A stretch of 64,000 nt of DNA from Simmondsia chinensis (lineage: Eukaryota; Streptophyta; Magnoliopsida; Caryophyllales; Simmondsiaceae): NCBI GenBank assembly GCA_018398585.1, contig JAGTTD010000008.1, positions 28,759,208 through 28,823,207 of the forward strand, written 5' to 3'. Made by a program: the position numbers and the translations under genes. The notes below the pieces were generated by a model that had not been told where the DNA came from, searched no databases, and was given only the letters and a program-made list of their open reading frames with translations. This document shows, piece after piece, positions 1-64,000 of this stretch; positions within the stretch are counted from its first letter, which is position 1, and every line of letters begins with the position of its first letter.

Positions 1-995
1 ACATAACACACCGTTTCAACCCTCTCTTGTATAGATGACGGCTATCATGAGTGATTGTGGGGATTCTGGAAGTCATATCATAAGGTCAAGGAATAAAGGA
101 GTGCTTGTCTTAGAACTGTCGCTGGGTCAGCTTGCTATCCGTATTGACGGTCAATATGTCGGGAGGTGGGATCTGGAGTGCTGGTGGCCACATACTTCTC
201 TTCTTCCTCCGCTTCCCGAGCCTGTTGCTCAAATACTGCTTCAGGAAGTTCGAGGTAACCAACACGTCCCTCCTCTTCTCTCATGGGTTGGAAGTGATGA
301 AGTCGAATCAACACATCCTCATGATCAGAATTCACCTAATGAGAACGAGGCTCATGGCATCGCTAGTGATTATGATTCAGGGTCCTCAGGGCCTGAATTT
401 TCACCAGGCTTCATGCCCCATGCTCTATGGAGGGGCCTAGTTGTGTTAGAAAGAGTAAAGGAAAAGGGTTGATGACGAAAAGACAAAGGAAAACTTTGAA
501 GCCCAAAAAGAAAGAGAAAGAGAAGCGTGAGCTTCGAGAGTTCTTAAAGGATATGTCGCCCAAAAACAATGCACAGAGATCGACCAAGGCCACAGGCAAG
601 CGAAAAAAGAGGAACATGGCAAAGGGGGTTGGCAGTGGGAAAGAAGTCGATAAGATCCTTCAGGCCGAGCAAGTAATTGAGATGGGAGAAAGGCTAAGTC
701 TGAACTTCGATGGCTTTGACCCACCCATGGTAAGCGCTATACTTGATGAAATGGTGACCCGAAACCCTTTTTTTATCCTGTTTCAAGTGCCCCGATCACG
801 AGTCAGTCACAATGGTAAGTTGAGGACCTTCCTATTATACCGGTTCTTACGTGTATACCTATTTGTTCCTGTTTGGTCCTGTTTTTGTAACTTTGTGCCC
901 CTCTATTTAGCGGGTTTTATAAGGGCTCAATTACTCGAGTGCCTGATTTGTACTGCGACCAAGTCGCTAATTATAAAAAAAAAAAAAAAAAAAAA
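1..995 (+). mobile_element. LINE-like remnant with poly(A) tail
   Basis: The stretch holds a broken reading frame resembling the C-terminal end of plant LINE ORF1, then an AT-rich 3' region that ends in about 20 A at 976-995. A coding remnant followed directly by a pure A tail is the signature of target-primed reverse transcription. ORF2 (endonuclease, reverse transcriptase) is absent, so this is either internally deleted or a truncated relative. The left end is outside the window and no target duplication can be checked. A retrocopied host transcript is the main alternative. Confidence 0.45.
35..774 (+). pseudogene. LINE ORF1-like C-terminal remnant, frameshifted
   Basis: Two overlapping plus-strand frames (35-472 and 427-about 774) appear to be one former protein broken by a frameshift near 430-470. 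The first is acidic and Ser/Gly rich; the second has a very basic run (KKKEKEKRELREFLKD) and then a segment with the pattern of the last part of plant LINE ORF1 just before ORF2, around EMGERLSLNFDGFDPPMV. I see no catalytic motif and no zinc knuckle. The LINE ORF1 assignment rests on this single pattern and is tentative; an unrelated basic nuclear protein is possible. It is almost certainly not expressed as a functional protein. Confidence 0.35.
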
Positions 996-1127
996 TTAAG
1001 AGGTTGAGAGTTGATTCTCCCCTAATCAAATTTCTATCATTTTTTAACTTTATCTTTGTATTTTTGTTTTCTTCACAACTAATAAGCTAATAATATCCAA
1101 TATATTAGTATAGTGGATCAAATACTA

Positions 1128-1390
1128 AATCCACTATATCATATTCATATAAATTAGTATCTTATTTTCTTTTTCTTTTTTTTTAAGGACATATGAAAAG
1201 ATTTTATTACCATTTCAAACAAATACCACCTCTATTTGAAACTTAATTTACCATATCATATTCATATAAATTAGTATTTATTTTCTTTTTTCTTTTTTTA
1301 AATTCATGCGAAAGGATTTTATTATCATCTCAAACAAACACCGCCTCTATTTGAAACTTAATCCACCATTTCATATTTATTTAAATTAGT
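1128..1390. repeat. tandem repeat, about 118-bp unit, 2.2 copies
   Basis: The motif ATCATATTCATATAAATTAG recurs at about 1138 and 1257, in each case followed by TTTTCTTTTTC, then AAAGGATTTTATTA-type sequence and a block around CCTCTATTTGAAACTTAAT. A third partial unit starts near 1366. It looks like a local duplication in non-coding DNA. Confidence 0.7.
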
Positions 1391-1717
1391 TGAAAGTCTC
1401 ATATGCAAACTTCAATAAGTGAGTAAAAAAAGACGGCCATATCGATAAGCTTCTAAACAAGTAAATAATATTTCTAGCAAGAAAACATTTAGGGTTAAAG
1501 TCGATGACAAAGCTTAAATTTCTTTTCTGACAAGTGGTTACCCGATTAACTGAACCATATTAACCGAAACCAAAATTATGGTTAATTGATCTTAAACTAG
1601 TGGTAATGGTTATTAAATTTGCACTAATTTCTTAAATAATTACCAAATTGATAAGCTAAATGGTATGATTAACAAATGATGAACACCCCTGCATATGTTT
1701 GGCAAGTACCCAGATAA

Positions 1718-1895
1718 GAATGGTGTAAAAAATTGTCACAAGTTGAGCGGTTCGCTCACTTAATCGCTGAATAACGTAATTTTTGTCATCTCTTATTTTT
1801 TATTAGAATATTTTCCTATTTAATGAAAGATGGAAAAAAGTTACGTTATTCAACATTAAGTTAGCGAAGTTGTGACAATTAATTATTTACATCAT
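1718..1895. repeat. small foldback (MITE-like) element
   Basis: The left half (AATTGTCACAAGTTGAGCG ... GAATAACGTAATTTTT) is the inverted complement of the right half (AAAAGTTACGTTATTC ... GTTGTGACAATTAATT). The arms are about 80 bp with several mismatches, around a loop rich in TATTTTTTATTAGAAT. No coding capacity. I could not define a clean target-site duplication, so the superfamily is unassigned. Confidence 0.6.
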
Positions 1896-2622
1896 CAATT
1901 TGTCTAAGGTGCAGAAAATAGCAAGTTCACCGAATAATGCCAGTGAACTTGCCCATACATTTTTCTGTATGTTTTTTTTTTTTTTAGACCTTAGTGCATG
2001 TATATCTATTTTATTTTGTTTATTTTTTACAAAATTATTTTTTGAGTCCAACTAGCATATATTTTTTTATTTTATGTAATTAATCACCATATCATAAATT
2101 CGATTAATCTACTTAATTTCATAGGGACATTTAAATTTACTTAAATTTTTTTTTATTTTATTTTGTTAGTCATTAGTTCGATTAATCTACTTAAAAAAAA
2201 AAGGGCATTTAGGTTTACTTGATATTTAGACTGTACTTATTTCTTTCAAATTACCTATGCACCCTATTAAGGGATCAAATTAGTCGCAATTAAATATATT
2301 ATTGCTTGATTTTTTCTAGGTGCTGCTTGATTTTTTCTAGGTGTTAAACTTTAATTAGCCATTTTAAATTTTGGTTTTCCAACTCATTTATTTCTTTAAT
2401 AAATAAACGTAAATTATGAATGTTGAGCTTTAAAAAAAAAAAAAAAAAAAAAACATATTTTCTTAAGAACAATTGATTTAGGTATGATCCCTTTGTTTTA
2501 TATTTTCTTTATAGATTAAAGCGATTTGATTTGAATGTGATTTCAATATCAAGTTTTTTTGTACCATTGAAAAATAGATATAGGCCCTCATCAAGTATGA
2601 TTTTATCAAACTTAATTTTTGA

Positions 2623-3229
2623 TACAGTTCGTGAATGGGCATAATAGGGGTACAGGAATGTTCAACGACCTTCTCTTTACTTTTATTGACTGCTCATAAA
2701 AATAAAGAGGGAAAATTGGATAGCTAGTTCTTCACAACCCAAGAAATCAAGGATCACAATAACAATAACACTTTTTTTCTCCAAAAATCAACTCTCTTTC
2801 ATGCTACCCTAGCCTCCTTTATATCGGGAAGGAATTACAGATTCAAATTCAAATTCAAAAATAAGATATGGAAAGAAAATAAATTAAAACAGAAAGAATC
2901 AAAACTATTCCTAAAATTTCCCCCAAAATCACGCCTTCAATTATCCTTGACCACGTCCTGTTCTCCACCCGCGAACACCCCTTGGCGCCAACTACTCTTA
3001 TGCCATGAACTGCTACCGCCAAAGTCTTGCTGCATCTTGAAGCTCTTTGTCTTTGTTTCCGCCAATCGTGCACCCGCGAACTAGGTACCCTGCCAAGCCA
3101 TGAACCAACTGCGGATGTGAGGCCGCCCTTTTCTGTATACTCTCGGTTTCTTCGCCCTGACTATACCTAGCTCACATGCCTTGACCCGTTTGTCCTGATT
3201 GACCCGCCAAACGCTATTTGGTGGCTGCA
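2623..3229 (-). repeat. LTR of element A (3' LTR)
   Basis: Matches 10585-11232 along most of its length, e.g. CGTGAATGGG near the left end, the CAAATTCAAATTCAAA block and the terminal GGCTGCA. The left terminus has decayed from TGCAG to TACAG. A minus-strand purine-rich stretch (GGAAAGGATAA) adjoins it at about 3230-3240, as expected for a polypurine tract. Confidence 0.85.
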
Positions 3230-3428
3230 TTATCCTTTCCGGCCTAGAGAGAATTCACCTTCGAATTCTGAGTGGGGTCTTCTTGATCAATTTCGTCATG
3301 CGAAGCTTCTTAACAACATCCGCCAGCCCTCATGAACTCTTAGCCACCATGGTTGTACCCCTGTTCTTGTCAATGCCCTTAGCCAACAATGTCTTGGCTG
3401 GAGGCTTTTCGTCCTGACCTTTCGCTGG

Positions 3429-4749
3429 TTAGGGCGTTGCGCCTGTCTTCGGTAGCAAGACGATCTTTGTGTTCCCAAACATGAAGCTGTAGGTGTTTCG
3501 TCGTCTGTCATGGTTGGCACATTTATCAAATTGCCACGATCGTCCCAATAGGAGATGAAAGGTGTCCATAGCCACCACGTCACACCATACCTCGTCCTTG
3601 TACTTCACCTCGATTGAGCAATGTACCAGACATCGTTTCAAGACGGTTACCTGATTTTTCTTCTTGAGCCAAGCTAGCTTATACGGGTTCGGATAGTCTT
3701 CCGTCTTTAGCCCAAGTTTTTGCACAGCCTCATTGAAGATAACATTCTCGGAACTCCACGAATCGATCACTAGGTGGCGCACTCTTCCGCCCATAGTACA
3801 TGTCATCTGAAAGATGCTGCTCCTAAGCCAATCATCTCCCTGTTCTTCTCTTGGCGTCAAATAACTACGCCTTACCACAAGCAACCTGCCTTCATCTCCA
3901 GCGAGGGCTTCCTCATCTACTGGCGCCAATTCTTCACCAACCTCTTCCACGACGGCCCTGCCATCTTCTTCTTGTGCTCCTTCAATGTAGAGACTCTTAC
4001 CCAGACTGTCACCCTTATGGCATTCAGCAGCTCGGTGTTCCATCTCCCCACACTTGAAGCAACGAGTGTGGGAACTACTCGCCAAGTCCTTTGCGGTGCT
4101 CACAATAACTGGTCTTCCTTGCAGAGCTGGGTTAAGCGGTGAATGGATCTGATCACGCCTAGCTTCTAGGATGTTCATGGTTCCGCCAACATTGCGATGC
4201 CTTTGCTGCTTCTCCACGGCTGTTGCTCTCTGACATGCTTCCGCCACGGTAAATATGTCAAATATGTTCAGTACATCTTGTATGGACTCCCTTAACCCGC
4301 CGATGTACCTGTCCGCCAATTGTTCTTGGGATTCCGCCAAGTCGTTTATGGCGATCAAAGTATAGAAGTCAGCTGTGTAGTCCTCCACGATTCGCTATCT
4401 TTGGTGCAAGCTCTGAAGTCATTGATACATAATTTTGATGTGATTATGGGGCAAGAAGGCGCCTCTCAAATGTTTCTTCAACTTTTCCCAAGTCTCGATT
4501 CTTGACTTCCCTTGTCAAAACCATGAGTGCTTCAACTGATACCACCAAGCGGCAGCTCTTCCTCGAAACCGTGTAGTTACTAGTGGCGCCTACTTCTTCT
4601 CCGAAACCCCCTTGAACTCGAGGATCTCCTCTACTACCGCCAACCAATCCCAAACTTCGTTCGGGTTCTTACCGCCATTAAACTCCAATATTTGCACCCG
4701 AAGTCCAGACTCCCACCTCCAATCGTCCCAATCGTCAATGTAGCCAGTA
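3429..4749 (-). pseudogene. Element A gag-protease
   Basis: The longest open part (3429-4388, 319 codons) begins in gag capsid-like sequence, passes through a retroviral zinc knuckle CFKCGEMEHRAAEC (CX2CX4HX4C) and a Glu-rich linker, and ends in an aspartic-protease-like domain with HLVIDSWSSENVI, where the catalytic D-S/T-G has become DSW, and HLLLGRSW near its end. Gag would form the particle and the protease would process it. The upstream gag continues in other frames to the insertion point of element B, so the gene is broken by frameshifts as well as by B. The protease resembles the CRM/Del-type gypsy group, but clade assignment by eye is uncertain. Codons are GC-richer than the flanking DNA. 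Confidence 0.8.
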
Positions 4750-4754
4750 TTGAC

Positions 4755-5188
4755 TGATACAAGCACGATTCCTCCTACCTTGGTGTCACGCCTAGTCACC
4801 CCGCCAAGCTCCACGCTAGTCCATCCTATGCCCCTGATTTCAACTCCTGGCTTCTCGCCCAGTAGCAGTAGCAACGGCTCAATGCCACATCAACTGTAGA
4901 TGTTTCGCTAAGATATTTTCTCTAGATGTTTTGCCTATATACAGTTAAGGATTAGCTAGAATTAGGGTTTTTTTTATGTTGATTTAGTGTGCTTATCGTC
5001 TTCTTCTCTGCCAAACTCTAAATTCTATGTCTCCTCCCCTTTGTTAGTTCTTGTAATCCTCCAATTTGGACTGACTTTATCCTAATATATATACAAATAC
5101 ATACAACGGAGCAACCGTTACTACCCCATAGCCCTAAATTTCTTGAGTATCCATTGATTTGAGCTAAATTCTATTTAGTATCATATCA
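4755..5188 (+). repeat. 5' LTR of element B
   Basis: 434 bp, TGATAC...ATATCA. It contains AATATATATAC about 100 bp before the end, possibly the core promoter. Clearly diverged from the 3' LTR by many substitutions and small indels. Confidence 0.9.
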
Positions 5189-5190
5189 AT

Positions 5191-5202
5191 TGGTATTAAA
5201 GC
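5191..5202 (+). other. primer-binding site of element B (tRNA-Met type)
   Basis: TGGTATTAAAGC lies two bases after the 5' LTR and matches the plant initiator tRNA-Met complement TGGTATCAGAGC at 10 of 12 positions. Confidence 0.8.
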
Positions 5203-5252
5203 AAGCCCATCCTTGGCCCTAGCTATTGCTGATTTGTGTTCGGACTTTGGGA

Positions 5253-6163
5253 ATGGCAGAGGGGACAAGAGCTAAAGTGACCTTGAAAGAAATGGAATAA
5301 AGCATAAGAGAGGCGGGGGAAACCAATGATCGGCGCCATATCACCTTGGAGAGGACATTTAGTGACTTCCGGGATGAGATGTGGTAGATCGTTAATGGGC
5401 TCTCTATGCAAGTCGCCGGAATTTCCCATCTGGTGAATGACAAGCTCAGACCACCAGTTCCGGTTTCAACCACTGCGCCACCATCCCCTCGAGCAATCGA
5501 AGTGAGAGCAATGCCACCCACCAATGCACGTGGTAACTATCAGCCCTCCACTCATCTCACTAAGATTGATTTCCCTAGATTTAGTGAAAATGGTGTGGAG
5601 GGATGGATTGATCATTGTGAGAGGCACTTCATTATCATATAACCCCTAATTACATGAAGGTCATGTACGCCAGCGTAGCCTTAGAGGGTGATGCCTAGGA
5701 TTGGCACGACTCCTTTGAGGAATCGTGGCCTAGAAACAAGGTAGTTCCTTGGAAGGTTTACGCACCCAGAATTCGGACAATTCACTGAGTCCTCTGACAA
5801 CTCCCTCATGGAGCTCATGAAACTTCCCCAAAAGGGTAATGTTGGTGAGTACTTGAGCAAATTTGAATCTCTACTGAATAAGTGTGGGCTAACTGAGGAG
5901 CAAAAAGTTAGTGTAATGTTAGACGGGTTACGTGAGGATATATCTAGCGGTGTTCAAATGTTTAAGCCCCAAACGATGCACAAGGCTATAATTTTGGCTA
6001 AGTAACAGGAGCGCAACTGCGCTTACTCCGAGAAAATAAATGGCAAGATCTCTATGAGATCAGCGCCACTTTTACCCTCACTAAGCCCTCTGCGGATGCT
6101 TCCTGCCAATCCCCCACCTCACCCTCCTCAACGGCTCTTACCACCAACAGGCGGTGCTACTAG

Positions 6164-6196
<33 letters not shown>

Positions 6197-6430
6197 GGAG
6201 GACAGTTGAGCTTGACCCTAGCTGAACTCGATGACCTCCGCACTCAGAATCTCTGTTTTACTACCATGAATGCTTCACACCAGGACATCGATGCCCTATG
6301 CGCAATCGCGCCAGGGTATTTCGGCTTGAAGCAGAAGAAGAAAAACCTTTAGCTGGTTTGGTTTTTCCTGAATTAGAATAGGATCTCGACTCGAACCTAG
6401 AACCCCACATTTCCATTCACGCATTGGAAG
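5253..6430 (+). pseudogene. Element B gag
   Basis: The first ATG after the primer site (5253) opens a frame interrupted by TAA and TAG within 150 bp. Open pieces at 5406-5642 and 5808-6005 carry typical gypsy gag phrases, e.g. IDFPRFSENGVEGWIDHCE and EYLSKFESLLNKCGL (capsid domain). The expected zinc-knuckle region is disrupted by the C homopolymer at 6166-6194. Gag would build the virus-like particle. Several stops make it non-functional. Confidence 0.8.
6166..6194 (+). repeat. 29-base C homopolymer in gag
   Basis: A run of C followed by GGGG. It replaces part of the gag/zinc-knuckle reading frame. It may be true slippage expansion or an assembly or base-calling artefact. Confidence 0.9.
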
Positions 6431-6447
6431 GAATTGTCTGATGCCAA

Positions 6448-6770
6448 ACCATGAGGGTTAAGGGGCAATGCCACAAATATTCACTAAGTATTCTTATAGA
6501 TAGTGGCAGCACCCATAACTTTTTGGACGCCAACCCTGCACCACTGCTGGGATACTCCATTGACACCACCATTCAACCCACAGTTATAGTGGCTGAAGGC
6601 AAGCAGGTCTTTTGTGCCGGTATATGCTGTAACTTTACTTGGCGCCTGTTGGATGTGCGTTTACTTCTGATATGCTGCTCATTCCGCTATCCGAGCGTGA
6701 TATGGTTCTTGGAATCCAATGGCTACGCACCATAGGTAAAGTCACTTGGGGTTTTTTGGAGTTATTGATG
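6448..6770 (+). pseudogene. Element B aspartic protease
   Basis: Contains the active-site motif ILIDSGSTHNFLDA (about 6493-6531), followed by TVIVAEGKQ and, in a shifted frame, ERDMVLGIQWL, the C-terminal landmark of gypsy proteases. The frameshift near 6640-6700 breaks the domain. The active-site D-S-G is intact. In a living element the protease cuts the gag-pol polyprotein. Confidence 0.85.
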
Positions 6771-6899
6771 AAGTTTACACTTCAAGGGCACCATTATACC
6801 CTTCATAGCATCCATTCTTCTCCTTTAAAGGCAATCAATGATAGCAAGTTGTCTTCTCTTCTCTCTACTCTAGCATCCTTCTTCACCCTCTCAGTCACA

Positions 6900-7945
6900 A
6901 CCACTTCGAACTCGCCGTCTTTATTTGCGGTCCATATGGATCCGCCTGATCGACCTGACCCGCCAGAACTGCAAAGGCTTCTAGCCGAACTGCAAAGGCT
7001 TCTAGCCGAACATGATGATGTTTTTGCAGCCAAGTCAGACCCGTCGCCTTCGCGGCCGTTATTTGATCACCAAATTCCTCTAAAGGAGGGCAGCAACCTC
7101 ATCAATATCGAACCATACCATTATCCGCTATTCCAGAAGGATGTCATCGACTCTATGATCATAGAAATGTTGCAGGCTGGCGTTAATCAAAACAGTACCT
7201 CACCATTCGCTTCCCCAGTTGTCCTCATTAAGATGAAGGATGCAACTTGGTGCCTTTATGTGGACTACAGAGCCCTCAACAAGATGACGGTTAATGATAA
7301 GTTTCCTATTCCGATCTTCGAAGAGCTACTTGATGGGTTAGGTGGAGCCTCCTTCTTTTCAAAGCTGGACCTTAAATCCGGTTATTTGCAAATCCGAATA
7401 GCGGCTGAGGACATTCCCAAAACAGCATTTCGAAGACACTCAGGGCATTATGAATTCACCGTGATGCCTTTTGGCTTGTCCAATGCTCGATCCACCTTTC
7501 AGAGTTTGATGAATGAGGTTTTTTTACCGTATCTATGACAATTTGTTCTCTTTTTTTTATGATATCCTCGTATTTAGCAAAACTTGGCCAGATCGTGTCT
7601 CTCATTTGGAGTTAGTCTTACGAGTTCTTCGTACCAATCACTTGACCGCCAATGGTGCCAAGTGCACATTTGGCGCCCGTCGCATGGAATACCTAGGACA
7701 CTTCATCTCTGATGAGGGTGTCTTCGCTGATCCGAGAAAACTTGAGATTGTCGCCAATTGGCCACGCCCTCAAACCCTGAAACAACTACACAGATTCTTA
7801 GGGCTATCCTGTTATTACCAAAGATTCATTGCCCACTACGGCGCCATAGCCAGACCCTTGACAGACCTTCACAAGGATAACTTCTTTTGGACTTCGGACG
7901 CTAAAGACACTTTCACTCGCTTGAAGGATGCCTTGACTTAAGCCC
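6900..7945 (+). pseudogene. Element B reverse transcriptase
   Basis: Reads through the standard gypsy RT blocks: YHYPLFQKDVIDSMI, the SPFASPVVLI block, [60 protein letters not shown] frameshift at about 7510-7540 follows, and the polymerase motif reads FFYDILVFS where the family has F-x-D-D, so one catalytic Asp is lost. The thumb (EYLGHFISDEGVFADPRKL) and connection follow to 7941. A 24-bp tandem duplication (LAELQRL twice, about 6968-7015) lies just upstream. Inactive. Confidence 0.92.
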
Positions 7946-8330
7946 CTTTATTGGCTCTTCCTAACTTTACCAATCCATTCACCATCGCGACTGATGCATA
8001 TGGAACAAGCATTAGCGCCGTCTTGATGCAAGAGGGTCACTCCTTGGCGTATATCTATCGTACTTTATCTCCCCGTCATCAGGGCAGGTCTGTTTATGAA
8101 AAGGAGCTGCTCGCCATAGCTTTTACCATGGAAAAATGGGAACAGTACATCACAGGTCGCCATTTCACCATACGCACATATCAGCAAAGTTTAAAGTATC
8201 TTCTTGAGCAACGATTGACTTCTTCTCTTCAACACTTGTGGCTTTCCCGCATGATCGGCCTCAGTTATGACATCATGCACAAGAAAGGTTCTGAAAATTG
8301 AGCCGCCGACGCTCTCTTTCTCCTTTCAGG
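7946..8330 (+). pseudogene. Element B RNase H
   Basis: Follows RT after a stop codon at about 7939. It shows FTIATDAYGTSISAVLMQEG (first catalytic Asp region), SVYEKELLAIAFTMEKWEQY (catalytic Glu) and the HFTIRTYQQSLKYLL block, where the usual TDH has become TYQ. It would remove RNA from the RNA-DNA hybrid in a working element. Confidence 0.88.
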
Positions 8331-8331
8331 A

Positions 8332-9280
8332 ATGGAAGTTTTATGTATGGTGTTATCATCCATCTCTTCAGATTTCACGACAAGGTTGATTGCATCGTGG
8401 TCAAAGGACCCAACCCTTGCGCGCATTATTTCTAACAAGGAAGTAAAACCTCTTTCTCACCCACGGTACTCTTGGCGCCAGGGTCACCTGTGTTACAACT
8501 GCCGACTTGTTGTGGGCAAGGACCCCTCTCTTCGCCAAGACATTCTTCTCTGGCTTCATGATTCCGCTCAGGGCGGCCATTCTGGAATCGATGCCACTTA
8601 CTGTCGAGTGAGACCTTTATTCTACTGGAAGTGTCGTCACCAAGACATCACCAAATACATCCGCCAATGCCCAGTTTGTCAAAAAAAAAAAACAAGTATG
8701 AAACTGTTGCGCCAGCTAGACTCTTCTAGCCCCTTCTCGTCCCCACTTCAATCTGGAATAGAATATCTCTGGACTTCATTGAGGGATTGCCACCATCTGA
8801 GGGTGACTCTGTTATTTTGGTGTTCGTTGACTGTCTCACCAAGTATGCCCACTTTATGTCTCTCGCCCATCCATACATTGCTATTAATGTTTCTCATCTT
8901 TTCTTAGATCACATCTACCGCCTCCATGGGTTGCTAGAGATAATCATCAGTGCTTGGGACCCCCTTTTTACAAGCATCTTTTGGGGTGAACATTTTTCCC
9001 GCCTTGGGACACACCTCAACCTCTCCTCATCCTATCATCTGCAGTCTGATGGTCAGACAGAGGTTCTCAACCGCTGTTTAGAAGCCGACTTATGATGCAT
9101 GGTGAGCAAACGACCTCGCCAGTGGACTCACTGGCTTCCCTTTGCATAATGGTGGTACAAAACCACCTTCCAATCTTTAGCTAAAGCTTCACCATTCGAG
9201 CTACTCTACGGAGAACCACCTCACATCCATCTTCCTTACCTACCAGGCGAGTCCCCAGTTGAGACAATTGATCGGAGTTT
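8332..9280 (+). pseudogene. Element B integrase
   Basis: An H2C2 zinc-binding region (HDSAQGGHSGIDATYCRV ... IRQCPVCQK) is followed by the rve core in a shifted frame (SVILVFVDCLTKYAHFMSL, FTSIFWGEHFSRLGTHLNL, SSYHLQSDGQTEVLNRCLE). The expected D-D-E residues are partly visible (VDCLTK; QTEVLNR), but ISDRD reads ISAWD, losing the second Asp. At least two frameshifts. Inactive. Confidence 0.9.
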
Positions 9281-9818
9281 GACAGCTCAGAAAGAGATCA
9301 TCAGCCTCCTTCGCCACCATCTCCTGCGAGCTCAGAAACGAATGAAACAGCTGGCTGAACGCCAATGCACTGATAAAGAATTTCAGATAGGCGACTATAT
9401 ATGGCTAAACCTCCAACCCTACTGCCAGCAAAGTGTGGAGCCTAGGCGTTTCCACAAATTGGCACCCCGGTACTTCAGCCCTTACCGCATCCTGGATTGG
9501 ATAGGCGCCATTGGTTACAAGCTTGATCTTCCGTCTCACGCCGCTATCCATCACAACGTTCACGTGTCTTTGCTTCAATGTTGTTTCTCCATTCCCGCTA
9601 TCAGCACACTTCTGCCCGACACTCGGCCCCCCACTGCAACCCCGCCTCAGCCCGTTGCCATTCTAGGACGCCGTTTGGTCAAGCATCGTCGAATTGCAGC
9701 CACCCAAGTCCTAGTCCAATGGGTTGGTCAGAGTGTTGATGATGCTACATGGGACTACCTACATGACTTCCAGCTCCGTTTACCTACCTTTGATTCTTGG
9801 GGACGAGAATGCTCTTAA
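9279..9818 (+). pseudogene. Element B integrase C-terminus and chromodomain
   Basis: An open piece of 179 codons carries the GPY/F-type region (HKLAPRYFSPYRILDWIGAI) and VHVSLLQ, then a chromodomain-like tail (LVKHRRIAATQVLVQWVG, DDATWDYL). Chromodomains of chromoviruses are thought to direct integration to particular chromatin. It ends 11 bp before the 3' LTR, with a purine-rich AAGGAGGCGG (9817-9826) as likely polypurine tract. Confidence 0.88.
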
Positions 9819-9829
9819 GGAGGCGGCAT

Positions 9830-10272
9830 TGATACAAGTATGATTCCTCCCGTCCTGGCATCAGGCCTAGTCACCCCACCAAGCTCCACGCTAGTGCATC
9901 CTGTGTCCCTAATTTCAGCTCCTGGCGCCTCGCCCAGTACCAACAGCAACAGCTCAATGCCACGTCAGCGGTAGATATTTTGCTAAGATAATTTTAGATA
10001 TTTTCTCTAGATATTTTTCCTATATATAGTTAAGGATTAGCTAGAATTAGGGTTTCTTTATGTTGATTTAGTGCACTTATCTTCTTCTTCTCCCCCAAAC
10101 CCTAAATTCTATGTCTTCTCCCAATTCTTAGTTCTTGTAATCCTCTAATTTGGAGTGACTCTATCCCAATATATATACAAATACATACAACGGGACAGCC
10201 GTTACTGCCCCACAGCCCTAATTTGCTTAAGTATCCATTGATTTGAGCTAGATTCTATTTAGTATCGTATCA
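9830..10272 (+). repeat. 3' LTR of element B
   Basis: 443 bp, TGATACAAG...CGTATCA, the partner of 4755-5188. Followed directly by the TSD TTGAC and the interrupted 5' internal region of element A. Confidence 0.9.
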
Positions 10273-10277
10273 TTGAC

Positions 10278-10584
10278 GTTCCTCCGCCTAGGTCAAAGAT
10301 CCGGTATCTCCTCGTCCAAGAATGGATCTTGAACGCCTTCCTCCGTTTCTTTTTGGATAGCCCCTGGTGCTAATGGGCGTTGGGGTAGGGATCCCGATGT
10401 AAGATCAGGATGTTCCTCGAGTAAAATCAAGCATCGCTAGATTTGCCGGGATTTCTCTTCCATTGCCTTAAATCTCTTCTCGTTCTATTGATGTCGGTCA
10501 TGGTCAGCAACGTCTTCAACGACGGTGTTCCTCTAACGTCTTGGGGCCATCTCAGAAATAGTTCTAAGCTCTAATACCAACTAA
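10278..10584 (-). other. Element A 5' internal region with primer site
   Basis: On the minus strand this is the leader of element A: the primer site at 10568-10579 reads TGGTATTAGAGC (one mismatch to the tRNA-Met complement), followed by a degraded gag start. It continues at 4749 on the other side of element B. Confidence 0.75.
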
Positions 10585-11232
10585 TGCAGCACGTGAATGG
10601 GGATAATAGGGGTACAAGAAGGTTCAACGGCCTTTCCTTTACTTTTATTGACTACTCATAAAATAGAGAGGGAAAATTGGATAACGGTGGCCTCCCCTAG
10701 GAAACATGCCCAATTTCTCTTCTTTCTTTTTGATTTAACCCTTTTCTTACAACCAGAGAAATCGAGGATTACAATAACAATAACACTTTTTTCTCCAAAA
10801 AATCAACTCTCTTTCATCCTAACCTAGCCTCCTTTATATGGGAGAAGAATTACATATTCAAATTCAAATTCAAAAATAAAATATGAAAAGAAAATAAATT
10901 AAAACGGAAAGAATCAAAACTACTCCTAAAATCACGACTTCAATTAACCTTGACCGTGTCCTCCTCTCCAACCGCGAATACCCCTTGGCGCCAACTACTC
11001 TTATGCCATGGAGCACTACCGCCAAAGTCTTGCCACATGTTGAAGCCCTTTGTCTTTGTTTCCACCAATCGTGCACCCGCCAACCAAGTACCCTACCAAG
11101 CCACACGCCAACTACAGATGTGAATCTGCCCTTTCTCGTATACTCTCGGTGTCTTCGCCCTGCCTGTACTCGGCTTGCCTACCCTGACCTGTTTGACTCG
11201 ATTGACCCACCAAATGTTATTTGGCGACTGCA
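10585..11232 (-). repeat. LTR of element A (5' LTR)
   Basis: TGCAG...CTGCA. Partner of 2623-3229, about 40 bp longer because of an extra block near 10690-10740 that the left copy lacks. Confidence 0.85.
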
Positions 11233-12279
11233 TCAATTTTGGGTTATCCTCGTACACTTATCAAAATTAAATCACTATGTATATGAACTTATATAAGGTT
11301 TAGACCAACAATTGTTTGATACTCGGTCCATTGAATTTCATTATTATTTTATAATTATATAATTTTTTTTAATGTTTTAATTTTAATTTGATTTTTATTT
11401 CTTACACTTATAATTGCACTCAATTTTTTTAACGTCGAATTTCAATACAAGACGAATTAAGTTCAAATTCTTGTGATGTCAATTAGAATTTTAAGCGATT
11501 CGATGAAGATATGATTTTGAATTTTGAATTTTGAATTTGTGTCTGTAAAAAAGGGCAAGACAAGCAAGTTTATACATAACAATTAGAATTCATAAATCTC
11601 GATGTGTCGCATTACTAGTCTTTATGTTAATTACTATATTACTTTTATGGTGAGTGCCCTTTGTTCTTTGTACTTATTTTAAATTTTTCATTTATGATTG
11701 TATTGGATTAGGATTTCTGTGTGCACTCTTTATTTCTTCTTTATTATAAAACAAAAATTTTTTTTTCCAGCACTTGGGACTTGATCAAATGTTAATATTA
11801 AGGTCCTTATGTACTTTTTTTATGATAAAATTAAAGTAGTTCAATAGTTATTTTTTATTTCCTTTTTTGTATAATCCAACAAAAATTTAGTGATGTCATG
11901 TAAAGTAACATGCATCTCGGTCCTGCATTGATTCAAAGGGATCAAATAGGAAACAATACCCTGAATCAAAAGGTAGAGAGATGAGTTAAATAAAATCTAT
12001 ATAAATAATAGAAAATGGATTGAGACATAAAAATAGGAAGAGATTTATGCCTTTTCACATTTCGTTTTTTGTGCATGGCGAAAGAAAAAAATTTGGGAGC
12101 AAAATTCAAGAGTGAAGATTGTCAATTACGGTCGTCAATATTTTGTCGATTTTATACCGCGATATTTCAGGCTGTAAAGTTTTTAGTAGTTTGAGTGAAT
12201 TTATGATTCGAAATGAGTACGAGTAATCGAATCGAAATGGTTGTTAGAAAGAGTCAAGTAGTGAAGTTGAATGCATTAC
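11233..12279. other. AT-rich intergenic DNA
   Basis: No gene, RNA or clear mobile element seen. Mostly low-complexity AT-rich sequence with short A and T runs. The last 70 bp, with GAGTACGAGTAATCG, look like decayed edge units of the adjoining minisatellite. Confidence 0.6.
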
Positions 12280-13545
12280 GAGTAATTCCTGTGGTGATCA
12301 CGAGTAATTCCTATGGTGATAACCGGTAATTCAAGTGGTGATCATTGGTAATTCCTGAGGTGATCATGAGTGATTCCTCTGATGATCATGAGTAATTCAT
12401 GTGGTGACTGCGGGTATTGATGTGGTGGATGTAAGTAATTCCTATGGTGATCACGGGTAATTCCTGTGGTGACCGTGGATATTTCCTGGGGTAACCGTGG
12501 GTGACTCCTGTGGTGATCGCGGGTAATTCCTTTGCTAATTGCAGGTAATTCCAAAAGTGATTGCAGGTAATTGTTTTTGCAATCGCGGGTAATTCTTGTG
12601 GTTTTCGTAGGTAATTCCCGTGGTAATCATGGGTAATTCTAGTGGCGACTACAAGTAATTCCTGTGTTGATCGCGTTTAATTTCTTTGGTGATTATGTGT
12701 AATTTCTATGGTGATTGTGGGTAATTTCTCTTATGATCGCAGGTAATTTAAGTGGGTGATCGCAGGTAATCCTTATGATGATAGTGAGTAATTCAAGTGG
12801 TGATTGCGAGTAATTCTTGTGGTGAGTAAATCCTATAGCGATTGCAGGTAATTCAAGTAGTGATCATAAGTAATTCAAGTGGTGATCGCTGATAATTCTT
12901 GTGGTGACCGCAGGTAATTCCTATGGTGATATTGAGTAATTCAAGTGGTGACCGCAAGTAATTCCTGTGATGATCGTGGGTAAATCCTGTGGTGATTGCA
13001 GGTAATTGAAGTAGTGATCATGGGTAATTCCATTATTGATTGCAAGTAATTTAAGAGGTGATCACGAGTAACTCCTAAGGTGATTGTGGGTAATTCTAGT
13101 GGTGATCGCGGGTAATTGATATGGTTATGGCAGGTAATTGATGTAGTGAAAATGAGTAATACTAGTGATGGTCATGGGTAATTCCTTTGGTGACTGCGGG
13201 TAATTCAAGTAGTGATCACAGGTAATACCTGTGATGATTGCAGATAATTTAAGCAATGATGGCTAGTAATTCTTGTTGTGATCGCTAGTAATTCCTATAG
13301 TGATCACGAGTAATTCAACTGATGATCACATATAAATCCCATGGGATCACAGGTAACTCCTAGAGTGATCACAAGTAATTATCGTGATATTTATAGGTAA
13401 TTAGTATAGTGATTAGATGTAATTCATGTGATGATCACTAATGAACTTATTGGCCGTTTGCGGATAATTCTTGTGATGATCATAATTAATTTTCATGGTG
13501 ATCACATGTAGCTCCTATGATGATCATAGACTCATGTAGCGATAC
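12280..13545. repeat. 22-bp minisatellite, about 57 degenerate units
   Basis: The stretch is a head-to-tail array with core GTAATTCCTGTGGTGATC followed by a variable NCNG/A tail, period 22 bp. Units vary mostly at CTGTGG (also AAGTGG, CTATGG) and at the tail (ATCGCG, ATCACG, ATCATG, ATTGCA). The tail variants are those expected from decay of methylated CpG to TpG/CpA. The array has no long open frame and no spacer-like diversity. Confidence 0.93.
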
Positions 13546-14177
13546 ATACATTTAAGAATGACACACCCACATTCAAGAATCATGAGAGTGTAAATAGGCT
13601 AAGCCAGCTCGCAAGGCTCATTTTTGGCTTGGCGCAAGCGTTGTCGGTTCATTTAGCCTAAAGATGACTAATTACCTTCACTTGTTGGTTTAAGTTGGAT
13701 AAACATGAGGGTTGGGATTAGCTTATCTGCGTCTATCGTGATATAGCAATAAAAATTATGTTGTTAATTTAACTTTAATTAGACCATTTTGAATTAAATC
13801 GACATAATGTAAATTATATGGGGTAAAATTAACAAACGTAGAACTACATAGACCAAAATGACACAAAAGATATTTTAATGTAAATGATGAAATGACCTTT
13901 ATTTTGTATTATCTTACATATATTATAGCAAAGTGTTCTCCCTTAAAAACTCACCACATATCAAATGAAGGCCTCTCATCCATCCTACCCCAACAGCCCA
14001 CCAAATCCAAGGCTTCTCATCAATCCTACCCCACAACCCACCAAAAGCTTACAATTTGACTGTTAATGATATTTAGTTGTTGAAAATTAATAGCGGCCAA
14101 TGGACCGGATCGGCCGGGGTAAGTTGTATCATCCCAAAAAAAGTTTAAATAGTTTGTTTACCCAACAAAATCATAAA
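13546..14177. other. intergenic DNA, nothing assigned
   Basis: Mixed-complexity DNA. A short local duplication around AAGGCTTCTCATC and CCTACCCCA (13965-14045) is the only structure I see, plus a copy of the TTTAGTTGTTGAA motif near 14070 that recurs at 14731-15430. Confidence 0.5.
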
Positions 14178-14287
14178 GAAATTGCAGCTTACATGGTAAT
14201 GAATATGCCTCACATGTTAGAGGTATCGGATTTGAACCCCGCTGGTGTCATTTTTGTGTCACTTTTTTTGTGTCATATTAAAAATAA
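14178..14287 (+). mobile_element. tRNA-like SINE remnant
   Basis: CAGCTTACATGGTAA resembles a polymerase III A box and GGATTTGAACCCC a B box, with tRNA-like spacing (about 45 bp), followed by T-rich DNA and an A-rich tail AAAAATAAAAATAAAAAA. This is the layout of a short SINE. No target duplication was identified, so it may be a decayed copy. Confidence 0.45.
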
Positions 14288-14425
14288 AAATAAAAAAGCC
14301 GGGTCGGGCTCGCTGGGCCAGGCTCAAACCCAGGCCCGACTCGAGCCCGGTTAGGAAATGATCCTGGCCCGACCTCACCCGATCCTGGGCTCGGCCCACG
14401 GGCCTGGACCCGAGCCCGGGTCTAT
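14288..14425. repeat. GC-rich GGGCCGGGC-type block
   Basis: A sharp GC island with repeats of CGGGC, GGCCCGAC and GAGCCCGG in both orientations, similar in style to the subterminal regions of the hAT element at 32851-36020. It may be a surviving hAT end; no TIR or TSD was found here. Confidence 0.4.
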
Positions 14426-14469
14426 TGATAATATTTATTAAATTTAGCAATTTAAATTTTAGAACATAA

Positions 14470-14711
14470 CCAAAGAGGGCACCAACATGCCATCATTGGA
14501 TCCCATTAGAACTCCAAAATGAAGCGTGCTTGGGTGAGAGTAGTACCAGGATGGGTAACCTCCTAGAAAGTCCTCACCCTCAGGTTGGGGGCACTGGGAA
14601 ACAGCCTCTCTTCAGGTTAATACCCGAAAGGGAGAAGGCTGCGTACATCCGCCCCCCTCCCCCCTAGACACTTCGTAGGCCGGAGCCCTTGAAGCACTGG
14701 GTATGTTCCTT
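14470..14711 (+). mobile_element. 5S-rRNA-headed SINE, copy 1
   Basis: The first about 100 bp (14470-14570) follow plant 5S rRNA: GGATCCCATTAGAACTCC, AAGCGTGCTTGGGTGAGAG, TAGTACCAGGATGGGTAAC. That includes the internal-promoter A-box, intermediate element and C-box region. The remaining body (CAGGTTGGGGGCACTGGGAA ... GGCTGCGTACATCCGC ... GCACTGGGTATGTTCC) is typical of plant SINE bodies. A 19-bp target duplication, TTTAAATTTTAGAACATAA, flanks it (14451-14469 and 14712-14730). It is therefore a retroposed unit and not a 5S gene. Confidence 0.88.
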
Positions 14712-14730
14712 TTTAAATTTTAGAACATAA

Positions 14731-15524
14731 TCTTTTTCGGATGAACTGTTAGTGACATTTTCCTCAAGTTAAGATTGTACCAATTTTAGATGCGTCGAGT
14801 AATGAGTAATTAAAAGATCTCCAAAATAGGGTTCGAAAAGACAAAAAAAAAAAAATCAAAATGGTTTCCACATAGACATGTTCTAAATATATATACAAAC
14901 ACACATGTCAAAGTTGCAATTTGAAATGACAACATATTCGTCAAATATTCAGCCAATTAGGGTGGTCTTGACATTTTCGTGGCTTAAGACAAACAATTTA
15001 AATAGGGCATTACATATATATCGACATTTCTTTTAATAACATAAATACTAATATAAAAAATTGTAAAAACTTTACTCACAAAACTTCTACCATTATCAAT
15101 AATTGATGCTTAAACAATCACTATAAAAATAAAATAAGAAATTTACATGTTATCGCCTTAGGGGGACTTAGAATTTGGGGCTGTCAAGTTGATTGTGTTA
15201 CTTAGGGTTATGTCTTAAGCTTAGCAATTAGAATTTGATAACGTAATATTTTCAAACTAACTGTTAATAACATTTAGTCGTCGATCTATAAAAAATGTAA
15301 TATTACTTAAAATCAGCAGTTAGAATTTGAGAACATAATCTTTTCAAAATAACTGTTACTGACATTTAGTTGTTGAATCCTTGTCATCAATTAGAATTTG
15401 AGAATATAATGTTTTCGACCTAATCAAAAGGCCATATTATAATCAAAGGACATACTCATGTCATTACAAATTATTACAAATCAAGAGGCCATACTTAAAC
15501 CAAGAGGCCATACAACAATTAGAC
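14731..15524. repeat. degenerate repeat of about 60-90 bp units
   Basis: A motif of the form AATTAGAATTTGAGAACATAAT ending TTTAGTTGTTGA recurs near 15225, 15315 and 15388. A further copy at 14440-14770 has been split by the 5S-headed SINE. The rest is AT-rich DNA with nothing assigned. Confidence 0.5.
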
Positions 15525-15628
15525 TTAGCAAAATATCACAAATTTGAAAATATCTAGCAAACTAACATAGTTTACTGTTCATGACCTTTTGCACGCCATT
15601 TCTGATAGATTACAAGGTATAAAACCTA

Positions 15629-15655
15629 TTGCACGACGTCCGAAACGTCATGCAA
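15629..15655. repeat. hairpin TTGCACGACGT / ACGTCATGCAA, left arm
   Basis: An 11-bp inverted repeat around a 5-nt loop with one mismatch. The mirror copy at 16738-16764 is perfect. Confidence 0.85.
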
Positions 15656-15775
15656 CATATTAAATTTTTTTTTTTTAAATTTATGGATGTCGTGCAACCG
15701 GTGATGATATTAATTTTTTTTTATTTTTAATTTATATTATACAAAATTTTATACGCTTTAAGAACAATAATGGAA

Positions 15776-15846
15776 CTAGTAGTCTAGTGGTAAGGGTGCA
15801 TTTACATGCTTCACAAAGTCGTGGGTTTGAATCCCCTTATACCTAT
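15776..15846 (+). ncRNA. tRNA-like module (Gly-like A and B boxes), left arm
   Basis: TAGTCTAGTGGTAAGGGTG fits a tRNA A box/D arm and GGGTTTGAATCCCC a B box/T arm with one mismatch. Spacing resembles tRNA-Gly. I cannot form a proper acceptor stem, so this is a relic or promoter module rather than a working tRNA gene. Confidence 0.5.
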
Positions 15847-16534
15847 TTTTTTCATTGCTTTTATTCATTTTTTTATTTTTTTATTTTTTGTTGTTTTACA
15901 CCAAAGGTAAAACTTTTATTCAAGTTTTATCTTGGTCATCTACTCCTCTTTCATATAATATTTTATTTTACTTTGAATAAATTTATTAACTTATAAATAA
16001 TAATCATTAATTTTATTTTTTATATGCTAATATATCTATTTTTTATTAATATTTTAAAAATATTTTATTTCAATAACTATATATTTTATTTTGCTATAAA
16101 ATATTTTCAAAAATGTTATATTTCTCTAAATATTTTTCTATGAAATTATAGGAATTTAATTTCAGTAGCCACTTCTTAGGAAATATGTAAAAAAATATTT
16201 GGTTGCTAGAATGCGAAGTAGAACTTTCTTGGATTTTTACATAAGTAATTATGAGATAATACTCATAGAGGGTTTTTACATAATTAATTAACTAAAATTA
16301 AATATATAATTATTGAAAAAAATTATAGTAAAATACTAATTAAAAGTAGATATATTAGCATATAAGAAACAAAATTTAATGATTATTATTTATAAGTTAA
16401 TAAATTTATTCAGAGTAAAATAAAATATTATAAGGAGTAGAGGACCAAGATAAAACTTGAATAAAAGTTTTACCATTGGTGTAAAAACAAAAAACAACAA
16501 AAAAAATTGAATAAAAGCAATGAAAAAGTAGGTA

Positions 16535-16612
16535 TAAGGGGATTCGAACCCGCGTCCTTGAAAAGCATGTAAAATCACCCTTACCAGTAAACTACTAATT
16601 CTATTATTAATC
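16535..16612 (-). ncRNA. tRNA-like module, right arm
   Basis: Mirror copy on the minus strand. The B box is intact (GGGTTCGAATCCCC), and the A-box region reads TAGTTTACTGGTAAGGGTG. No acceptor stem is evident. Confidence 0.5.
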
Positions 16613-16737
16613 TTAATATATATATATTTATATAATATAAATTAAAAAAATTAAAAATTAAAAATAAAAAAAAATTAATATCAACCAACGTCCCGAACGT
16701 CGTGCAACCATAAATTTAAAAAAAAAAATTTAATATG

Positions 16738-16764
16738 TTGCACGACGTTTCGGACGTCGTGCAA
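16738..16764. repeat. perfect hairpin TTGCACGACGT / ACGTCGTGCAA, right arm
   Basis: Perfect 11-bp inverted repeat with loop TTCGG, mirror of 15629-15655. Confidence 0.9.
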
Positions 16765-16969
16765 CGGGTTTTATACCTTGTAATCCATCCGAAATGGCAT
16801 GCAAAAGGTCGTGAACAGTAAACTATCTTAGTTTACTAAATATTTTCAAATTTGTGATATTTTGCTAAATTTTTTTTAAAATGTGATATTTTGGAAAAAA
16901 AGTCCAACAATTACATTAACATGAAAAGCAAATACTTCAATCATTACAAGCGAAAAGGTCATACTACTA

Positions 16970-17506
16970 TCTATCTATAGAATTAAGGGATGAGTTTTGA
17001 CTTAAAAAGTAAAAACACAAAATAGGCAAAAATTAAATTATATTTCATAATTACTAAATTACATAAATTATAGAAGTTTAATTTTATAATATTTTTGGGC
17101 AATATATTTAAATTATTTGATAAAATTAAATTTGAAAAATTATTTGTTCCTTAAAATATATTTACATTCTTAACATTGAAGATCTATATAAAAATTATCT
17201 TACAATATTATACTATAAAGATCTATACTAAAGTACTTCATTATATTTATTAAATTAAGCAATTTTTAAGTTTCACAAATAATACTCAATGTATGTAATT
17301 CACATTATAGTAAATTATGAAAGGAACAATATTTTAATAGAACTAAAGAATGATTTTTCACTTAAAATGAAAGAAAATAAAATACATATAAGTTACATAA
17401 TATATCCCAATTAGTAAATTATATAAATTATGGCAATTTAATTTTTGATGGTCAACGAAAGTATACATCACACATACTACCCGTGTATCGCACGGAAAAA
17501 AACTAG
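16970..17506 (+). mobile_element. non-autonomous Helitron
   Basis: The 3' end has a stem-loop CCGTG-TATCG-CACGG (17481-17495), seven A, then CTAG followed by T, the hallmark of Helitron 3' ends inserted at A/T. The 5' end begins TCTATCTATAG after an A. The 537-bp interior is AT-rich and non-coding. The 3' structure is strong; the 5' limit is inferred from the TC rule. The second Helitron at 37646-37947 has a similar terminal hairpin. Confidence 0.7.
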
Positions 17507-18059
17507 TTAATAATTTATTTTCAGGTTAAAATTAATATAATTAGTTGTATTTGACAATATAAGTGACCCAAAATGAGATGATGTTATTTTAATATATTTG
17601 ATTTTTTTTTTTTTTAAGTTGCTCTAAACGGGTTAAAAAAATTGTATAACAATATGAAATAGTATAAAACTTGCCATTCTTTGTTGCTAAACCCACATCC
17701 CCTCGCTATTGCTCTCACCGCATATACAAATTACAGTGTCATGACACTATTAATGAAGAAAAATTGAATAAGAACCTTTTTTACATCTTGAAACATTATT
17801 ATTTAGATTACTTTATTAAATATATAGGTTACTTTTAGACTAAGATATTAGTATGTAAATTTTGTGAATTAAACAAATTAATATATCAAAATTTTAGATA
17901 CTAATGTGTAATTATTATTATTTTTTTAAACTAAATACCAATATGTAATTTACTCTCTATATTAATAGATACATCATATTCACATATAAATATATTAGAT
18001 TTCTTTTTTTTTTTTTTGGGGTCAAAATATATTAGATTTCTATATCAAAAAAAAAAAAA
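17507..18059. other. AT-rich intergenic DNA
   Basis: No gene seen. A direct repeat ATATATTAGATTTCT (about 17985 and 18027) brackets a T run, and a long A run (18046-18059) lies next to the SINE end. Confidence 0.5.
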
Positions 18060-18237
18060 CAAAAATCATACTCAATGCCTCAAGGGCTCCCACCTACGCA
18101 AGGTTTGGGGGTGGATGTATGCAGCCTTTCCCCATCGGAATGTTAATCTGAAGAGAGGCTGTTTTCGAGTGCCTCCAACCTGAGGATGAAGACTTCCCAG
18201 AAGGTTACCTATACTCCCGTCCAAGCACGCTTAACTT
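18060..18237 (-). mobile_element. 5S-rRNA-headed SINE, copy 3 (5'-truncated)
   Basis: On the minus strand it starts inside the 5S part (AAGTTAAGCGTGCTTGG), runs through a diverged C-box region and then the same body as copies 1 and 2 (CAGGTTGGAGGCACTCG, GGCTGCATACATCCACCC, GAGGCATTGAG). It is older and truncated, and no clean TSD was found. Confidence 0.8.
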
Positions 18238-20276
18238 TAAATTTCTAAAAGATAAACATATTTAACTTATAACAATAATATTAAATATCATACACATTAA
18301 ATTTAGTAATAATATAACATCTTCTTCACCCTATTTTAACATTTTTTTAACTGCTATGCTTTTTTTAAACAGGTAACCAATTTTAAAATATACGGCCAAG
18401 GTTACGCCTCCAAAAATCAATGGCTAGAAAATAAATTCTGCGTGGTGAAGAAAGTTCTGATTCTTTACAGTAGAAACACCCGACCCCTATCTTCTTTCTT
18501 CTATATATTTTTTAAAAATTTATTCTCTCTTTTTAGCTCTAGAATCATATCGGATTAAAAAAAAAAAAAAAAAGGCTCTAGAATCATCATGAAAATATAA
18601 CTAAAATTGCCGCCCAATATTTTAATTTTGTTGAAATTATAATTCCACAGCCCATTTTCATACAATTAAATTTTAATTAAAAATCATACATTTTAATTCC
18701 TTAGAGTGAGAGTACTTTACAATTAACTACACTAACTTGAAACACAAAATACCCCACTTGATTAACCTAAATCTAAAATAACTGAAAAGTGCAAACTAAA
18801 TTTGACCCAAACTTCGAAATCACCCAATTCGAATAACTTGAACTTAAAAAGACCCAAATTAATTTAACTCAAAGTCTAAGGTGACCAACCTGATTGACAA
18901 GAAAACCAAGATGACTCAAATCCAAAAATGAAACTACTTGACTTCAATGTAATGTAAAGTCGAAATTACCAATCAAATTGACTAGCAACCTATTACGACT
19001 CAAACCAAAAATGACTTGACCAATCTCACCCTAAACTTAGATTCGACTAGCTCAAGAAATGATGCATAAGGGTGTAACAAGCGATGGCAAGCCGAGCACC
19101 TCCTTGTTCGAACTTTAAATCGATAAGCCTTAAGAAGCTCAAGTTCCGAGTCAAACTTTTATCGATCTTTGGAACTTTTATTTAAGCTTGGTTTAATAAG
19201 ATCTCATTATGCTCGATACTCAACGCGGCTCAGCTCATTAGGCTAATTGATTGATTCGAGCTCATTATCGAGTTGAATCAAGCTCGTTATCAAGTAAAAT
19301 CAATCTCATAACGAAGCCGAGCCGAGATCCCTATCGAGCTGGACTATTGGAGTTACTATCCAGTCATCATTAATGAGCTCTTAACGAACTTTGAACGTGC
19401 TCTTATTGAGCCCTTATCAAAATGGTCACAAAAATTAACAATCTGAGCAGCCTTTATTCGTACTTGAGTCGTTAAGCTTATCGAGCCCCAAGAACGAACA
19501 CGAACGAGCCGTAATTGATTTTGAACAGGAGTAGTTCATCGAACACCCCTGTTTGATCCAAAACTAAGATAAATCAAACTCGAAATGGTTCAAATCAACT
19601 CAAACAAGAAGATATTCACCCAACAAACATATTATGAACGACGAACAATTGAAGTATTACTTTTAGATGGCACTGCCACCTTAGAATTACATAGCCTAAA
19701 AACCTGGAAATCTACTAGCTTAAACCAAAAAAATACAGATAACAATTTGACATAACAATCGGAACATGAATAACAAATAAGGACCCATCTAGAATCATAA
19801 TATCAGTAACAAACCTGAACGAGCACACAATCATAAGAGGTGAGTTTTTTTTCTGATTTTTCTGTTTTTATAGTCCATTTTTGTTCAATTAGAGATAGCA
19901 AATTGAAAACAGAAAACCGACAACAAGTGAAAAAATCATTCTGAAACCTGTTTTAAATTTCTTCTCAATCAAAAATTATAAATTACGAACAATACCAAAC
20001 AAACTCTAAAGCATAATGCTAACAAGGCATCAATCAATGAGACTAGTTGAACACACAACATCAACATAAAAATTGCATCAAACAAAACCAAAATCGCAAC
20101 TTTAAAAACTGAGGAACATCAAAAGCGAGATAAAAGTCAAGACATCCTCGAATTAAAACTACTTCAAAGATAGAGTCTAACAAATTGTATCATAAGATAA
20201 CGCTAAATAAACATAAACTAGGAGCGAAACTAGAACAGATCAAAGGGGGAATCCATAGATACTAGAGAACGATGAT
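18238..20276. other. intergenic DNA with degenerate repeats and RPL41 3' flank
   Basis: 18700-19060 is made of short units built on GACTCAAA, TTGACC and AACTTGAA. 19080-19560 is built on CGAGCTC, AACGAGC and TTATCGAG units. The part nearest RPL41 (about 20000-20276) should include its 3' UTR on the minus strand. No other gene seen. Confidence 0.55.
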
Positions 20277-20671
20277 CTACTTGGATCTCTGCCTCATCTT
20301 TCTGCGCTTCCTCTTCAACCTCCTCATTCGCTTCTTCTTCCACTGTTTATTCAATCAACAACAGAAAAAACACTAATTAATCTCAAGAAATTAACCATAA
20401 AGTGATACAAGTAAATGAGATAAATAGTTGCTATTAGTATGGCTATTTAGAACTAATTAGTTAAATTTAGTAGTAAAATTCTTAGACTTAGTTACAATTC
20501 CTAGGGATTAGTATAAATAGTGGTGTATTATCATATTAGAAATAATAATCACAATTAAAGTATCTCAATTTCTTCGTTCTCTAAGAATTAAAATGAATCA
20601 CAATCGATTGTATCAGAAGGAAGACATAAATTCGTATCAATCTTGAAGAAGTAAATTACCTTAGCTCTCAT
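20277..20671 (-). CDS. RPL41: 60S ribosomal protein L41 (eL41), two exons
   Basis: Encodes the 25-residue, extremely basic peptide of the large ribosomal subunit, which lies at the subunit interface. Exon 1 (20660-20671) gives MRAK; a 317-bp GT...AG intron in phase 0 follows (20343-20659); exon 2 (20277-20342) gives WKKKRMRRLKRKRR and ends KMRQRSK before TAG. The product is 25 residues, the usual eL41 length, with no missing residue. The splice sites are canonical (GTAATT donor, AACAG acceptor on the minus strand). The upstream region has the promoter layout of plant ribosomal-protein genes, so the gene is probably active. It is the smallest gene here and easily missed. Confidence 0.95.
20343..20659 (-). 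other. RPL41 intron
   Basis: 317 bp, AT-rich, GT...AG, phase 0 between Lys4 and Trp5. Starting an intron right after four codons is characteristic of plant RPL41 genes. Confidence 0.9.
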
Positions 20672-20777
20672 GGTGATTGGACGACGGAGATGATCCCCTT
20701 TGAAACCCTAGGAGAGAGAAATTGTGTTTTTCTGCTGCGCGGATGAGGCGAAAGAGAGAATAAGCACTTTGGCAAAC

Positions 20778-20856
20778 TAGGGTTTCCCGAATATATATAG
20801 AAGAGGGAGCCCTAATAGATCCGTGGGTTTAGCCTTTCACAAGATGGGCCGGCCCA
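20778..20856 (-). promoter_or_regulatory. RPL41 promoter: site II palindrome, TATA box, telo box
   Basis: On the minus strand, going towards the gene: TGGGCC-GGCCCA (20845-20856), a palindromic double site II element bound by TCP factors in growth genes; a TATATATATTC TATA box (20790-20799); and a telo box AAACCCTA (20778-20785). A further inverted telo box lies at 20703-20710 in the leader. This combination is typical of plant ribosomal-protein genes expressed in dividing tissue. The transcription start is inferred near 20765. Confidence 0.8.
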
Positions 20857-20859
20857 ATA

Positions 20860-21765
20860 AAAGTAGCTTTTGCTTTCTAAGGGTATTTCATAGATAAACC
20901 GCCTCAATTAAAAGACTAATAAAGAGCATGTTTATTGAAATACGGTATGCAAATTAAATTTAATACATTCACATTTTATTCGAATTTATGCTTAAAATTC
21001 AGCTAAAAGTTCGTTAACTTATAAAATAATATATATGATCACATTCATGTTTATAACTACTTACTCTAAAATGCTGACAAAGCAGAAAGGAATGCAATTA
21101 TGTCAATTTTGACTTGCATTTGATTATGTGATCGGTAATAAAGGTCATAAGAAGTGTGATACATGGCGGAAAAAATGTATAAATCAATAATTTGGGAGTT
21201 GAAGTGACAAATTTTTCAAAATATATAATATATATACTTAATTTGGGTATGAGTATAATTATTTGGCACTGATATTTTGCTTTTTATTTAGAAAAATGTG
21301 GATACGTGTTATAAAACGTATATTACAAGGATGACATAAAAAAGAAGCGTATCCTACCACATTATTGGCCATCACACAGAAACACCTTTTTTAAACGAAA
21401 AAAATATGAATATATGTTTAATACGTTAATTACACGTGTATTTTCCTATGATAAAGAGTTCACAAACATTTTTTGAGTATTGATGTAAACAAATTAAATG
21501 TCGGATAAACAGCTAGTGCAGAAATTATTAGAACTTGCTTAAATTTGTTTCGAGGCTCGAAAGCTTGTCACCAAGTTTGAGCATGTGAATAATTTGGCGA
21601 GTAAGTGCTTGACATGTTAAAATTTGTGATCTGTGGGCTTAACCTTGCACCAAATGGTAACTTTGGCATTCAAGGGTATCATAGAAAGCCTCAATCAAAT
21701 ATTAAGATCTTGTATAAATGAAAATTTAGAATTTATGAAAAGTGAGTATTTATTATCTGGTTTGC
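20860..21765. other. AT-rich intergenic DNA
   Basis: No gene, RNA or element recognised between the RPL41 promoter and element C. A weak copy of the CTCGAAAGCTTG / GAGC-type degenerate repeat lies around 21540-21610. Confidence 0.55.
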
Positions 21766-22064
21766 TGATGCAATACAAATTAGAGATTGGGATTTTGACA
21801 GAATTCAGTAAAGGGAAGCAGAAAACAGAAATGCAGAGGAAGAAGAATAGAGGAATTGTATTTCATTGGATGCCTTTTTCATACAAGTGACAATTACATT
21901 TATAAGATGAATTCTCCCCAGCTCACGCCTCAAGTATTCCTCTCCAATAACTAACTACCAAAGTAACGGAAATAAGAAAAAGAAATTAAGTATATTTGAT
22001 AATATCTTATAACTAACCTTACTTATTCTTAAGAAACCTCCTAACAACTTTTTATATTGTATCA
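21766..22064 (-). repeat. 3' LTR of element C
   Basis: 299 bp, same length as its partner 30462-30760. Differences are mostly transitions, clustering near 21955-21970 and at the right end. Confidence 0.93.
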
Positions 22065-22115
22065 TAATTTCCCCCTCCAAAACACCTTGTCCTCAAGGGT
22101 GAAAGTCGGGAAACC

Positions 22116-23350
22116 TCAACTGTAAATCGTGTAAAAATTCCCCATCCACTTGATAAGAACCTTAGTAGCTGCACGATGTCCTCTCCTGACCATCTTCCTG
22201 TCCAGTATTGCCTCTGGTTGCTTTCTAGGTAGATGCTTCCAGTCATCTGGTATAGCCACAGGCTGCAAAGGTAAAGGTCCATGATGTATGTTCAGCTGCG
22301 AGACATGGAATACATCGTGAATCTTGGCTGAAGGAGGTAAAGCGAGCTTGTATGCAACCTTGCCAACTGTGCTGACAATCTGAAATGGCCCATAATACTT
22401 TGGTGCCAGCTTATTGTTGCTGCGATGAGCTATAGTTATTTGCCTATAAGGAAGGAGTTTCAAGTAAACCCAATCACCAATGCTGAAGTATCAGACCTTC
22501 TTCGGTTAGCTATTTGAGTCATTCTATTCTAAGCATGCTTTAGGTGATATTTCAGTGTGTTGGTCATCTCTTCCCTTAGCTGCAAACTTCTATCCACAGC
22601 CTCAACCTCACTTTCCCCTGATAAATAAGGCAAATGTAAGGGTGGTCGTTGTCCATACACAACCTCATAAGGGGTCTTTTGGGTAGATGAGTGCCAAGTG
22701 GTGTTGTACCACCATTCAGCTAGAGGAAGCCATCTAGCCCAATGTGAGGGGTGAGAGCTGCACATGCACCTCAAGTAAGTTTCGAGCACTCTGTTAACTA
22801 CCTCAGTTTGCCCGTCCATCTGAGGGTGGTAAGCTGCTGATAAGTGAAGATCGACTCCTTAAATGGGGAATAGCGCTTGCCAAAAGTCACTCTGGAAGAC
22901 TGTATCCCGGTCACTGATTATGGTTCTTGGGAGCCCATGGAGTTTGTACACATTGTCCATGTATGCTTGAGCTACCCCTAAAGCTGTATAAGGATGAGTT
23001 AGAGTAATGAAGTGGGCTGCCTTGCTGAGTCTATCAACCACCACTAGAATAACATATTTACCAAAAGACTTCCGAAGTCCTTTGATAAAGTCCATAGACA
23101 CATCTGTCCATACTGTCTGAGGTATGGGAAGTGGTTGTATTAAACCTGGATAAGCTTGGTTGTCATACTTGCAAGCTTGCCAAACCAAGCATTTCTTGAC
23201 AAAGTCTTTGACTGTCCGGCTCATCCCTTTCCAATAGAAGATGGATTTCACCCTTTGTAGTGTAGCATCCCTCCCAGAATGCCCTCCACTAGGTGATTCA
23301 CGTAGCCACTGTAAAATCTTCTTTCTCAGTTCAGCATCATGTCCTACCAC
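22116..23350 (-). pseudogene. Element C integrase and chromodomain
   Basis: Three open pieces (23350-22859, 22819-22529, 22463-22116). The first has the zinc-binding start (GGHSGRDATLQRVKSIFYW, where the second Cys pair reads CLVWQAC, so one Cys is lost) and the catalytic core (ILVVVDRLSKAAHF, TIISDRDTVFQSDFW). The second has GQTEVVNRVLETYLRC, completing D-D-E. The third has the GPF region (KYYGPFQIV, KIHDVFHVSQL) and a chromodomain-like end (PEAILDRKMVRRG, ATKVLIKWMG), cut by a frameshift. It would insert element DNA into the chromosome. The pieces are separated by single stops, so it is recently dead by comparison with elements A and B. Confidence 0.93.
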
Positions 23351-23941
23351 CAGCTTGCCATTTCTCTTGAGTTGATCCTGCTGCCAAGTATATCGAGGAT
23401 GGCTTTGAGGATTTTGCTGAAGGTATTGGATAAGCTTCTATAAGTGAGGGTTAGACTGTTAAGCCAGCTGTAGAAGATGATACAGATTACTCTCTACTGA
23501 TGAGAGCATCATGCAAACTATATTCTGGCTAGGAAGTCTTGATAATGCATCTGCAACTATATTCTCCTTGCCTCGCTCATAATCAATGATATAGCTGAAG
23601 CCAAGGAGTTTAGAGAGCCACACTTGCTGGAAGTGAGTGCTGATTTTTTGTTCTAGAAGGTATTTCAGGCTCCTCTGATCAGTTCTAATAACAAATGTAT
23701 TGTTGATCAGGTATTGATGCCATTTTTAGACAGCATGTACAACCGACAACAACTCCTTCTCATAAACTGATAACAATTATGGCTTGGGACTGAGGTGCTT
23801 GCTGATATAGGCTAAAGGCTGTTGCTCCTGCAGTAGGACAGCTCCAATTCCCAAATTGCATGCATCTGTCTCAACTACGAATTGTTTGGAAAAATCTGGT
23901 AATGCCAACACCGGAGCTGAAACAAGAGCCTCTTTTAATGC
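23351..23941 (-). pseudogene. Element C RNase H
   Basis: Reading the minus strand gives the RNase H blocks: an Asp-containing strand after LPDFSKQFVVETDACN, LAYISKHLSPKP, a KELLSVVHAVQKW-type stretch, and the YLLEQKISTHFQQVWLSKL connection, broken by several stops (e.g. near 23455 and 23760). These blocks match the gypsy RNase H order. Confidence 0.8.
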
Positions 23942-24640
23942 TTAAAAAGCTGATTGAGCCGCTTCATTCCACCCCAATTGATCCTTTTTTAAGAGAACAG
24001 TCAGAGGTCTGGCTATCTTGCCATACCCTTGAATGAATCTCCTATAGTACCCCGTTAGCCCCAAAAATCCTCTTAGCTGCTTGATGTTGCTGGGTCCTGG
24101 CCACTTGGTAACTGCTTCCACCTTCCTTGGGTCTGTAATGACCCCCTTGGAAGAAATCAGATGGCCTAGATATTCAATTTGATCAGCAGCAAACAAACAC
24201 TTGCTCTCCTTTGCAAAGAGTTGGTGTTGTTGCAGCAGGTTAAAGACTAATTTCAGGTGCTTCACATGTTCTTCTACTGAAGGGCTGTAGATTAATATGT
24301 CATCAAAGAATACCAACACAAACCATCTTAGAAAAGGAGCAAATATGGAATTCATTAGCGATTGGAAGGTGGAGGAGGCATTGGTGAGTCCAAATGGCAT
24401 CACACTGAACTCGTAATGTCCCACATGTGTTCTGAAGGCTGGCTTAAGTACATCATCTGGGCACATTCTGATTTGGTAGTAGCTTGACCGGAGGTCCACC
24501 TTGGAGAAGATAGTAGCTCCTCCTAATTCATTAAGGAGCTCTTCAACCAAAGGTATGAGAAACTTGTCCTTGATGGCAGCTTGATTCAATTCTCGGTAAT
24601 CTACACACATTCTCCACCCTCCATCTTTTTTCTAAACAAG
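23942..24640 (-). pseudogene. Element C reverse transcriptase
   Basis: The open piece 24610-23942 (222 codons) starts at [17 protein letters not shown] and contains [51 protein letters not shown] and the polymerase motif [11 protein letters not shown] with both catalytic Asp residues, then [18 protein letters not shown] and [18 protein letters not shown]. This is the best-preserved RT in the window. The frame is lost upstream at about 24640 (a stop where the preceding VKKKDGGWR block should join). Confidence 0.95.
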
Positions 24641-24966
24641 AATAACAGCTGAAGCATACCGACTTACACTGTGTTGTATGTATCCTTAGTCAGCAATTCC
24701 TGAGTCATTTCCTCAATAATGTCCTTCTGTAATGCAGGGTACTTGTATGGCCTCTTGTTGATGGGTTGTGTACCTTCCTTCAAGTGGATTCTGTGGTCAA
24801 AGTGAAGCCTGGTAGGAGGTAACTACTGAGGCTTCCTGAACACTGCACCATATTGCTGTAAGAGGATCTGAATGTCAGGTGGAATTGAAGTTGATGGAGT
24901 AGCTGCAGAAGCTGACTCTACTGCTGACAGAATGGGTGTCCTTTGCTCACCACCTGTGGTATTAAG

Positions 24967-26557
24967 TTACAGCAAGGCTATGAATGATGTTTCCTGCATT
25001 GCCTTGTTCATAGCCCTCACTCCCATAATCCTACAGCTCTTCACCTGATTTCCTTGCAGCCTCCTCTTCTTATTTTCAAAAAAGAATTCCATGGTAAGAT
25101 CCTTGAAGTTACATTTGATATCTCCCAAAGTAGACAGCCATTCTACACCCAATACCATGTCACATCCCCCTAAGGGTATCAACATGAAATCAGCACTATA
25201 AGTGTACCCTTGCATCTTCCAAACTAACCCTTCACATCTTGCGTTGCACACAAGTCTACTCGCATCAGCCACGGTTATAGTCTGAGGTGTTGTTGTCAAC
25301 AATGTGCTCCCCAACTTCGATGCTAATGCAGCATCCAAAAAATTATGTGTGGAGCCTGAATCCACTAGTATGTGTAGGGCCCTCTTACCACTGAATCCAG
25401 TCACTCTCAGGGTTTGAAAATGCTGATCACCCGAGAGGGCATGGAAAGAAATATGAGCAGTGTTTTCTCCCTCAACTTCACCTTCTGGACCTTCCTCAGC
25501 AACATCTGGAGGTTCTTCTTCTATGTCCTCTTCCACTTCAATAACAAAGAGCTGTGGAGTTTTAGATTTGCATCTGTGACCTGGTTCAAATCTCTCATCA
25601 CAGAAGTAACATAGTCCTTTGGCTCGTCTCTCTTGCAGATCAGTTCTGTTCATTGTTTTATGGCCTCTGTTTGCACCAGATGGGCCAGCCCCTTCCCTCC
25701 AAGCATTCTGCCTTCCAGGTCCTCCCCGGTTGTGACTAAGGTGAGGTTTCGTGTTCACTGGAGTGGGGAGAAGGGCAGGTCGGGTAGGTCTGAACTGCTT
25801 GGACAGAGCCTCTATCTTGGCTTCTGCTAGTTTGGCTAAACACACGGCCTGTTGTAAATTAAGGGGTTGGCTAGCTCAAACATCCATCTCTATGTCCCTT
25901 CTCAAATCAGTTAACATGCAACTCACAAGTTAGTTTTCGTTAAGATCGACTCCAACAGCTATGGCATCAAACTTTGCCAGATAATCTGTAACCGAACCCT
26001 CCTACCTCAGATTCATCAATTCTGACACAGGATCTTCATAGGGGTTCCCAAACCTATTTTGTAAAGCTCGCACATATTCCTCCCAACTGGGTAGGAACTC
26101 AGTATATCTGTTTCTCATTAAACGTTGATGCCATTGTAAATCCAATCCCCTAAGGTGCATTGTGGCTAGTTTCAATTTATCATTAACAAGAGTATTATCT
26201 ATTGTGAAGAATTGGTCACACAGATACAGCCATTCGTTCAAGTTCTCCCCATAAAATAGAGGGAGTTCAATTTTTCTAGAGGAATAAGCATTGTTACCCA
26301 GTGGTCTAGCTTGCTACTGGTCAGGGACCGCTGCGTTTTGAGCCACCTGAGCCTGAACCCCGGTTGCTGTCGAATCTCTATCAGCAGTCCTAACCTGCTG
26401 TAGAGGGATCCCAGTCATCCATTCCCTCAATGATAAGATTGAAGCCTGCAGTTCAGCTGATGAATGTTCCCTCGATTGAACTATGGCCGCCTGGAGTTCA
26501 GCTGATGTTCGATCCATCCTTTCGTTTGCTACTTGTATTTGTGCGGTGAGGGTCTCT
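24967..26557 (-). pseudogene. Element C gag-protease, distal part
   Basis: Open pieces 26517-26314, 26241-26002 and 25845-24967. They show gag capsid phrases (MNEWLYLCDQFFTIDNT, HLRGLDLQWHQRLM, RFGNPYEDPVSELMNL), a Pro/Arg-rich linker, a zinc-knuckle-like CYFCDERFEPGHRCK, an acidic spacer, then the protease (LHILVDSGSTHNFLDA with intact D-S-G, ITVADASRLV, CDMVLGVEWLSTLG). A few stops between pieces inactivate it. The first codons lie across element D at 30372-30420. Confidence 0.92.
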
Positions 26558-27117
26558 TGTCACGATCCTTGACCGTGACCTTGCACCCGACAACTGTCAC
26601 AACCCGAGGAAGTCGATGTCACGATCCTTGACCGAGACCTTGCACCCGACAACTGTCACAACCCGAGGAAGTCGAGCAGCTAATTTCTTGCTTTTGATTT
26701 TTTGTAATTTTGCAACAATTATGTAATGTAAAAATATAGAATTAGTTAAGTACAAAAATTTAGTTTGAATTTTGAAAGTAGGTGGGAAGGGCCGGTATTG
26801 AGGAAGAAAAGGGAGGCAAAGGGTAAATTCAAATTGTGATGATGTAAAGCTATGTACTAGGTCTAAACCCCTTCCCTCCATTTTTGTCTATTTAAACACT
26901 TGTATGATGTCTTTTGAATTATCAATGAAAATTAACAAACTTTACCTCTTATCTCTCTCTCTCCCTAACCGTCTCCCTCTCTCCCTTCTAATTCTATCTT
27001 CTTCTCCCTTCTAACTCTTCTAATTTCCCCTCTAATTCTACTCTCTTCTTCTAACTCTCATCTAATCTCCCTTCTATCTCAAAATTCTATCCGAGTCACG
27101 GGCCTAGGGTCGTGACA
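26558..27117 (+). repeat. 5' LTR of element D
   Basis: 560 bp. It begins with a 59-bp unit present twice in tandem (26558-26616 and 26617-26675, differing at one base, ACCGTGACC versus ACCGAGACC). A TATTTAAACA element near 26890, followed by CT-rich DNA, suggests promoter and R/U5 regions. The LTR ends ...GGGTCGTGACA. Confidence 0.93.
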
Positions 27118-27120
27118 AAG

Positions 27121-27132
27121 TGGTATCAGAGC
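27121..27132 (+). other. primer-binding site of element D (tRNA-Met)
   Basis: TGGTATCAGAGC, three bases after the LTR, matches the plant initiator tRNA-Met complement at all 12 positions. Confidence 0.93.
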
Positions 27133-27193
27133 CATCTTCCGATCGAAGAGGGCTTATCCTATCCTTACTTTCCTCATTCGGTTAAAACCGAAT

Positions 27194-27194
<1 letters not shown>

Positions 27195-27226
<32 letters not shown>
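27195..27226 (+). repeat. 32-base A run in the leader of element D
   Basis: Uninterrupted A tract between the primer site and the gag ATG. It may be slippage-prone or mark an old poly(A) insertion. Confidence 0.9.
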
Positions 27227-27227
<1 letters not shown>

Positions 27228-27243
27228 GGCTATAACAAGAAGC

Positions 27244-29826
27244 ATGTCCTCAACCGGTCACACCGATACCAACGAGTGGGTCGACGCCGTTGATGATTGG
27301 ATGGTCCGTTTGGAGGAAAGGATGGACCGACTGGAGGAGCAACAAAACCGAAACAACCTCGAGATAAGAGTAGACATGGCGGACGTAAAGGCTGACCTGA
27401 GGGCCCTAACCGATGCCGTGGGTCGGTTGGTGAAGGCCCAAGAAAAGAGGACCGAGGTGGAGACCGTGGCACCTACCATGGGAGGCCGTGACAATGCCGC
27501 ACCAGGGGGGTCAGGCACGTACCCGAGGTCCGGCAATGGGATCCTACCGCCTCCAATGCACTCTTCAGAATTCCGACACAACCCGGCCCCACCGAGAGTC
27601 ACGGATGAAGGGGACCTTAACCGAAGCCACGGAAGCAACCGCACCTGGACCTTCCATGCGCCCAAGCTCGAGATCCCGAAATTTGAAGGTACGAACCCGA
27701 GAGCCTGGATCCGTAAGTGCCTTAAGTACTTTCGTTGGTACCAAGTGCCCGAAACCGAGTGGGTTGAATATGCTTCAAGCCACCTTCATGAACCCGGGGA
27801 CATTTGGTTCCACGGGCTAGAGCTTAGACACCCTCACATGAGGTGGACCTTTTTTATGGATGAATTGTGCAAACGTTTTGGGGACCGATCACTCCAAGAC
27901 ATAGTAGAGGAGTTTAGCAAGATGTCGCAAAACGGGCCGGTTGAAGATTATATTTTGAAATTTGAAGAATTAAAGAGTTGGATGCTTATCCATCACCCGA
28001 CATTGAGCGAGACATACTTTGTCTCCAGCTTTATTAGCGGACTTAAGCCCGCCATTCGAGCATCCGTCAAGGCAAGCCGGCCGACCGAGCTTAGCACGGC
28101 CTTTGAACAGGCCAAACTCCAAGAAGTTGCGGTAGCCGAAATCAGGAATGCTGCCCGGCCTGTCAACCAACCCAGTTTCAGCGCCAGGCCTGTCCCCAGC
28201 AGCCGACCAGTGCCCCCGGCAGCACCCCAGGGCTGGCCCCAGTCCCACGGGCCCGTGTCCAAGACCAGCAGCGGCAGCAACCCGGGTCCCAGCGCGCCGA
28301 GACGAGAGCCGGGCCAATGTTACAAGTGCCATGAAAAATACTTTCCGGGGCACGTTTGTAAGAAGGCCTTACATAGTATGGAAGGAGAAGAGGTCGAAGA
28401 CGAAGCCCAAGAAGAGGAGGTTGCAGGTACAGAGCAAACCGAAGAAGAAGACAATGGAGCTATGGAGGTTTCTCTAAATGCACTTTCGGGCCGAGTCACG
28501 CACAACACCTTGAGGTTGAAGGGCCTGATTAAGAAGCGAGAGGTAAAAATCTTGATCGATAGCGGGTCCACTAATAGCTTCCTAGATGTTAATGTGGTCC
28601 GGGAGCTTCAGCTCGAAACCGTACCCACCGTCGTCATGACCGTAACAGTGGCAAACGGGGAGAGCCTCGTTAGTTATCAGAAATGCCCGGGCGTAAGGTG
28701 GAAAGTCCAAGGCACAACGTTCGTTGATAACTTGAGGGTATTGGAACTCCGGGGCAGTGACATGGTCCTTGGGGTTGATTGGCTCCAACGATATGGGCCC
28801 GTAACGATTGACTTCACCAACCTCAAGTTCGCTTGCTTCAAAGAGGGTAAGGCAGTCCACTTACAAGGCACATCCGAGAAAGCCGCCTTACAATCAATTT
28901 CGGGTAAAGGCCTCCCCAAGCTCTTCAAGAAAGCCGGACATCTGTTGGGTCACCTCTTTATGGCTACCGCCGAGGAGGCCTCCGAGTCCGTCATTCATCC
29001 GAAGATAGAACGCACCCTCAACCGAATCGTCATGGACCCACAAGAATCTACGCTCATTGTCCAAATGTGGGACCTCCTCTATCCCGTTACCAAAGACATC
29101 CTCTACCAAGTATTCTTCCCCTATGGCCGCCGTGAAAAGATAAAGATTAACTCGACATCGACCTATAAGGGTGATGCTCTAGCGACCTTTACCTCGAGGG
29201 AAGAAGCCGCCATCGCACGCAAGAGCTTAAACAAAAGAACGGGTAAGTCAACCGGGGATGGGAACCATGGCTTGGCTCGTTTACCTCCGGAAGGGTTGGA
29301 CAAGGCAACGCATCCGCACCAAGTGGAGCAGCCTGAATCAAGCCCAAAGGCACCCGAGCTCACTCAGGGTGCGCAGCCGTGCGCACCACTTGCATTAGGA
29401 TGCGCTTCGCCTCCACATACCAGCGCCCACCATGCGCCACGCCTGGACTCCATGGTGCAGCACATGTCATGGACACAGCCAACTGAAGCGCAGCGACAGC
29501 GTGGTGAGTTTGCTCAGCCCGGACCCACGCAGCAGCAGCAGCAGCAGCGGCAGGGTGCGCGCAGGAGGTCAAACCAAGGCATGAACAAAGAAAATAGGGA
29601 AGTGCCGATTTGGGGACGTTTTCCTAGAACCAGAATTGGCACTAAGGGATCAACCCACCAAGCTCAACTTGGGACAGAGGATCTTAAGGACAAGACTTAT
29701 CCGTATGAGCCAGGGATAAGAATGAAGATACTAAGCGGACGAGAACCGAAGGACAAAGGCGGCGCATACCACTCATCCTTGAGGACAAGGATGCTTTCAA
29801 GGGGAAGGGTTTGTCACGATCCTTGA
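27244..29826 (+). CDS. Element D polyprotein: gag - zinc knuckle - aspartic protease - PTB-like RRM - Q/P-rich tail
   Basis: Start chosen at the first ATG after the A run (MSSTGHTDTNEWVDAVDDW); 860 residues. Residues about 18-75 form a predicted coiled coil (RLEERMDRLEEQQ). About 140-300 are gag capsid (RAWIRKCLKYFRWYQVPE, IWFHGLELRHPHMRW, YILKFEELKSWM). C359-C362-H370-C372 form a knuckle (CYKCHEKYFPGHVC). The protease follows, with ILIDSGSTNSFLD (Asp 439) and SDMVLGVDWL. After the usual spacer (HPKIERTLNRI), the RT is missing: from Met 597 the frame continues as an RNA-recognition motif with LLYPVTKDILYQVFFPYG, EKIKI and GDALATF, closely matching the pattern of polypyrimidine-tract-binding protein RRM2. 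The tail holds a Q6 run and basic stretches, and ends inside the 3' LTR. The frame is open throughout, so it may be expressed. RNA binding is inferred. Confidence 0.9.
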   Translation: MSSTGHTDTNEWVDAVDDWMVRLEERMDRLEEQQNRNNLEIRVDMADVKADLRALTDAVGRLVKAQEKRTEVETVAPTMGGRDNAAPGGSGTYPRSGNGILPPPMHSSEFRHNPAPPRVTDEGDLNRSHGSNRTWTFHAPKLEIPKFEGTNPRAWIRKCLKYFRWYQVPETEWVEYASSHLHEPGDIWFHGLELRHPHMRWTFFMDELCKRFGDRSLQDIVEEFSKMSQNGPVEDYILKFEELKSWMLIHHPTLSETYFVSSFISGLKPAIRASVKASRPTELSTAFEQAKLQEVAVAEIRNAARPVNQPSFSARPVPSSRPVPPAAPQGWPQSHGPVSKTSSGSNPGPSAPRREPGQCYKCHEKYFPGHVCKKALHSMEGEEVEDEAQEEEVAGTEQTEEEDNGAMEVSLNALSGRVTHNTLRLKGLIKKREVKILIDSGSTNSFLDVNVVRELQLETVPTVVMTVTVANGESLVSYQKCPGVRWKVQGTTFVDNLRVLELRGSDMVLGVDWLQRYGPVTIDFTNLKFACFKEGKAVHLQGTSEKAALQSISGKGLPKLFKKAGHLLGHLFMATAEEASESVIHPKIERTLNRIVMDPQESTLIVQMWDLLYPVTKDILYQVFFPYGRREKIKINSTSTYKGDALATFTSREEAAIARKSLNKRTGKSTGDGNHGLARLPPEGLDKATHPHQVEQPESSPKAPELTQGAQPCAPLALGCASPPHTSAHHAPRLDSMVQHMSWTQPTEAQRQRGEFAQPGPTQQQQQQRQGARRRSNQGMNKENREVPIWGRFPRTRIGTKGSTHQAQLGTEDLKDKTYPYEPGIRMKILSGREPKDKGGAYHSSLRTRMLSRGRVCHDP

Positions 29827-30371
29827 CCGTGACCTTGCACCCGACAACTGTCACAACCCGAGGAAGTCGATGTCACGATCCTTGACCGAGACCTTGCACC
29901 CGACAACTGTCACAACCCGAGGAAGTCGAGCAGCTAATTTCTTGCTTTTGATTTTTTGTAATTTTGCAACAATTATGTAATGTAAAAATATAGAATTAGT
30001 TAAATACAAAAATTTAGTTTGAATTTTGAAAGTAGGTGGGAAGGGCCGGTATTGAGGAAGAAAAGGGAGGCAAAGGGTAAATTCAAATTGTGATGATGTA
30101 AAGCTATGTACTAGGTCTAAACCCCTTCCCTCCATTTTTGTCTATTTAAACACTTGTATGATGTCTTTTGAATTATCAATGAAAATTAACAAACTTTACC
30201 TCTTATCTCTCTCTCTCCCTAACCGTCTCCCTCTCTCCCTTCTAATTCTATCTTCTTCTCCCTTCTAACTCTTCTAATTTCCCCTCTAATTCTACTCTCT
30301 TCTTCTAACTCTCATCTAATCTCCCTTCTATCTCAAAATTCTATCCGAGTCACGGGCCTAGGGTCGTGACA
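29812..30371 (+). repeat. 3' LTR of element D
   Basis: 560 bp, identical to the 5' LTR except one G/A difference near 30004 (TTAAATAC versus TTAAGTAC). Contains the same 59-bp tandem pair. Confidence 0.93.
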
Positions 30372-30420
30372 TCTCTTCCACCCTCCTAATCTCAGCTACC
30401 GATCTGGTATTGTCAGCCAT
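30372..30420 (-). pseudogene. Element C gag start, cut off by element D
   Basis: On the minus strand the ATG at 30420-30418 follows the primer site and opens 16 codons of gag before element D. The frame would continue at 26557 if D and one TSD copy were absent, so D broke a gag start that was still in frame. Confidence 0.8.
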
Positions 30421-30448
30421 GGGAGGATATCAACACCACAGGTCAGAG

Positions 30449-30460
30449 GCTCTGATACCA
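30449..30460 (-). other. primer-binding site of element C (tRNA-Met)
   Basis: Minus-strand TGGTATCAGAGC, a perfect match, one base inside the 5' LTR end at 30462. Confidence 0.92.
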
Positions 30461-30461
30461 A

Positions 30462-30760
30462 TGATGCAATACAAATTAAAGATTGAGATTTTGATAGAAT
30501 TCAGTAAAGGGAAGCAGAAAACAAAAATGCAAAGGAAGAAGAATAGAGGAATTGTATTTCATTAGATGCCTTTTTCATACAAGTGACAATTACATTTATA
30601 AGATGAATTCTCCCCAGCTCACGCCTCAAGTATTCCTCTCCAATAACTAACTGTCAGAGTTACAGAAATAAGAAAAAGAAATTAAGTATATTTTATAATA
30701 TCTTATAACTAACCTTACTTATTCTTAAGAAACCTCAAGACAACTTTTTATACTATATCA
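30462..30760 (-). repeat. 5' LTR of element C
   Basis: 299 bp partner of 21766-22064, bounded by the TSD TTTGC at 30761-30765. Confidence 0.93.
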
Positions 30761-32850
30761 TTTGCTCCCTATAAAATTGTTAGAACATAATCTTTGAGGA
30801 GTTTTAAGTCCAAGATTTGAATTCTAGAAAAATGCAACTTTCTATCGAATTTTTACTAATTGGTCAAACATATCTTTTGAGAAAATAAATAATATTTTAA
30901 GTAAAAACTTTTCAAATTATGAGCGTGTTTGGTATGGAACCAAAAATATTTTTGAATAGAAATATTAGTTGTTATTCTACTTGTAAATAAAAGTATAGAA
31001 AGAGTAATTCTCTTTGAAAGAAGAAGTAGAGGCAAAAGCTAAAGATTTTAAAACCAAATATCCCTATTGAAAATACTTCTTACAAAAGTGATTTTGCAAA
31101 TATTGTTTCTAAATTTCGCTTTCAAAGCTTAGCTAAACAAGTTCTATAAAAGAGTTCACAAACAATTGTAGATAGTTGTGTAAACGAATCGACTCTTGGA
31201 TTTACAACTAATGTTTAAAATTAATAAGGGTCTGTATTTGCTTTCAAGTCTCGAATGATTATCGAGCCAAGTTTAAGCATGTTGAAAACTTGCCGAGCTA
31301 CATTCGAATGATGAGGTACTTTACTCGTTAACATTTCTGAACATATAGATAAAGGCTTGTTAAATGTTCGACAAGGGGCTCCTCAAAAGCTTGTTAACAT
31401 TTGACATTATATTAAAAATGGTTCACTAATGATTAATTGTAACTCGAATAGCTCAACTTTTTAGCAAACTCGATGCAATAACTATCTTAACTCAACTTGA
31501 TAATCATGGCCTTTGGATCGATAAGCCTAAGTCAAGTATCAAATAAACTAATAGTTCATTTAATGGATTTTGAACTTCTGCATTGTCATCTCCTGCATTT
31601 TCAACTTCTGGATATGGTGTTGTTTAACTACCCAACATTCAACACCATATGTAAGGCCAATCTCACTATTAATTTATATTATTTTTCCTTTAAATTTGGA
31701 GGAAACTTTTTTTCGCATTGCCTATACATATAATAGTGCTTATAAATACCTAACTTAAAAATTTTCTATATCATAAAATCATATAATGGAAAAGTTATGA
31801 TTTTATGATTTGGTGGGAGCAATGTTGGGGCATTTCATGGACCGACAAAAGGAAGTAGGAAGGAAACTTTTGGCGCCACTACAATAAATAACTTGATGCT
31901 TTGAGAATCCAACTTCAAACATGTGTTAAAAAAAAAAAAAGAAAAATTTTTCAAATAACCCACAAAGCATACGAACTTTGCTTTTCTCTTATACATAAAA
32001 TTGCTGGTTATGTGCATATTATATTTGGGTTTTTCTTTTTATTGGTAAAAACTGGGTTAGTATAACCATGGAAAGTGTTAACCCTAGTTGGTTAACCCTA
32101 GCTAGATTAGTGGGTTATTCGAGAAATTTAACCTTTGAAGTCATATATTCATAACTATATACTAAATAGATTATATAATTAGTTACCTTTGAAAGCGATA
32201 CTAACTTATGTTGACTTCAATAAAAGGGGGGCACGTGGTAACCTAGCGGCAAACCTACATTAATAGAGAAAAGCAGAATAGTTTCATTTGCTTTTGAAGT
32301 TTATAGATAATATATTAGTACATTGTGGATCTAAATTGGATTAGTCCGATCCTCTACTTTATAGATAAATTGAACTAGGCTCTACAACGGATATGACATA
32401 TTATATGCTTTGATACTTTATTAAGATTCGATTCTTGTCATATCTACACTTTAACAACCAAAAAAAAATCATGATCATAAAATAAAAATCCAAGTACATA
32501 CAATCACATTTACAAGTAAAATACTTAACTGATGCCGACACACATATCCATATTTATTTAATGTATATTAAATAAGCAAAATTTGACATCTTTATACCAT
32601 TAACATACAAGATTATCTACACTGAAAAAAAAATAATGCAGTCAGGTCTCTTAAGTTAATAAATATTAAAAAAGGAAAAAAAAAACTAAAAAATGGTCAA
32701 CAACTACACAAAGTCAACGAATCTAGTTCTCTATTTGTGATCATTATTGATTCATGATTCACTCAAAGGTAAAATAAAGATTTCTTTTTAATAAGAGTAT
32801 ATACTTTGCCATGAGCTGACAAAATTTAAATAATGGATCCTTGTTTGAAG
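30761..32850. other. AT-rich intergenic DNA with a MITE-like unit
   Basis: No gene seen. 30921-31144 has weak terminal inverted repeats (below). 31210-31500 contains decayed CTCGAATGATTATCGAGCC-type units like those at 19080-19560. The remainder to the hAT element is unremarkable AT-rich sequence. Confidence 0.5.
30921..31144. mobile_element. possible MITE
   Basis: Left end GAGCGTGTTTGGTA, right end TAGCTAAACAAGTTC (complement GAACTTGTTTAGCTA), about 224 bp, non-coding. Flanking TAT on both sides is too short to be convincing. Confidence 0.35.
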
Positions 32851-33273
32851 TAGAGGTGGCCAGTGAGCCGGGCCGGGCCCAAACCTGACATTACACAGGC
32901 CGGGCCACGGGCCCCAAATATTTTAGGGTCAGGCTCGACCTGGGCCCATGAAGAGCCGTTGGGATGGGGAAGCAACGGCTCCCCCCTTGCTTTTCAATTA
33001 AAAAAAATAACAATAAAAATTTATCTATAAATACCCATCCCCCCATTCCATTTCCTCACAACAAATCTTCATCCAATTCTCTCTTCTCTCTCTACATTCA
33101 TCTACTTTCTACTTACAAGAATTGTGCACTTCTAGCTCGTAGAATCACGGTCAAGTTCGAATTTCATTGTTCACTTTGGTAATTTAGTATCAAAATTTTA
33201 TTTGTTTCGCATTTTTAACTACTTAATTTGCATTAATAGTTGCATTTTTTAAATACTAATCATTTATACTACC

Positions 33274-35698
33274 ATGGCACACAACGCATCTTCGTCTAGA
33301 GCCGGTCGTTCTAGTTCTAGCTCTTATTGACCACCTAAAGTACCTAAGAGGGGTAGAGTTGTTGAACTTGATACTGATGAACGAGCATTTTTAGAGCTAG
33401 ACCCATCACCTCCATTCACTGACACCATAGATTGGGACCTCCAACAACAATAGTATTACAACGATCAGGGTTTTTCTGAGTCGGGTGGTGGTGGTGGGGA
33501 CTCACAGACTAAAGAGGAACCCACACCCAACACCGAACCCCAGCCCGCAAGAAGTAGTACTAGTAGGCGTAGTACTAGTGGGGTATGGAAGCACTTCAAC
33601 TTAGATAGGAATAATAATAATGTGATTTGTACATTATGTGACCCACCCAAGCCCTTTAGTCATCCACCGGGTGTTGGGACAGACACTTTAACTAGACATA
33701 TAATTAGGTGCCACCCCGAACAAGACCCAGATAGAGCCCAACAATGTTTAGTATAGCAAGCGACCGGCGCGCTTGCTAACTTTAGGTTCTTCCAAGAAAC
33801 TAATAGATAGGCACTAGCTAAATATTTAATTATGTCTGAAAAGCCTTTTACCACCGGTGAAGACCCTGGTTTCGTGGAGTATCTCCAAACAGGGGTGAAC
33901 CCCGCCATCGTAAGGGTTCCTCGGAACACTGTAAAGCGGGACACGTTTAAAGCTTACAATAAGATGAAAACTACCAAAGACGGCACAAACACTCCGTCAC
34001 CGGATCCCATGAGAACTCCGAAGTTAAGCGTGCTTGGGCGAGAGTAGTACCAGGATGGGTGACCTCCTAGGAAGTTCTCACCCTCAAGTTGGGGGCACTG
34101 GGAAACAGTCTCTCTTCAGGTTAACACCCTGAAGGGGGAAGGCCGCGTACATCCGCGCCCCCCCCCCCCCCCTCCCCCGATCCTGCGTAGGCGAGAGCCC
34201 TTTAGGCACTGGGTATGTTCCTTAATAAGATGAAAACTGAGGTTTTCGAAATCCGGTGTGCCTTACTTGTGCGTAACGGCACACTGGATCAATTCCATTT
34301 TCACCATTCAAAAATGAATAATCCATTTTGCATATTTAGATTTCCCCACATTGCCGACATAATCACGGGTGCGATTATGGAGGCAGTCCGCGGGTGGGGG
34401 ATAGAGCGTCGTATTTTTAATATCACGGTCGACAACGACTAGTAATAATGCATCCGTTAAACAACTAAGTAGGCCTATGAAACCCGTGTTAGGTGGGCGA
34501 TGTTTTCATTTATGTTGCATCTGTCATATATTGCATTTAAGAGTGATGGATGGTTTAAGTCTGATAAACGCTTCTCTTTCTACCTTAAGAGATGTAACAA
34601 TAGCAATAAAATCATTCGGAACTAGAAAGCGAAGATTTAAACTTCTCTGTACGACGCATGGGTTAGAGTATAAACAATTTAAATTAGACATACCAACTAG
34701 GTGGTCATCAACCGTAAAAATGTTAGAGCGCATACTTCTATATAAGGATGTCCTAGTGGAATTTGTATAGAATACTCGTTAAGATTTAAGTAATTATAAT
34801 CTGAACGATGTACACTGGGACACGATTAATGAAATTTGTAAATTTTTTACCATTTTTAGAGACGCTACCAACTTTTTTTCCGGTTGCTATTATCCGACCA
34901 TACCACAAGCAATATCTAGATTGATTGATATTGTATCTTGGATGTCGGAAAATGAATCGAACCCCGTGTTGACTGAATCGATTAAAGCAATGAAAACCAA
35001 GTTTTATAAATATTATTCTGAACTACCCCTTACATACTGTTTTGCCACTATTTTGGATCCCCGTTGTAAACTCACGGATTTGAACTTGTTTGTCAAATAT
35101 TTTTATGAAAAATTAAAATATGAATTCAATACAGAAAAATTCATTGTGCAAGTCGATTCAGACCTACACACTTTATTTTCTCATTATTCTCAGAGATTAT
35201 CATCTGATAATCTATATGTTACTCCTACTATAGTTGGATCTTCCACATCTACTGGAAGTAGTGCACACTCGTCGATTGCGTGCAAGTTGTTGGGCCAATT
35301 AACGCCCACACAAACTTTCACGTCATGTGACGAGTTAGATTACTATATGCGGATGCTGCTAATCCAGTTTTTCCTGACACCGGCAAATCCGCAATTTGAT
35401 ATTTTAAAATGGTGGTATACAAATCAAACCCAGTATCATGTGCTTTTCCACCATGGCACGTGATATACTAATGTGTCTGGTGTCTTCAGTAGCATCAGAG
35501 TGTGCTTTTAGTCTTGGCGGCAGGTTTCTTAGAACGAAGAGGGTGAAGCTATCACCATCCAACTTGGAGATGCCCGTGTGCCTAAAGGACTGGATGCGCG
35601 CTGAGGCTAAGGGCCAAAACATAATGAGGCTGGGTTCATCGAGCGAGGATGAAGATGACCTCACTACCTATACGTCCGATGGCGGCACAACAATATGA
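33274..35698 (+). pseudogene. hAT transposase (BED zinc finger and hAT dimerisation domain)
   Basis: The frame from ATG 33274 has in-frame stops (e.g. near 33330, 33452, 33756, 33810). It encodes a Ser/Arg-rich start, a BED-type finger (VICTLCDPP ... TRHIIRCHPE), and a linker up to MKT at 33972, where a SINE is inserted. After the SINE it continues with transposase core pieces (34215-34442, 34477-34770, 34921-35463) including SATILDPRCKL-type sequence (YCFATILDPRCKLTDLN). In the frame at 35438-35698 it has the dimerisation signature ARDILMCLVSSVASECAFS ... RTKRVKLSPSNLE. Such transposases cut and paste their element as dimers. Multiple lesions make it inactive. Confidence 0.92.
33973..34223 (+). 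mobile_element. 5S-rRNA-headed SINE, copy 2, inserted in hAT transposase
   Basis: Flanked by a perfect 15-bp target duplication AATAAGATGAAAACT (33958-33972, 34224-34238). The head matches plant 5S rRNA very closely from CACCGGATCCCAT onward (GAGAACTCCGAAGTTAAGCG, GGATGGGTGACCTCCTAGG), keeping the internal A-box (about 34021-34037), intermediate element and C box (about 34052-34076). The body matches copies 1 and 3 and contains a run of about 17 C near 34164. It ends GCACTGGGTATGTTCCTT without an A tail. It is the best-preserved copy. Confidence 0.93.
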
Positions 35699-36028
35699 TT
35701 GTACTTTTAAATAGATCCTACCAACTGCTGCAGTTGTATTTGTTACATTATTTATCATTACCATTATTTATTATACATTTTATTTTATTACATATATTTA
35801 GCATTATTACTTGCGATGGATTGTATTTGGATCCTATATTATTCATCAATGAATTATTATAATTTTTGTACAAAATGAATTTGTATTTGTTTAATTTTGT
35901 ATGTTTAAAAAACCCGGGGGGGGGGGGGGACCGGGCCAACCCGGGCCTAGGCCGGGCTGAGCTCCAGAGGCCGGGGCCTAGCCCAGGTCCCCAACTAGGC
36001 CCGGCCCGTGGCCACCTCTAGTTTGAAG

Positions 36029-36095
36029 TTAGGTTTGATTTTAAAGATCACTTTTTACTCATGTAAGTAATTATGTTAAATTTGAATTCAGATTA
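36029..36095. other. spacer between hAT element and MITE-like element
   Basis: Short unassigned AT-rich spacer. The left copy of a TTCAGATTA duplication ends here (36087-36095). Confidence 0.5.
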
Positions 36096-37113
36096 GGCTC
36101 TGTTTGGTACATGAAATTGGAATTGGATTGTAGAATTGCAATTCCAATTCCAATTCTGATGGAATTGAAACTCCATTATTTGGTACATCAAAAGGAATTG
36201 GAGGTTGAAATTATAATTACATAATGGTTCAAATCATCAAGGGTTTTCAATCAATTGAGTCGGAATATTTCAAGTTTTAAATTAATTACCGTTGAATTTT
36301 GGTCGGAGCGGTTCACATTGCGTTAAAGTTATTATGGTCGGAATGATTCTCTTTGAGTTTGAGTTATTCGAGTTTTGAGTTGAATTGGTTCAGGTACCGC
36401 ATCAGATCATTTGGTGTTCAAGTTATCTCGAATTTTCAGTTAATTGGGTTAAGTCTTTTTATGATTCAGGCTACTTATGATTGGGATTGAGTTCATTTAG
36501 GTCATTTCAAACTTGAGTCGTCTAAGTTTTGGGACAAATGAGTTGTATCATTTCAAATTTTGAGTCATCTTAAGCTGAGTTTGAGATGGGTCAAGTCATT
36601 TTTGGTATGGGTCATATTAAATTTTTGGTCAATTTGCTCGGGTCATTTCTACTTCGGGTCAGCTTGTTTATATCACATTCAAATCAAAGAGTTTCGTTTC
36701 CCATATATGAGTCATCTCCAGTTTCGGATCAATCAGGTTGGGTCAGTTCAGACTTTGAGCTAAGGTGATTCCAATTATTTCAAGTTCAAGTCATTCGAAT
36801 TGGGTGATTTTGAGGTTTGGATCAAATTTTAAGTTGTCTATCTAGATTTTGAGCCATTTTGGATTTGAGTTAATTAAGTAGGGTTATTTTGATTTTTAGG
36901 TCAATGGCGTTAATGTGGAATTGCAATTCCTTACCCTCGCCCCAAAGAATTGAAAAGTATGATTTTCAGTTAAAATCAAATTCCATGAAATTGGGCAGTA
37001 GAATTGTAATTCCAATTTCAGCAGGTGAACCAAATAACCGAATTGGAATTTTGGGCCCCAATTACAGCCTCTGCCCCAATTCTAGGCTCCAATTCCATGC
37101 TCTAAACACAACC
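36096..37113. mobile_element. non-autonomous TIR element with internal degenerate repeats
   Basis: Left end GGCTCTGTTTGGTAC, right end complement GGTTGTGTTTAGAGC; both are followed inward by AATTGGAATT-type sequence. A near-perfect 9-bp duplication (TTCAGATTA / TTTAGATTA at 36087 and 37114) flanks it. The interior 36240-36900 consists of short degenerate units based on GGGTCATTT and TTTGAGTC. No transposase. The superfamily is uncertain: MULE if the 9-bp TSD is right. Confidence 0.55.
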
Positions 37114-37211
37114 TTTAGATTAACCTTCAAATATATATAGGACGTACTCATGCTAGGTTAAACTAATACTTATATCGGGTCGTATGAGTTATTTGAATGG
37201 GCAAAATATAA

Positions 37212-37550
37212 GGCCTCATTTGGTATGCAAGAAAAAAAATGTAGGAAGCAGAAATTCAAGGGAAGTACATATTTGGACTTTTACTTGATTGGCAGAAAGT
37301 TGACAGAATGTGAAAAGAAGAAATTGCTTAGTAATTTTCAATTCCTTAAAAAGCAAGAAGTAACTTGCCTAGCTCCCTAGGTAAGTTCTAATTCTTTTAT
37401 TTTTAACTAGTTTCTCCTACGAAGTTCTATTTCTCATTCCGGCAACCATATATCTTTTACCCAATTCCTAGGAAGTTGATACGAGAATTGAATTCCCAGA
37501 AAATACAACTTCCTGTAGCAATTCAATTCCTGTGGCAACCAAATGAGGAC
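37212..37550. mobile_element. Tourist-like MITE (PIF/Harbinger)
   Basis: 339 bp with terminal inverted repeats GGCCTCATTTGGTATGC and complement GTCCTCATTTGGTTGCC, flanked by TAA (37209-37211, 37551-37553), the 3-bp target preference of PIF/Harbinger elements. Non-coding. Confidence 0.75.
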
Positions 37551-37553
37551 TAA

Positions 37554-38329
37554 GAAGATCCTCTAAACTTTACAATTAACCACAATATATCCCTTGCATT
37601 TTAAATTTTGTAAAATAGTCCCTTAAACTTTACAACTAAATACAACTAGTGTTACTTCGTGCAATGCATGAAGGATACCTCTATTTTTAAATATAATTTA
37701 TATATAATCACATTAGAATTTTATTGATTTTTATAAAATATACAACATTATATAATTTGCAAAATTACGTAGTAAAGATCTTGAATTTTATTATTTATTC
37801 TTTCTAATAATCTCGAATATTAAATAATACTCACTTAAAATTGCTTATATTAGAGTTTAAAGACTTTTGATGATACTCCTTTAGATGCTTGGATTGAGGT
37901 TTGGAGGCTTTTGGGGGTGGGGATTCTAGGCAATAATATATAAAAGATACACCCTCTACACTTTTAATTTTACAAAATAGCTTTTGCACTTTATTATTAT
38001 ACATAACTCACTCCCCAAGCTTTGTTATTAAATGTAACACACCCCTTAACATTAATAAATTTGAAATTAAAAAATATATAAAATTAAAAATTTTCAAAAT
38101 AAATTATGAAAAAATAATTTTTGGAAAAATAATAATTTCTTTAAAAAAATTATTCTTAGAATTTATTTTCAAATTTTTAGTTTTGTACAATTTTCTAATT
38201 TTAAATTAATTAATCCAATTTTAAAATTTAATTTTTAAAAAAAATATTATATTTTATCCTATATTATTTTTTATAAAAATTTAAAAAATATTTTATTATT
38301 TTTTAAGTGTATAATATTATTAAGTTTTT
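37554..38329. repeat. left arm of a long inverted repeat
   Basis: Matches the complement of 43300-43895 (e.g. ACACTTTTAATTTTACAAAATAG, shared as a mirror copy). Made of sub-units around AAACTTT-ACAATTAA-ACACAAT. Interrupted by a Helitron at 37646-37947. Confidence 0.75.
37646..37947 (-). mobile_element. non-autonomous Helitron with matching empty site
   Basis: On the minus strand it starts TCTTTTATATATTATTG and ends with hairpin CTTCATGC-ATT-GCACGAAG, TAACA and CTAG. Removing it joins ATACAA to TACACC; the mirror copy of this arm near 43700 has exactly the uninterrupted form (AATACAATACACTCC on the complement). Insertion between A and T with no target duplication is the Helitron rule. Confidence 0.8.
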
Positions 38330-38519
38330 TGTCAAAAGGCAATTGAGAATCTCTTTGTTACTCAAGTTAAAAAAATAATACAAGACTTCTCAATTCGACC
38401 AAAATTTCTAAGGAAAGCAAAGGTGAACAAAAAAAAAAAATAAAATAAAATAAAAATAAAAACAAAATTTCTCAATTCAAAATCTATCTCAAGCTAATAG
38501 AAAATTTATCTTACACCAC

Positions 38520-39420
38520 ATTAGCTTCTAGATCTCCCCAGTCATCCTGTTCTGCCTTATCTCTCTCCCCTCAAAAATTCTCTTGTTCCTTTCCTTCCAG
38601 ATCATATAAATTGAAGCCAAAATGGAAGATCTTTTGAAATTTGATTCGCGTAATCTACTCATGATCTTTCGTTCAAACTAGTCAAAGCAGAGCTTGAAAT
38701 GAGTAATAAATCGACAATCGCTCCACGGACAAATATCTCGTCAAATAGCCTTCACCCATTCACATTTCAAAAATAGATGTGAGGCAGTACACCAATCCTT
38801 CTAGCATAAACTACATCTACTAGCTAGTCGGATGCCTCGAACCTGTAATCTATCTTTAGTGAGTAACCCACCAGAAGTAGCCAACCACAAGGTAAAGTTA
38901 TGTTTGGGCAAGCAAAACTTACCCCATATATATATATATATATTTATTTTAATCATGTTAAATCCAGGGGAGGGGGGTGCTCTAGTGCGGGCTCGAACCC
39001 CGGCGCTCTCACATAGGCGACCGGGAACCACACTACTAGGCTACGAGCTATTTGCTCAAAACTTACCCCATATAGTTATACCCCAATGTAGCTTTTCTCT
39101 TTTTGGGCGCGGGAATTTATAAGCTTTACCAATACTAAATTTATCATTCAAAACAAATGCTCTCAAAATCTAGTCAACGTCCCGCTTCGAGCCCGCTTTC
39201 TCATTTACTAAATCCCGTTCCTTCATCCAGTTTTTTCCAGCCAGCCGAGTCAGAAGTTTTAGCTTCCACAGATCAAATATAATGGGATTATATATATATA
39301 TTTCATGGATCCACGTAACCCATAACGAGTCCTTCTTCTCCTGAACGCTCCACATAGTTCGCAACAAATGGGCTAGATTTCAAGATTCTATTCTATACCT
39401 ATCCCACATTCATTTATGGA
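38520..39420 (-). pseudogene. LINE ORF2 C-terminal zinc-binding (zf-RVT) region
   Basis: Minus-strand pieces include KKDSLWVTWIHEIYI, then, beyond the SINE, KHNFTLWLATSGGLLTKDRL and a CSLC...CEWVKAIW-type stretch, the usual zf-RVT arrangement of plant LINEs. Broken by stops and by the SINE at 38931-39056. Confidence 0.8.
38931..39056 (-). mobile_element. tRNA-derived SINE in the LINE
   Basis: A perfect 18-bp duplication CAAAACTTACCCCATATA flanks it (38913-38930, 39057-39074). On the minus strand it has an A box (TAGCCTAGTAGTG) and an exact B box (GGTTCGAGCCC), 126 bp in all, with an (AT)n-rich 3' tail. This is a normal tRNA-type SINE, unlike the 5S-headed family. Confidence 0.9.
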
Positions 39421-39499
39421 CCAACACAATGTGTCCTAAGCCCGAGGTACAAAAGCATGGCTCTTCTTATCAGTGTTGCAACATAAAAAGCAGAAAAAA

Positions 39500-40860
39500 G
39501 TCTTTAAAGCTCTCAAATAATAGTGAGAGGGAACATAAAAATATAGCCCAAAAGGACATTATACTGACCATGATCGAATTTAGCAGCTCCCTCCTACCTG
39601 CGTAGGATAGTTTTCAATGCCGCCAACTAAGGATCCGAGTGCGAAATCTGTCACGCAACGGACCAAATTGATTGGTTTTTAGTCTTGTCCTTGAAATCAT
39701 TATACCTAGGTACTTTAGAGGAAGTGTATCAAGTCAAATACCCAAGTCATAGATTATTTGGGACCGTTCGGTCTCATGTACCCTCGAGAAGCATATTCAA
39801 CATTTTAAAAAATTCGGCCCTAGCCCTGAGGCTTTCGAAAATTGCATAAATCTCCTCCAAATGTTTGCCATAGACTCTTGGCCTCATCTAGCGAATAACA
39901 ACAAATCATCGGCAAAGATTAAATGTGTGGTTCATAATTTTTGCACTTCTGATGAAATTTATACCATTATCACTCTCAATTCCCTTCAACACCCTCGACA
40001 GGTATTCCATACATAAGATAAAGAGGTAAGGGGATATAGATCCCCCTTGAAGAAGACCTCGAGCACCTTGAAAATATCCCACAAGTTCACCATTTAATTG
40101 GATTGAGAAAAAAAGAGAAGTCACACATTGGCAAATCCACTCAACAAATCTCCCCAAGAAATTAAGGCCCACCAGAAGCTCGAATTGGAAATCCCAATTC
40201 ACCGTATCTTATGCCTTTCTAATATCGATCTTCCTAAAATATCTCGGCGACATTTGCTTCCTGTTATAATGCTTGATAATCTCTTAACCCAACAAAATGT
40301 TATCAAAATTGAGCGACCCCCCAAAAAAGCCCCTTGAGCCAAATTTGTCAATTTGCCCAAAACGTCACACAACTGATTCTAAATGATTTTCAAGATAATT
40401 TTATATATCAAATTACAACAAGATATAGGCCTATACTCCTCCACAACCTGGAGGTTATCATCCGTGGGATTCAAAATAAGGTAGTAGCATTCAAGCTTTT
40501 CAGTAATTTTCCTTTATAAAAGAAGTCAATGACGGCTTAGGTTATGTCATTGCCTAAAATATCCCACGAGGCACGAAAATATTTAGCTCGAAAACCATCG
40601 GGCCTGGGAGCTTTTGAGATCGGGATGGACCAAACTGCATTCTTCACTTCCTCTGGAGATACTGATCGAGTCAACCAAAGAACATCATAGGCCTCGGCAC
40701 ACAGTCCACAACTCAATGAATTTATATCAATAGAACCTTCTCTAGGGACACTAGTACCCAATAGCTCGCAATAAAAATCTAGGAGCACGTTTTTTACTCC
40801 ATTTGGATCATCCACTCGCACTCCATCATCGTTCATGATCGACCATATAGCATTATGTTT
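39500..40860 (-). pseudogene. LINE ORF2 reverse transcriptase
   Basis: 40836-40537 reads NAVWSIPISKAPRPDGFRAKYF (RT block 1, A-G-P-D-G-F degraded to APRPDGF), and 40202-39906 reads GARGLLQGGSISPYLFILCMEYLSRVL, the RT palm block before the YADD site. The Y-A-D-D itself is not preserved in a clear frame (KIMNHTFNLCR follows). Inactive. Confidence 0.88.
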
Positions 40861-41199
40861 CCCCTAAGCTTTGATCCATGAGTGAAAATATTTCGCGCTC
40901 AAGTCGTCCATATTTAAATGTTGAATCTTGGCCCTTTGTTGAAGACATTCCTACTCTACCTAACATAATCTTCGTAGATCCTTGTTTGTATTGTAAATTT
41001 GTCTAACAAGCTTGCCCCGACCCTCTGAGTCTGCCTGAACTTATAGAGAAAGTATAGCTTCCCTCACCTAGGAAACTTTAGCAGCTATCCTCCCTGAAAA
41101 ACAAGACTAGAAAGCAAGTAGAGCTTTCTTTACCAATCCGAGTTTAGACTTAACCACATAAGAAGGGGTACTACGAATTTGAGTATTCCATGCCACTCA

Positions 41200-41990
41200 A
41201 ACCTCCTTAGAAAAACCATCCATCTCGCACAACAAATTTCTCATTTTGAAACTTCTAACAAAGCCTATATGCAATTGTTTCCCCCTTGTAACAAGGGGAA
41301 AATGATCAGAGATGTCTAGAGGAAACACCAAAACTTCTCAATCAATCGTATGCACTATACAATTACCAAAAGATTTGTCAATGCGGGAGCGGATACAGTT
41401 TTTCCCCTCCTGTTGATTAGACCATGTAAAGAAGTTTCCCAATCGCCGTAAATAAGATAGCCCCAAAATTTTCATACACATTCTAAGAGCCTGAGTTTCA
41501 CTAAGTGCCCCGCCCTCTCGATCTTCACTACTAGAAATAGCACTGAAATCCCCAACAACTATCCAAGGTACACGATCCGTGTGAACAACATCAAGGGCAG
41601 CTCATACTTCGCACTATTCATCCATCTTGTTCAAACCATAACAGAATGATATAAGTACATCTCCGCATGTCGGCGTCTCCTTGAAATTCGCAGCTACAAG
41701 AATCATTTGGAAATGAACTCGAAGAACTCGCAGTATAACATAACAGTCATCCCAAAAAACCCAAATTCTTCTCCTACGACTTGATTCATCGTTACTAAAC
41801 AAATTCAAATCTTTAAAATACCTCTTCTTAATTTCATCAGCTTTATTAATCTTTATTTGGATTTCTAAGATAGCAAAAATTCATATATGATGCTGACACA
41901 TAAAACAATGAACTTCTACAGCTTTCAAACATTTACTCATACCTCTCACATTCCGTGATCTGATCATTATGTGATAAAAGGAAAAACATC
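41200..41990 (-). pseudogene. LINE ORF2 endonuclease
   Basis: The minus strand near 41970 begins MIRSRNVRGMSKCLKAVEVH, matching the start of plant LINE endonucleases (N-V-R-G), followed by RRRRIWVFWDDCYV near 41770 and a later DRVPWIVVGDFSAIS-type stretch near 41550 (N-A-I changed). Frameshifts throughout. Confidence 0.82.
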
Positions 41991-42179
41991 ACTACCACCG
42001 ACAGACAATACCCATCTCATCTATTTCTTCACCGATAACTGCAAATTTGTTGCTTGATTGAACTAATGGCAAAGAAGAGGAAGCAATCTGCTTCCTTCTA
42101 GATCCAACCACATGCCAATCCTCATTTTTGTTGCAGGCTACCAAACCATTTCCCTTAGTCGAGCATTGTCAACAGACTT

Positions 42180-43290
42180 GCCATTTTGCACATGCTCAAC
42201 ATGCTCACCATTCTCCCTTACCTGCTTCTTCGCGCACTAACCTTGTTTGGAAGTTGGACATGAGACATTCCCGTGGCCAATTCTACGACATTTAGAACAC
42301 CATTGGGGAAGCCATTCATTCCAAACCGATTGATTGATAACCTCCCCATTTGACATAACTATATCAAGGAGCTTTTTAATCAGTTTTTCTATGTCAATTT
42401 CCACAAGTATATGCGCATAGGAGACCCTTTACCTAGGCATAGTCATTTTATCAGCATACAAAGGAGTTCCCAATCAACTCGCAATCTTACTCAATACATC
42501 AACATGCCACAATTGTAATCGCAAGTTTCATACAGTAATCCAGAGAGGAACCAAATTCATTTCATCCATGTTAAAACTGAAATAAGGAGTCCATTATTTT
42601 AAGATCAAAGGAAGTTTACGTAAAATATACGGTCCCTCCTCCAAAACACTCTTACAATCCTCCATTTTATCAAATATAACGAAAATCCAACAGTCATCAT
42701 GTAATAGAACTTGGGGCTCTACCATAGTAGGCCAAAGAGAAGCAAGAGAGTTGTGGATTACCTTAAAAGGAAGCGAGCCGCCAACAAAATAGCCAACAAG
42801 AGTTGTTTGATGCTCATCCTCGAATGTATCCATTTCTGACAGGATCACCTAATTTTCTTACCCTCTGACTCAATAAGCTTCCACTCAAAACCTTGTGAGG
42901 GGTTTCGGTTATCACAAAATAGCTTACGCCAATCAGTCCTCTTAGCACCCGCACCAACATCCTGAGCTCCTATTGGAGCTTGAGCAATCGCAGCGTTCTC
43001 TTCTTCCACCATACGACTCTAACTCATTGCATAACCCTCATCATTTCTACAAGGACTCAAAGAGGAAGCATCATTCTCTACCTCTTGGATCGAAGGGACC
43101 TTTGGCTCTACTGCAAGCTCTAATTCAGTTCTAACTTCTTGAACTTCCCTTCTTTGCTGAATAGGGCTCTCTGACAGCATCTTCGACTCAAACAAACAAA
43201 TATCAAAAATAGGAAGCACAATTGAACAACCCACAGATCCACTTGGGCTTCTTGCCGTAGAACTGGAGCAACCCACTCCTTCACCATAAT
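42180..43290 (-). pseudogene. LINE ORF1 (DUF4283 and zinc knuckle)
   Basis: The open piece 42848-42594 reads TLVGYFVGGSLPFKVIHNSL ... GPYILRKLPLILK, the DUF4283 signature of plant LINE ORF1. Downstream near 42290 lies WCSKCRRIGHGNVSC, a CX2CX4HX4C knuckle. The N-terminal piece (43276-43019) is Ser-rich. ORF1 binds the element RNA. Confidence 0.85.
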
Positions 43291-43299
43291 ATAAATTTA

Positions 43300-43895
43300 T
43301 TAATTAAAACAATTATTTTGTGTAAATATTAGCAAATCCTCTTATCCTTTTTCTAGAAAGATAAAACTTCAATCTTTCACCTAAAAATATAAAATCTCTA
43401 TCTTTTATATAAAAGTAAAAAATCTAAAATTTTTAATTTGATACATTTTTTTAATTTAAAACTTATTAATCTAGTTTTGTCCAAAGTTAAAAAAAAAATT
43501 ATTATATTTTTTCACAATTTTTCTAAAACTTTTTCATAATTTATTTTTAAATTTATTAATTTCGTACATTCTTTTAATTTTAAATTTATTAATGCTTAAG
43601 AAGTAAGTTATGCTTAGTAACAAAATACAAAGTTCAGGGGGTGAGTTGTGTATAATAACAAAGTTTAATGACTATTTTGTAGAATTAAAAGTGTAGGAGT
43701 GTATTGTATTTAATTCCAAAATTCAAAGGGTGTGTTATGTGTAATAACAAAGTTCAGGGGGCTATTATGAAATTAAAAATATAAGGTATGTATTGTGTTT
43801 AATTATAAAGTTCAAAAGACTATTTTATAAAATTGAATGTGGAGGAAGGGTATTGTGTTTAATTTTGAAAGTTGGGGGTCTTTGTATATTTTACC
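43300..43895. repeat. right arm of the long inverted repeat
   Basis: Mirror of 37554-38329, with recurring GTGTATTGTGTTTAATT and AAAGTTCAGGGGG units. Contains the empty Helitron site. With the left arm it brackets the LINE. Confidence 0.75.
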
Positions 43896-43912
43896 TTATT
43901 CGAATTGCATAT

Positions 43913-44402
43913 TGTTGAAAAAAATGATACAAGTTAACCTTTAGTTTTATGGGAGAGTTGTATCTCACATTAGAAAAATTATGTGGGTAGTCCTTTTTTT
44001 TAAAGGGTATATTTATTTTTCAAGCCTATTTACTGATCATTTAGAGTTACTAGTCGTTGAGGGTCATTAAAATTGCGACCGTTGGAAATTTATTAACAAT
44101 ATAGCCATTGCATATTATTACGTCCGTTTATAGCCGCTAAAATTTATTGCACCTGGTTTTTATACTTCTATCCGGTTTCTACATTAGTTTTTATATATAT
44201 TCCCCTACTCTCTCTCTGTATAGAAAAGTATCTCCTCAATTTCCTTTTATGCTTCATTGTATGTTCATCTACTGGAAGATTCCCGATTTTAGCCCTCAAT
44301 TTAGAGTAAGAATTCATCGGACTCTCTATCTCTCTTGGTTTTTTTCTCTCTCTCCTCGAATTTGGGGAAAGTTCAAGACACTCCTACCCGACAATTAATG
44401 AG
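43913..44402 (+). repeat. left LTR of element F (partial)
   Basis: TGTTGAAAAAAATGATAC... aligned with 53571 onward through CTCTCTCTGTATAGA and the GGGGAAAGTTCAAG block; similarity stops after AATTAATGAG. Confidence 0.75.
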
Positions 44403-44980
44403 TAGAACCCAGATTAAGTTTCATATTAATCTCAAGAATCTATAAAGGGTTTTCTAAAAATTAAAAAATCCAAGTTCATAAATTGGAAAAAAAAAAAGGG
44501 TTTTTTGTAGAGATTTTGCTTAAAAAATTAGAAGGAAAAATTATTAAATTAATACAAAATTTAGCTGATTAAAAAATTAAATACGTATATAATAAAGTTT
44601 CATTATTTAAAATTGCTGAAAGTTTTTTTCGCCGGGGAAATACATGAATGCAAAAAGTAAAAAGCAGCGGACATTGCTGCAACTGAGTATCGAACACGGG
44701 ACCTGATATTGGATATTAGCTTTGTGAACCATTAGGCCAGAATTCTTGCTGACACTGCCTGTTCACCTTATGTATTATATATTGGGTAATTAATTTTTCA
44801 TACCCACAAATATATACTTTTACAGGTTGGGTAGTAAAGTTGTGGGGTCAATGCACCCCGGTACCCACAGCAGGGGTCCCCACTGGTCCCAAATTGGTAG
44901 AAAAATGGATAGAAAGTTGCTTTTCAAATGAGCCAAGTGGTCAATAAAGCTCAACTCAACTTTGAAGAAAAATCTTTGAA
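44403..44980. other. interior of element F, left of the CACTA-like element
   Basis: AT-rich, non-coding. Includes a tRNA-like unit on the minus strand (44655-44760, below) and a GC-richer patch around 44850-44890 of unknown origin. Confidence 0.5.
44655..44760 (-). mobile_element. tRNA-like SINE remnant
   Basis: On the minus strand TGGCCTAATGGTTC resembles an A box and GTGTTCGATACTC a B box, at tRNA-like spacing. No acceptor stem and no TSD found. Confidence 0.45.
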
Positions 44981-46063
44981 TACTACAACAAAATTGACAA
45001 TATGTAACAAACAAAAAAGGTTGTAAAATTGGTACCTTAGATCTTATGTAACACTTTTTTTTTCCATTACGTTAGGGGTCGCCTAATGTAACAATTTTTT
45101 AGCCTAATGTAACGGTTTTTTAGCCTAGTGTTACCATAGGAATGTATCTAATTTAACACTTTCCAAAAACCATTAGGTAACAATTGAATAAGACCTATGG
45201 TACGGTTTTTGACCTAACGTAACGGTTTTATTAAGGATCATTTATAACTTTTTTTTTCCTAATGTAACATTTTTATAAGTCTTAAGTAATGGTCTTCTGA
45301 AACCTAGCGTAACAATTTTTTATTGACGTATAGTCATTTATATTAAAGCCACGATAGGTGAAAGATACGACTAGTGTAACAATTATAAGCTCAATACAAG
45401 CATTTTGTTGCAGAACTAATGTATTGTATCCATCTCGATAAAGTATCCAACTTCCAAACGCAAACAAAACATATCTTTGAAATACACAATAATAATCCAT
45501 ATCCATACATGAAAAGATCCGAAATGTGAAGTGTTTCACATTTACAATGAGAATTCATGTATATACAAATTAAGTCTCCACAATGTAAATCCTAAAAATA
45601 CCACAAAATCTTATCAAATTCAACCTTAAACTTGATAACATAGTCGAACACCTTTGAACAAAACAAACTTAATAACTCCTTAAGCACCTTGTGATGAAAC
45701 ATCATCCCCCTACAAGAAAGCAAAAAACAAATGAGAATCATGCAAAGTTACATAAAAAAAACATAGGACATAAGGCACACTTATTACAAATTAATTAGAA
45801 CTACATTTATCAAATATCTACTCATAAACAAACTACTTGTATTATATCTACTAAAACAATTATAAAATTGGACACATTCTTATAATATATTCAGTAGTTA
45901 CATTGAATAGAGTAAGAAACAACATCATAAATAAGCAAAAGGAGTAAGTAGTTACTATGTTAGCTCACAAAAAGATACCAAAATATTTTTAGTACGTTAA
46001 CCATGTTTCCAATTTCATTCCAAAAACATTTCTCTAAATATAGATTAAGAGAAATAAAAAAAA

Positions 46064-46252
46064 CTATACCTGTTTAGATGGCAAAAGTTGATTTTTGGTA
46101 TTAATAGAAGATGCAAGCATTCGATCTATAGAAGTTAATTGTTTGAGATGGCACAGAGACATAGATTCTAAAAAAGGATGCCAAAGGATGGCCACTCCAT
46201 ATAAACCATTAAGGATTAGACAAGAGGAATACAGCCTATAATAGAATATCAT
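46064..46252 (-). other. possible exon within the CACTA-like element
   Basis: Minus-strand open stretch ending ...NQLLPSKQ directly before GTATAG and preceded by TTTGTAG, i.e. bounded by plausible splice sites. The peptide (contains LTSIDRMLASSINTKN) is not recognised. It could be a captured host-gene exon or chance. Confidence 0.25.
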
Positions 46253-46690
46253 GCTACAAACATGGAAAATTTGTCAATGCTCTCAAAAGAATACACACTT
46301 TCCCATAAAGATGGAACTCGATATCAAGAGTGTAATAAGATATTAACACATCTAATAGAATGATGCATCGATACTAAATTGCCTCAACACCCCAAGATAC
46401 CTAATAGATAAGCATAATATCTAATCATTAGCAATTAAAACTAAGCATTAACATTAAAAAGATAGAATCACTCGACATCGAAAACCAGAAGACCACAATC
46501 CAATAACAACATGATTAAAAGTTATAAACTAGCAATATTAATAAAACAAGCAATGCTAATCCTTCTTGTAACTACCATATCATGTGATGTCAAATTCCAA
46601 GAGCAAAAAGTCACATCTAAATTTCATTAAAGAAAGGAATTCAACAACAAATAACGGGAATGTGGAACATCTAGTGGAGTATGGTTCCCT

Positions 46691-46752
46691 ACAACAACAA
46701 CAACAAAAAAAACCTAGTGCCTCAAGAGCTCTCGCCTAAAACAGGGTTTGGG
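46691..46752 (-). mobile_element. 3' fragment of a SINE body
   Basis: The minus strand reads CCCAAACCCTG ... GCGAGAGCTCTTGAGGCACT followed by a T run and (TTG)n, matching the 3' end of the SINE body seen in the 5S-headed copies. The head is missing. Confidence 0.6.
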
Positions 46753-48979
46753 CAATAAGTACTTCATTTGGCAATAAGTAAACCATGAAGTCATTCATGA
46801 AGCACAATAAACATCACAGGAGCCCAAATCACTTAGATGAACTCTAAATAACTATTCATCCAAAAGAGGAACCTCAACTACTGGAAATAAAATGTAAGAA
46901 AGAAGTAACTTGAGCACTAAAGAACTTTGGTACCAACAAGCATGCCAAGATATTAGAATATCCAAAACGACAGCATAGTACTTATAGTCGTAACGTGCTT
47001 GATTTCCTCCAACCAATAAGGTTCATAATAGACAATCAATTATCATCAACAAATATGGTATCAAGTTTTCCATTGTAATACGAGAATTACTAGCACAATA
47101 AGCATCATAATCACGCCAAGCACTTCGTCAATTTTGCAAAGATTAAGTTCAAAAATGGGGCACTTACATCTCGGTAGCTTTTCAAGGGCATCTAGCTTTG
47201 GCCTCCAATTTTGCAAATCCTATATCATGAAACAAGCAAGCCCAGCTAAACACATAAATCCCAAATTTAACATAAAACAAGAATGACATATATCAAGATT
47301 GCACACACAAGAGGAGATTGAGAGAAGGGTAACTTGCTTATATATTAAGTTTCACATTAACTGTTGTACACAAAACTAGTTATTACAAGCAAACGAAAAG
47401 AAACACCAAGTTTGCATCAATGTTTAGAGTCCATGTTTTTGTAGAAGAGTAGCCCAAGCACCTTGAGTGTCTATGTTAAAATACACCACTTATATTGCAC
47501 TTATTTACATTAATGTCTCTTGTAAGTGTATGCCTATATCAGGTTTAAAGCCCCAACATAAAACGGAAAAATAACATTTATTACCTCAATAAAAACAGGC
47601 CTCTTTGTTATATCAACTAATGGATGCTTTTTTCTTTTTTCTCCTTGAATGCCCTTAACCTATGTTTTCTCTATTTTCCTTGGACAACATTGAATGTGTT
47701 TGCTTCTGCTCTCTTATAGTATGATAAAAGCAAATTCTAGTGATGGATCCATCAGTTGAAGACGGCTCTTTTTTCCAGAGACCTTTTGAGTCATATTTTT
47801 CCCTTAGCACCATTTGTCATTTACACTTTTTCTTGTCTTTCTTGCAGTTACCAATAATGTGCTTAATATGCTACATGTACTTTTGTATAGTTCTTGATTA
47901 TTCAATGTTAAGATTCCTCTCTAGATACGTAAGTTTTCTGCTCTGATCCTTTTCAGTGTCTTCGTAGAATCTTTCTTAGTTGCAATCAAAAGATGGTCAA
48001 TGCTAACTCGAATTAGATTTATCACCCAACAACTATCTCCAATGCTCATTTTCGTCATATCATTGTCTTTGAATTCTTTGCCGTCAAAAGCATTTCAACA
48101 TTCTATTTCATCCCTTCTTGATTTGACAAGATATGGGATATGAAACATAACACACCTCTTCATAAAGTGATTCAGATAATAGCTTGGCATCTACAATTCA
48201 GAGATGAGAACTTACTTTAAAGGATCCTGAAAATCAAAAAACTTAAAAAAGCTTATAAGGTTCATAACTCTTTTAAAGTTTGTTAAATATGATAGCATCC
48301 CTCTCTTAACTACTTATAAGGCCTCAAATCTTTCTCAACCATTTGATAACACCCTAGTTTAGCTTTGGAGTATTAAATTTCTCAAAAATCTTAACCTAGT
48401 GGTTGACAATCTGATATGGAATTGTTTTACAAATAAGCTATCAGAATAAAATTTAACCTTTGAAGTTTAATTCAAACTTCATATAAGTTCGAACATTACT
48501 CCAACAATTATGAAATTAACAACTAGCCAAGCAAGGTTCTAGCTTAACTAACTACATTGCATGTCATAAACTTAACATACTACTACATAGGTCAAGAACG
48601 TTCAAATAACTGAAATCCATAGCTGAAATTCACAACCAATAGATATAAGCTTACCACAAAAGGAGAAAAGGGCAACCTTAAGAGGTCAGCACCATGTTGG
48701 TTTTGTACTTTTGGACACTATTTTAACTTAAATTAGCAAAAATAAAGAGTAACTTATAAAAAATTGTGAAATTAGTTAATTAGGGTTTATTTTCACAAAA
48801 GAAGAAATCAGTTGATCTCAAGAGTGGCAAATAAGGTCAAGTGTTCCCATTTTTTGACCTAAAACAGTGTCTAGGGTTCAATTTTAAGACATAAACAACA
48901 TCAATATGAAAAATCAACAAAAATCAAAGAAAAAATTAACAAAAAATTGACCCAAAAACGAGAAGGAGAGGTGCCAACA

Positions 48980-49170
48980 TAGAGATAGGACCGTGAGCGA
49001 GCGGCAACGGAGTACGGGTGGCGAGGGGCAACGGAGGACAGGTGGCGACGAAGACGGTGATAGCGGCGGGGCGGCGAGCAGCGATGAGGCGGTGACGGTG
49101 ATGGGCGTCAAGCTGAGTTTGAGCGAGAGAGAGGGAGCAATGAAGATGAACGAAGAGAAAAAGGGCAAGA
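48980..49170 (-). repeat. GC-rich CpG block in the CACTA-like element
   Basis: A sharp GC rise (CGGCAACGGAG, GGTGGCGAC repeats) in an otherwise AT-rich element. On the minus strand it starts at ATG (49168) and encodes a Ser/Pro/Leu-rich stretch with no recognised domain. Most likely the 5' leader of the transposon. Confidence 0.4.
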
Positions 49171-50004
49171 GGAGTGTGTTTGCTTTTGAATACTAACTTT
49201 ACTTCTTTTTTAAATTACTTGACCCCCAATATTTTCGGGAAATTTTAGCCAAAATTGGCGATAATTTTTTTCGAACAAATTAAATTTGTATAAAATTAAA
49301 TTTCTTGATAAAATTTTGTTAAGTTATATTAATATTTTAAAATTTGATGTATTGTTTTTTTTTAGTCTATAGTTATTGTTAAATATTATTTTAGTTCAAA
49401 GTAAAACATAGTTAATAAAAATAGTCTAAATAATAGTGTATAAGAATGTAATATAAGCAATAAAATTATAGGTCGTGCGTATGATGAAAGTAGTTATAGT
49501 AAGAGGATTGTGAGTTTACTAACAGAAAACGTCAACTTTGTACGCTTAGTCATCGTAATTTTAACTGTTTTATTAAATATATGTAACTTTTGAACAAAAG
49601 TGCTATTTCACAAACTTTGTGTACAATAATTAATACACAAAATCTTACAACATTGTTATGTAATTTGCCCTTAAATTTTTATTCTTAAAACTATTTGGTT
49701 CTCATGTATCAAAACATAAATTTATTCAAAAATAGAGAAAGTTTTAGGCAACGGATTTAAAGTGCTACAAAATACAACAAATGTAACACTTTATAAAAAG
49801 TGTTGCCTATAATATAGCTTATGCAACAATTTTTTTAGAATGTCACATTAGGTACCAAACAAATGTAACAGTTCTTCTAAAGCGTTACATTAGGTACTAA
49901 GCAAATGCAACAATAAAAAAAGTGTTACCTAAATACTACCTACGGTAACATTTTAAACAAATGTTACAATTTAAGTGTTAACTTAAGTCACTTTTGTTGT
50001 ATTT

Positions 50005-53000
50005 GATTCTTCGTGGCGTTGTGTTCCTTTTGTCAATTAGATCGAAAGAAACATATGTACTTAGCCATGATCTTCTCAGTGGTATAGGAGAGATTAAGGT
50101 TAAGGAGATTGATTAGCAGCGCCATGTTCAGATTCAAAGGAAAAAAATTAAATAAAAATAAAAAAATAAGAAATTATGAATTTCTGGGTCCTCTCTTTTA
50201 GTGGTAGACAGGCAGAGAGAAGTAGAAGATTGCGGTAATCCAGTGAATTGAGTAGAGAAAGAAGAAGATAAAATGCTAGGAATAGTAAAAAAGGGAAAAA
50301 TTGTTCTAGCCTTTCTAGAGTAGGCTTAATTGAGTTCTATGGAAATAGTGGCCTCTTTGTCTCGATGTAACAACGAGTAGGCATATATTCGAATAGTAAG
50401 AGCCTCGCTTTTATATTTATACGATATGCACTGTTGCTATTATGCACATTATAATTGGGACCTTTTATAGTTCAATGCTGAAAATTAAATGGTTGCAACA
50501 TGAATGAAAAACCATTTTGAGGTACAAGTATATTTTATTAGTCACATTTGCTATATGGACTAGAGTCATATTCTCGTGAATATTGCCATAAGACAGCAAA
50601 ATATGGGGGGCTATTGTCCTATACGATAATAATGGCTATTATGTATATGAAATCTCTGTCCTTATTGTGACTCCACTAAAACTTGCTAGTCGTTGCTAGT
50701 TTGTGGATTGTATTGTGGTAAAGTGAATAAAATGAAAGTTGAAAATTAGTTAGACCATATATGAAAGGATTAGGTCGAACAGAGGTGGTGAATGAGATAC
50801 CACCTTCCTCGAGAGAGATTGCGCGGAAAATAAAATGCTAGAGGACTTAATAAACATGATATCTATTAGCTCTATATTACCCTCGAGGATGTCGGGGAAA
50901 CCCTATTGCAGTGCCTATTAACTTTAAAGGGCTCGTCATTTAAAGGCTTGATAAAACACTTTATAAAATGTTATGGTTCTTATCTTGAATATATTATTGC
51001 CTTTCTAGGTCAAGCGCTTTGATTTTGATAATCATGTTGCTAGTGCATTCGCGATTGAGGAAGATCATAAAACCCCTGATGACATTATGAGGCCATAATT
51101 GCACCTATTTCGAAAGAGTTTATTGATCGTGAGTCAAACTTGATTATAAAGAGGTATTAGTGGATCTTCCTAGGGATTGACTGAAAATCAGAAAATCTTG
51201 AATTATGATATTAAAGTAAAAACTTTTATGGAAAAATCCGAGGAGTTTTGGGATTCTTGAATGAAAAATAAAGTTTGTATGTTTGAAATTCCATGTGTTA
51301 TCTTTATCAAACCCCTAGACAGCAGCACCATAGTTTGACCATCTTTAGTCAGGTATGATTTTGTTTATGGTAACGTTTTGAATGTGTGGAAACTCATGTT
51401 CATAATATGCCATCTTTTGGCATGAGTGTTAATCTTGTAAATACTATAAAGTTTTTCTTGAGTTTATGTTTGATGTGAAAGACCTATATGAGAAAGAAGT
51501 GATACTTAGTGTGAAAATCACTAGAACACCTAAAAAGTTTTGACTCTTGACTATATGGACAAAGTCCTTAGAAAGGTTTGGTCATTTGAATGACATACTA
51601 TATGACCCTAATGTTCACTTAATAAGGAGAAAACGTGGCATAACAAGCTAAATACACTAAGGTGATTGATGGCATTATGTTTTAATGAATAACATAGCAC
51701 TCGTCCTATTATTTCATATGTCAGTGGTAGACCTAGTCTACATACATTGATCCAAATGATGATATTTAAATTGTTGAGGTACTAGTGAAGTAATATGAAT
51801 AGGGTTTACATTTTAATAGATTCCTTGTTGTGTTGGATGTCTGATATCAATGTAAGATATTCTACTAATGGTAATATATTTAGGCTCATTAGTGAACTAT
51901 ATTTTTTTGACACCCCTCTAAACCTTGCATTGTTTAGTTATCCTTAAAGATTGAGTTAGTAGGTAGAAAAATTAAATGGCTTAGGAATGTAGTGTGAGAC
52001 GTTCCATTGCGTGGTTGTAAGAACACTTGAGAGCATTTGAGATGTTGTCTGATCATAAACATTTCTGATTACTATGTTTTTTTACAGATGTTTGCTAGTT
52101 ATAGCTAGCTTATAGAAATTGATCATGGTGGAAATATTATTTTGGTGACTGTTCAAAGTCAGTAAGAATAGCTTGATGATGCTAGCACTTGGGCTCGGGA
52201 GCCTTGCGGAGTTGCCTTAAGTTGAATTATAAAAGGCATCCAGTAAATTATGGTATTTTGTATCTCTTTCTTTTGAAATCACCAAAAATTTGATACAGCA
52301 TTGGTAATACATGGACTACCCTTGAGATGGTAATTCATGTACTCTAAGTACGATGAGAATGGGTATATGGTCTTTTGTGACCTAAACTAGTGGTGATCCA
52401 ATTAATTTGAGATGGTAATAATTGTAATGATATTTGGAATTAACCAATTTGCGGTATATGACTTTCGTGCCAACTATATATACGGCATATGTACAATATG
52501 TGTACTATTTGAGTACTTGGGGTGGAGATATGATTTTATTTACATGATATTTGCTCCACTATTGTGTTATATAGACTCTTGTTGAAGTTGGCAGGCGATG
52601 GAGCTAGTTGTTTAATAGTTCGTTGCAGATACCTCAATGTGGGGGTAAGAGCAACTCGTGATTGATGTTGACAGTGGTTAACTTTGAAGTACCGCTTTAT
52701 TCCAATACAATGTTGAAATGCCATTTATGGTGGTTGAGCTTGATGCTTTAACCTAACCCATAGTCCGTAATGGGTGGTGTGGAAACTACATACTTGATGG
52801 GTTTGCCAAGAGAAGATCTATTCGTCTTAGGCTTAAGATCATAAACGATTTACTCGAAAGAAAGTAATATCACTAAATTATGTAAGGTTTGAAAAGAACC
52901 TTGTGAATCCATATTAATAAAGGCAGTGGAAATATGGAGGGGGATGGGACTAAAGTCTATGTATGAATGAACTGTGATGTATTCAACCTGGTTTTAGCAG

Positions 53001-53570
53001 GTTTAATGTGAAAAGTCATAGTTTTTCTCAAGGAGTGCACTGCATTTTATGTTGTCCCTCTCTATGGTGTGACAGTGTAGAGACGGGCCCATAGCCATAT
53101 GTTTGGTGGTGTAAGCGAGGCTTATACTGGATGGACATTGTTTGTATATTACCAAGGGATGAGGTTGAGCTTTAGCTCTTAATGGACCCATAGCCATATA
53201 ATTGGTGGTGTGCGGTAACACACACTTGATGGGATCCACCTATGTAGGTGTGGGAGTGTGGCCGCTCCCTATGAAGGTTTAAGACTTGCCTTCTCCAGCG
53301 TCTTTGAATATTCAGGACGAGCGCATGGCCGATAAAATGCGCCAAACCACTGGAGTAGTCGAGATCTAGAGTTTAGTATGTGTCCGAGTGGCAGACTATA
53401 CAACCCCTTGTGAGGTTCAAGCCGAAAGTCACATTGCAAGATGTTAGTTCTAAACTTTGGTTGCATTAGGTGACAATTCAAGTCGTGAGACATCGGCACT
53501 GAAAAACTGTACTCCCTTTGCCCAATCTATCTTTCTTTGTTCTGTTCTGCTTGTATCCTTCGTGGGGAAT
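50005..53570. other. interior of element F, right part
   Basis: No domain could be recognised in any frame. Two related blocks at 53080-53130 and 53175-53240 share GGACCCATAGCCATAT-type sequence followed by TTGGTGGTGT. The end has GTGGGGAAT before the LTR as likely polypurine tract. Confidence 0.5.
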
Positions 53571-53857
53571 TGTTGAAAAAATGATAGAAGCTAACCTTTA
53601 GTTTTACTGGGGAATTGTATCCCACATTAGAAAAATTGAGTGGGTGGTTCTTTTTTTAACAGGTATATTTATTTTTCGGATAATATTTTAACCGCACCTA
53701 TTTATTGATCGTTTACCGTTATTAGCCATTTAAGGTCATTAAAATTGTGACTGTTGGAAATTTATTAACAATATAGCCATTGCAAATTTATTACGTCTGT
53801 TTATAGCCATTATAATTTATTGCACCTGGTTCTAATACTTTTATCCGTTTTCTACAT

Positions 53858-53907
<50 letters not shown>

Positions 53908-54297
53908 CCCTAGTCTCTCTCTGTATAGATAACAATCACCTCAATTTCCTTTTAAGCTTCATTCTATATTCATCTACTAGAAGATTCCCGATTTCAGTCC
54001 TCAATTTGGAGTGAGAACCCATCAGACTCTCGCTCCCTCTCTCGGTTTTTCTCTATCTCTCCTCAAATTTGGGGAAAGTTCAAGTACTCCTACCTGGCAA
54101 TTAACGAGCGCACGTTAAGAGTCGGATCGCGTTAATCCTGAAAGACGGCCACCGGTTATACTGTGCGTACAGGAGCAGCGGCGAAATTGCCTTTAGGACA
54201 GTGGTTCTTACCACGGCACAATATCATCGTTTTGTAAGATTTTTCTAATTACTCTCTCCTTCATTGCTATGCCTGAATATTAGTCAATTTTCTAACA
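53571..54297 (+). repeat. right LTR of element F
   Basis: 727 bp from TGTTGAAAAA to TTTTCTAACA. Contains a TA-dinucleotide run (about 53864-53906) followed by CTCTCTCTGTATAG, and a GC-rich stretch near 54150 absent from the left copy. Confidence 0.75.
53864..53906. repeat. (TA)n microsatellite, about 21 units
   Basis: Pure TA repeat inside the right LTR of element F. The left LTR has only a few TA at the same place, so it expanded after insertion. Confidence 0.95.
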
Positions 54298-54988
54298 CAT
54301 ACTGCTACTATTATTATATATAGGGTTTTTGTAGCCGATGTTTGAATAATGACGTAATTGAAAATTTTTTGGGGGGTAAGAAAACCTTAAAAAGTAGTTA
54401 TATTTACTCAATTTTATTTATCTTGTTAACTCGATAAGTTATATGCATAATTAAACGCATTATGTAGTATTAGGAGTTATAAGGACACATAGGTATCATA
54501 GAAAATTAATATATAGATTGATGTATAGTAAGAAGTCGCCATATAATTAAATTTGTAATTTACGGTTACCTATTTTGGAAATGTTAATTAGTTTCAAGTA
54601 GACTCTTTTACTAGAAGTCTAAAATCCTTTACATTAACAAAATATAACGCGACACTGTTGCCACTCTACCTCACACACTTCAAATTAACCACGCATACCC
54701 CCTAAATAATTGCAACAAGTTGTTAATATTCAAATTCTGGATGCCTGTTTAGAGCACAAAGAATAAAAAATTATTTGACAAAGTGTTGATGTATAACACA
54801 TTTTATTGTGGTAAAATTCAACAGCAACTGATCAGTGTCTCTAAGAGACTCCCAAAGATAGGATTTGAGACTATATGATGTATGGAGGCTTACCTTTGTG
54901 GGGTGCCACCTTGTAGAGAATGTTTCTGAATGACTCCCAACCCTAATGCAAATAGGCATGGCTAATGCAAATGCACTACTCATATCAA
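54298..54988. other. intergenic DNA
   Basis: No gene supported. A 140-codon open frame on the minus strand (54771-55193) crosses into the neighbouring LTR and has no recognisable domain. Confidence 0.5.
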
Positions 54989-55613
54989 TGTTAGAACAAA
55001 TTTGCGAAATACTTGCAAAATACTTGAAACCGGGTAGCCGCGAGATCTCAGGTGTTGAGGCTGTGTAATCACTTTCCTTAAGGCTTATTTTGGTATATGA
55101 AATATCCTCGGGGATACAACAACAATAAAAAATGAGGCGAGGATGTGTAAAGGGAGAGATAGATCGAGATATGTGTTTGTTATTCAAGAACAAAACACAA
55201 GAACACTTGAATACAAAGATCCTTTAATTTTATTTTTCCCTTGTGTTTTTCATCCAATATCTTTATCATGAAAGTGTGGAGCATATATATGTATTCATGG
55301 AAAGAGACGTCCCAAAATGAAGAGCCACAAGTGACACAACGAACTAGAAAAAAGCCGCGCAGACAAACCGTCAAAACAGACCTGTGTGTCGAAGCTGTGT
55401 GTTGACACACCTATTTACACACAGTCTTACTGTAGATCTGTGTGTCGACACACACTTCCTATGTGTCGACACAAAGAGTTCCTCCGTGCTCTTCTGTAAA
55501 GGACTGTGTGTCGACACACGGGCCATGTGTGTCGGCACACAGCTGTTTCCCCATTGTTCTGTTGGATTGTGTGTCGACACACATGGCCCATGTGTCGACA
55601 GACACCCCTAACA
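54989..55613 (-). mobile_element. lone LTR with palindromic repeats
   Basis: On the minus strand it runs TGTTAGGGGTGTC ... TTTGTTCTAACA, 625 bp, with Copia-type termini. The promoter-proximal part (55380-55610) holds seven copies of TGTGTCGACACA-like palindromes. No internal region adjoins either side, and flanks ATCAA / AGCTC do not match, so it is a solo or truncated LTR. Confidence 0.65.
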
Positions 55614-56439
55614 AGCTCTAAACATTCAAAACAAGTATCGGAACAATCTCAAATATATCTTATACATACATAAACAACATTTACCATATTTACGTATTAT
55701 TCAACACATATTTCGAAAATACATCAACAATCAAATGAAGTAGCAAACAATAATAGACATGCAAGCCAAGAAGCAATGTATAATACAAATACTTGGGTCA
55801 AGCACATGTATTTTTAAAAGCTACCTTGCTCTATCTAAGACCTTTTTTCATTTTGATTTAGGTGTGAAAGTCATGTCTAATCATTCCGAGCATGCTTTTC
55901 TTTGGCATGTCTCAACTTTTTTTCAATTGTGCGTTATGTAGTTGTTCATATAACTTAACGTGGGTGGTGGATGGCTCATTTTAATATGGCCAAATCCTTA
56001 CAAACGTTACTCCCATAATTTATCATCAATTCAAATTATCAACATAAATCCTTTAAATTTTCTTTTGTAATTACATCCAACCTTTGAAGTTCAGCAATAG
56101 CTTGAATACTATCTAAAGTAACAATATCAAAAACATTTCCCATGATCCACATATGATTTTAGTCTCGAATCATGTTAAAAAATGTAAAATCCACATATGA
56201 TTTTGGTCTCTAATCATGTTAAAAAAGGTAACAAATAATAAATCAAAAGTCTATTCGATAGAATTAAAAAAACAACATTCCCAATATTTCAAAGGCTCCC
56301 ACTTAAATAAAGCCCAAGGGTTGGAATAATAACTAAAAATATATATGCAAAAAAAAAAAAAAACAAAATTGCAAATTCAAATAATAATAAACGAGATAAT
56401 CTGCACACTATTTACTCTTCTGCAAAAAGTAGGGCAAAA
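55614..56439. other. AT-rich DNA, 3' flank of the BAHD gene
   Basis: No gene seen. A 57-bp tandem doublet around CCACATATGATTTTGGTCTC and AATCATGTTAAAAAA (about 56145-56230). The right end should contain the 3' UTR of the BAHD gene. Confidence 0.55.
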
Positions 56440-57785
56440 TTACTGAGAAAAAGGTTCTCTCAACATATATTGGTACACGTCAGCAGCAGAAGTGGGGACC
56501 ACAAGCATAACTTTTACACCCACCTCCTTTTCATTACACGTGGGCAACACCAAACAGTACCTATCCACAAGTATTGGGCCTACATGGGCTGGTTTTCCAA
56601 GCCCTATATCCACTCTATCCAGCCCAAGCCTCGACCACTGAGACAGTATTACTACCCCAACCCAGTCCGGACCGGCCCGGTTCACGCTCACTATCTCCGT
56701 TACTTCCCCACGTAACGACCGTCAATTCTTTCCTTTGCCTTTCTTATCAAACTCGCCGCATACCCGACCCCTTTCTCTGTCAACTCCTTACCGGTCGTTA
56801 AAGCACACCCCAGTACGAACCCGTTTCCGTAGAACCCAGATGGTAAACCGGGTTTGACTCGGTTCCGGATATTGACACTGAAAAGTAATTTAACGGTTTG
56901 GTTTGATGGGATATTTAGGGCCCTAGCCCAACTTCTCCATACATGGGCCGAGATGAGCTCGAAAGTAGTGTACTTGGGCCCATTGGGATGACCGGATTGG
57001 CTCAATGGGCCTAGCTGGTTGATTTGGGATTTGGAAAAGGTGTTTGAAGTTGGGGTAAGTGGTTCGGTTACGAATAGGGATATAAACCGGCATCGATCCT
57101 TGACCTGGGTGAATTCCGGGTGGTTCACGGGTTGGGTCGGGGTGGATACTTGGTCGAGTAAATTTCGGTCCCAGACCGGTTTGGGACCCAAAATGGATAA
57201 CCCGCGGGTCAACTCAGAGAGATAATTAAGAAACTGAGCACTTCCAATACCGTCGCATACACAATGGTTAAAGCCAACCCCTAAGGCTGCGCCGCCATCG
57301 GAAAGCCACGTCAGCTGGAGAATCACGAGTGGTCCCCCTTTAAGAACATCCACCATGTGGAACCATAAAAGTTGTCTCCATTCATCCACGTGTAGTGGGG
57401 CCCGCTCGAAGTCTGCTAGCTTGTACTCTGATACTGCTTCAACAAAGAGTGCACCTTGACCATTGCAGATTACCTGAAGGCGACCAGACCCGGATGGGTT
57501 GGGCCTGACCCGGCCGGCGAGAGGGTAGTAGGGGACTAAGGCCCGGCCCAAGGAGGACTTTAAATGGACGGAGAGAAGGCCAGAGTCAAGGGGAGGAGGA
57601 GAAGTATAAAGAATGAGATATTCGATGGAGAAGCGGAGAAAGGGTTGGGAGTCGAGGGAGGAGAGAGAGAGGATGGAAGATGGAGTGGGGAGAGAAGGGG
57701 GAATTACAATGGCTTCTTTGATTTGAACCAACTTGTTATTGTTATTGTTATTATTATTATTATGATTATTGATGATATTTTTCAT
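56440..57785 (-). pseudogene. BAHD (HXXXD-type) acyltransferase, one-base frameshift
   Basis: BAHD enzymes transfer acyl groups from acyl-CoA to alcohols or amines in the cytosol. The first part (57785-56700, 361 codons, no intron) has the family start (VQIKEAIVIPP, ILSLSSLDSQPFLRF), YYPLAGRVRP, and the catalytic HCVCDG with His174 and Asp178; it ends prematurely at TAA. The rest of the family C-terminus is in the next frame (56691-56440): VVILSQWSRLGLDRVDIGLG, where the structural DFGWG is DIGLG, then KPAHVGPI and the C-terminus. A single missing G in GTGGGGAAG near 56705 explains the break; together the parts make about 445 residues, the usual length. The N-terminus has a 9-Asn run. Substrate unknown. 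It could be a true pseudogene or a base-calling error. Confidence 0.9.
57740..57785 (-). repeat. AAT/AAC repeat encoding Asn run at BAHD N-terminus
   Basis: Trinucleotide repeat giving HNNNNNNNNNK just after the start codon. Length variation here would change only the tail ahead of the conserved fold. Confidence 0.8.
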
Positions 57786-57852
57786 GTTATCACTTGGAAG
57801 AAGAGGAAGAAGAAGATGAAGCAGAAGAATTTACAGGGTTTTCTTTTTAATA

Positions 57853-57919
57853 TATATATATATATATATATAGAAAGGGGTGAATGTGAGGAGGAGACAA
57901 AGAATAGTGGCTTTATATA
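57853..57919 (-). promoter_or_regulatory. BAHD promoter: TATA box and (TA)n leader
   Basis: The minus strand has TATATAAAG at 57911-57919, 126 bp before the ATG, a plausible TATA box. A (TA)n run lies at 57853-57874 within the inferred leader. No other motif claimed. Confidence 0.5.
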
Positions 57920-57989
57920 TAGAGAGGGTTGGAGGACTGCGGGAGATTTGGTGAGAGATCTTCGTGGGGTTCGCTTTATTTTATAAATG

Positions 57990-59568
57990 ATGGGCATTCA
58001 ATTGACTAGATGGACCACATTTTAATTATAAATGTTTTTTTTTTTGTTATTTATTTTATTAGTTTCTTTATGGTTCACCTCGTTATTAAGTTTTAGGTGA
58101 ATTAGGTCATATTTAATTATTTTTATTTAATATTTTTTGACCCTGCATCTACATCTCCACCAATGTTTAATATAGAGTTATTCATATTTTCTAACATGAG
58201 CAATACTGCTTGTATGTTATAATTATAACGTAGCAACTATTGTAAATATTTTTTTATAATCTTAGACGATAAAATTTAACAATTTAAAATTTATAATGCA
58301 AATTTTCTGGAATGGCTCGAATAAAATTAGGGACCATGCTTGATATTACTTTTGGAATGAAATGTTATTTTATGTTAGTGCAGAAAGATTAGAAATTGTT
58401 AGAAAAAATTTGGTTTATTTACTCGAGTTCTATTATTACAAAATTTTCTCCTGATCTAAGATTTAAAAAATATTTTTGAAGTATTTTAAAATTTCGTAGC
58501 TTTTTATCAGATCCATTTTAGAGTTTTTTTTTCGTTTATATTGTCGTAACAATGAAAATGTACCTAAAATGTATTTAATAAAAAGGAAAATAGCTATTTG
58601 TATTTTAAGTAACATAATTATAAAACTAAAAAATATTGCCAAAAAAACTTGCTCCGCCATCCTAGGCGGCCTGCCCCCACTGCCACTGTTAGGAAAATTT
58701 GTTAACCAAGTACTAAAAACATTTAACAGCGTGAGGTGTGATACGAATCAATATCAATTTAGCTCACGAAACCCAATCTAATACCATAAACCACTTAGAT
58801 TAGTAACTACGGGACATTAAACAGCTGTCCTAGGTTGTATATTATATAGGTATAATCTTCAATTGAGTAATTACATGTATTTGTAATAAGAAAATGGAGG
58901 AAATCTAGAAGAAATAGGGGAAGAGATAGAAAAGAATTTGGGGGCCAGAGAGAGAGAGATCACACAATTCATCAAGCATAATGAACCCCTAACCAACCTC
59001 TCTTATTTATGCTAATCAAACTTAAGGTGAAGCAGCCCTAAGGCTGATGTGGTGAGCTGATGTGGCGTAAGTGCTGACGTGGCAGTTGGAAAGGCTCGAG
59101 ACTGATTTGGGCATGACCCTCTGTAATATTTTTATCAAGGTGTATAGCAAACAACTTTTCTTAAGACTTATTTCGTGGATACTGAAATAATTTCCAGATA
59201 CAATGAAATAAAAAACAAAGTGAAGTAAAAGTGTGCTCCTTGATCCCCGTTTTTATGCAAGTTGATCGTGGCCTCGTTTTTTGAGTTGTCATTTTGTAAT
59301 GATCGTGTCGCTAATTATCGAAATAAGTGAGGTAAGAGTGTAGAAAGGAAGGATTTTTTTGAGCACAAAAGGAAGGATTTCCAACCCAAGAAAAGAAAAG
59401 ATGATATAATTTTTTAAGTTAATTTACAAGTACAAATTTTAAGTTATTTCAAGTAATCTCAAAGCTGATTTGATGGGGTTTATATAGATTAATAACCCTT
59501 CAAAAAAGGCCTAAAACATTTCCCAAACATTATTCATAAAAGCTACACTAAAAACCGGCTAAAAACTG
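57990..59568. other. intergenic DNA upstream of BAHD and before element E
   Basis: No gene seen. 58830-59130 (TGTCCTAGGTTG ... GAGAGAGAG ... GATGTGGTGAGCTGATGTGG) has the texture of a decayed LTR but no partner in the window. The rest is AT-rich. Confidence 0.5.
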
Positions 59569-59895
59569 TGATACAGTAGCTTAATTGAGTTCATTTTCGT
59601 ATTTGTGTTTTGGATGGAAATTGGCTAGAATCAGCTAGGCACGTGCTCGACACGTGCAAGTTAGTTAGTTTTGTCTATTTTTAGTAGTTTTAACTATATT
59701 AGCTATTTTTAGTATATTTTTTCATTTCTATTTTTTCTTTAATTCCCTACTATATGAGTTTAATGATTGTAATTAGTTAGGATTTATCTAAATACAAATC
59801 AAAGTCTCTTCCTTCCTAAATTTCTCTTCTCTTTCTCCCTCAATTTCATTCTCTATCTAGATCTTGATTGAATTTGGGTCTTGTGATTGGATTTA
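59569..59895 (+). repeat. probable 5' LTR of element E
   Basis: Limits inferred from TGATACAG at the left and the primer site at the right. The right end lacks the expected CA. Contains TTATCTAAATAC and CT-rich sequence like the LTRs of elements B and D. Confidence 0.4.
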
Positions 59896-59946
59896 TTGGT
59901 ATCAAAGTTGCGGTTCTCTAACTGTGGTTGAGTAATTTGAGCTAAA

Positions 59947-60969
59947 ATGACTGAAAATACTCAATCTACATCGGAGATTCTAAGGGTTGAGGATGTCTTG
60001 TCCACGCAAATTAAATCTATGAAAGATAAGCTAGATCGATCAGTGGATGAGCTTCAATCATCTATCCAGGAGCTTAGAGAAATGATCATTGAAATATCCT
60101 TGCATCAAGGAAGGTCTGTTGAAGGAGGTGGTGTGATGGAAGGAGGATCGAATACCACTACCACAAACCTGGTGTATCCAGAGCAACATCCGACACATCA
60201 AGGAGGTAATAGTTCGTGTACTACTAGATTGAGTGGAGTGGACTTCCCATTATTTAGCGGGGAATATATGAATGGATGGTTATGTATGTGTGAATAGTTT
60301 TTCTTGATTGATAATACTCCTAAGTTTGATAAAATCAGGATAGCTTCAGTCCACCTAAGAGGTTTAGCATTGCAATGGCATCTAAAATATGTGAGGAATA
60401 GAGTAGATCCTACTGCGAATACTTAGGGGGAATATGTGAGCTCTTTGAAGACACGGTTTTGTAGTGCTTATGAAGATCCTATTTTGGATTCGATGAGAGT
60501 GAGGTAGGAGGGGTCAATTAAGGAGTATTTGGTTAAATTCGATACCATAGCTGTGAGGGCTGATTTGAATGAAGCTCAAATGGGTAGTTGGTTCCTGATG
60601 GGTTTGCGCAATGATTTGGAATTAGAGGTTAGGTCCAGACAACCAACAACCTTACAGCATGCCACATGTTTGGCTAAATTGGCTGAAGATAAGGTAGACA
60701 CATTGGCCAAGCAATTGAGGTATTCAAAGATCCCATCATTACCAACCCCATCCATTCCAAAAATATCCCAAGCCTCCACTCCAGGCTTCCAAGGAAACAA
60801 CTCTGTGCACGACATAACTATTGTTCATACTCCAAACACTACAGTCACAACCATACCTCAAAGGGCCCTGTCAAGGGCAGAGTTGCAAAAGAAAAGAGCT
60901 AAGGGGTTGTACTATTTATGTGATGAGAAATTAGAGGTAGGGCATAGATGTAAAATGAAGGGACCTTAG
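59947..60969 (+). pseudogene. Element E gag
   Basis: Starts MTENTQSTSEILRVEDVL with a predicted coiled coil. It has capsid phrases in pieces (LSGVDFPLFSGEYMNGWLC, HLRGLALQWHLKY-type, YLVKFDTIAVRADL), a Pro-rich linker and CDEKLEVGHRCK, a degraded knuckle in which the first Cys pair reads LYYLCDE. Stops at about 60295, 60424 and 60507. Confidence 0.88.
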
Positions 60970-60984
60970 CTGTTTGTCATTGAG

Positions 60985-61552
60985 GTGGATGAAAGTGATA
61001 GTGAAGAACTCAGTCAAGAGGTGATACAACCAGCAGAAGATGTAGTGTTGGAACCTATATCTCACATTTCACTTCATGCCTTGTTTGGAGCTTCAGAGTA
61101 TCAGACATTAAGGGTCACTGGTTTGGTAAGAAGAAGACCTGTACACATATTATTCGATTTAGGCTCAACACACAACTTCATTGATGCCAGCCTAGCTTCA
61201 AAATTATGCTAATGCCAGACTACAGTTAGCCCCATATCTGTAGCTGTACTGATGGAAGTAATCTGAGCTGCACGTCGCAATGCAAACAACTCTCCTAGAA
61301 GATGCAGGGGTCTCTTACCATTCTAATTTTCTCTTAGTTCCCTTAGGAGGTTGTGATATGGTCTTAGGAATTGAATGGTTATCAACCTTAGGAGACATCA
61401 AGTGCAACTTTAAAGAACCTGCAATGGCCTTTACCCTTAATGATGAGCAGCAAGTATTAAGAGGGGAAGCTCCAATGCTTGCAAAACAATGGGTGCAAGG
61501 GCAATCTCTAATGCCATTTCAACTTTACCCACCATTGCTTTGTCTAGAGTAA
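60985..61552 (+). pseudogene. Element E aspartic protease
   Basis: ISLHALFGASEYQTLRVTGL, then VHILFDLGSTHNFIDASL, where the catalytic D-S-G is D-L-G, and, in another frame, CDMVLGIEWLSTLGDIKCN. A stop near 61210 splits it. The active site is lost. Confidence 0.88.
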
Positions 61553-61679
61553 TTCTAGAACCAAAAGTGAGCTCTAAAGCTGAATTAATGATGTTGGGAA
61601 TGGGACTTGAGAAGCAGTAGAGGCAGCCTATTCCAAAGGTAATCAAGGACCTTCATGTTCAGTAGGCATTCATCTTTGA

Positions 61680-62560
61680 GGAACCAAAGCAGCTACCTCC
61701 TCATAGACCATCCTTTAATCTTAGGATACATCTGAAAGAGGGAACATCTCCCATCGGTAAGAGGCCTTACCAGTACCCTTCACTTCAGAAGGATGTGATT
61801 GAAAACATGATGCAAGAATTGTTAAACAAGGGCTGCATCCAGCACAGTACAAGCACCTATGCCTTTGTTGTGGTGCTAGTCAAGAAGAAGGATGAAGGTT
61901 GGAGGATGTGTGTGGATTACAGAGATCAGAATCAAGCTACCACCAAGGAAAAGTTTCCCATTTCTTTGGTAGAGGAATTATTAGATGAATTGGGTGGTGC
62001 AAGGCTTTTCACAAAGATTGATCTCAGATCGGGCTACTATCAGATAAGAATGCATATTGAAGACATACTAAAGACAACTTTCAAGACTCACTTTGAGCAT
62101 TTTGAGTTTTTATTAATGCCTTTTCATCTCACTGATGCCCCTTCAACATTTCAGGCTCTCATGAACATAGTCTTTGCTCCATACTTGAAAAAGTTTGTAC
62201 TGGTATTCTTCAATGATATTTTGATATATAGTGCTAGCTTGGAGGATCATATCAAGAATTTGTAGCTCATCTTCTGTCAGTTGAAAGAGCATTAGCTATT
62301 TGCCAAGGAGAGTAAATGTTCATTTGCAGCAACACAGATAAACTTTCTTGGACATATTATACCTGATGGGGGAGTGGTAACTGATACAAGAAAAATTGAA
62401 GCAGTACAACATTGGCCTAGCCCTACTAACATCAAGCAACTTCGAAGATTCTTAGGCCTCACTGGATATTATAGAAGATTCATCAAAGGTTATGGGGTTT
62501 TGGCTAAACCCCTCACTGAACTTTTGAAGAAAGATAAGTGGGGATGGACTGAGTCTTAAC
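61680..62560 (+). pseudogene. Element E reverse transcriptase
   Basis: 61795-62265 reads YAFVVVLVKKKDEGWRMCVD, LFTKIDLRSGYYQIRMH, FEFLLMPFHLTDAPSTFQAL and the polymerase motif VFFNDILIYS, with Asn replacing the first Asp of F-x-D-D, then the thumb and [19 protein letters not shown]. Inactive. Confidence 0.92.
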
Positions 62561-63100
62561 TAGCCTTCAATGACTTGAAGAATGCAGTGAGTTCAGCACC
62601 AGTCCTAGCTCTTCTAGATTTTTCAAACCATTTATCATTGAAGCAGATGCTTGCAACTCTGACATAGGAGTAGTTTTGATCCAAGAAGGTCACCCATTGG
62701 CCTTCCTCAGTAAATCCTTGAGTCCAAAGCAGCAGTTTCTCTCTGTATACGAAAAGAAGATGTTAGCATTAATCTCAGGAGTACACAAAATGGTAGCAAT
62801 ACCTGCTCAATAATACATTCATCATTAGGAATGATTAAAAGAGCCTAAAGTACCTATTGGAGCAGAAAATTAACACATACTTTATGCAGTTATGGCTCTC
62901 AAAGTTATTAGGGTTTAGTTACATCTTGACCACAAGAAAGGGAAGGAGAACATAGTGGTGAAAGCTCTATCTAGAATCACTAGCCAACAGATAGTATGTA
63001 TGATGTTGTCTTCAGTGGATAGCAACCTATATGCCTTGATCCAACACTCTTGGTAGACAGATCCTCTACTTTAGCACCTTATTGATCAGTTTCAAAGGGA
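62561..63100 (+). pseudogene. Element E RNase H
   Basis: Fragments include the PFIIEADACN region (first catalytic Asp), HPLAFLSKSLSPK, VYEKKMLALI and the YLLEQKINTYFMQLWLSKLL connection, split by stops and a small deletion near 62620 and 62800. Confidence 0.82.
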
Positions 63101-64000
63101 ACCTTCGAGGCATCTTAAATAGAGTTGGCAACATGGTCAATTGAAGAGAAATGGAAAGCTTGTAGTAAGGTAAGATGAGAGTGTAAGGACCAAGATCCTG
63201 TAATGGCTTTATACTTCCCCAAGTGGAGGACACTCAGGTAGGATGCTACAGTACAACGAATCAAATCAATGTTTTTTCGGAATGATGTCTCTATGTACTT
63301 TATAGAAGGACTCCCAAGGTCCTTTGGCAAGGATGTCATATTTGTGGTTGTGGATAGACTCAGCAAGGCAGCTCATTTCATGGCCCTCACTCATCCATAC
63401 ATAGCCCTGACTGTTGCTCAAGTGTACTCTGATAATGTTTACAAGCTTCATGGAATGGCTAGCACCATAGTAAGTGACAGAGATGCCATCTTCCAAAGTG
63501 AGTTTTGGCAGGCCTTGTTTTCTATACAATGAGTGGATTTGCACCTTTCCATAGCGTATCATCCTTAAAGTGATGGTCAAACTCAGGTGGTCAACAGAGG
63601 GTTGGAAACATACTTGAGGTGTATGTGCAACACAAGCCCTTCGTCTTGGTCTAAGTGGTTACCGTTAGTTGAGTGGTGTTACAACACCACCTGGCATTCA
63701 TCCACCCAGAAGACCCCCTATGAGATCATGTATGGACAAATCCCATCATTGCATATTCCATACATGCGTGGAGAAACATCAGTAGAAGCTGTGGACAAGA
63801 GTTTGCAACACGGAAAGGAGATGATCCAGGTGGTGAGATTCCATCTAAACCGATCAGAATCAAATGAAGCAATTAGCTGATCGAAGGAGGTTTGATAGGA
63901 GCTTCCAAGCTGGTGATTGGGTGTATTTGAAGCTCCACCCTACAAGCAGATCACTATAGCTCACAAAAGTAGTCACAAGCTATCTCTGAAATATTTTAGA
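63101..64000 (+). pseudogene. Element E integrase (continues beyond window)
   Basis: The core is visible as FVVVDRLSKAAHFMAL (first Asp), TIVSDRDAIFQSEFWQ (second Asp) and, after a frameshift, GQTQVVNRGLETYLRCM, where the catalytic Glu is Gln. WYNTTWHSSTQKTPYE-type sequence follows. The zinc-binding start is mostly lost. The chromodomain, if present, is past position 64000. Confidence 0.88.

Follow-up and report, generated by a model that had tools for sequence, protein, structure and literature searches.

A PTB3 RRM2 copy as a gene of small LTR retrotransposons in Simmondsia chinensis, with a truncated form in a recombinant element

In the genome of Simmondsia chinensis, small non-autonomous LTR retrotransposons, present in many copies, have acquired as a gene a copy of the second RNA-recognition motif (RRM2) of PTB3. 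The complete domain in these small elements carries a signature of purifying selection, as judged from pN/pS. The window, the whole 64,000-nucleotide stretch that was analysed, contains a related element, element D, whose RRM appears from the same ratios to be no longer detectably selected. We consider it probable, on the whole, that a selected PTB3-RRM2 gene resides in the small elements, that element D is a recombinant with a decayed RRM, and that movement in trans, template switching and a docking role of the domain belong to the same account.

Element D has near-identical LTRs, TG...CA ends, a 5-bp target-site duplication, a primer-binding site and a polypurine tract, the marks of an LTR retrotransposon (Table 1). 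The primer-binding site is presumably of the initiator-tRNA-Met type. The open frame spans 27055-29826, and the ATG at 27244 gives a product of 860 aa. As the earlier note had described, this frame runs through gag, knuckle and protease into an RRM-like segment and is devoid of pol: of the gypsy set, Pfam detects only the capsid and protease in the 860-aa frame, and no reverse transcriptase, RNase H or integrase. Element D is not an autonomous Ty3/gypsy element. Several small elements likewise have A-runs, lysine runs when read in frame, upstream of the RRM.

Table 1. Features of element D, in window positions.
Feature	Position	Strand	Remarks
Left target-site duplication TCTCT	26553..26557		
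Element D	26558-30371		LTR retrotransposon with gag-knuckle-protease frame running into RRM-like segment
5' LTR	26558..27117	+	560 bp, 1 mismatch to 3' LTR
Primer-binding site TGGTATCAGAGC	27121..27132	+	from sequence
A-run	27195..27226	+	between primer-binding site and ATG; from sequence
Open frame, 860 aa	27244..29823	+	gag-knuckle-protease-truncated RRM
Ty3-type capsid region	27739..28125	+	Pfam Ty3_capsid, residues 166-294
Zinc knuckle CYKCHEKYFPGHVC	28318..28359	+	by eye; no Pfam match
Retroviral aspartic protease domain	28525..28797	+	Pfam, residues 428-518
Breakpoint, 12-bp overlap	29013..29024	+	autonomous-like part upstream, RRM-element-like part downstream
Truncated PTB-type RRM2	29047..29238	+	64 aa, strand 1 to helix 2
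Deletion scar AACAAAAG	29230..29237	+	34 codons of small RRM elements missing
Tail from small RRM element	29239..29811	+	within 860-aa frame
Polypurine tract AAGGGGAAGGG	29799..29809	+	from sequence
3' LTR	29812..30371	+	
Right target-site duplication TCTCT	30372..30376		

Residues 601-665 of element D match Pfam RRM_8 (PF11835) with an E value of 1.8e-8 and 34.9 bits (cut-off 26.2), and the segment cut out alone scores more strongly (2.5e-10). Against RRM_1 the segment reaches 20.7 bits, exactly the cut-off. The domain ends after the second helix and its last strand is absent. Profile matches and a predicted RRM structure had both been proposed as checks in the earlier note; the profiles bear it out and the structure prediction does not. 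AlphaFold returned an all-helical model from the single sequence (pLDDT 53), which was discarded, and a strand-helix-strand-strand-helix model of low confidence (pLDDT 53) when 36 PTB3 sequences were supplied. A fold search with the latter gave no match at E ≤ 0.001, only a mixture of ferredoxin-like folds and RRMs, and is not used as evidence. With a pLDDT of 53 for both models and no fold matched, structure prediction does not establish how D's own segment folds. A protein search with D's RRM words yielded 111 candidates, none at E ≤ 10; this is weak evidence of absence, since D has few words in common with PTBs and annotations often omit transposable-element proteins.

The borderline RRM_1 score of D alone and the low AlphaFold confidence could be taken to indicate a chance look-alike or an ordinary gypsy spacer, the alternative under which the PTB assignment was to be given up. 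The match of the element-RRM profile, however, is specific to RRM2, RRM_8 is recognized in six of six relatives, and the segment has no counterpart in 41 gypsy gag-protease relatives: their full-length alignments to D end at or before residue 612, and D residues 571-700 searched alone find no match among them. Look-alike and spacer are refuted, with a probability close to nil.

Comparisons with the small elements point to the source of the domain. All six of their frames tested match RRM_8 at 66-75 bits, over 76-80 of its 89 positions. A profile of the element RRMs scores 72-75 bits against PTB3 RRM2 and below 7 bits against RRM1, 3 and 4 (among the matches printed, six PTB3 proteins), in agreement with the PTB-type RRM2 that had been proposed. 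The best PDB match of one small-element RRM is human PTB1 RRM2 (3.3e-9). Twenty chosen element RRMs fall on one side of a branch in 200 of 200 bootstrap trees, and are 33-56% identical to the host RRM2. A donor-type gene, as anticipated, is present in the genome: the host PTB3 gene has introns within RRM2, which is split over four exons. The element RRMs align across this RRM2 and keep its peptide-docking tyrosines, but they are intronless and continuous between the LTRs, as expected of a captured host gene, and most of their RNA contacts are replaced; D in addition lacks the last strand. By these sequence comparisons the RRM segment is a descendant of RRM2 of PTB3, a plant splicing regulator. 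It would have been copied from a spliced mRNA, in or near the Simmondsia chinensis lineage.

The RRM-related sequences are part of a large repeat clan. The search of the same genome gave 150 scored matches, and the QVFxPYG codon pattern has 566 matches as against 16 for the reversed pattern used as control. Thirty of the 150, D included, have query residues 1 to 103 or 104 in common, so that many copies share the junction, as the earlier note had expected. The complete domain is found in small non-autonomous LTR elements with no gag or pol similarity within the copies examined. At 17 of 21 loci the two LTRs have an identity of 95% or more, which indicates young copies, and the domain persists across diverged families and two LTR types. 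Short non-autonomous LTR elements without pol are known as TR-GAG, TRIM and LARD, and are presumed to be moved in trans; we know of none with a selected host RRM frame. The small RRM elements, too, would be moved by Gag-Pol supplied in trans, to which their similar ends and the chimeras with an autonomous relative are an indirect structural pointer.

Element D itself is a recombinant. Its match to autonomous-element DNA ends at 29024 and its match to RRM-element DNA begins at 29013, so that the two overlap by 12 bp. In gag-protease D shares 90-95% identity with frames of 1,500-1,600 aa, and positions 97-560 of the element, within the LTR, are 95.5% identical to the LTR of one autonomous copy, while the first 37 bp resemble the starts of RRM-element LTRs. 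The translated end of the autonomous relative is chromodomain-like by eye; D has no pol. These matches show that an autonomous chromovirus-like relative provided gag-protease and most of the LTR, and a small RRM element the RRM. The capture of a host RRM by D, as claimed in the earlier note, is thus not upheld; the complete RRM sits in the small elements, and D joins the gag-protease of an autonomous element to one of them. Two other chimeras have RRM-element LTRs whereas that of D is mostly of the autonomous type, indicating that recombination occurred more than once. Such chimeras may have arisen by template switching between co-packaged RNAs, as their structure suggests.

D and the small family-A elements have leader, RRM and tail in common, as they would if a host transcript had given D its RRM and loss of gag-protease had then produced the small elements. 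That order of events is contradicted by the 34 codons which the small elements retain and D-type copies (D and 29 related copies) lack, the last strand among them. Families whose RRM is fuller and whose LTRs are different moreover branch outside the D/family-A group, and D's gag-protease is closely similar to that of present autonomous elements. An origin in D is very improbable.

Partial precedents exist for both capture and recombination. In a 2013 survey of rice and sorghum (PMC3726574), a figure legend gives both PF11835 (then DUF3355) and PF00076 as ranking with the commonest domains of LTR-captured genes; the former, over-represented there within LTR retrotransposons, is the same Pfam family, now RRM_8. 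The accessible parts of that survey treat it only as an unknown domain, and mention neither an element family nor a PTB origin, a chimera or selection acting on it. It was the only paper returned by a literature search for DUF3355 with retrotransposon, and a search over titles and the opening lines of abstracts found none that describes a plant LTR element with an RRM. Maize Bs1, another LTR element, likewise has a chimeric frame that includes coding sequence of host origin, but the genes captured are others. BARE-2 is described as BARE-1 in which part of the LTR derives from Wis-2, acquired by abnormal template switching, and so resembles D in its LTR mosaic of two families; a captured host domain is not mentioned for BARE-2 in the available text (both from the review PMC13317346). 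With one captured domain abundant, marked by selection and retained through LTR replacement, the retention of accessory genes by non-autonomous retrotransposons becomes testable.

A host fragment taken up by an LTR element may be no more than a passenger. In the present case it would have been amplified by good LTR ends and signals, and its frames would be open merely because the copies are young. The LTR identities agree with this, as do the D-type copies: their truncated RRM has a pN/pS of 1.06 (0.50-3.09; 28 copies), and downstream of the RRM both they and family B (0.77) are close to neutral. The complete RRM, however, is constrained in frame in family A (0.35, 0.20-0.61; 15 copies) and family B (0.34, 0.21-0.57; 11 copies), with off-frames at 0.72-1.20, and family A is constrained beyond the RRM as well (0.44). 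For family C by itself (5 copies) the ratio is 0.59 (0.29-1.40) and cannot be told apart from 1. This family-wise analysis omitted 13 of 53 RRM-only rows (the L010 repeat units and the other units of L011, L023, L077 and L079; eight with stops). All 46 distinct rows together, eight with stops included, give 0.50 (0.39-0.61), with off-frames at 0.89 and 1.18; restoring the omitted distinct rows shifted the ratio from 0.49 to 0.50. In view of this constraint and of the persistence of the domain across families and LTR types, a passenger origin is disfavoured and appears distinctly unlikely, and selection on the complete RRM is the preferred reading. The D-type gag-protease has a ratio of 0.31 (0.21-0.44) over 1,509 nt in 10 copies. 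Constraint throughout this region is not upheld, as the protease part alone gives 0.68 (0.36-1.40) in 28 copies.

The residues retained in the complete domain suggest what it may do. Roles in docking and RNA contact are those given for PTB RRM2 in the accessible parts of PMC3420021 and PMC10342978, and the comparison, over 56 rows from non-D elements, takes in every position that is identical in human and host PTB. The docking pocket is kept (Tyr193 in 54 of 56 rows, Leu241 in 49 of 53, Tyr247 in 53 of 56), whereas the RNA contacts are mostly lost (Phe216 0/56, Lys218 0/54, Leu225 18/56, Tyr267 0/47), as are further residues of the RNA face (Ser258 0/50, Leu260 1/47, Leu263 14/48). From this pattern we infer that the RRM is a protein-docking accessory gene, not a means of Gag-linked RNA binding. 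The complete protein would act mainly through the helical, peptide-docking face that PTB RRM2 uses for cofactors, the least certain step, and would recruit or compete for a host PTB partner instead of binding CU-rich RNA as PTB does. The docking-face residues might instead be kept for folding: in the human splicing assay, as reported in the accessible part of PMC3420021, mutations of Tyr193, Leu241 and Gln244 had no effect and Tyr247 alone mattered. The docking motif [S/G][I/L]LGxxP was not found in D (Gag included), the 41 gag-protease relatives or the RRM frames tested, and hence no partner is named.

Retroelement proteins commonly bind RNA, LINE-1 ORF1p with an RRM being one, and the domain is an RRM. 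At RNA contact 214 all of 18 rows have Ile or Val, and 15 of 43 rows retain the host Arg at position 271; the element RRM could therefore still have some affinity for RNA, and its sheet might have acquired a new specificity. The domain might then serve the element's own RNA, in packaging, translation or export, with altered specificity and, in D, tethered to Gag. The replaced RNA-face residues speak against such a role, as do the missing strand and the ratio near 1 in D, and we hold it to be rather unlikely; the Gag-linked RNA binding suggested in the earlier note is disfavoured on the same grounds. That docking residues are kept while RNA contacts are lost points to the first activity to test.

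An extended version of the docking reading is offered tentatively and is itself more doubtful than not: a clan of several hundred LTR elements would live on a stolen PTB cofactor-docking domain, its peptide groove kept and its RNA face discarded; with changing helpers the clan would have passed between two unrelated LTR backbones, and it would compete with or hijack the partners of PTB3. Recombinants that had gained the helper's own gag, such as D, would no longer need the domain and would let it decay. D and its 29 sister copies, with the helper's gag gained and the domain truncated, form a natural control, and in D itself the docking residue Tyr247 is missing.

Element D is an LTR retrotransposon, located in the window as listed in the table below. 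Its single 860-aa frame encodes, in order, a Ty3-type capsid, a zinc knuckle (assigned by eye), a protease and a Pfam RRM_8/RRM_1 match at residues 601-665, and the Pfam search of this frame found no polymerase domain. Its two 560-bp LTRs differ by a single base, and TCTCT borders the element left and right. D is nested in a minus-strand gypsy element whose reverse transcriptase and gag-protease frames adjoin its left side. An ordinary gypsy spacer is ruled out as the identity of the RRM segment: 41 gag-protease relatives align to D no further than residue 612, and neither D residues 571-700 alone nor a profile of the element RRMs gave any match to these 41.

Features of the window, with positions in the 64,000-nt stretch
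Feature	Position	Strand	Basis
Tandem array, 22-bp unit, 47 copies	12282-13316		66% matches
Element D	26558-30371	+	LTR pair and target-site repeats
59-bp tandem duplication opening each D LTR	26558-26675 and 29812-29929		98% identical
hAT transposase fragment	34783-35460	+	hAT-like_RNase-H, 1.6e-12
376-aa frame	56703-57830	-	Transferase family domain PF02458, 3e-61

A search of the plant's assembly (831 Mb) with the D segment gave 2,071 candidates; 150 were scored, all are matches, and 122 are stop-free within the match (counted from the table of matches). Thirty of the 150, D included, cover query residues 1 to 103 or 104 and therefore have the gag-protease/RRM junction and a deletion in common (D-type copies). 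The remaining scored matches cover the RRM part only. The codon pattern for QVFxPYG has 566 matches in the genome and its reversed pattern 16, counting pattern matches alone irrespective of LTR context. Many of those shown read CAAGTATTTTGGCCTTATGG (QVFWPYG), a subgroup absent from the translated RRM rows.

Twenty RRM-only loci were taken with their flanks for LTR analysis, and in 17 a direct-repeat pair bounds the RRM. Thirteen of these are elements measuring 2.0-2.5 kb, whose LTRs have about 490-640 bp; two more measure 4.8 kb and have 776-875-bp LTRs; the other two are tandem arrays. The script found no such pair in L010, L011 and L028, of which the first two are themselves arrays. The ends, primer-binding site and polypurine tract of the small elements are similar to those of D. 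No gag or pol similarity was found inside them among the matches listed; the gag/pol matches at L018, L019 and L023 fall outside the RRM element by coordinates, bar a 7-base overlap in L019. RRM_8 scored 66-75 bits in all six small-element frames tested. Four loci (L009, L010, L011 and L023, on C8, C8, C10 and C22) are head-to-tail arrays of 3-6 RRM units with periods of about 1.6-1.9 kb. Five-bp repeats flank the whole arrays at L009 (CCTTA) and L023 (CCTCC), which therefore reflect either concatemer insertion or later expansion. In the 4.8-kb elements L024 and L027 the primer-binding site is separated from the RRM frame by a long stretch without similarity to gag-pol relatives.

The element-RRM profile matches plant PTB3 at RRM2 with 72-75 bits and at RRM1, 3 and 4 with less than 7 bits (six of 120 proteins, those with rows listed). 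C4 carries the host's PTB3 gene. Its RRM2 is spread across four exons whereas the element copies are uninterrupted, a difference simply explained by capture from a spliced mRNA. A 33-row tree contains a branch that separates the 20 chosen element RRMs from PTB3 (support 94/94; 200/200 bootstrap trees). Because 14 of 20 element RRMs resemble host PTB3 more than they resemble nine other PTB3s on average, the clearest cases being L043 (56 vs 48%), L035 (52 vs 45%), L038 (54 vs 47%) and L041 (49 vs 42%), the sequences suggest, without proving, a donor in or near this plant's lineage. D and L017 tie, and L011, L012, L022 and L031 are closer to the other-PTB3 mean.

The earlier note had D itself capturing a host RRM and losing pol; judged from its sequence, D is a chimera of an autonomous element and an RRM element. 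The autonomous relative is present in the same genome: D's gag-protease has 74 scored matches, 26 of them (own count) in frames of at least 1,500 aa at 90-95% identity; in six of the 26 a stop interrupts the match. Pieces of two autonomous copies were examined, and in the one translated the protease continues into reverse transcriptase. D is 91-92% identical to the autonomous DNA up to 29024 and 89-92% identical to six RRM elements of family A (one of the families of small elements) from 29013 on, the two parts meeting in a 12-bp overlap, CACCCTCAACCG. Element positions 97-560 of the D LTR are 95.5% identical to the LTR of one autonomous copy and 85% to that of the other; the opening 37 bp of the D LTR are similar to the LTR starts of RRM elements. 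The chimeras L031 and L032, further from D, instead have LTRs of RRM-element type, 90-96% identical to L015 and L018; recombination between autonomous and RRM elements therefore occurred repeatedly. A route described in the review PMC13317346, template switching between co-packaged RNAs, may have produced these chimeras. Two D-type copies, L061 and L062 (C4:30959610-30963857), lie 3 kb apart; in the protease region compared, the first about 200 bases are unlike D and the remainder is 89-99% identical (profile shown for L061).

In human PTB RRM2, whose numbering is used here, the docking site of Raver1 is the part of the helical face that surrounds Tyr193 and Tyr247; Y247Q abolishes Raver1 binding with RNA binding retained, and mutants of Tyr193, Leu241 or Gln244 leave a splicing assay unaffected (PMC3420021, available part). 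RNA contacts include I214, F216, L225, S258, L260, L263, K266, Y267 and K271, and K218 is also tied to RNA via mutation (PMC10342978, available part). Among 56 element rows that are free of the D-type deletion, the docking face is kept (Tyr193 54/56, Leu241 49/53, Tyr247 53/56), as is the plant Arg at position 244 (56/56). Host-PTB3 RNA contacts are retained as follows: Phe216 0/56, Lys218 0/54, Leu225 18/56, Ser258 0/50, Leu260 1/47, Leu263 14/48 and Tyr267 0/47, positions past 256 being judged on the host row because the human piece stops there. Counter to loss of the RNA face, position 214 is Ile or Val in 18/18 rows and Arg271 is retained in 15/43. Where human PTB1 and host PTB3 are identical, the elements retain 932 of 1,059 cells across helices 1 and 2 plus the loop that follows helix 2. 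For strands 2 and 3 the corresponding figure is 164 of 670, although Ile213 (53/56) and Ala224 (56/56) are retained there. A docking-motif search of D and of the tested frames was negative and so names no partner. The family-B frames of L010, L019, L020 and L021 contain [N/T]LLGPEP, which is near the Raver1-type docking motif [S/G][I/L]LGxxP except for the first residue, possibly by coincidence.

D-type copies lack 34 codons of the small elements, at the repeat AACAAAAG, a loss that takes away the final strand together with the Tyr247 equivalent. An AlphaFold model of the D segment with 36 PTB3 rows is strand-helix-strand-strand-helix, at low confidence. Selection was measured as pN/pS from Nei-Gojobori counts summed over pairs, with off-frame controls and codon bootstraps; the intervals are rough because pairs are non-independent. 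The complete RRM gave 0.35 (0.20-0.61) in family A (15 copies), 0.34 (0.21-0.57) in B (11 copies) and 0.59 (0.29-1.40) in C (5 copies), 0.49 (0.38-0.61) in 40 chosen copies and 0.50 (0.39-0.61) in all 46 distinct rows, eight with stops (off-frames 0.89 and 1.18). The truncated RRM gave 1.41 (0.62-6.65) in 10 D-type copies and 1.06 (0.50-3.09) in 28, a set that excludes L061 and L062, in which part of the protease region does not align; with these added the ratio is 1.02. D-type gag plus protease gave 0.31 (0.21-0.44) in 10 copies, and the protease part alone 0.68 (0.36-1.40) in 28. The D-type RRM looks unconstrained. One of its off-frames gave 0.41 (0.20-0.91), a warning on so short a stretch, and the contrast with the complete-RRM families is suggestive, because the D-type interval overlaps theirs.

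The deep-branching RRM families carry different LTRs. L036/L040 and L043/L044 are two insertions, each present at two places with identical flanks and bordered by CATTC or TATTG repeats. Their LTRs (about 300-470 bp) start TGTTATG or TGTCATG, end CATAACA and match the D-type LTR group only in short stretches of at most 119 bp. L042, which branches closer to the derived families, has an LTR of TGTCACG type. Since these families and L042 bear other LTRs, the RRM gene seems to have switched LTR type once or more. By eye, the RRMs of L074, L077, L081, L083 and L087 are family A- or B-like in their first part and L025-type in their last, mosaics which suggest recombination among RRM families.

From their structure, the small elements probably borrow Gag-Pol of autonomous relatives in trans. 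Their product would be a PTB-derived protein that has retained the cofactor groove as its conserved surface and may recruit, or compete for, a host PTB partner; export, translation or escape from RNA processing are candidate steps helped. D would have acquired its partner's gag, lost part of the RRM and let the domain decay.

PF11835, presently named RRM_8 in Pfam and formerly DUF3355, is already in print in plant LTR elements, unnamed: in the available text of a survey of LTR-captured genes in rice and sorghum (PMC3726574) it stands outside the four domains common to both species, and is therefore from one of the two. A search of open-licence papers for DUF3355 together with retrotransposons gave that survey alone, and no account of PTB origin, selection or chimeras for PF11835 in LTR elements was found among these papers, judged by titles and abstract starts except for the papers cited here. 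Elsewhere in the window, the 376-aa frame is probably an ordinary plant acyltransferase gene.
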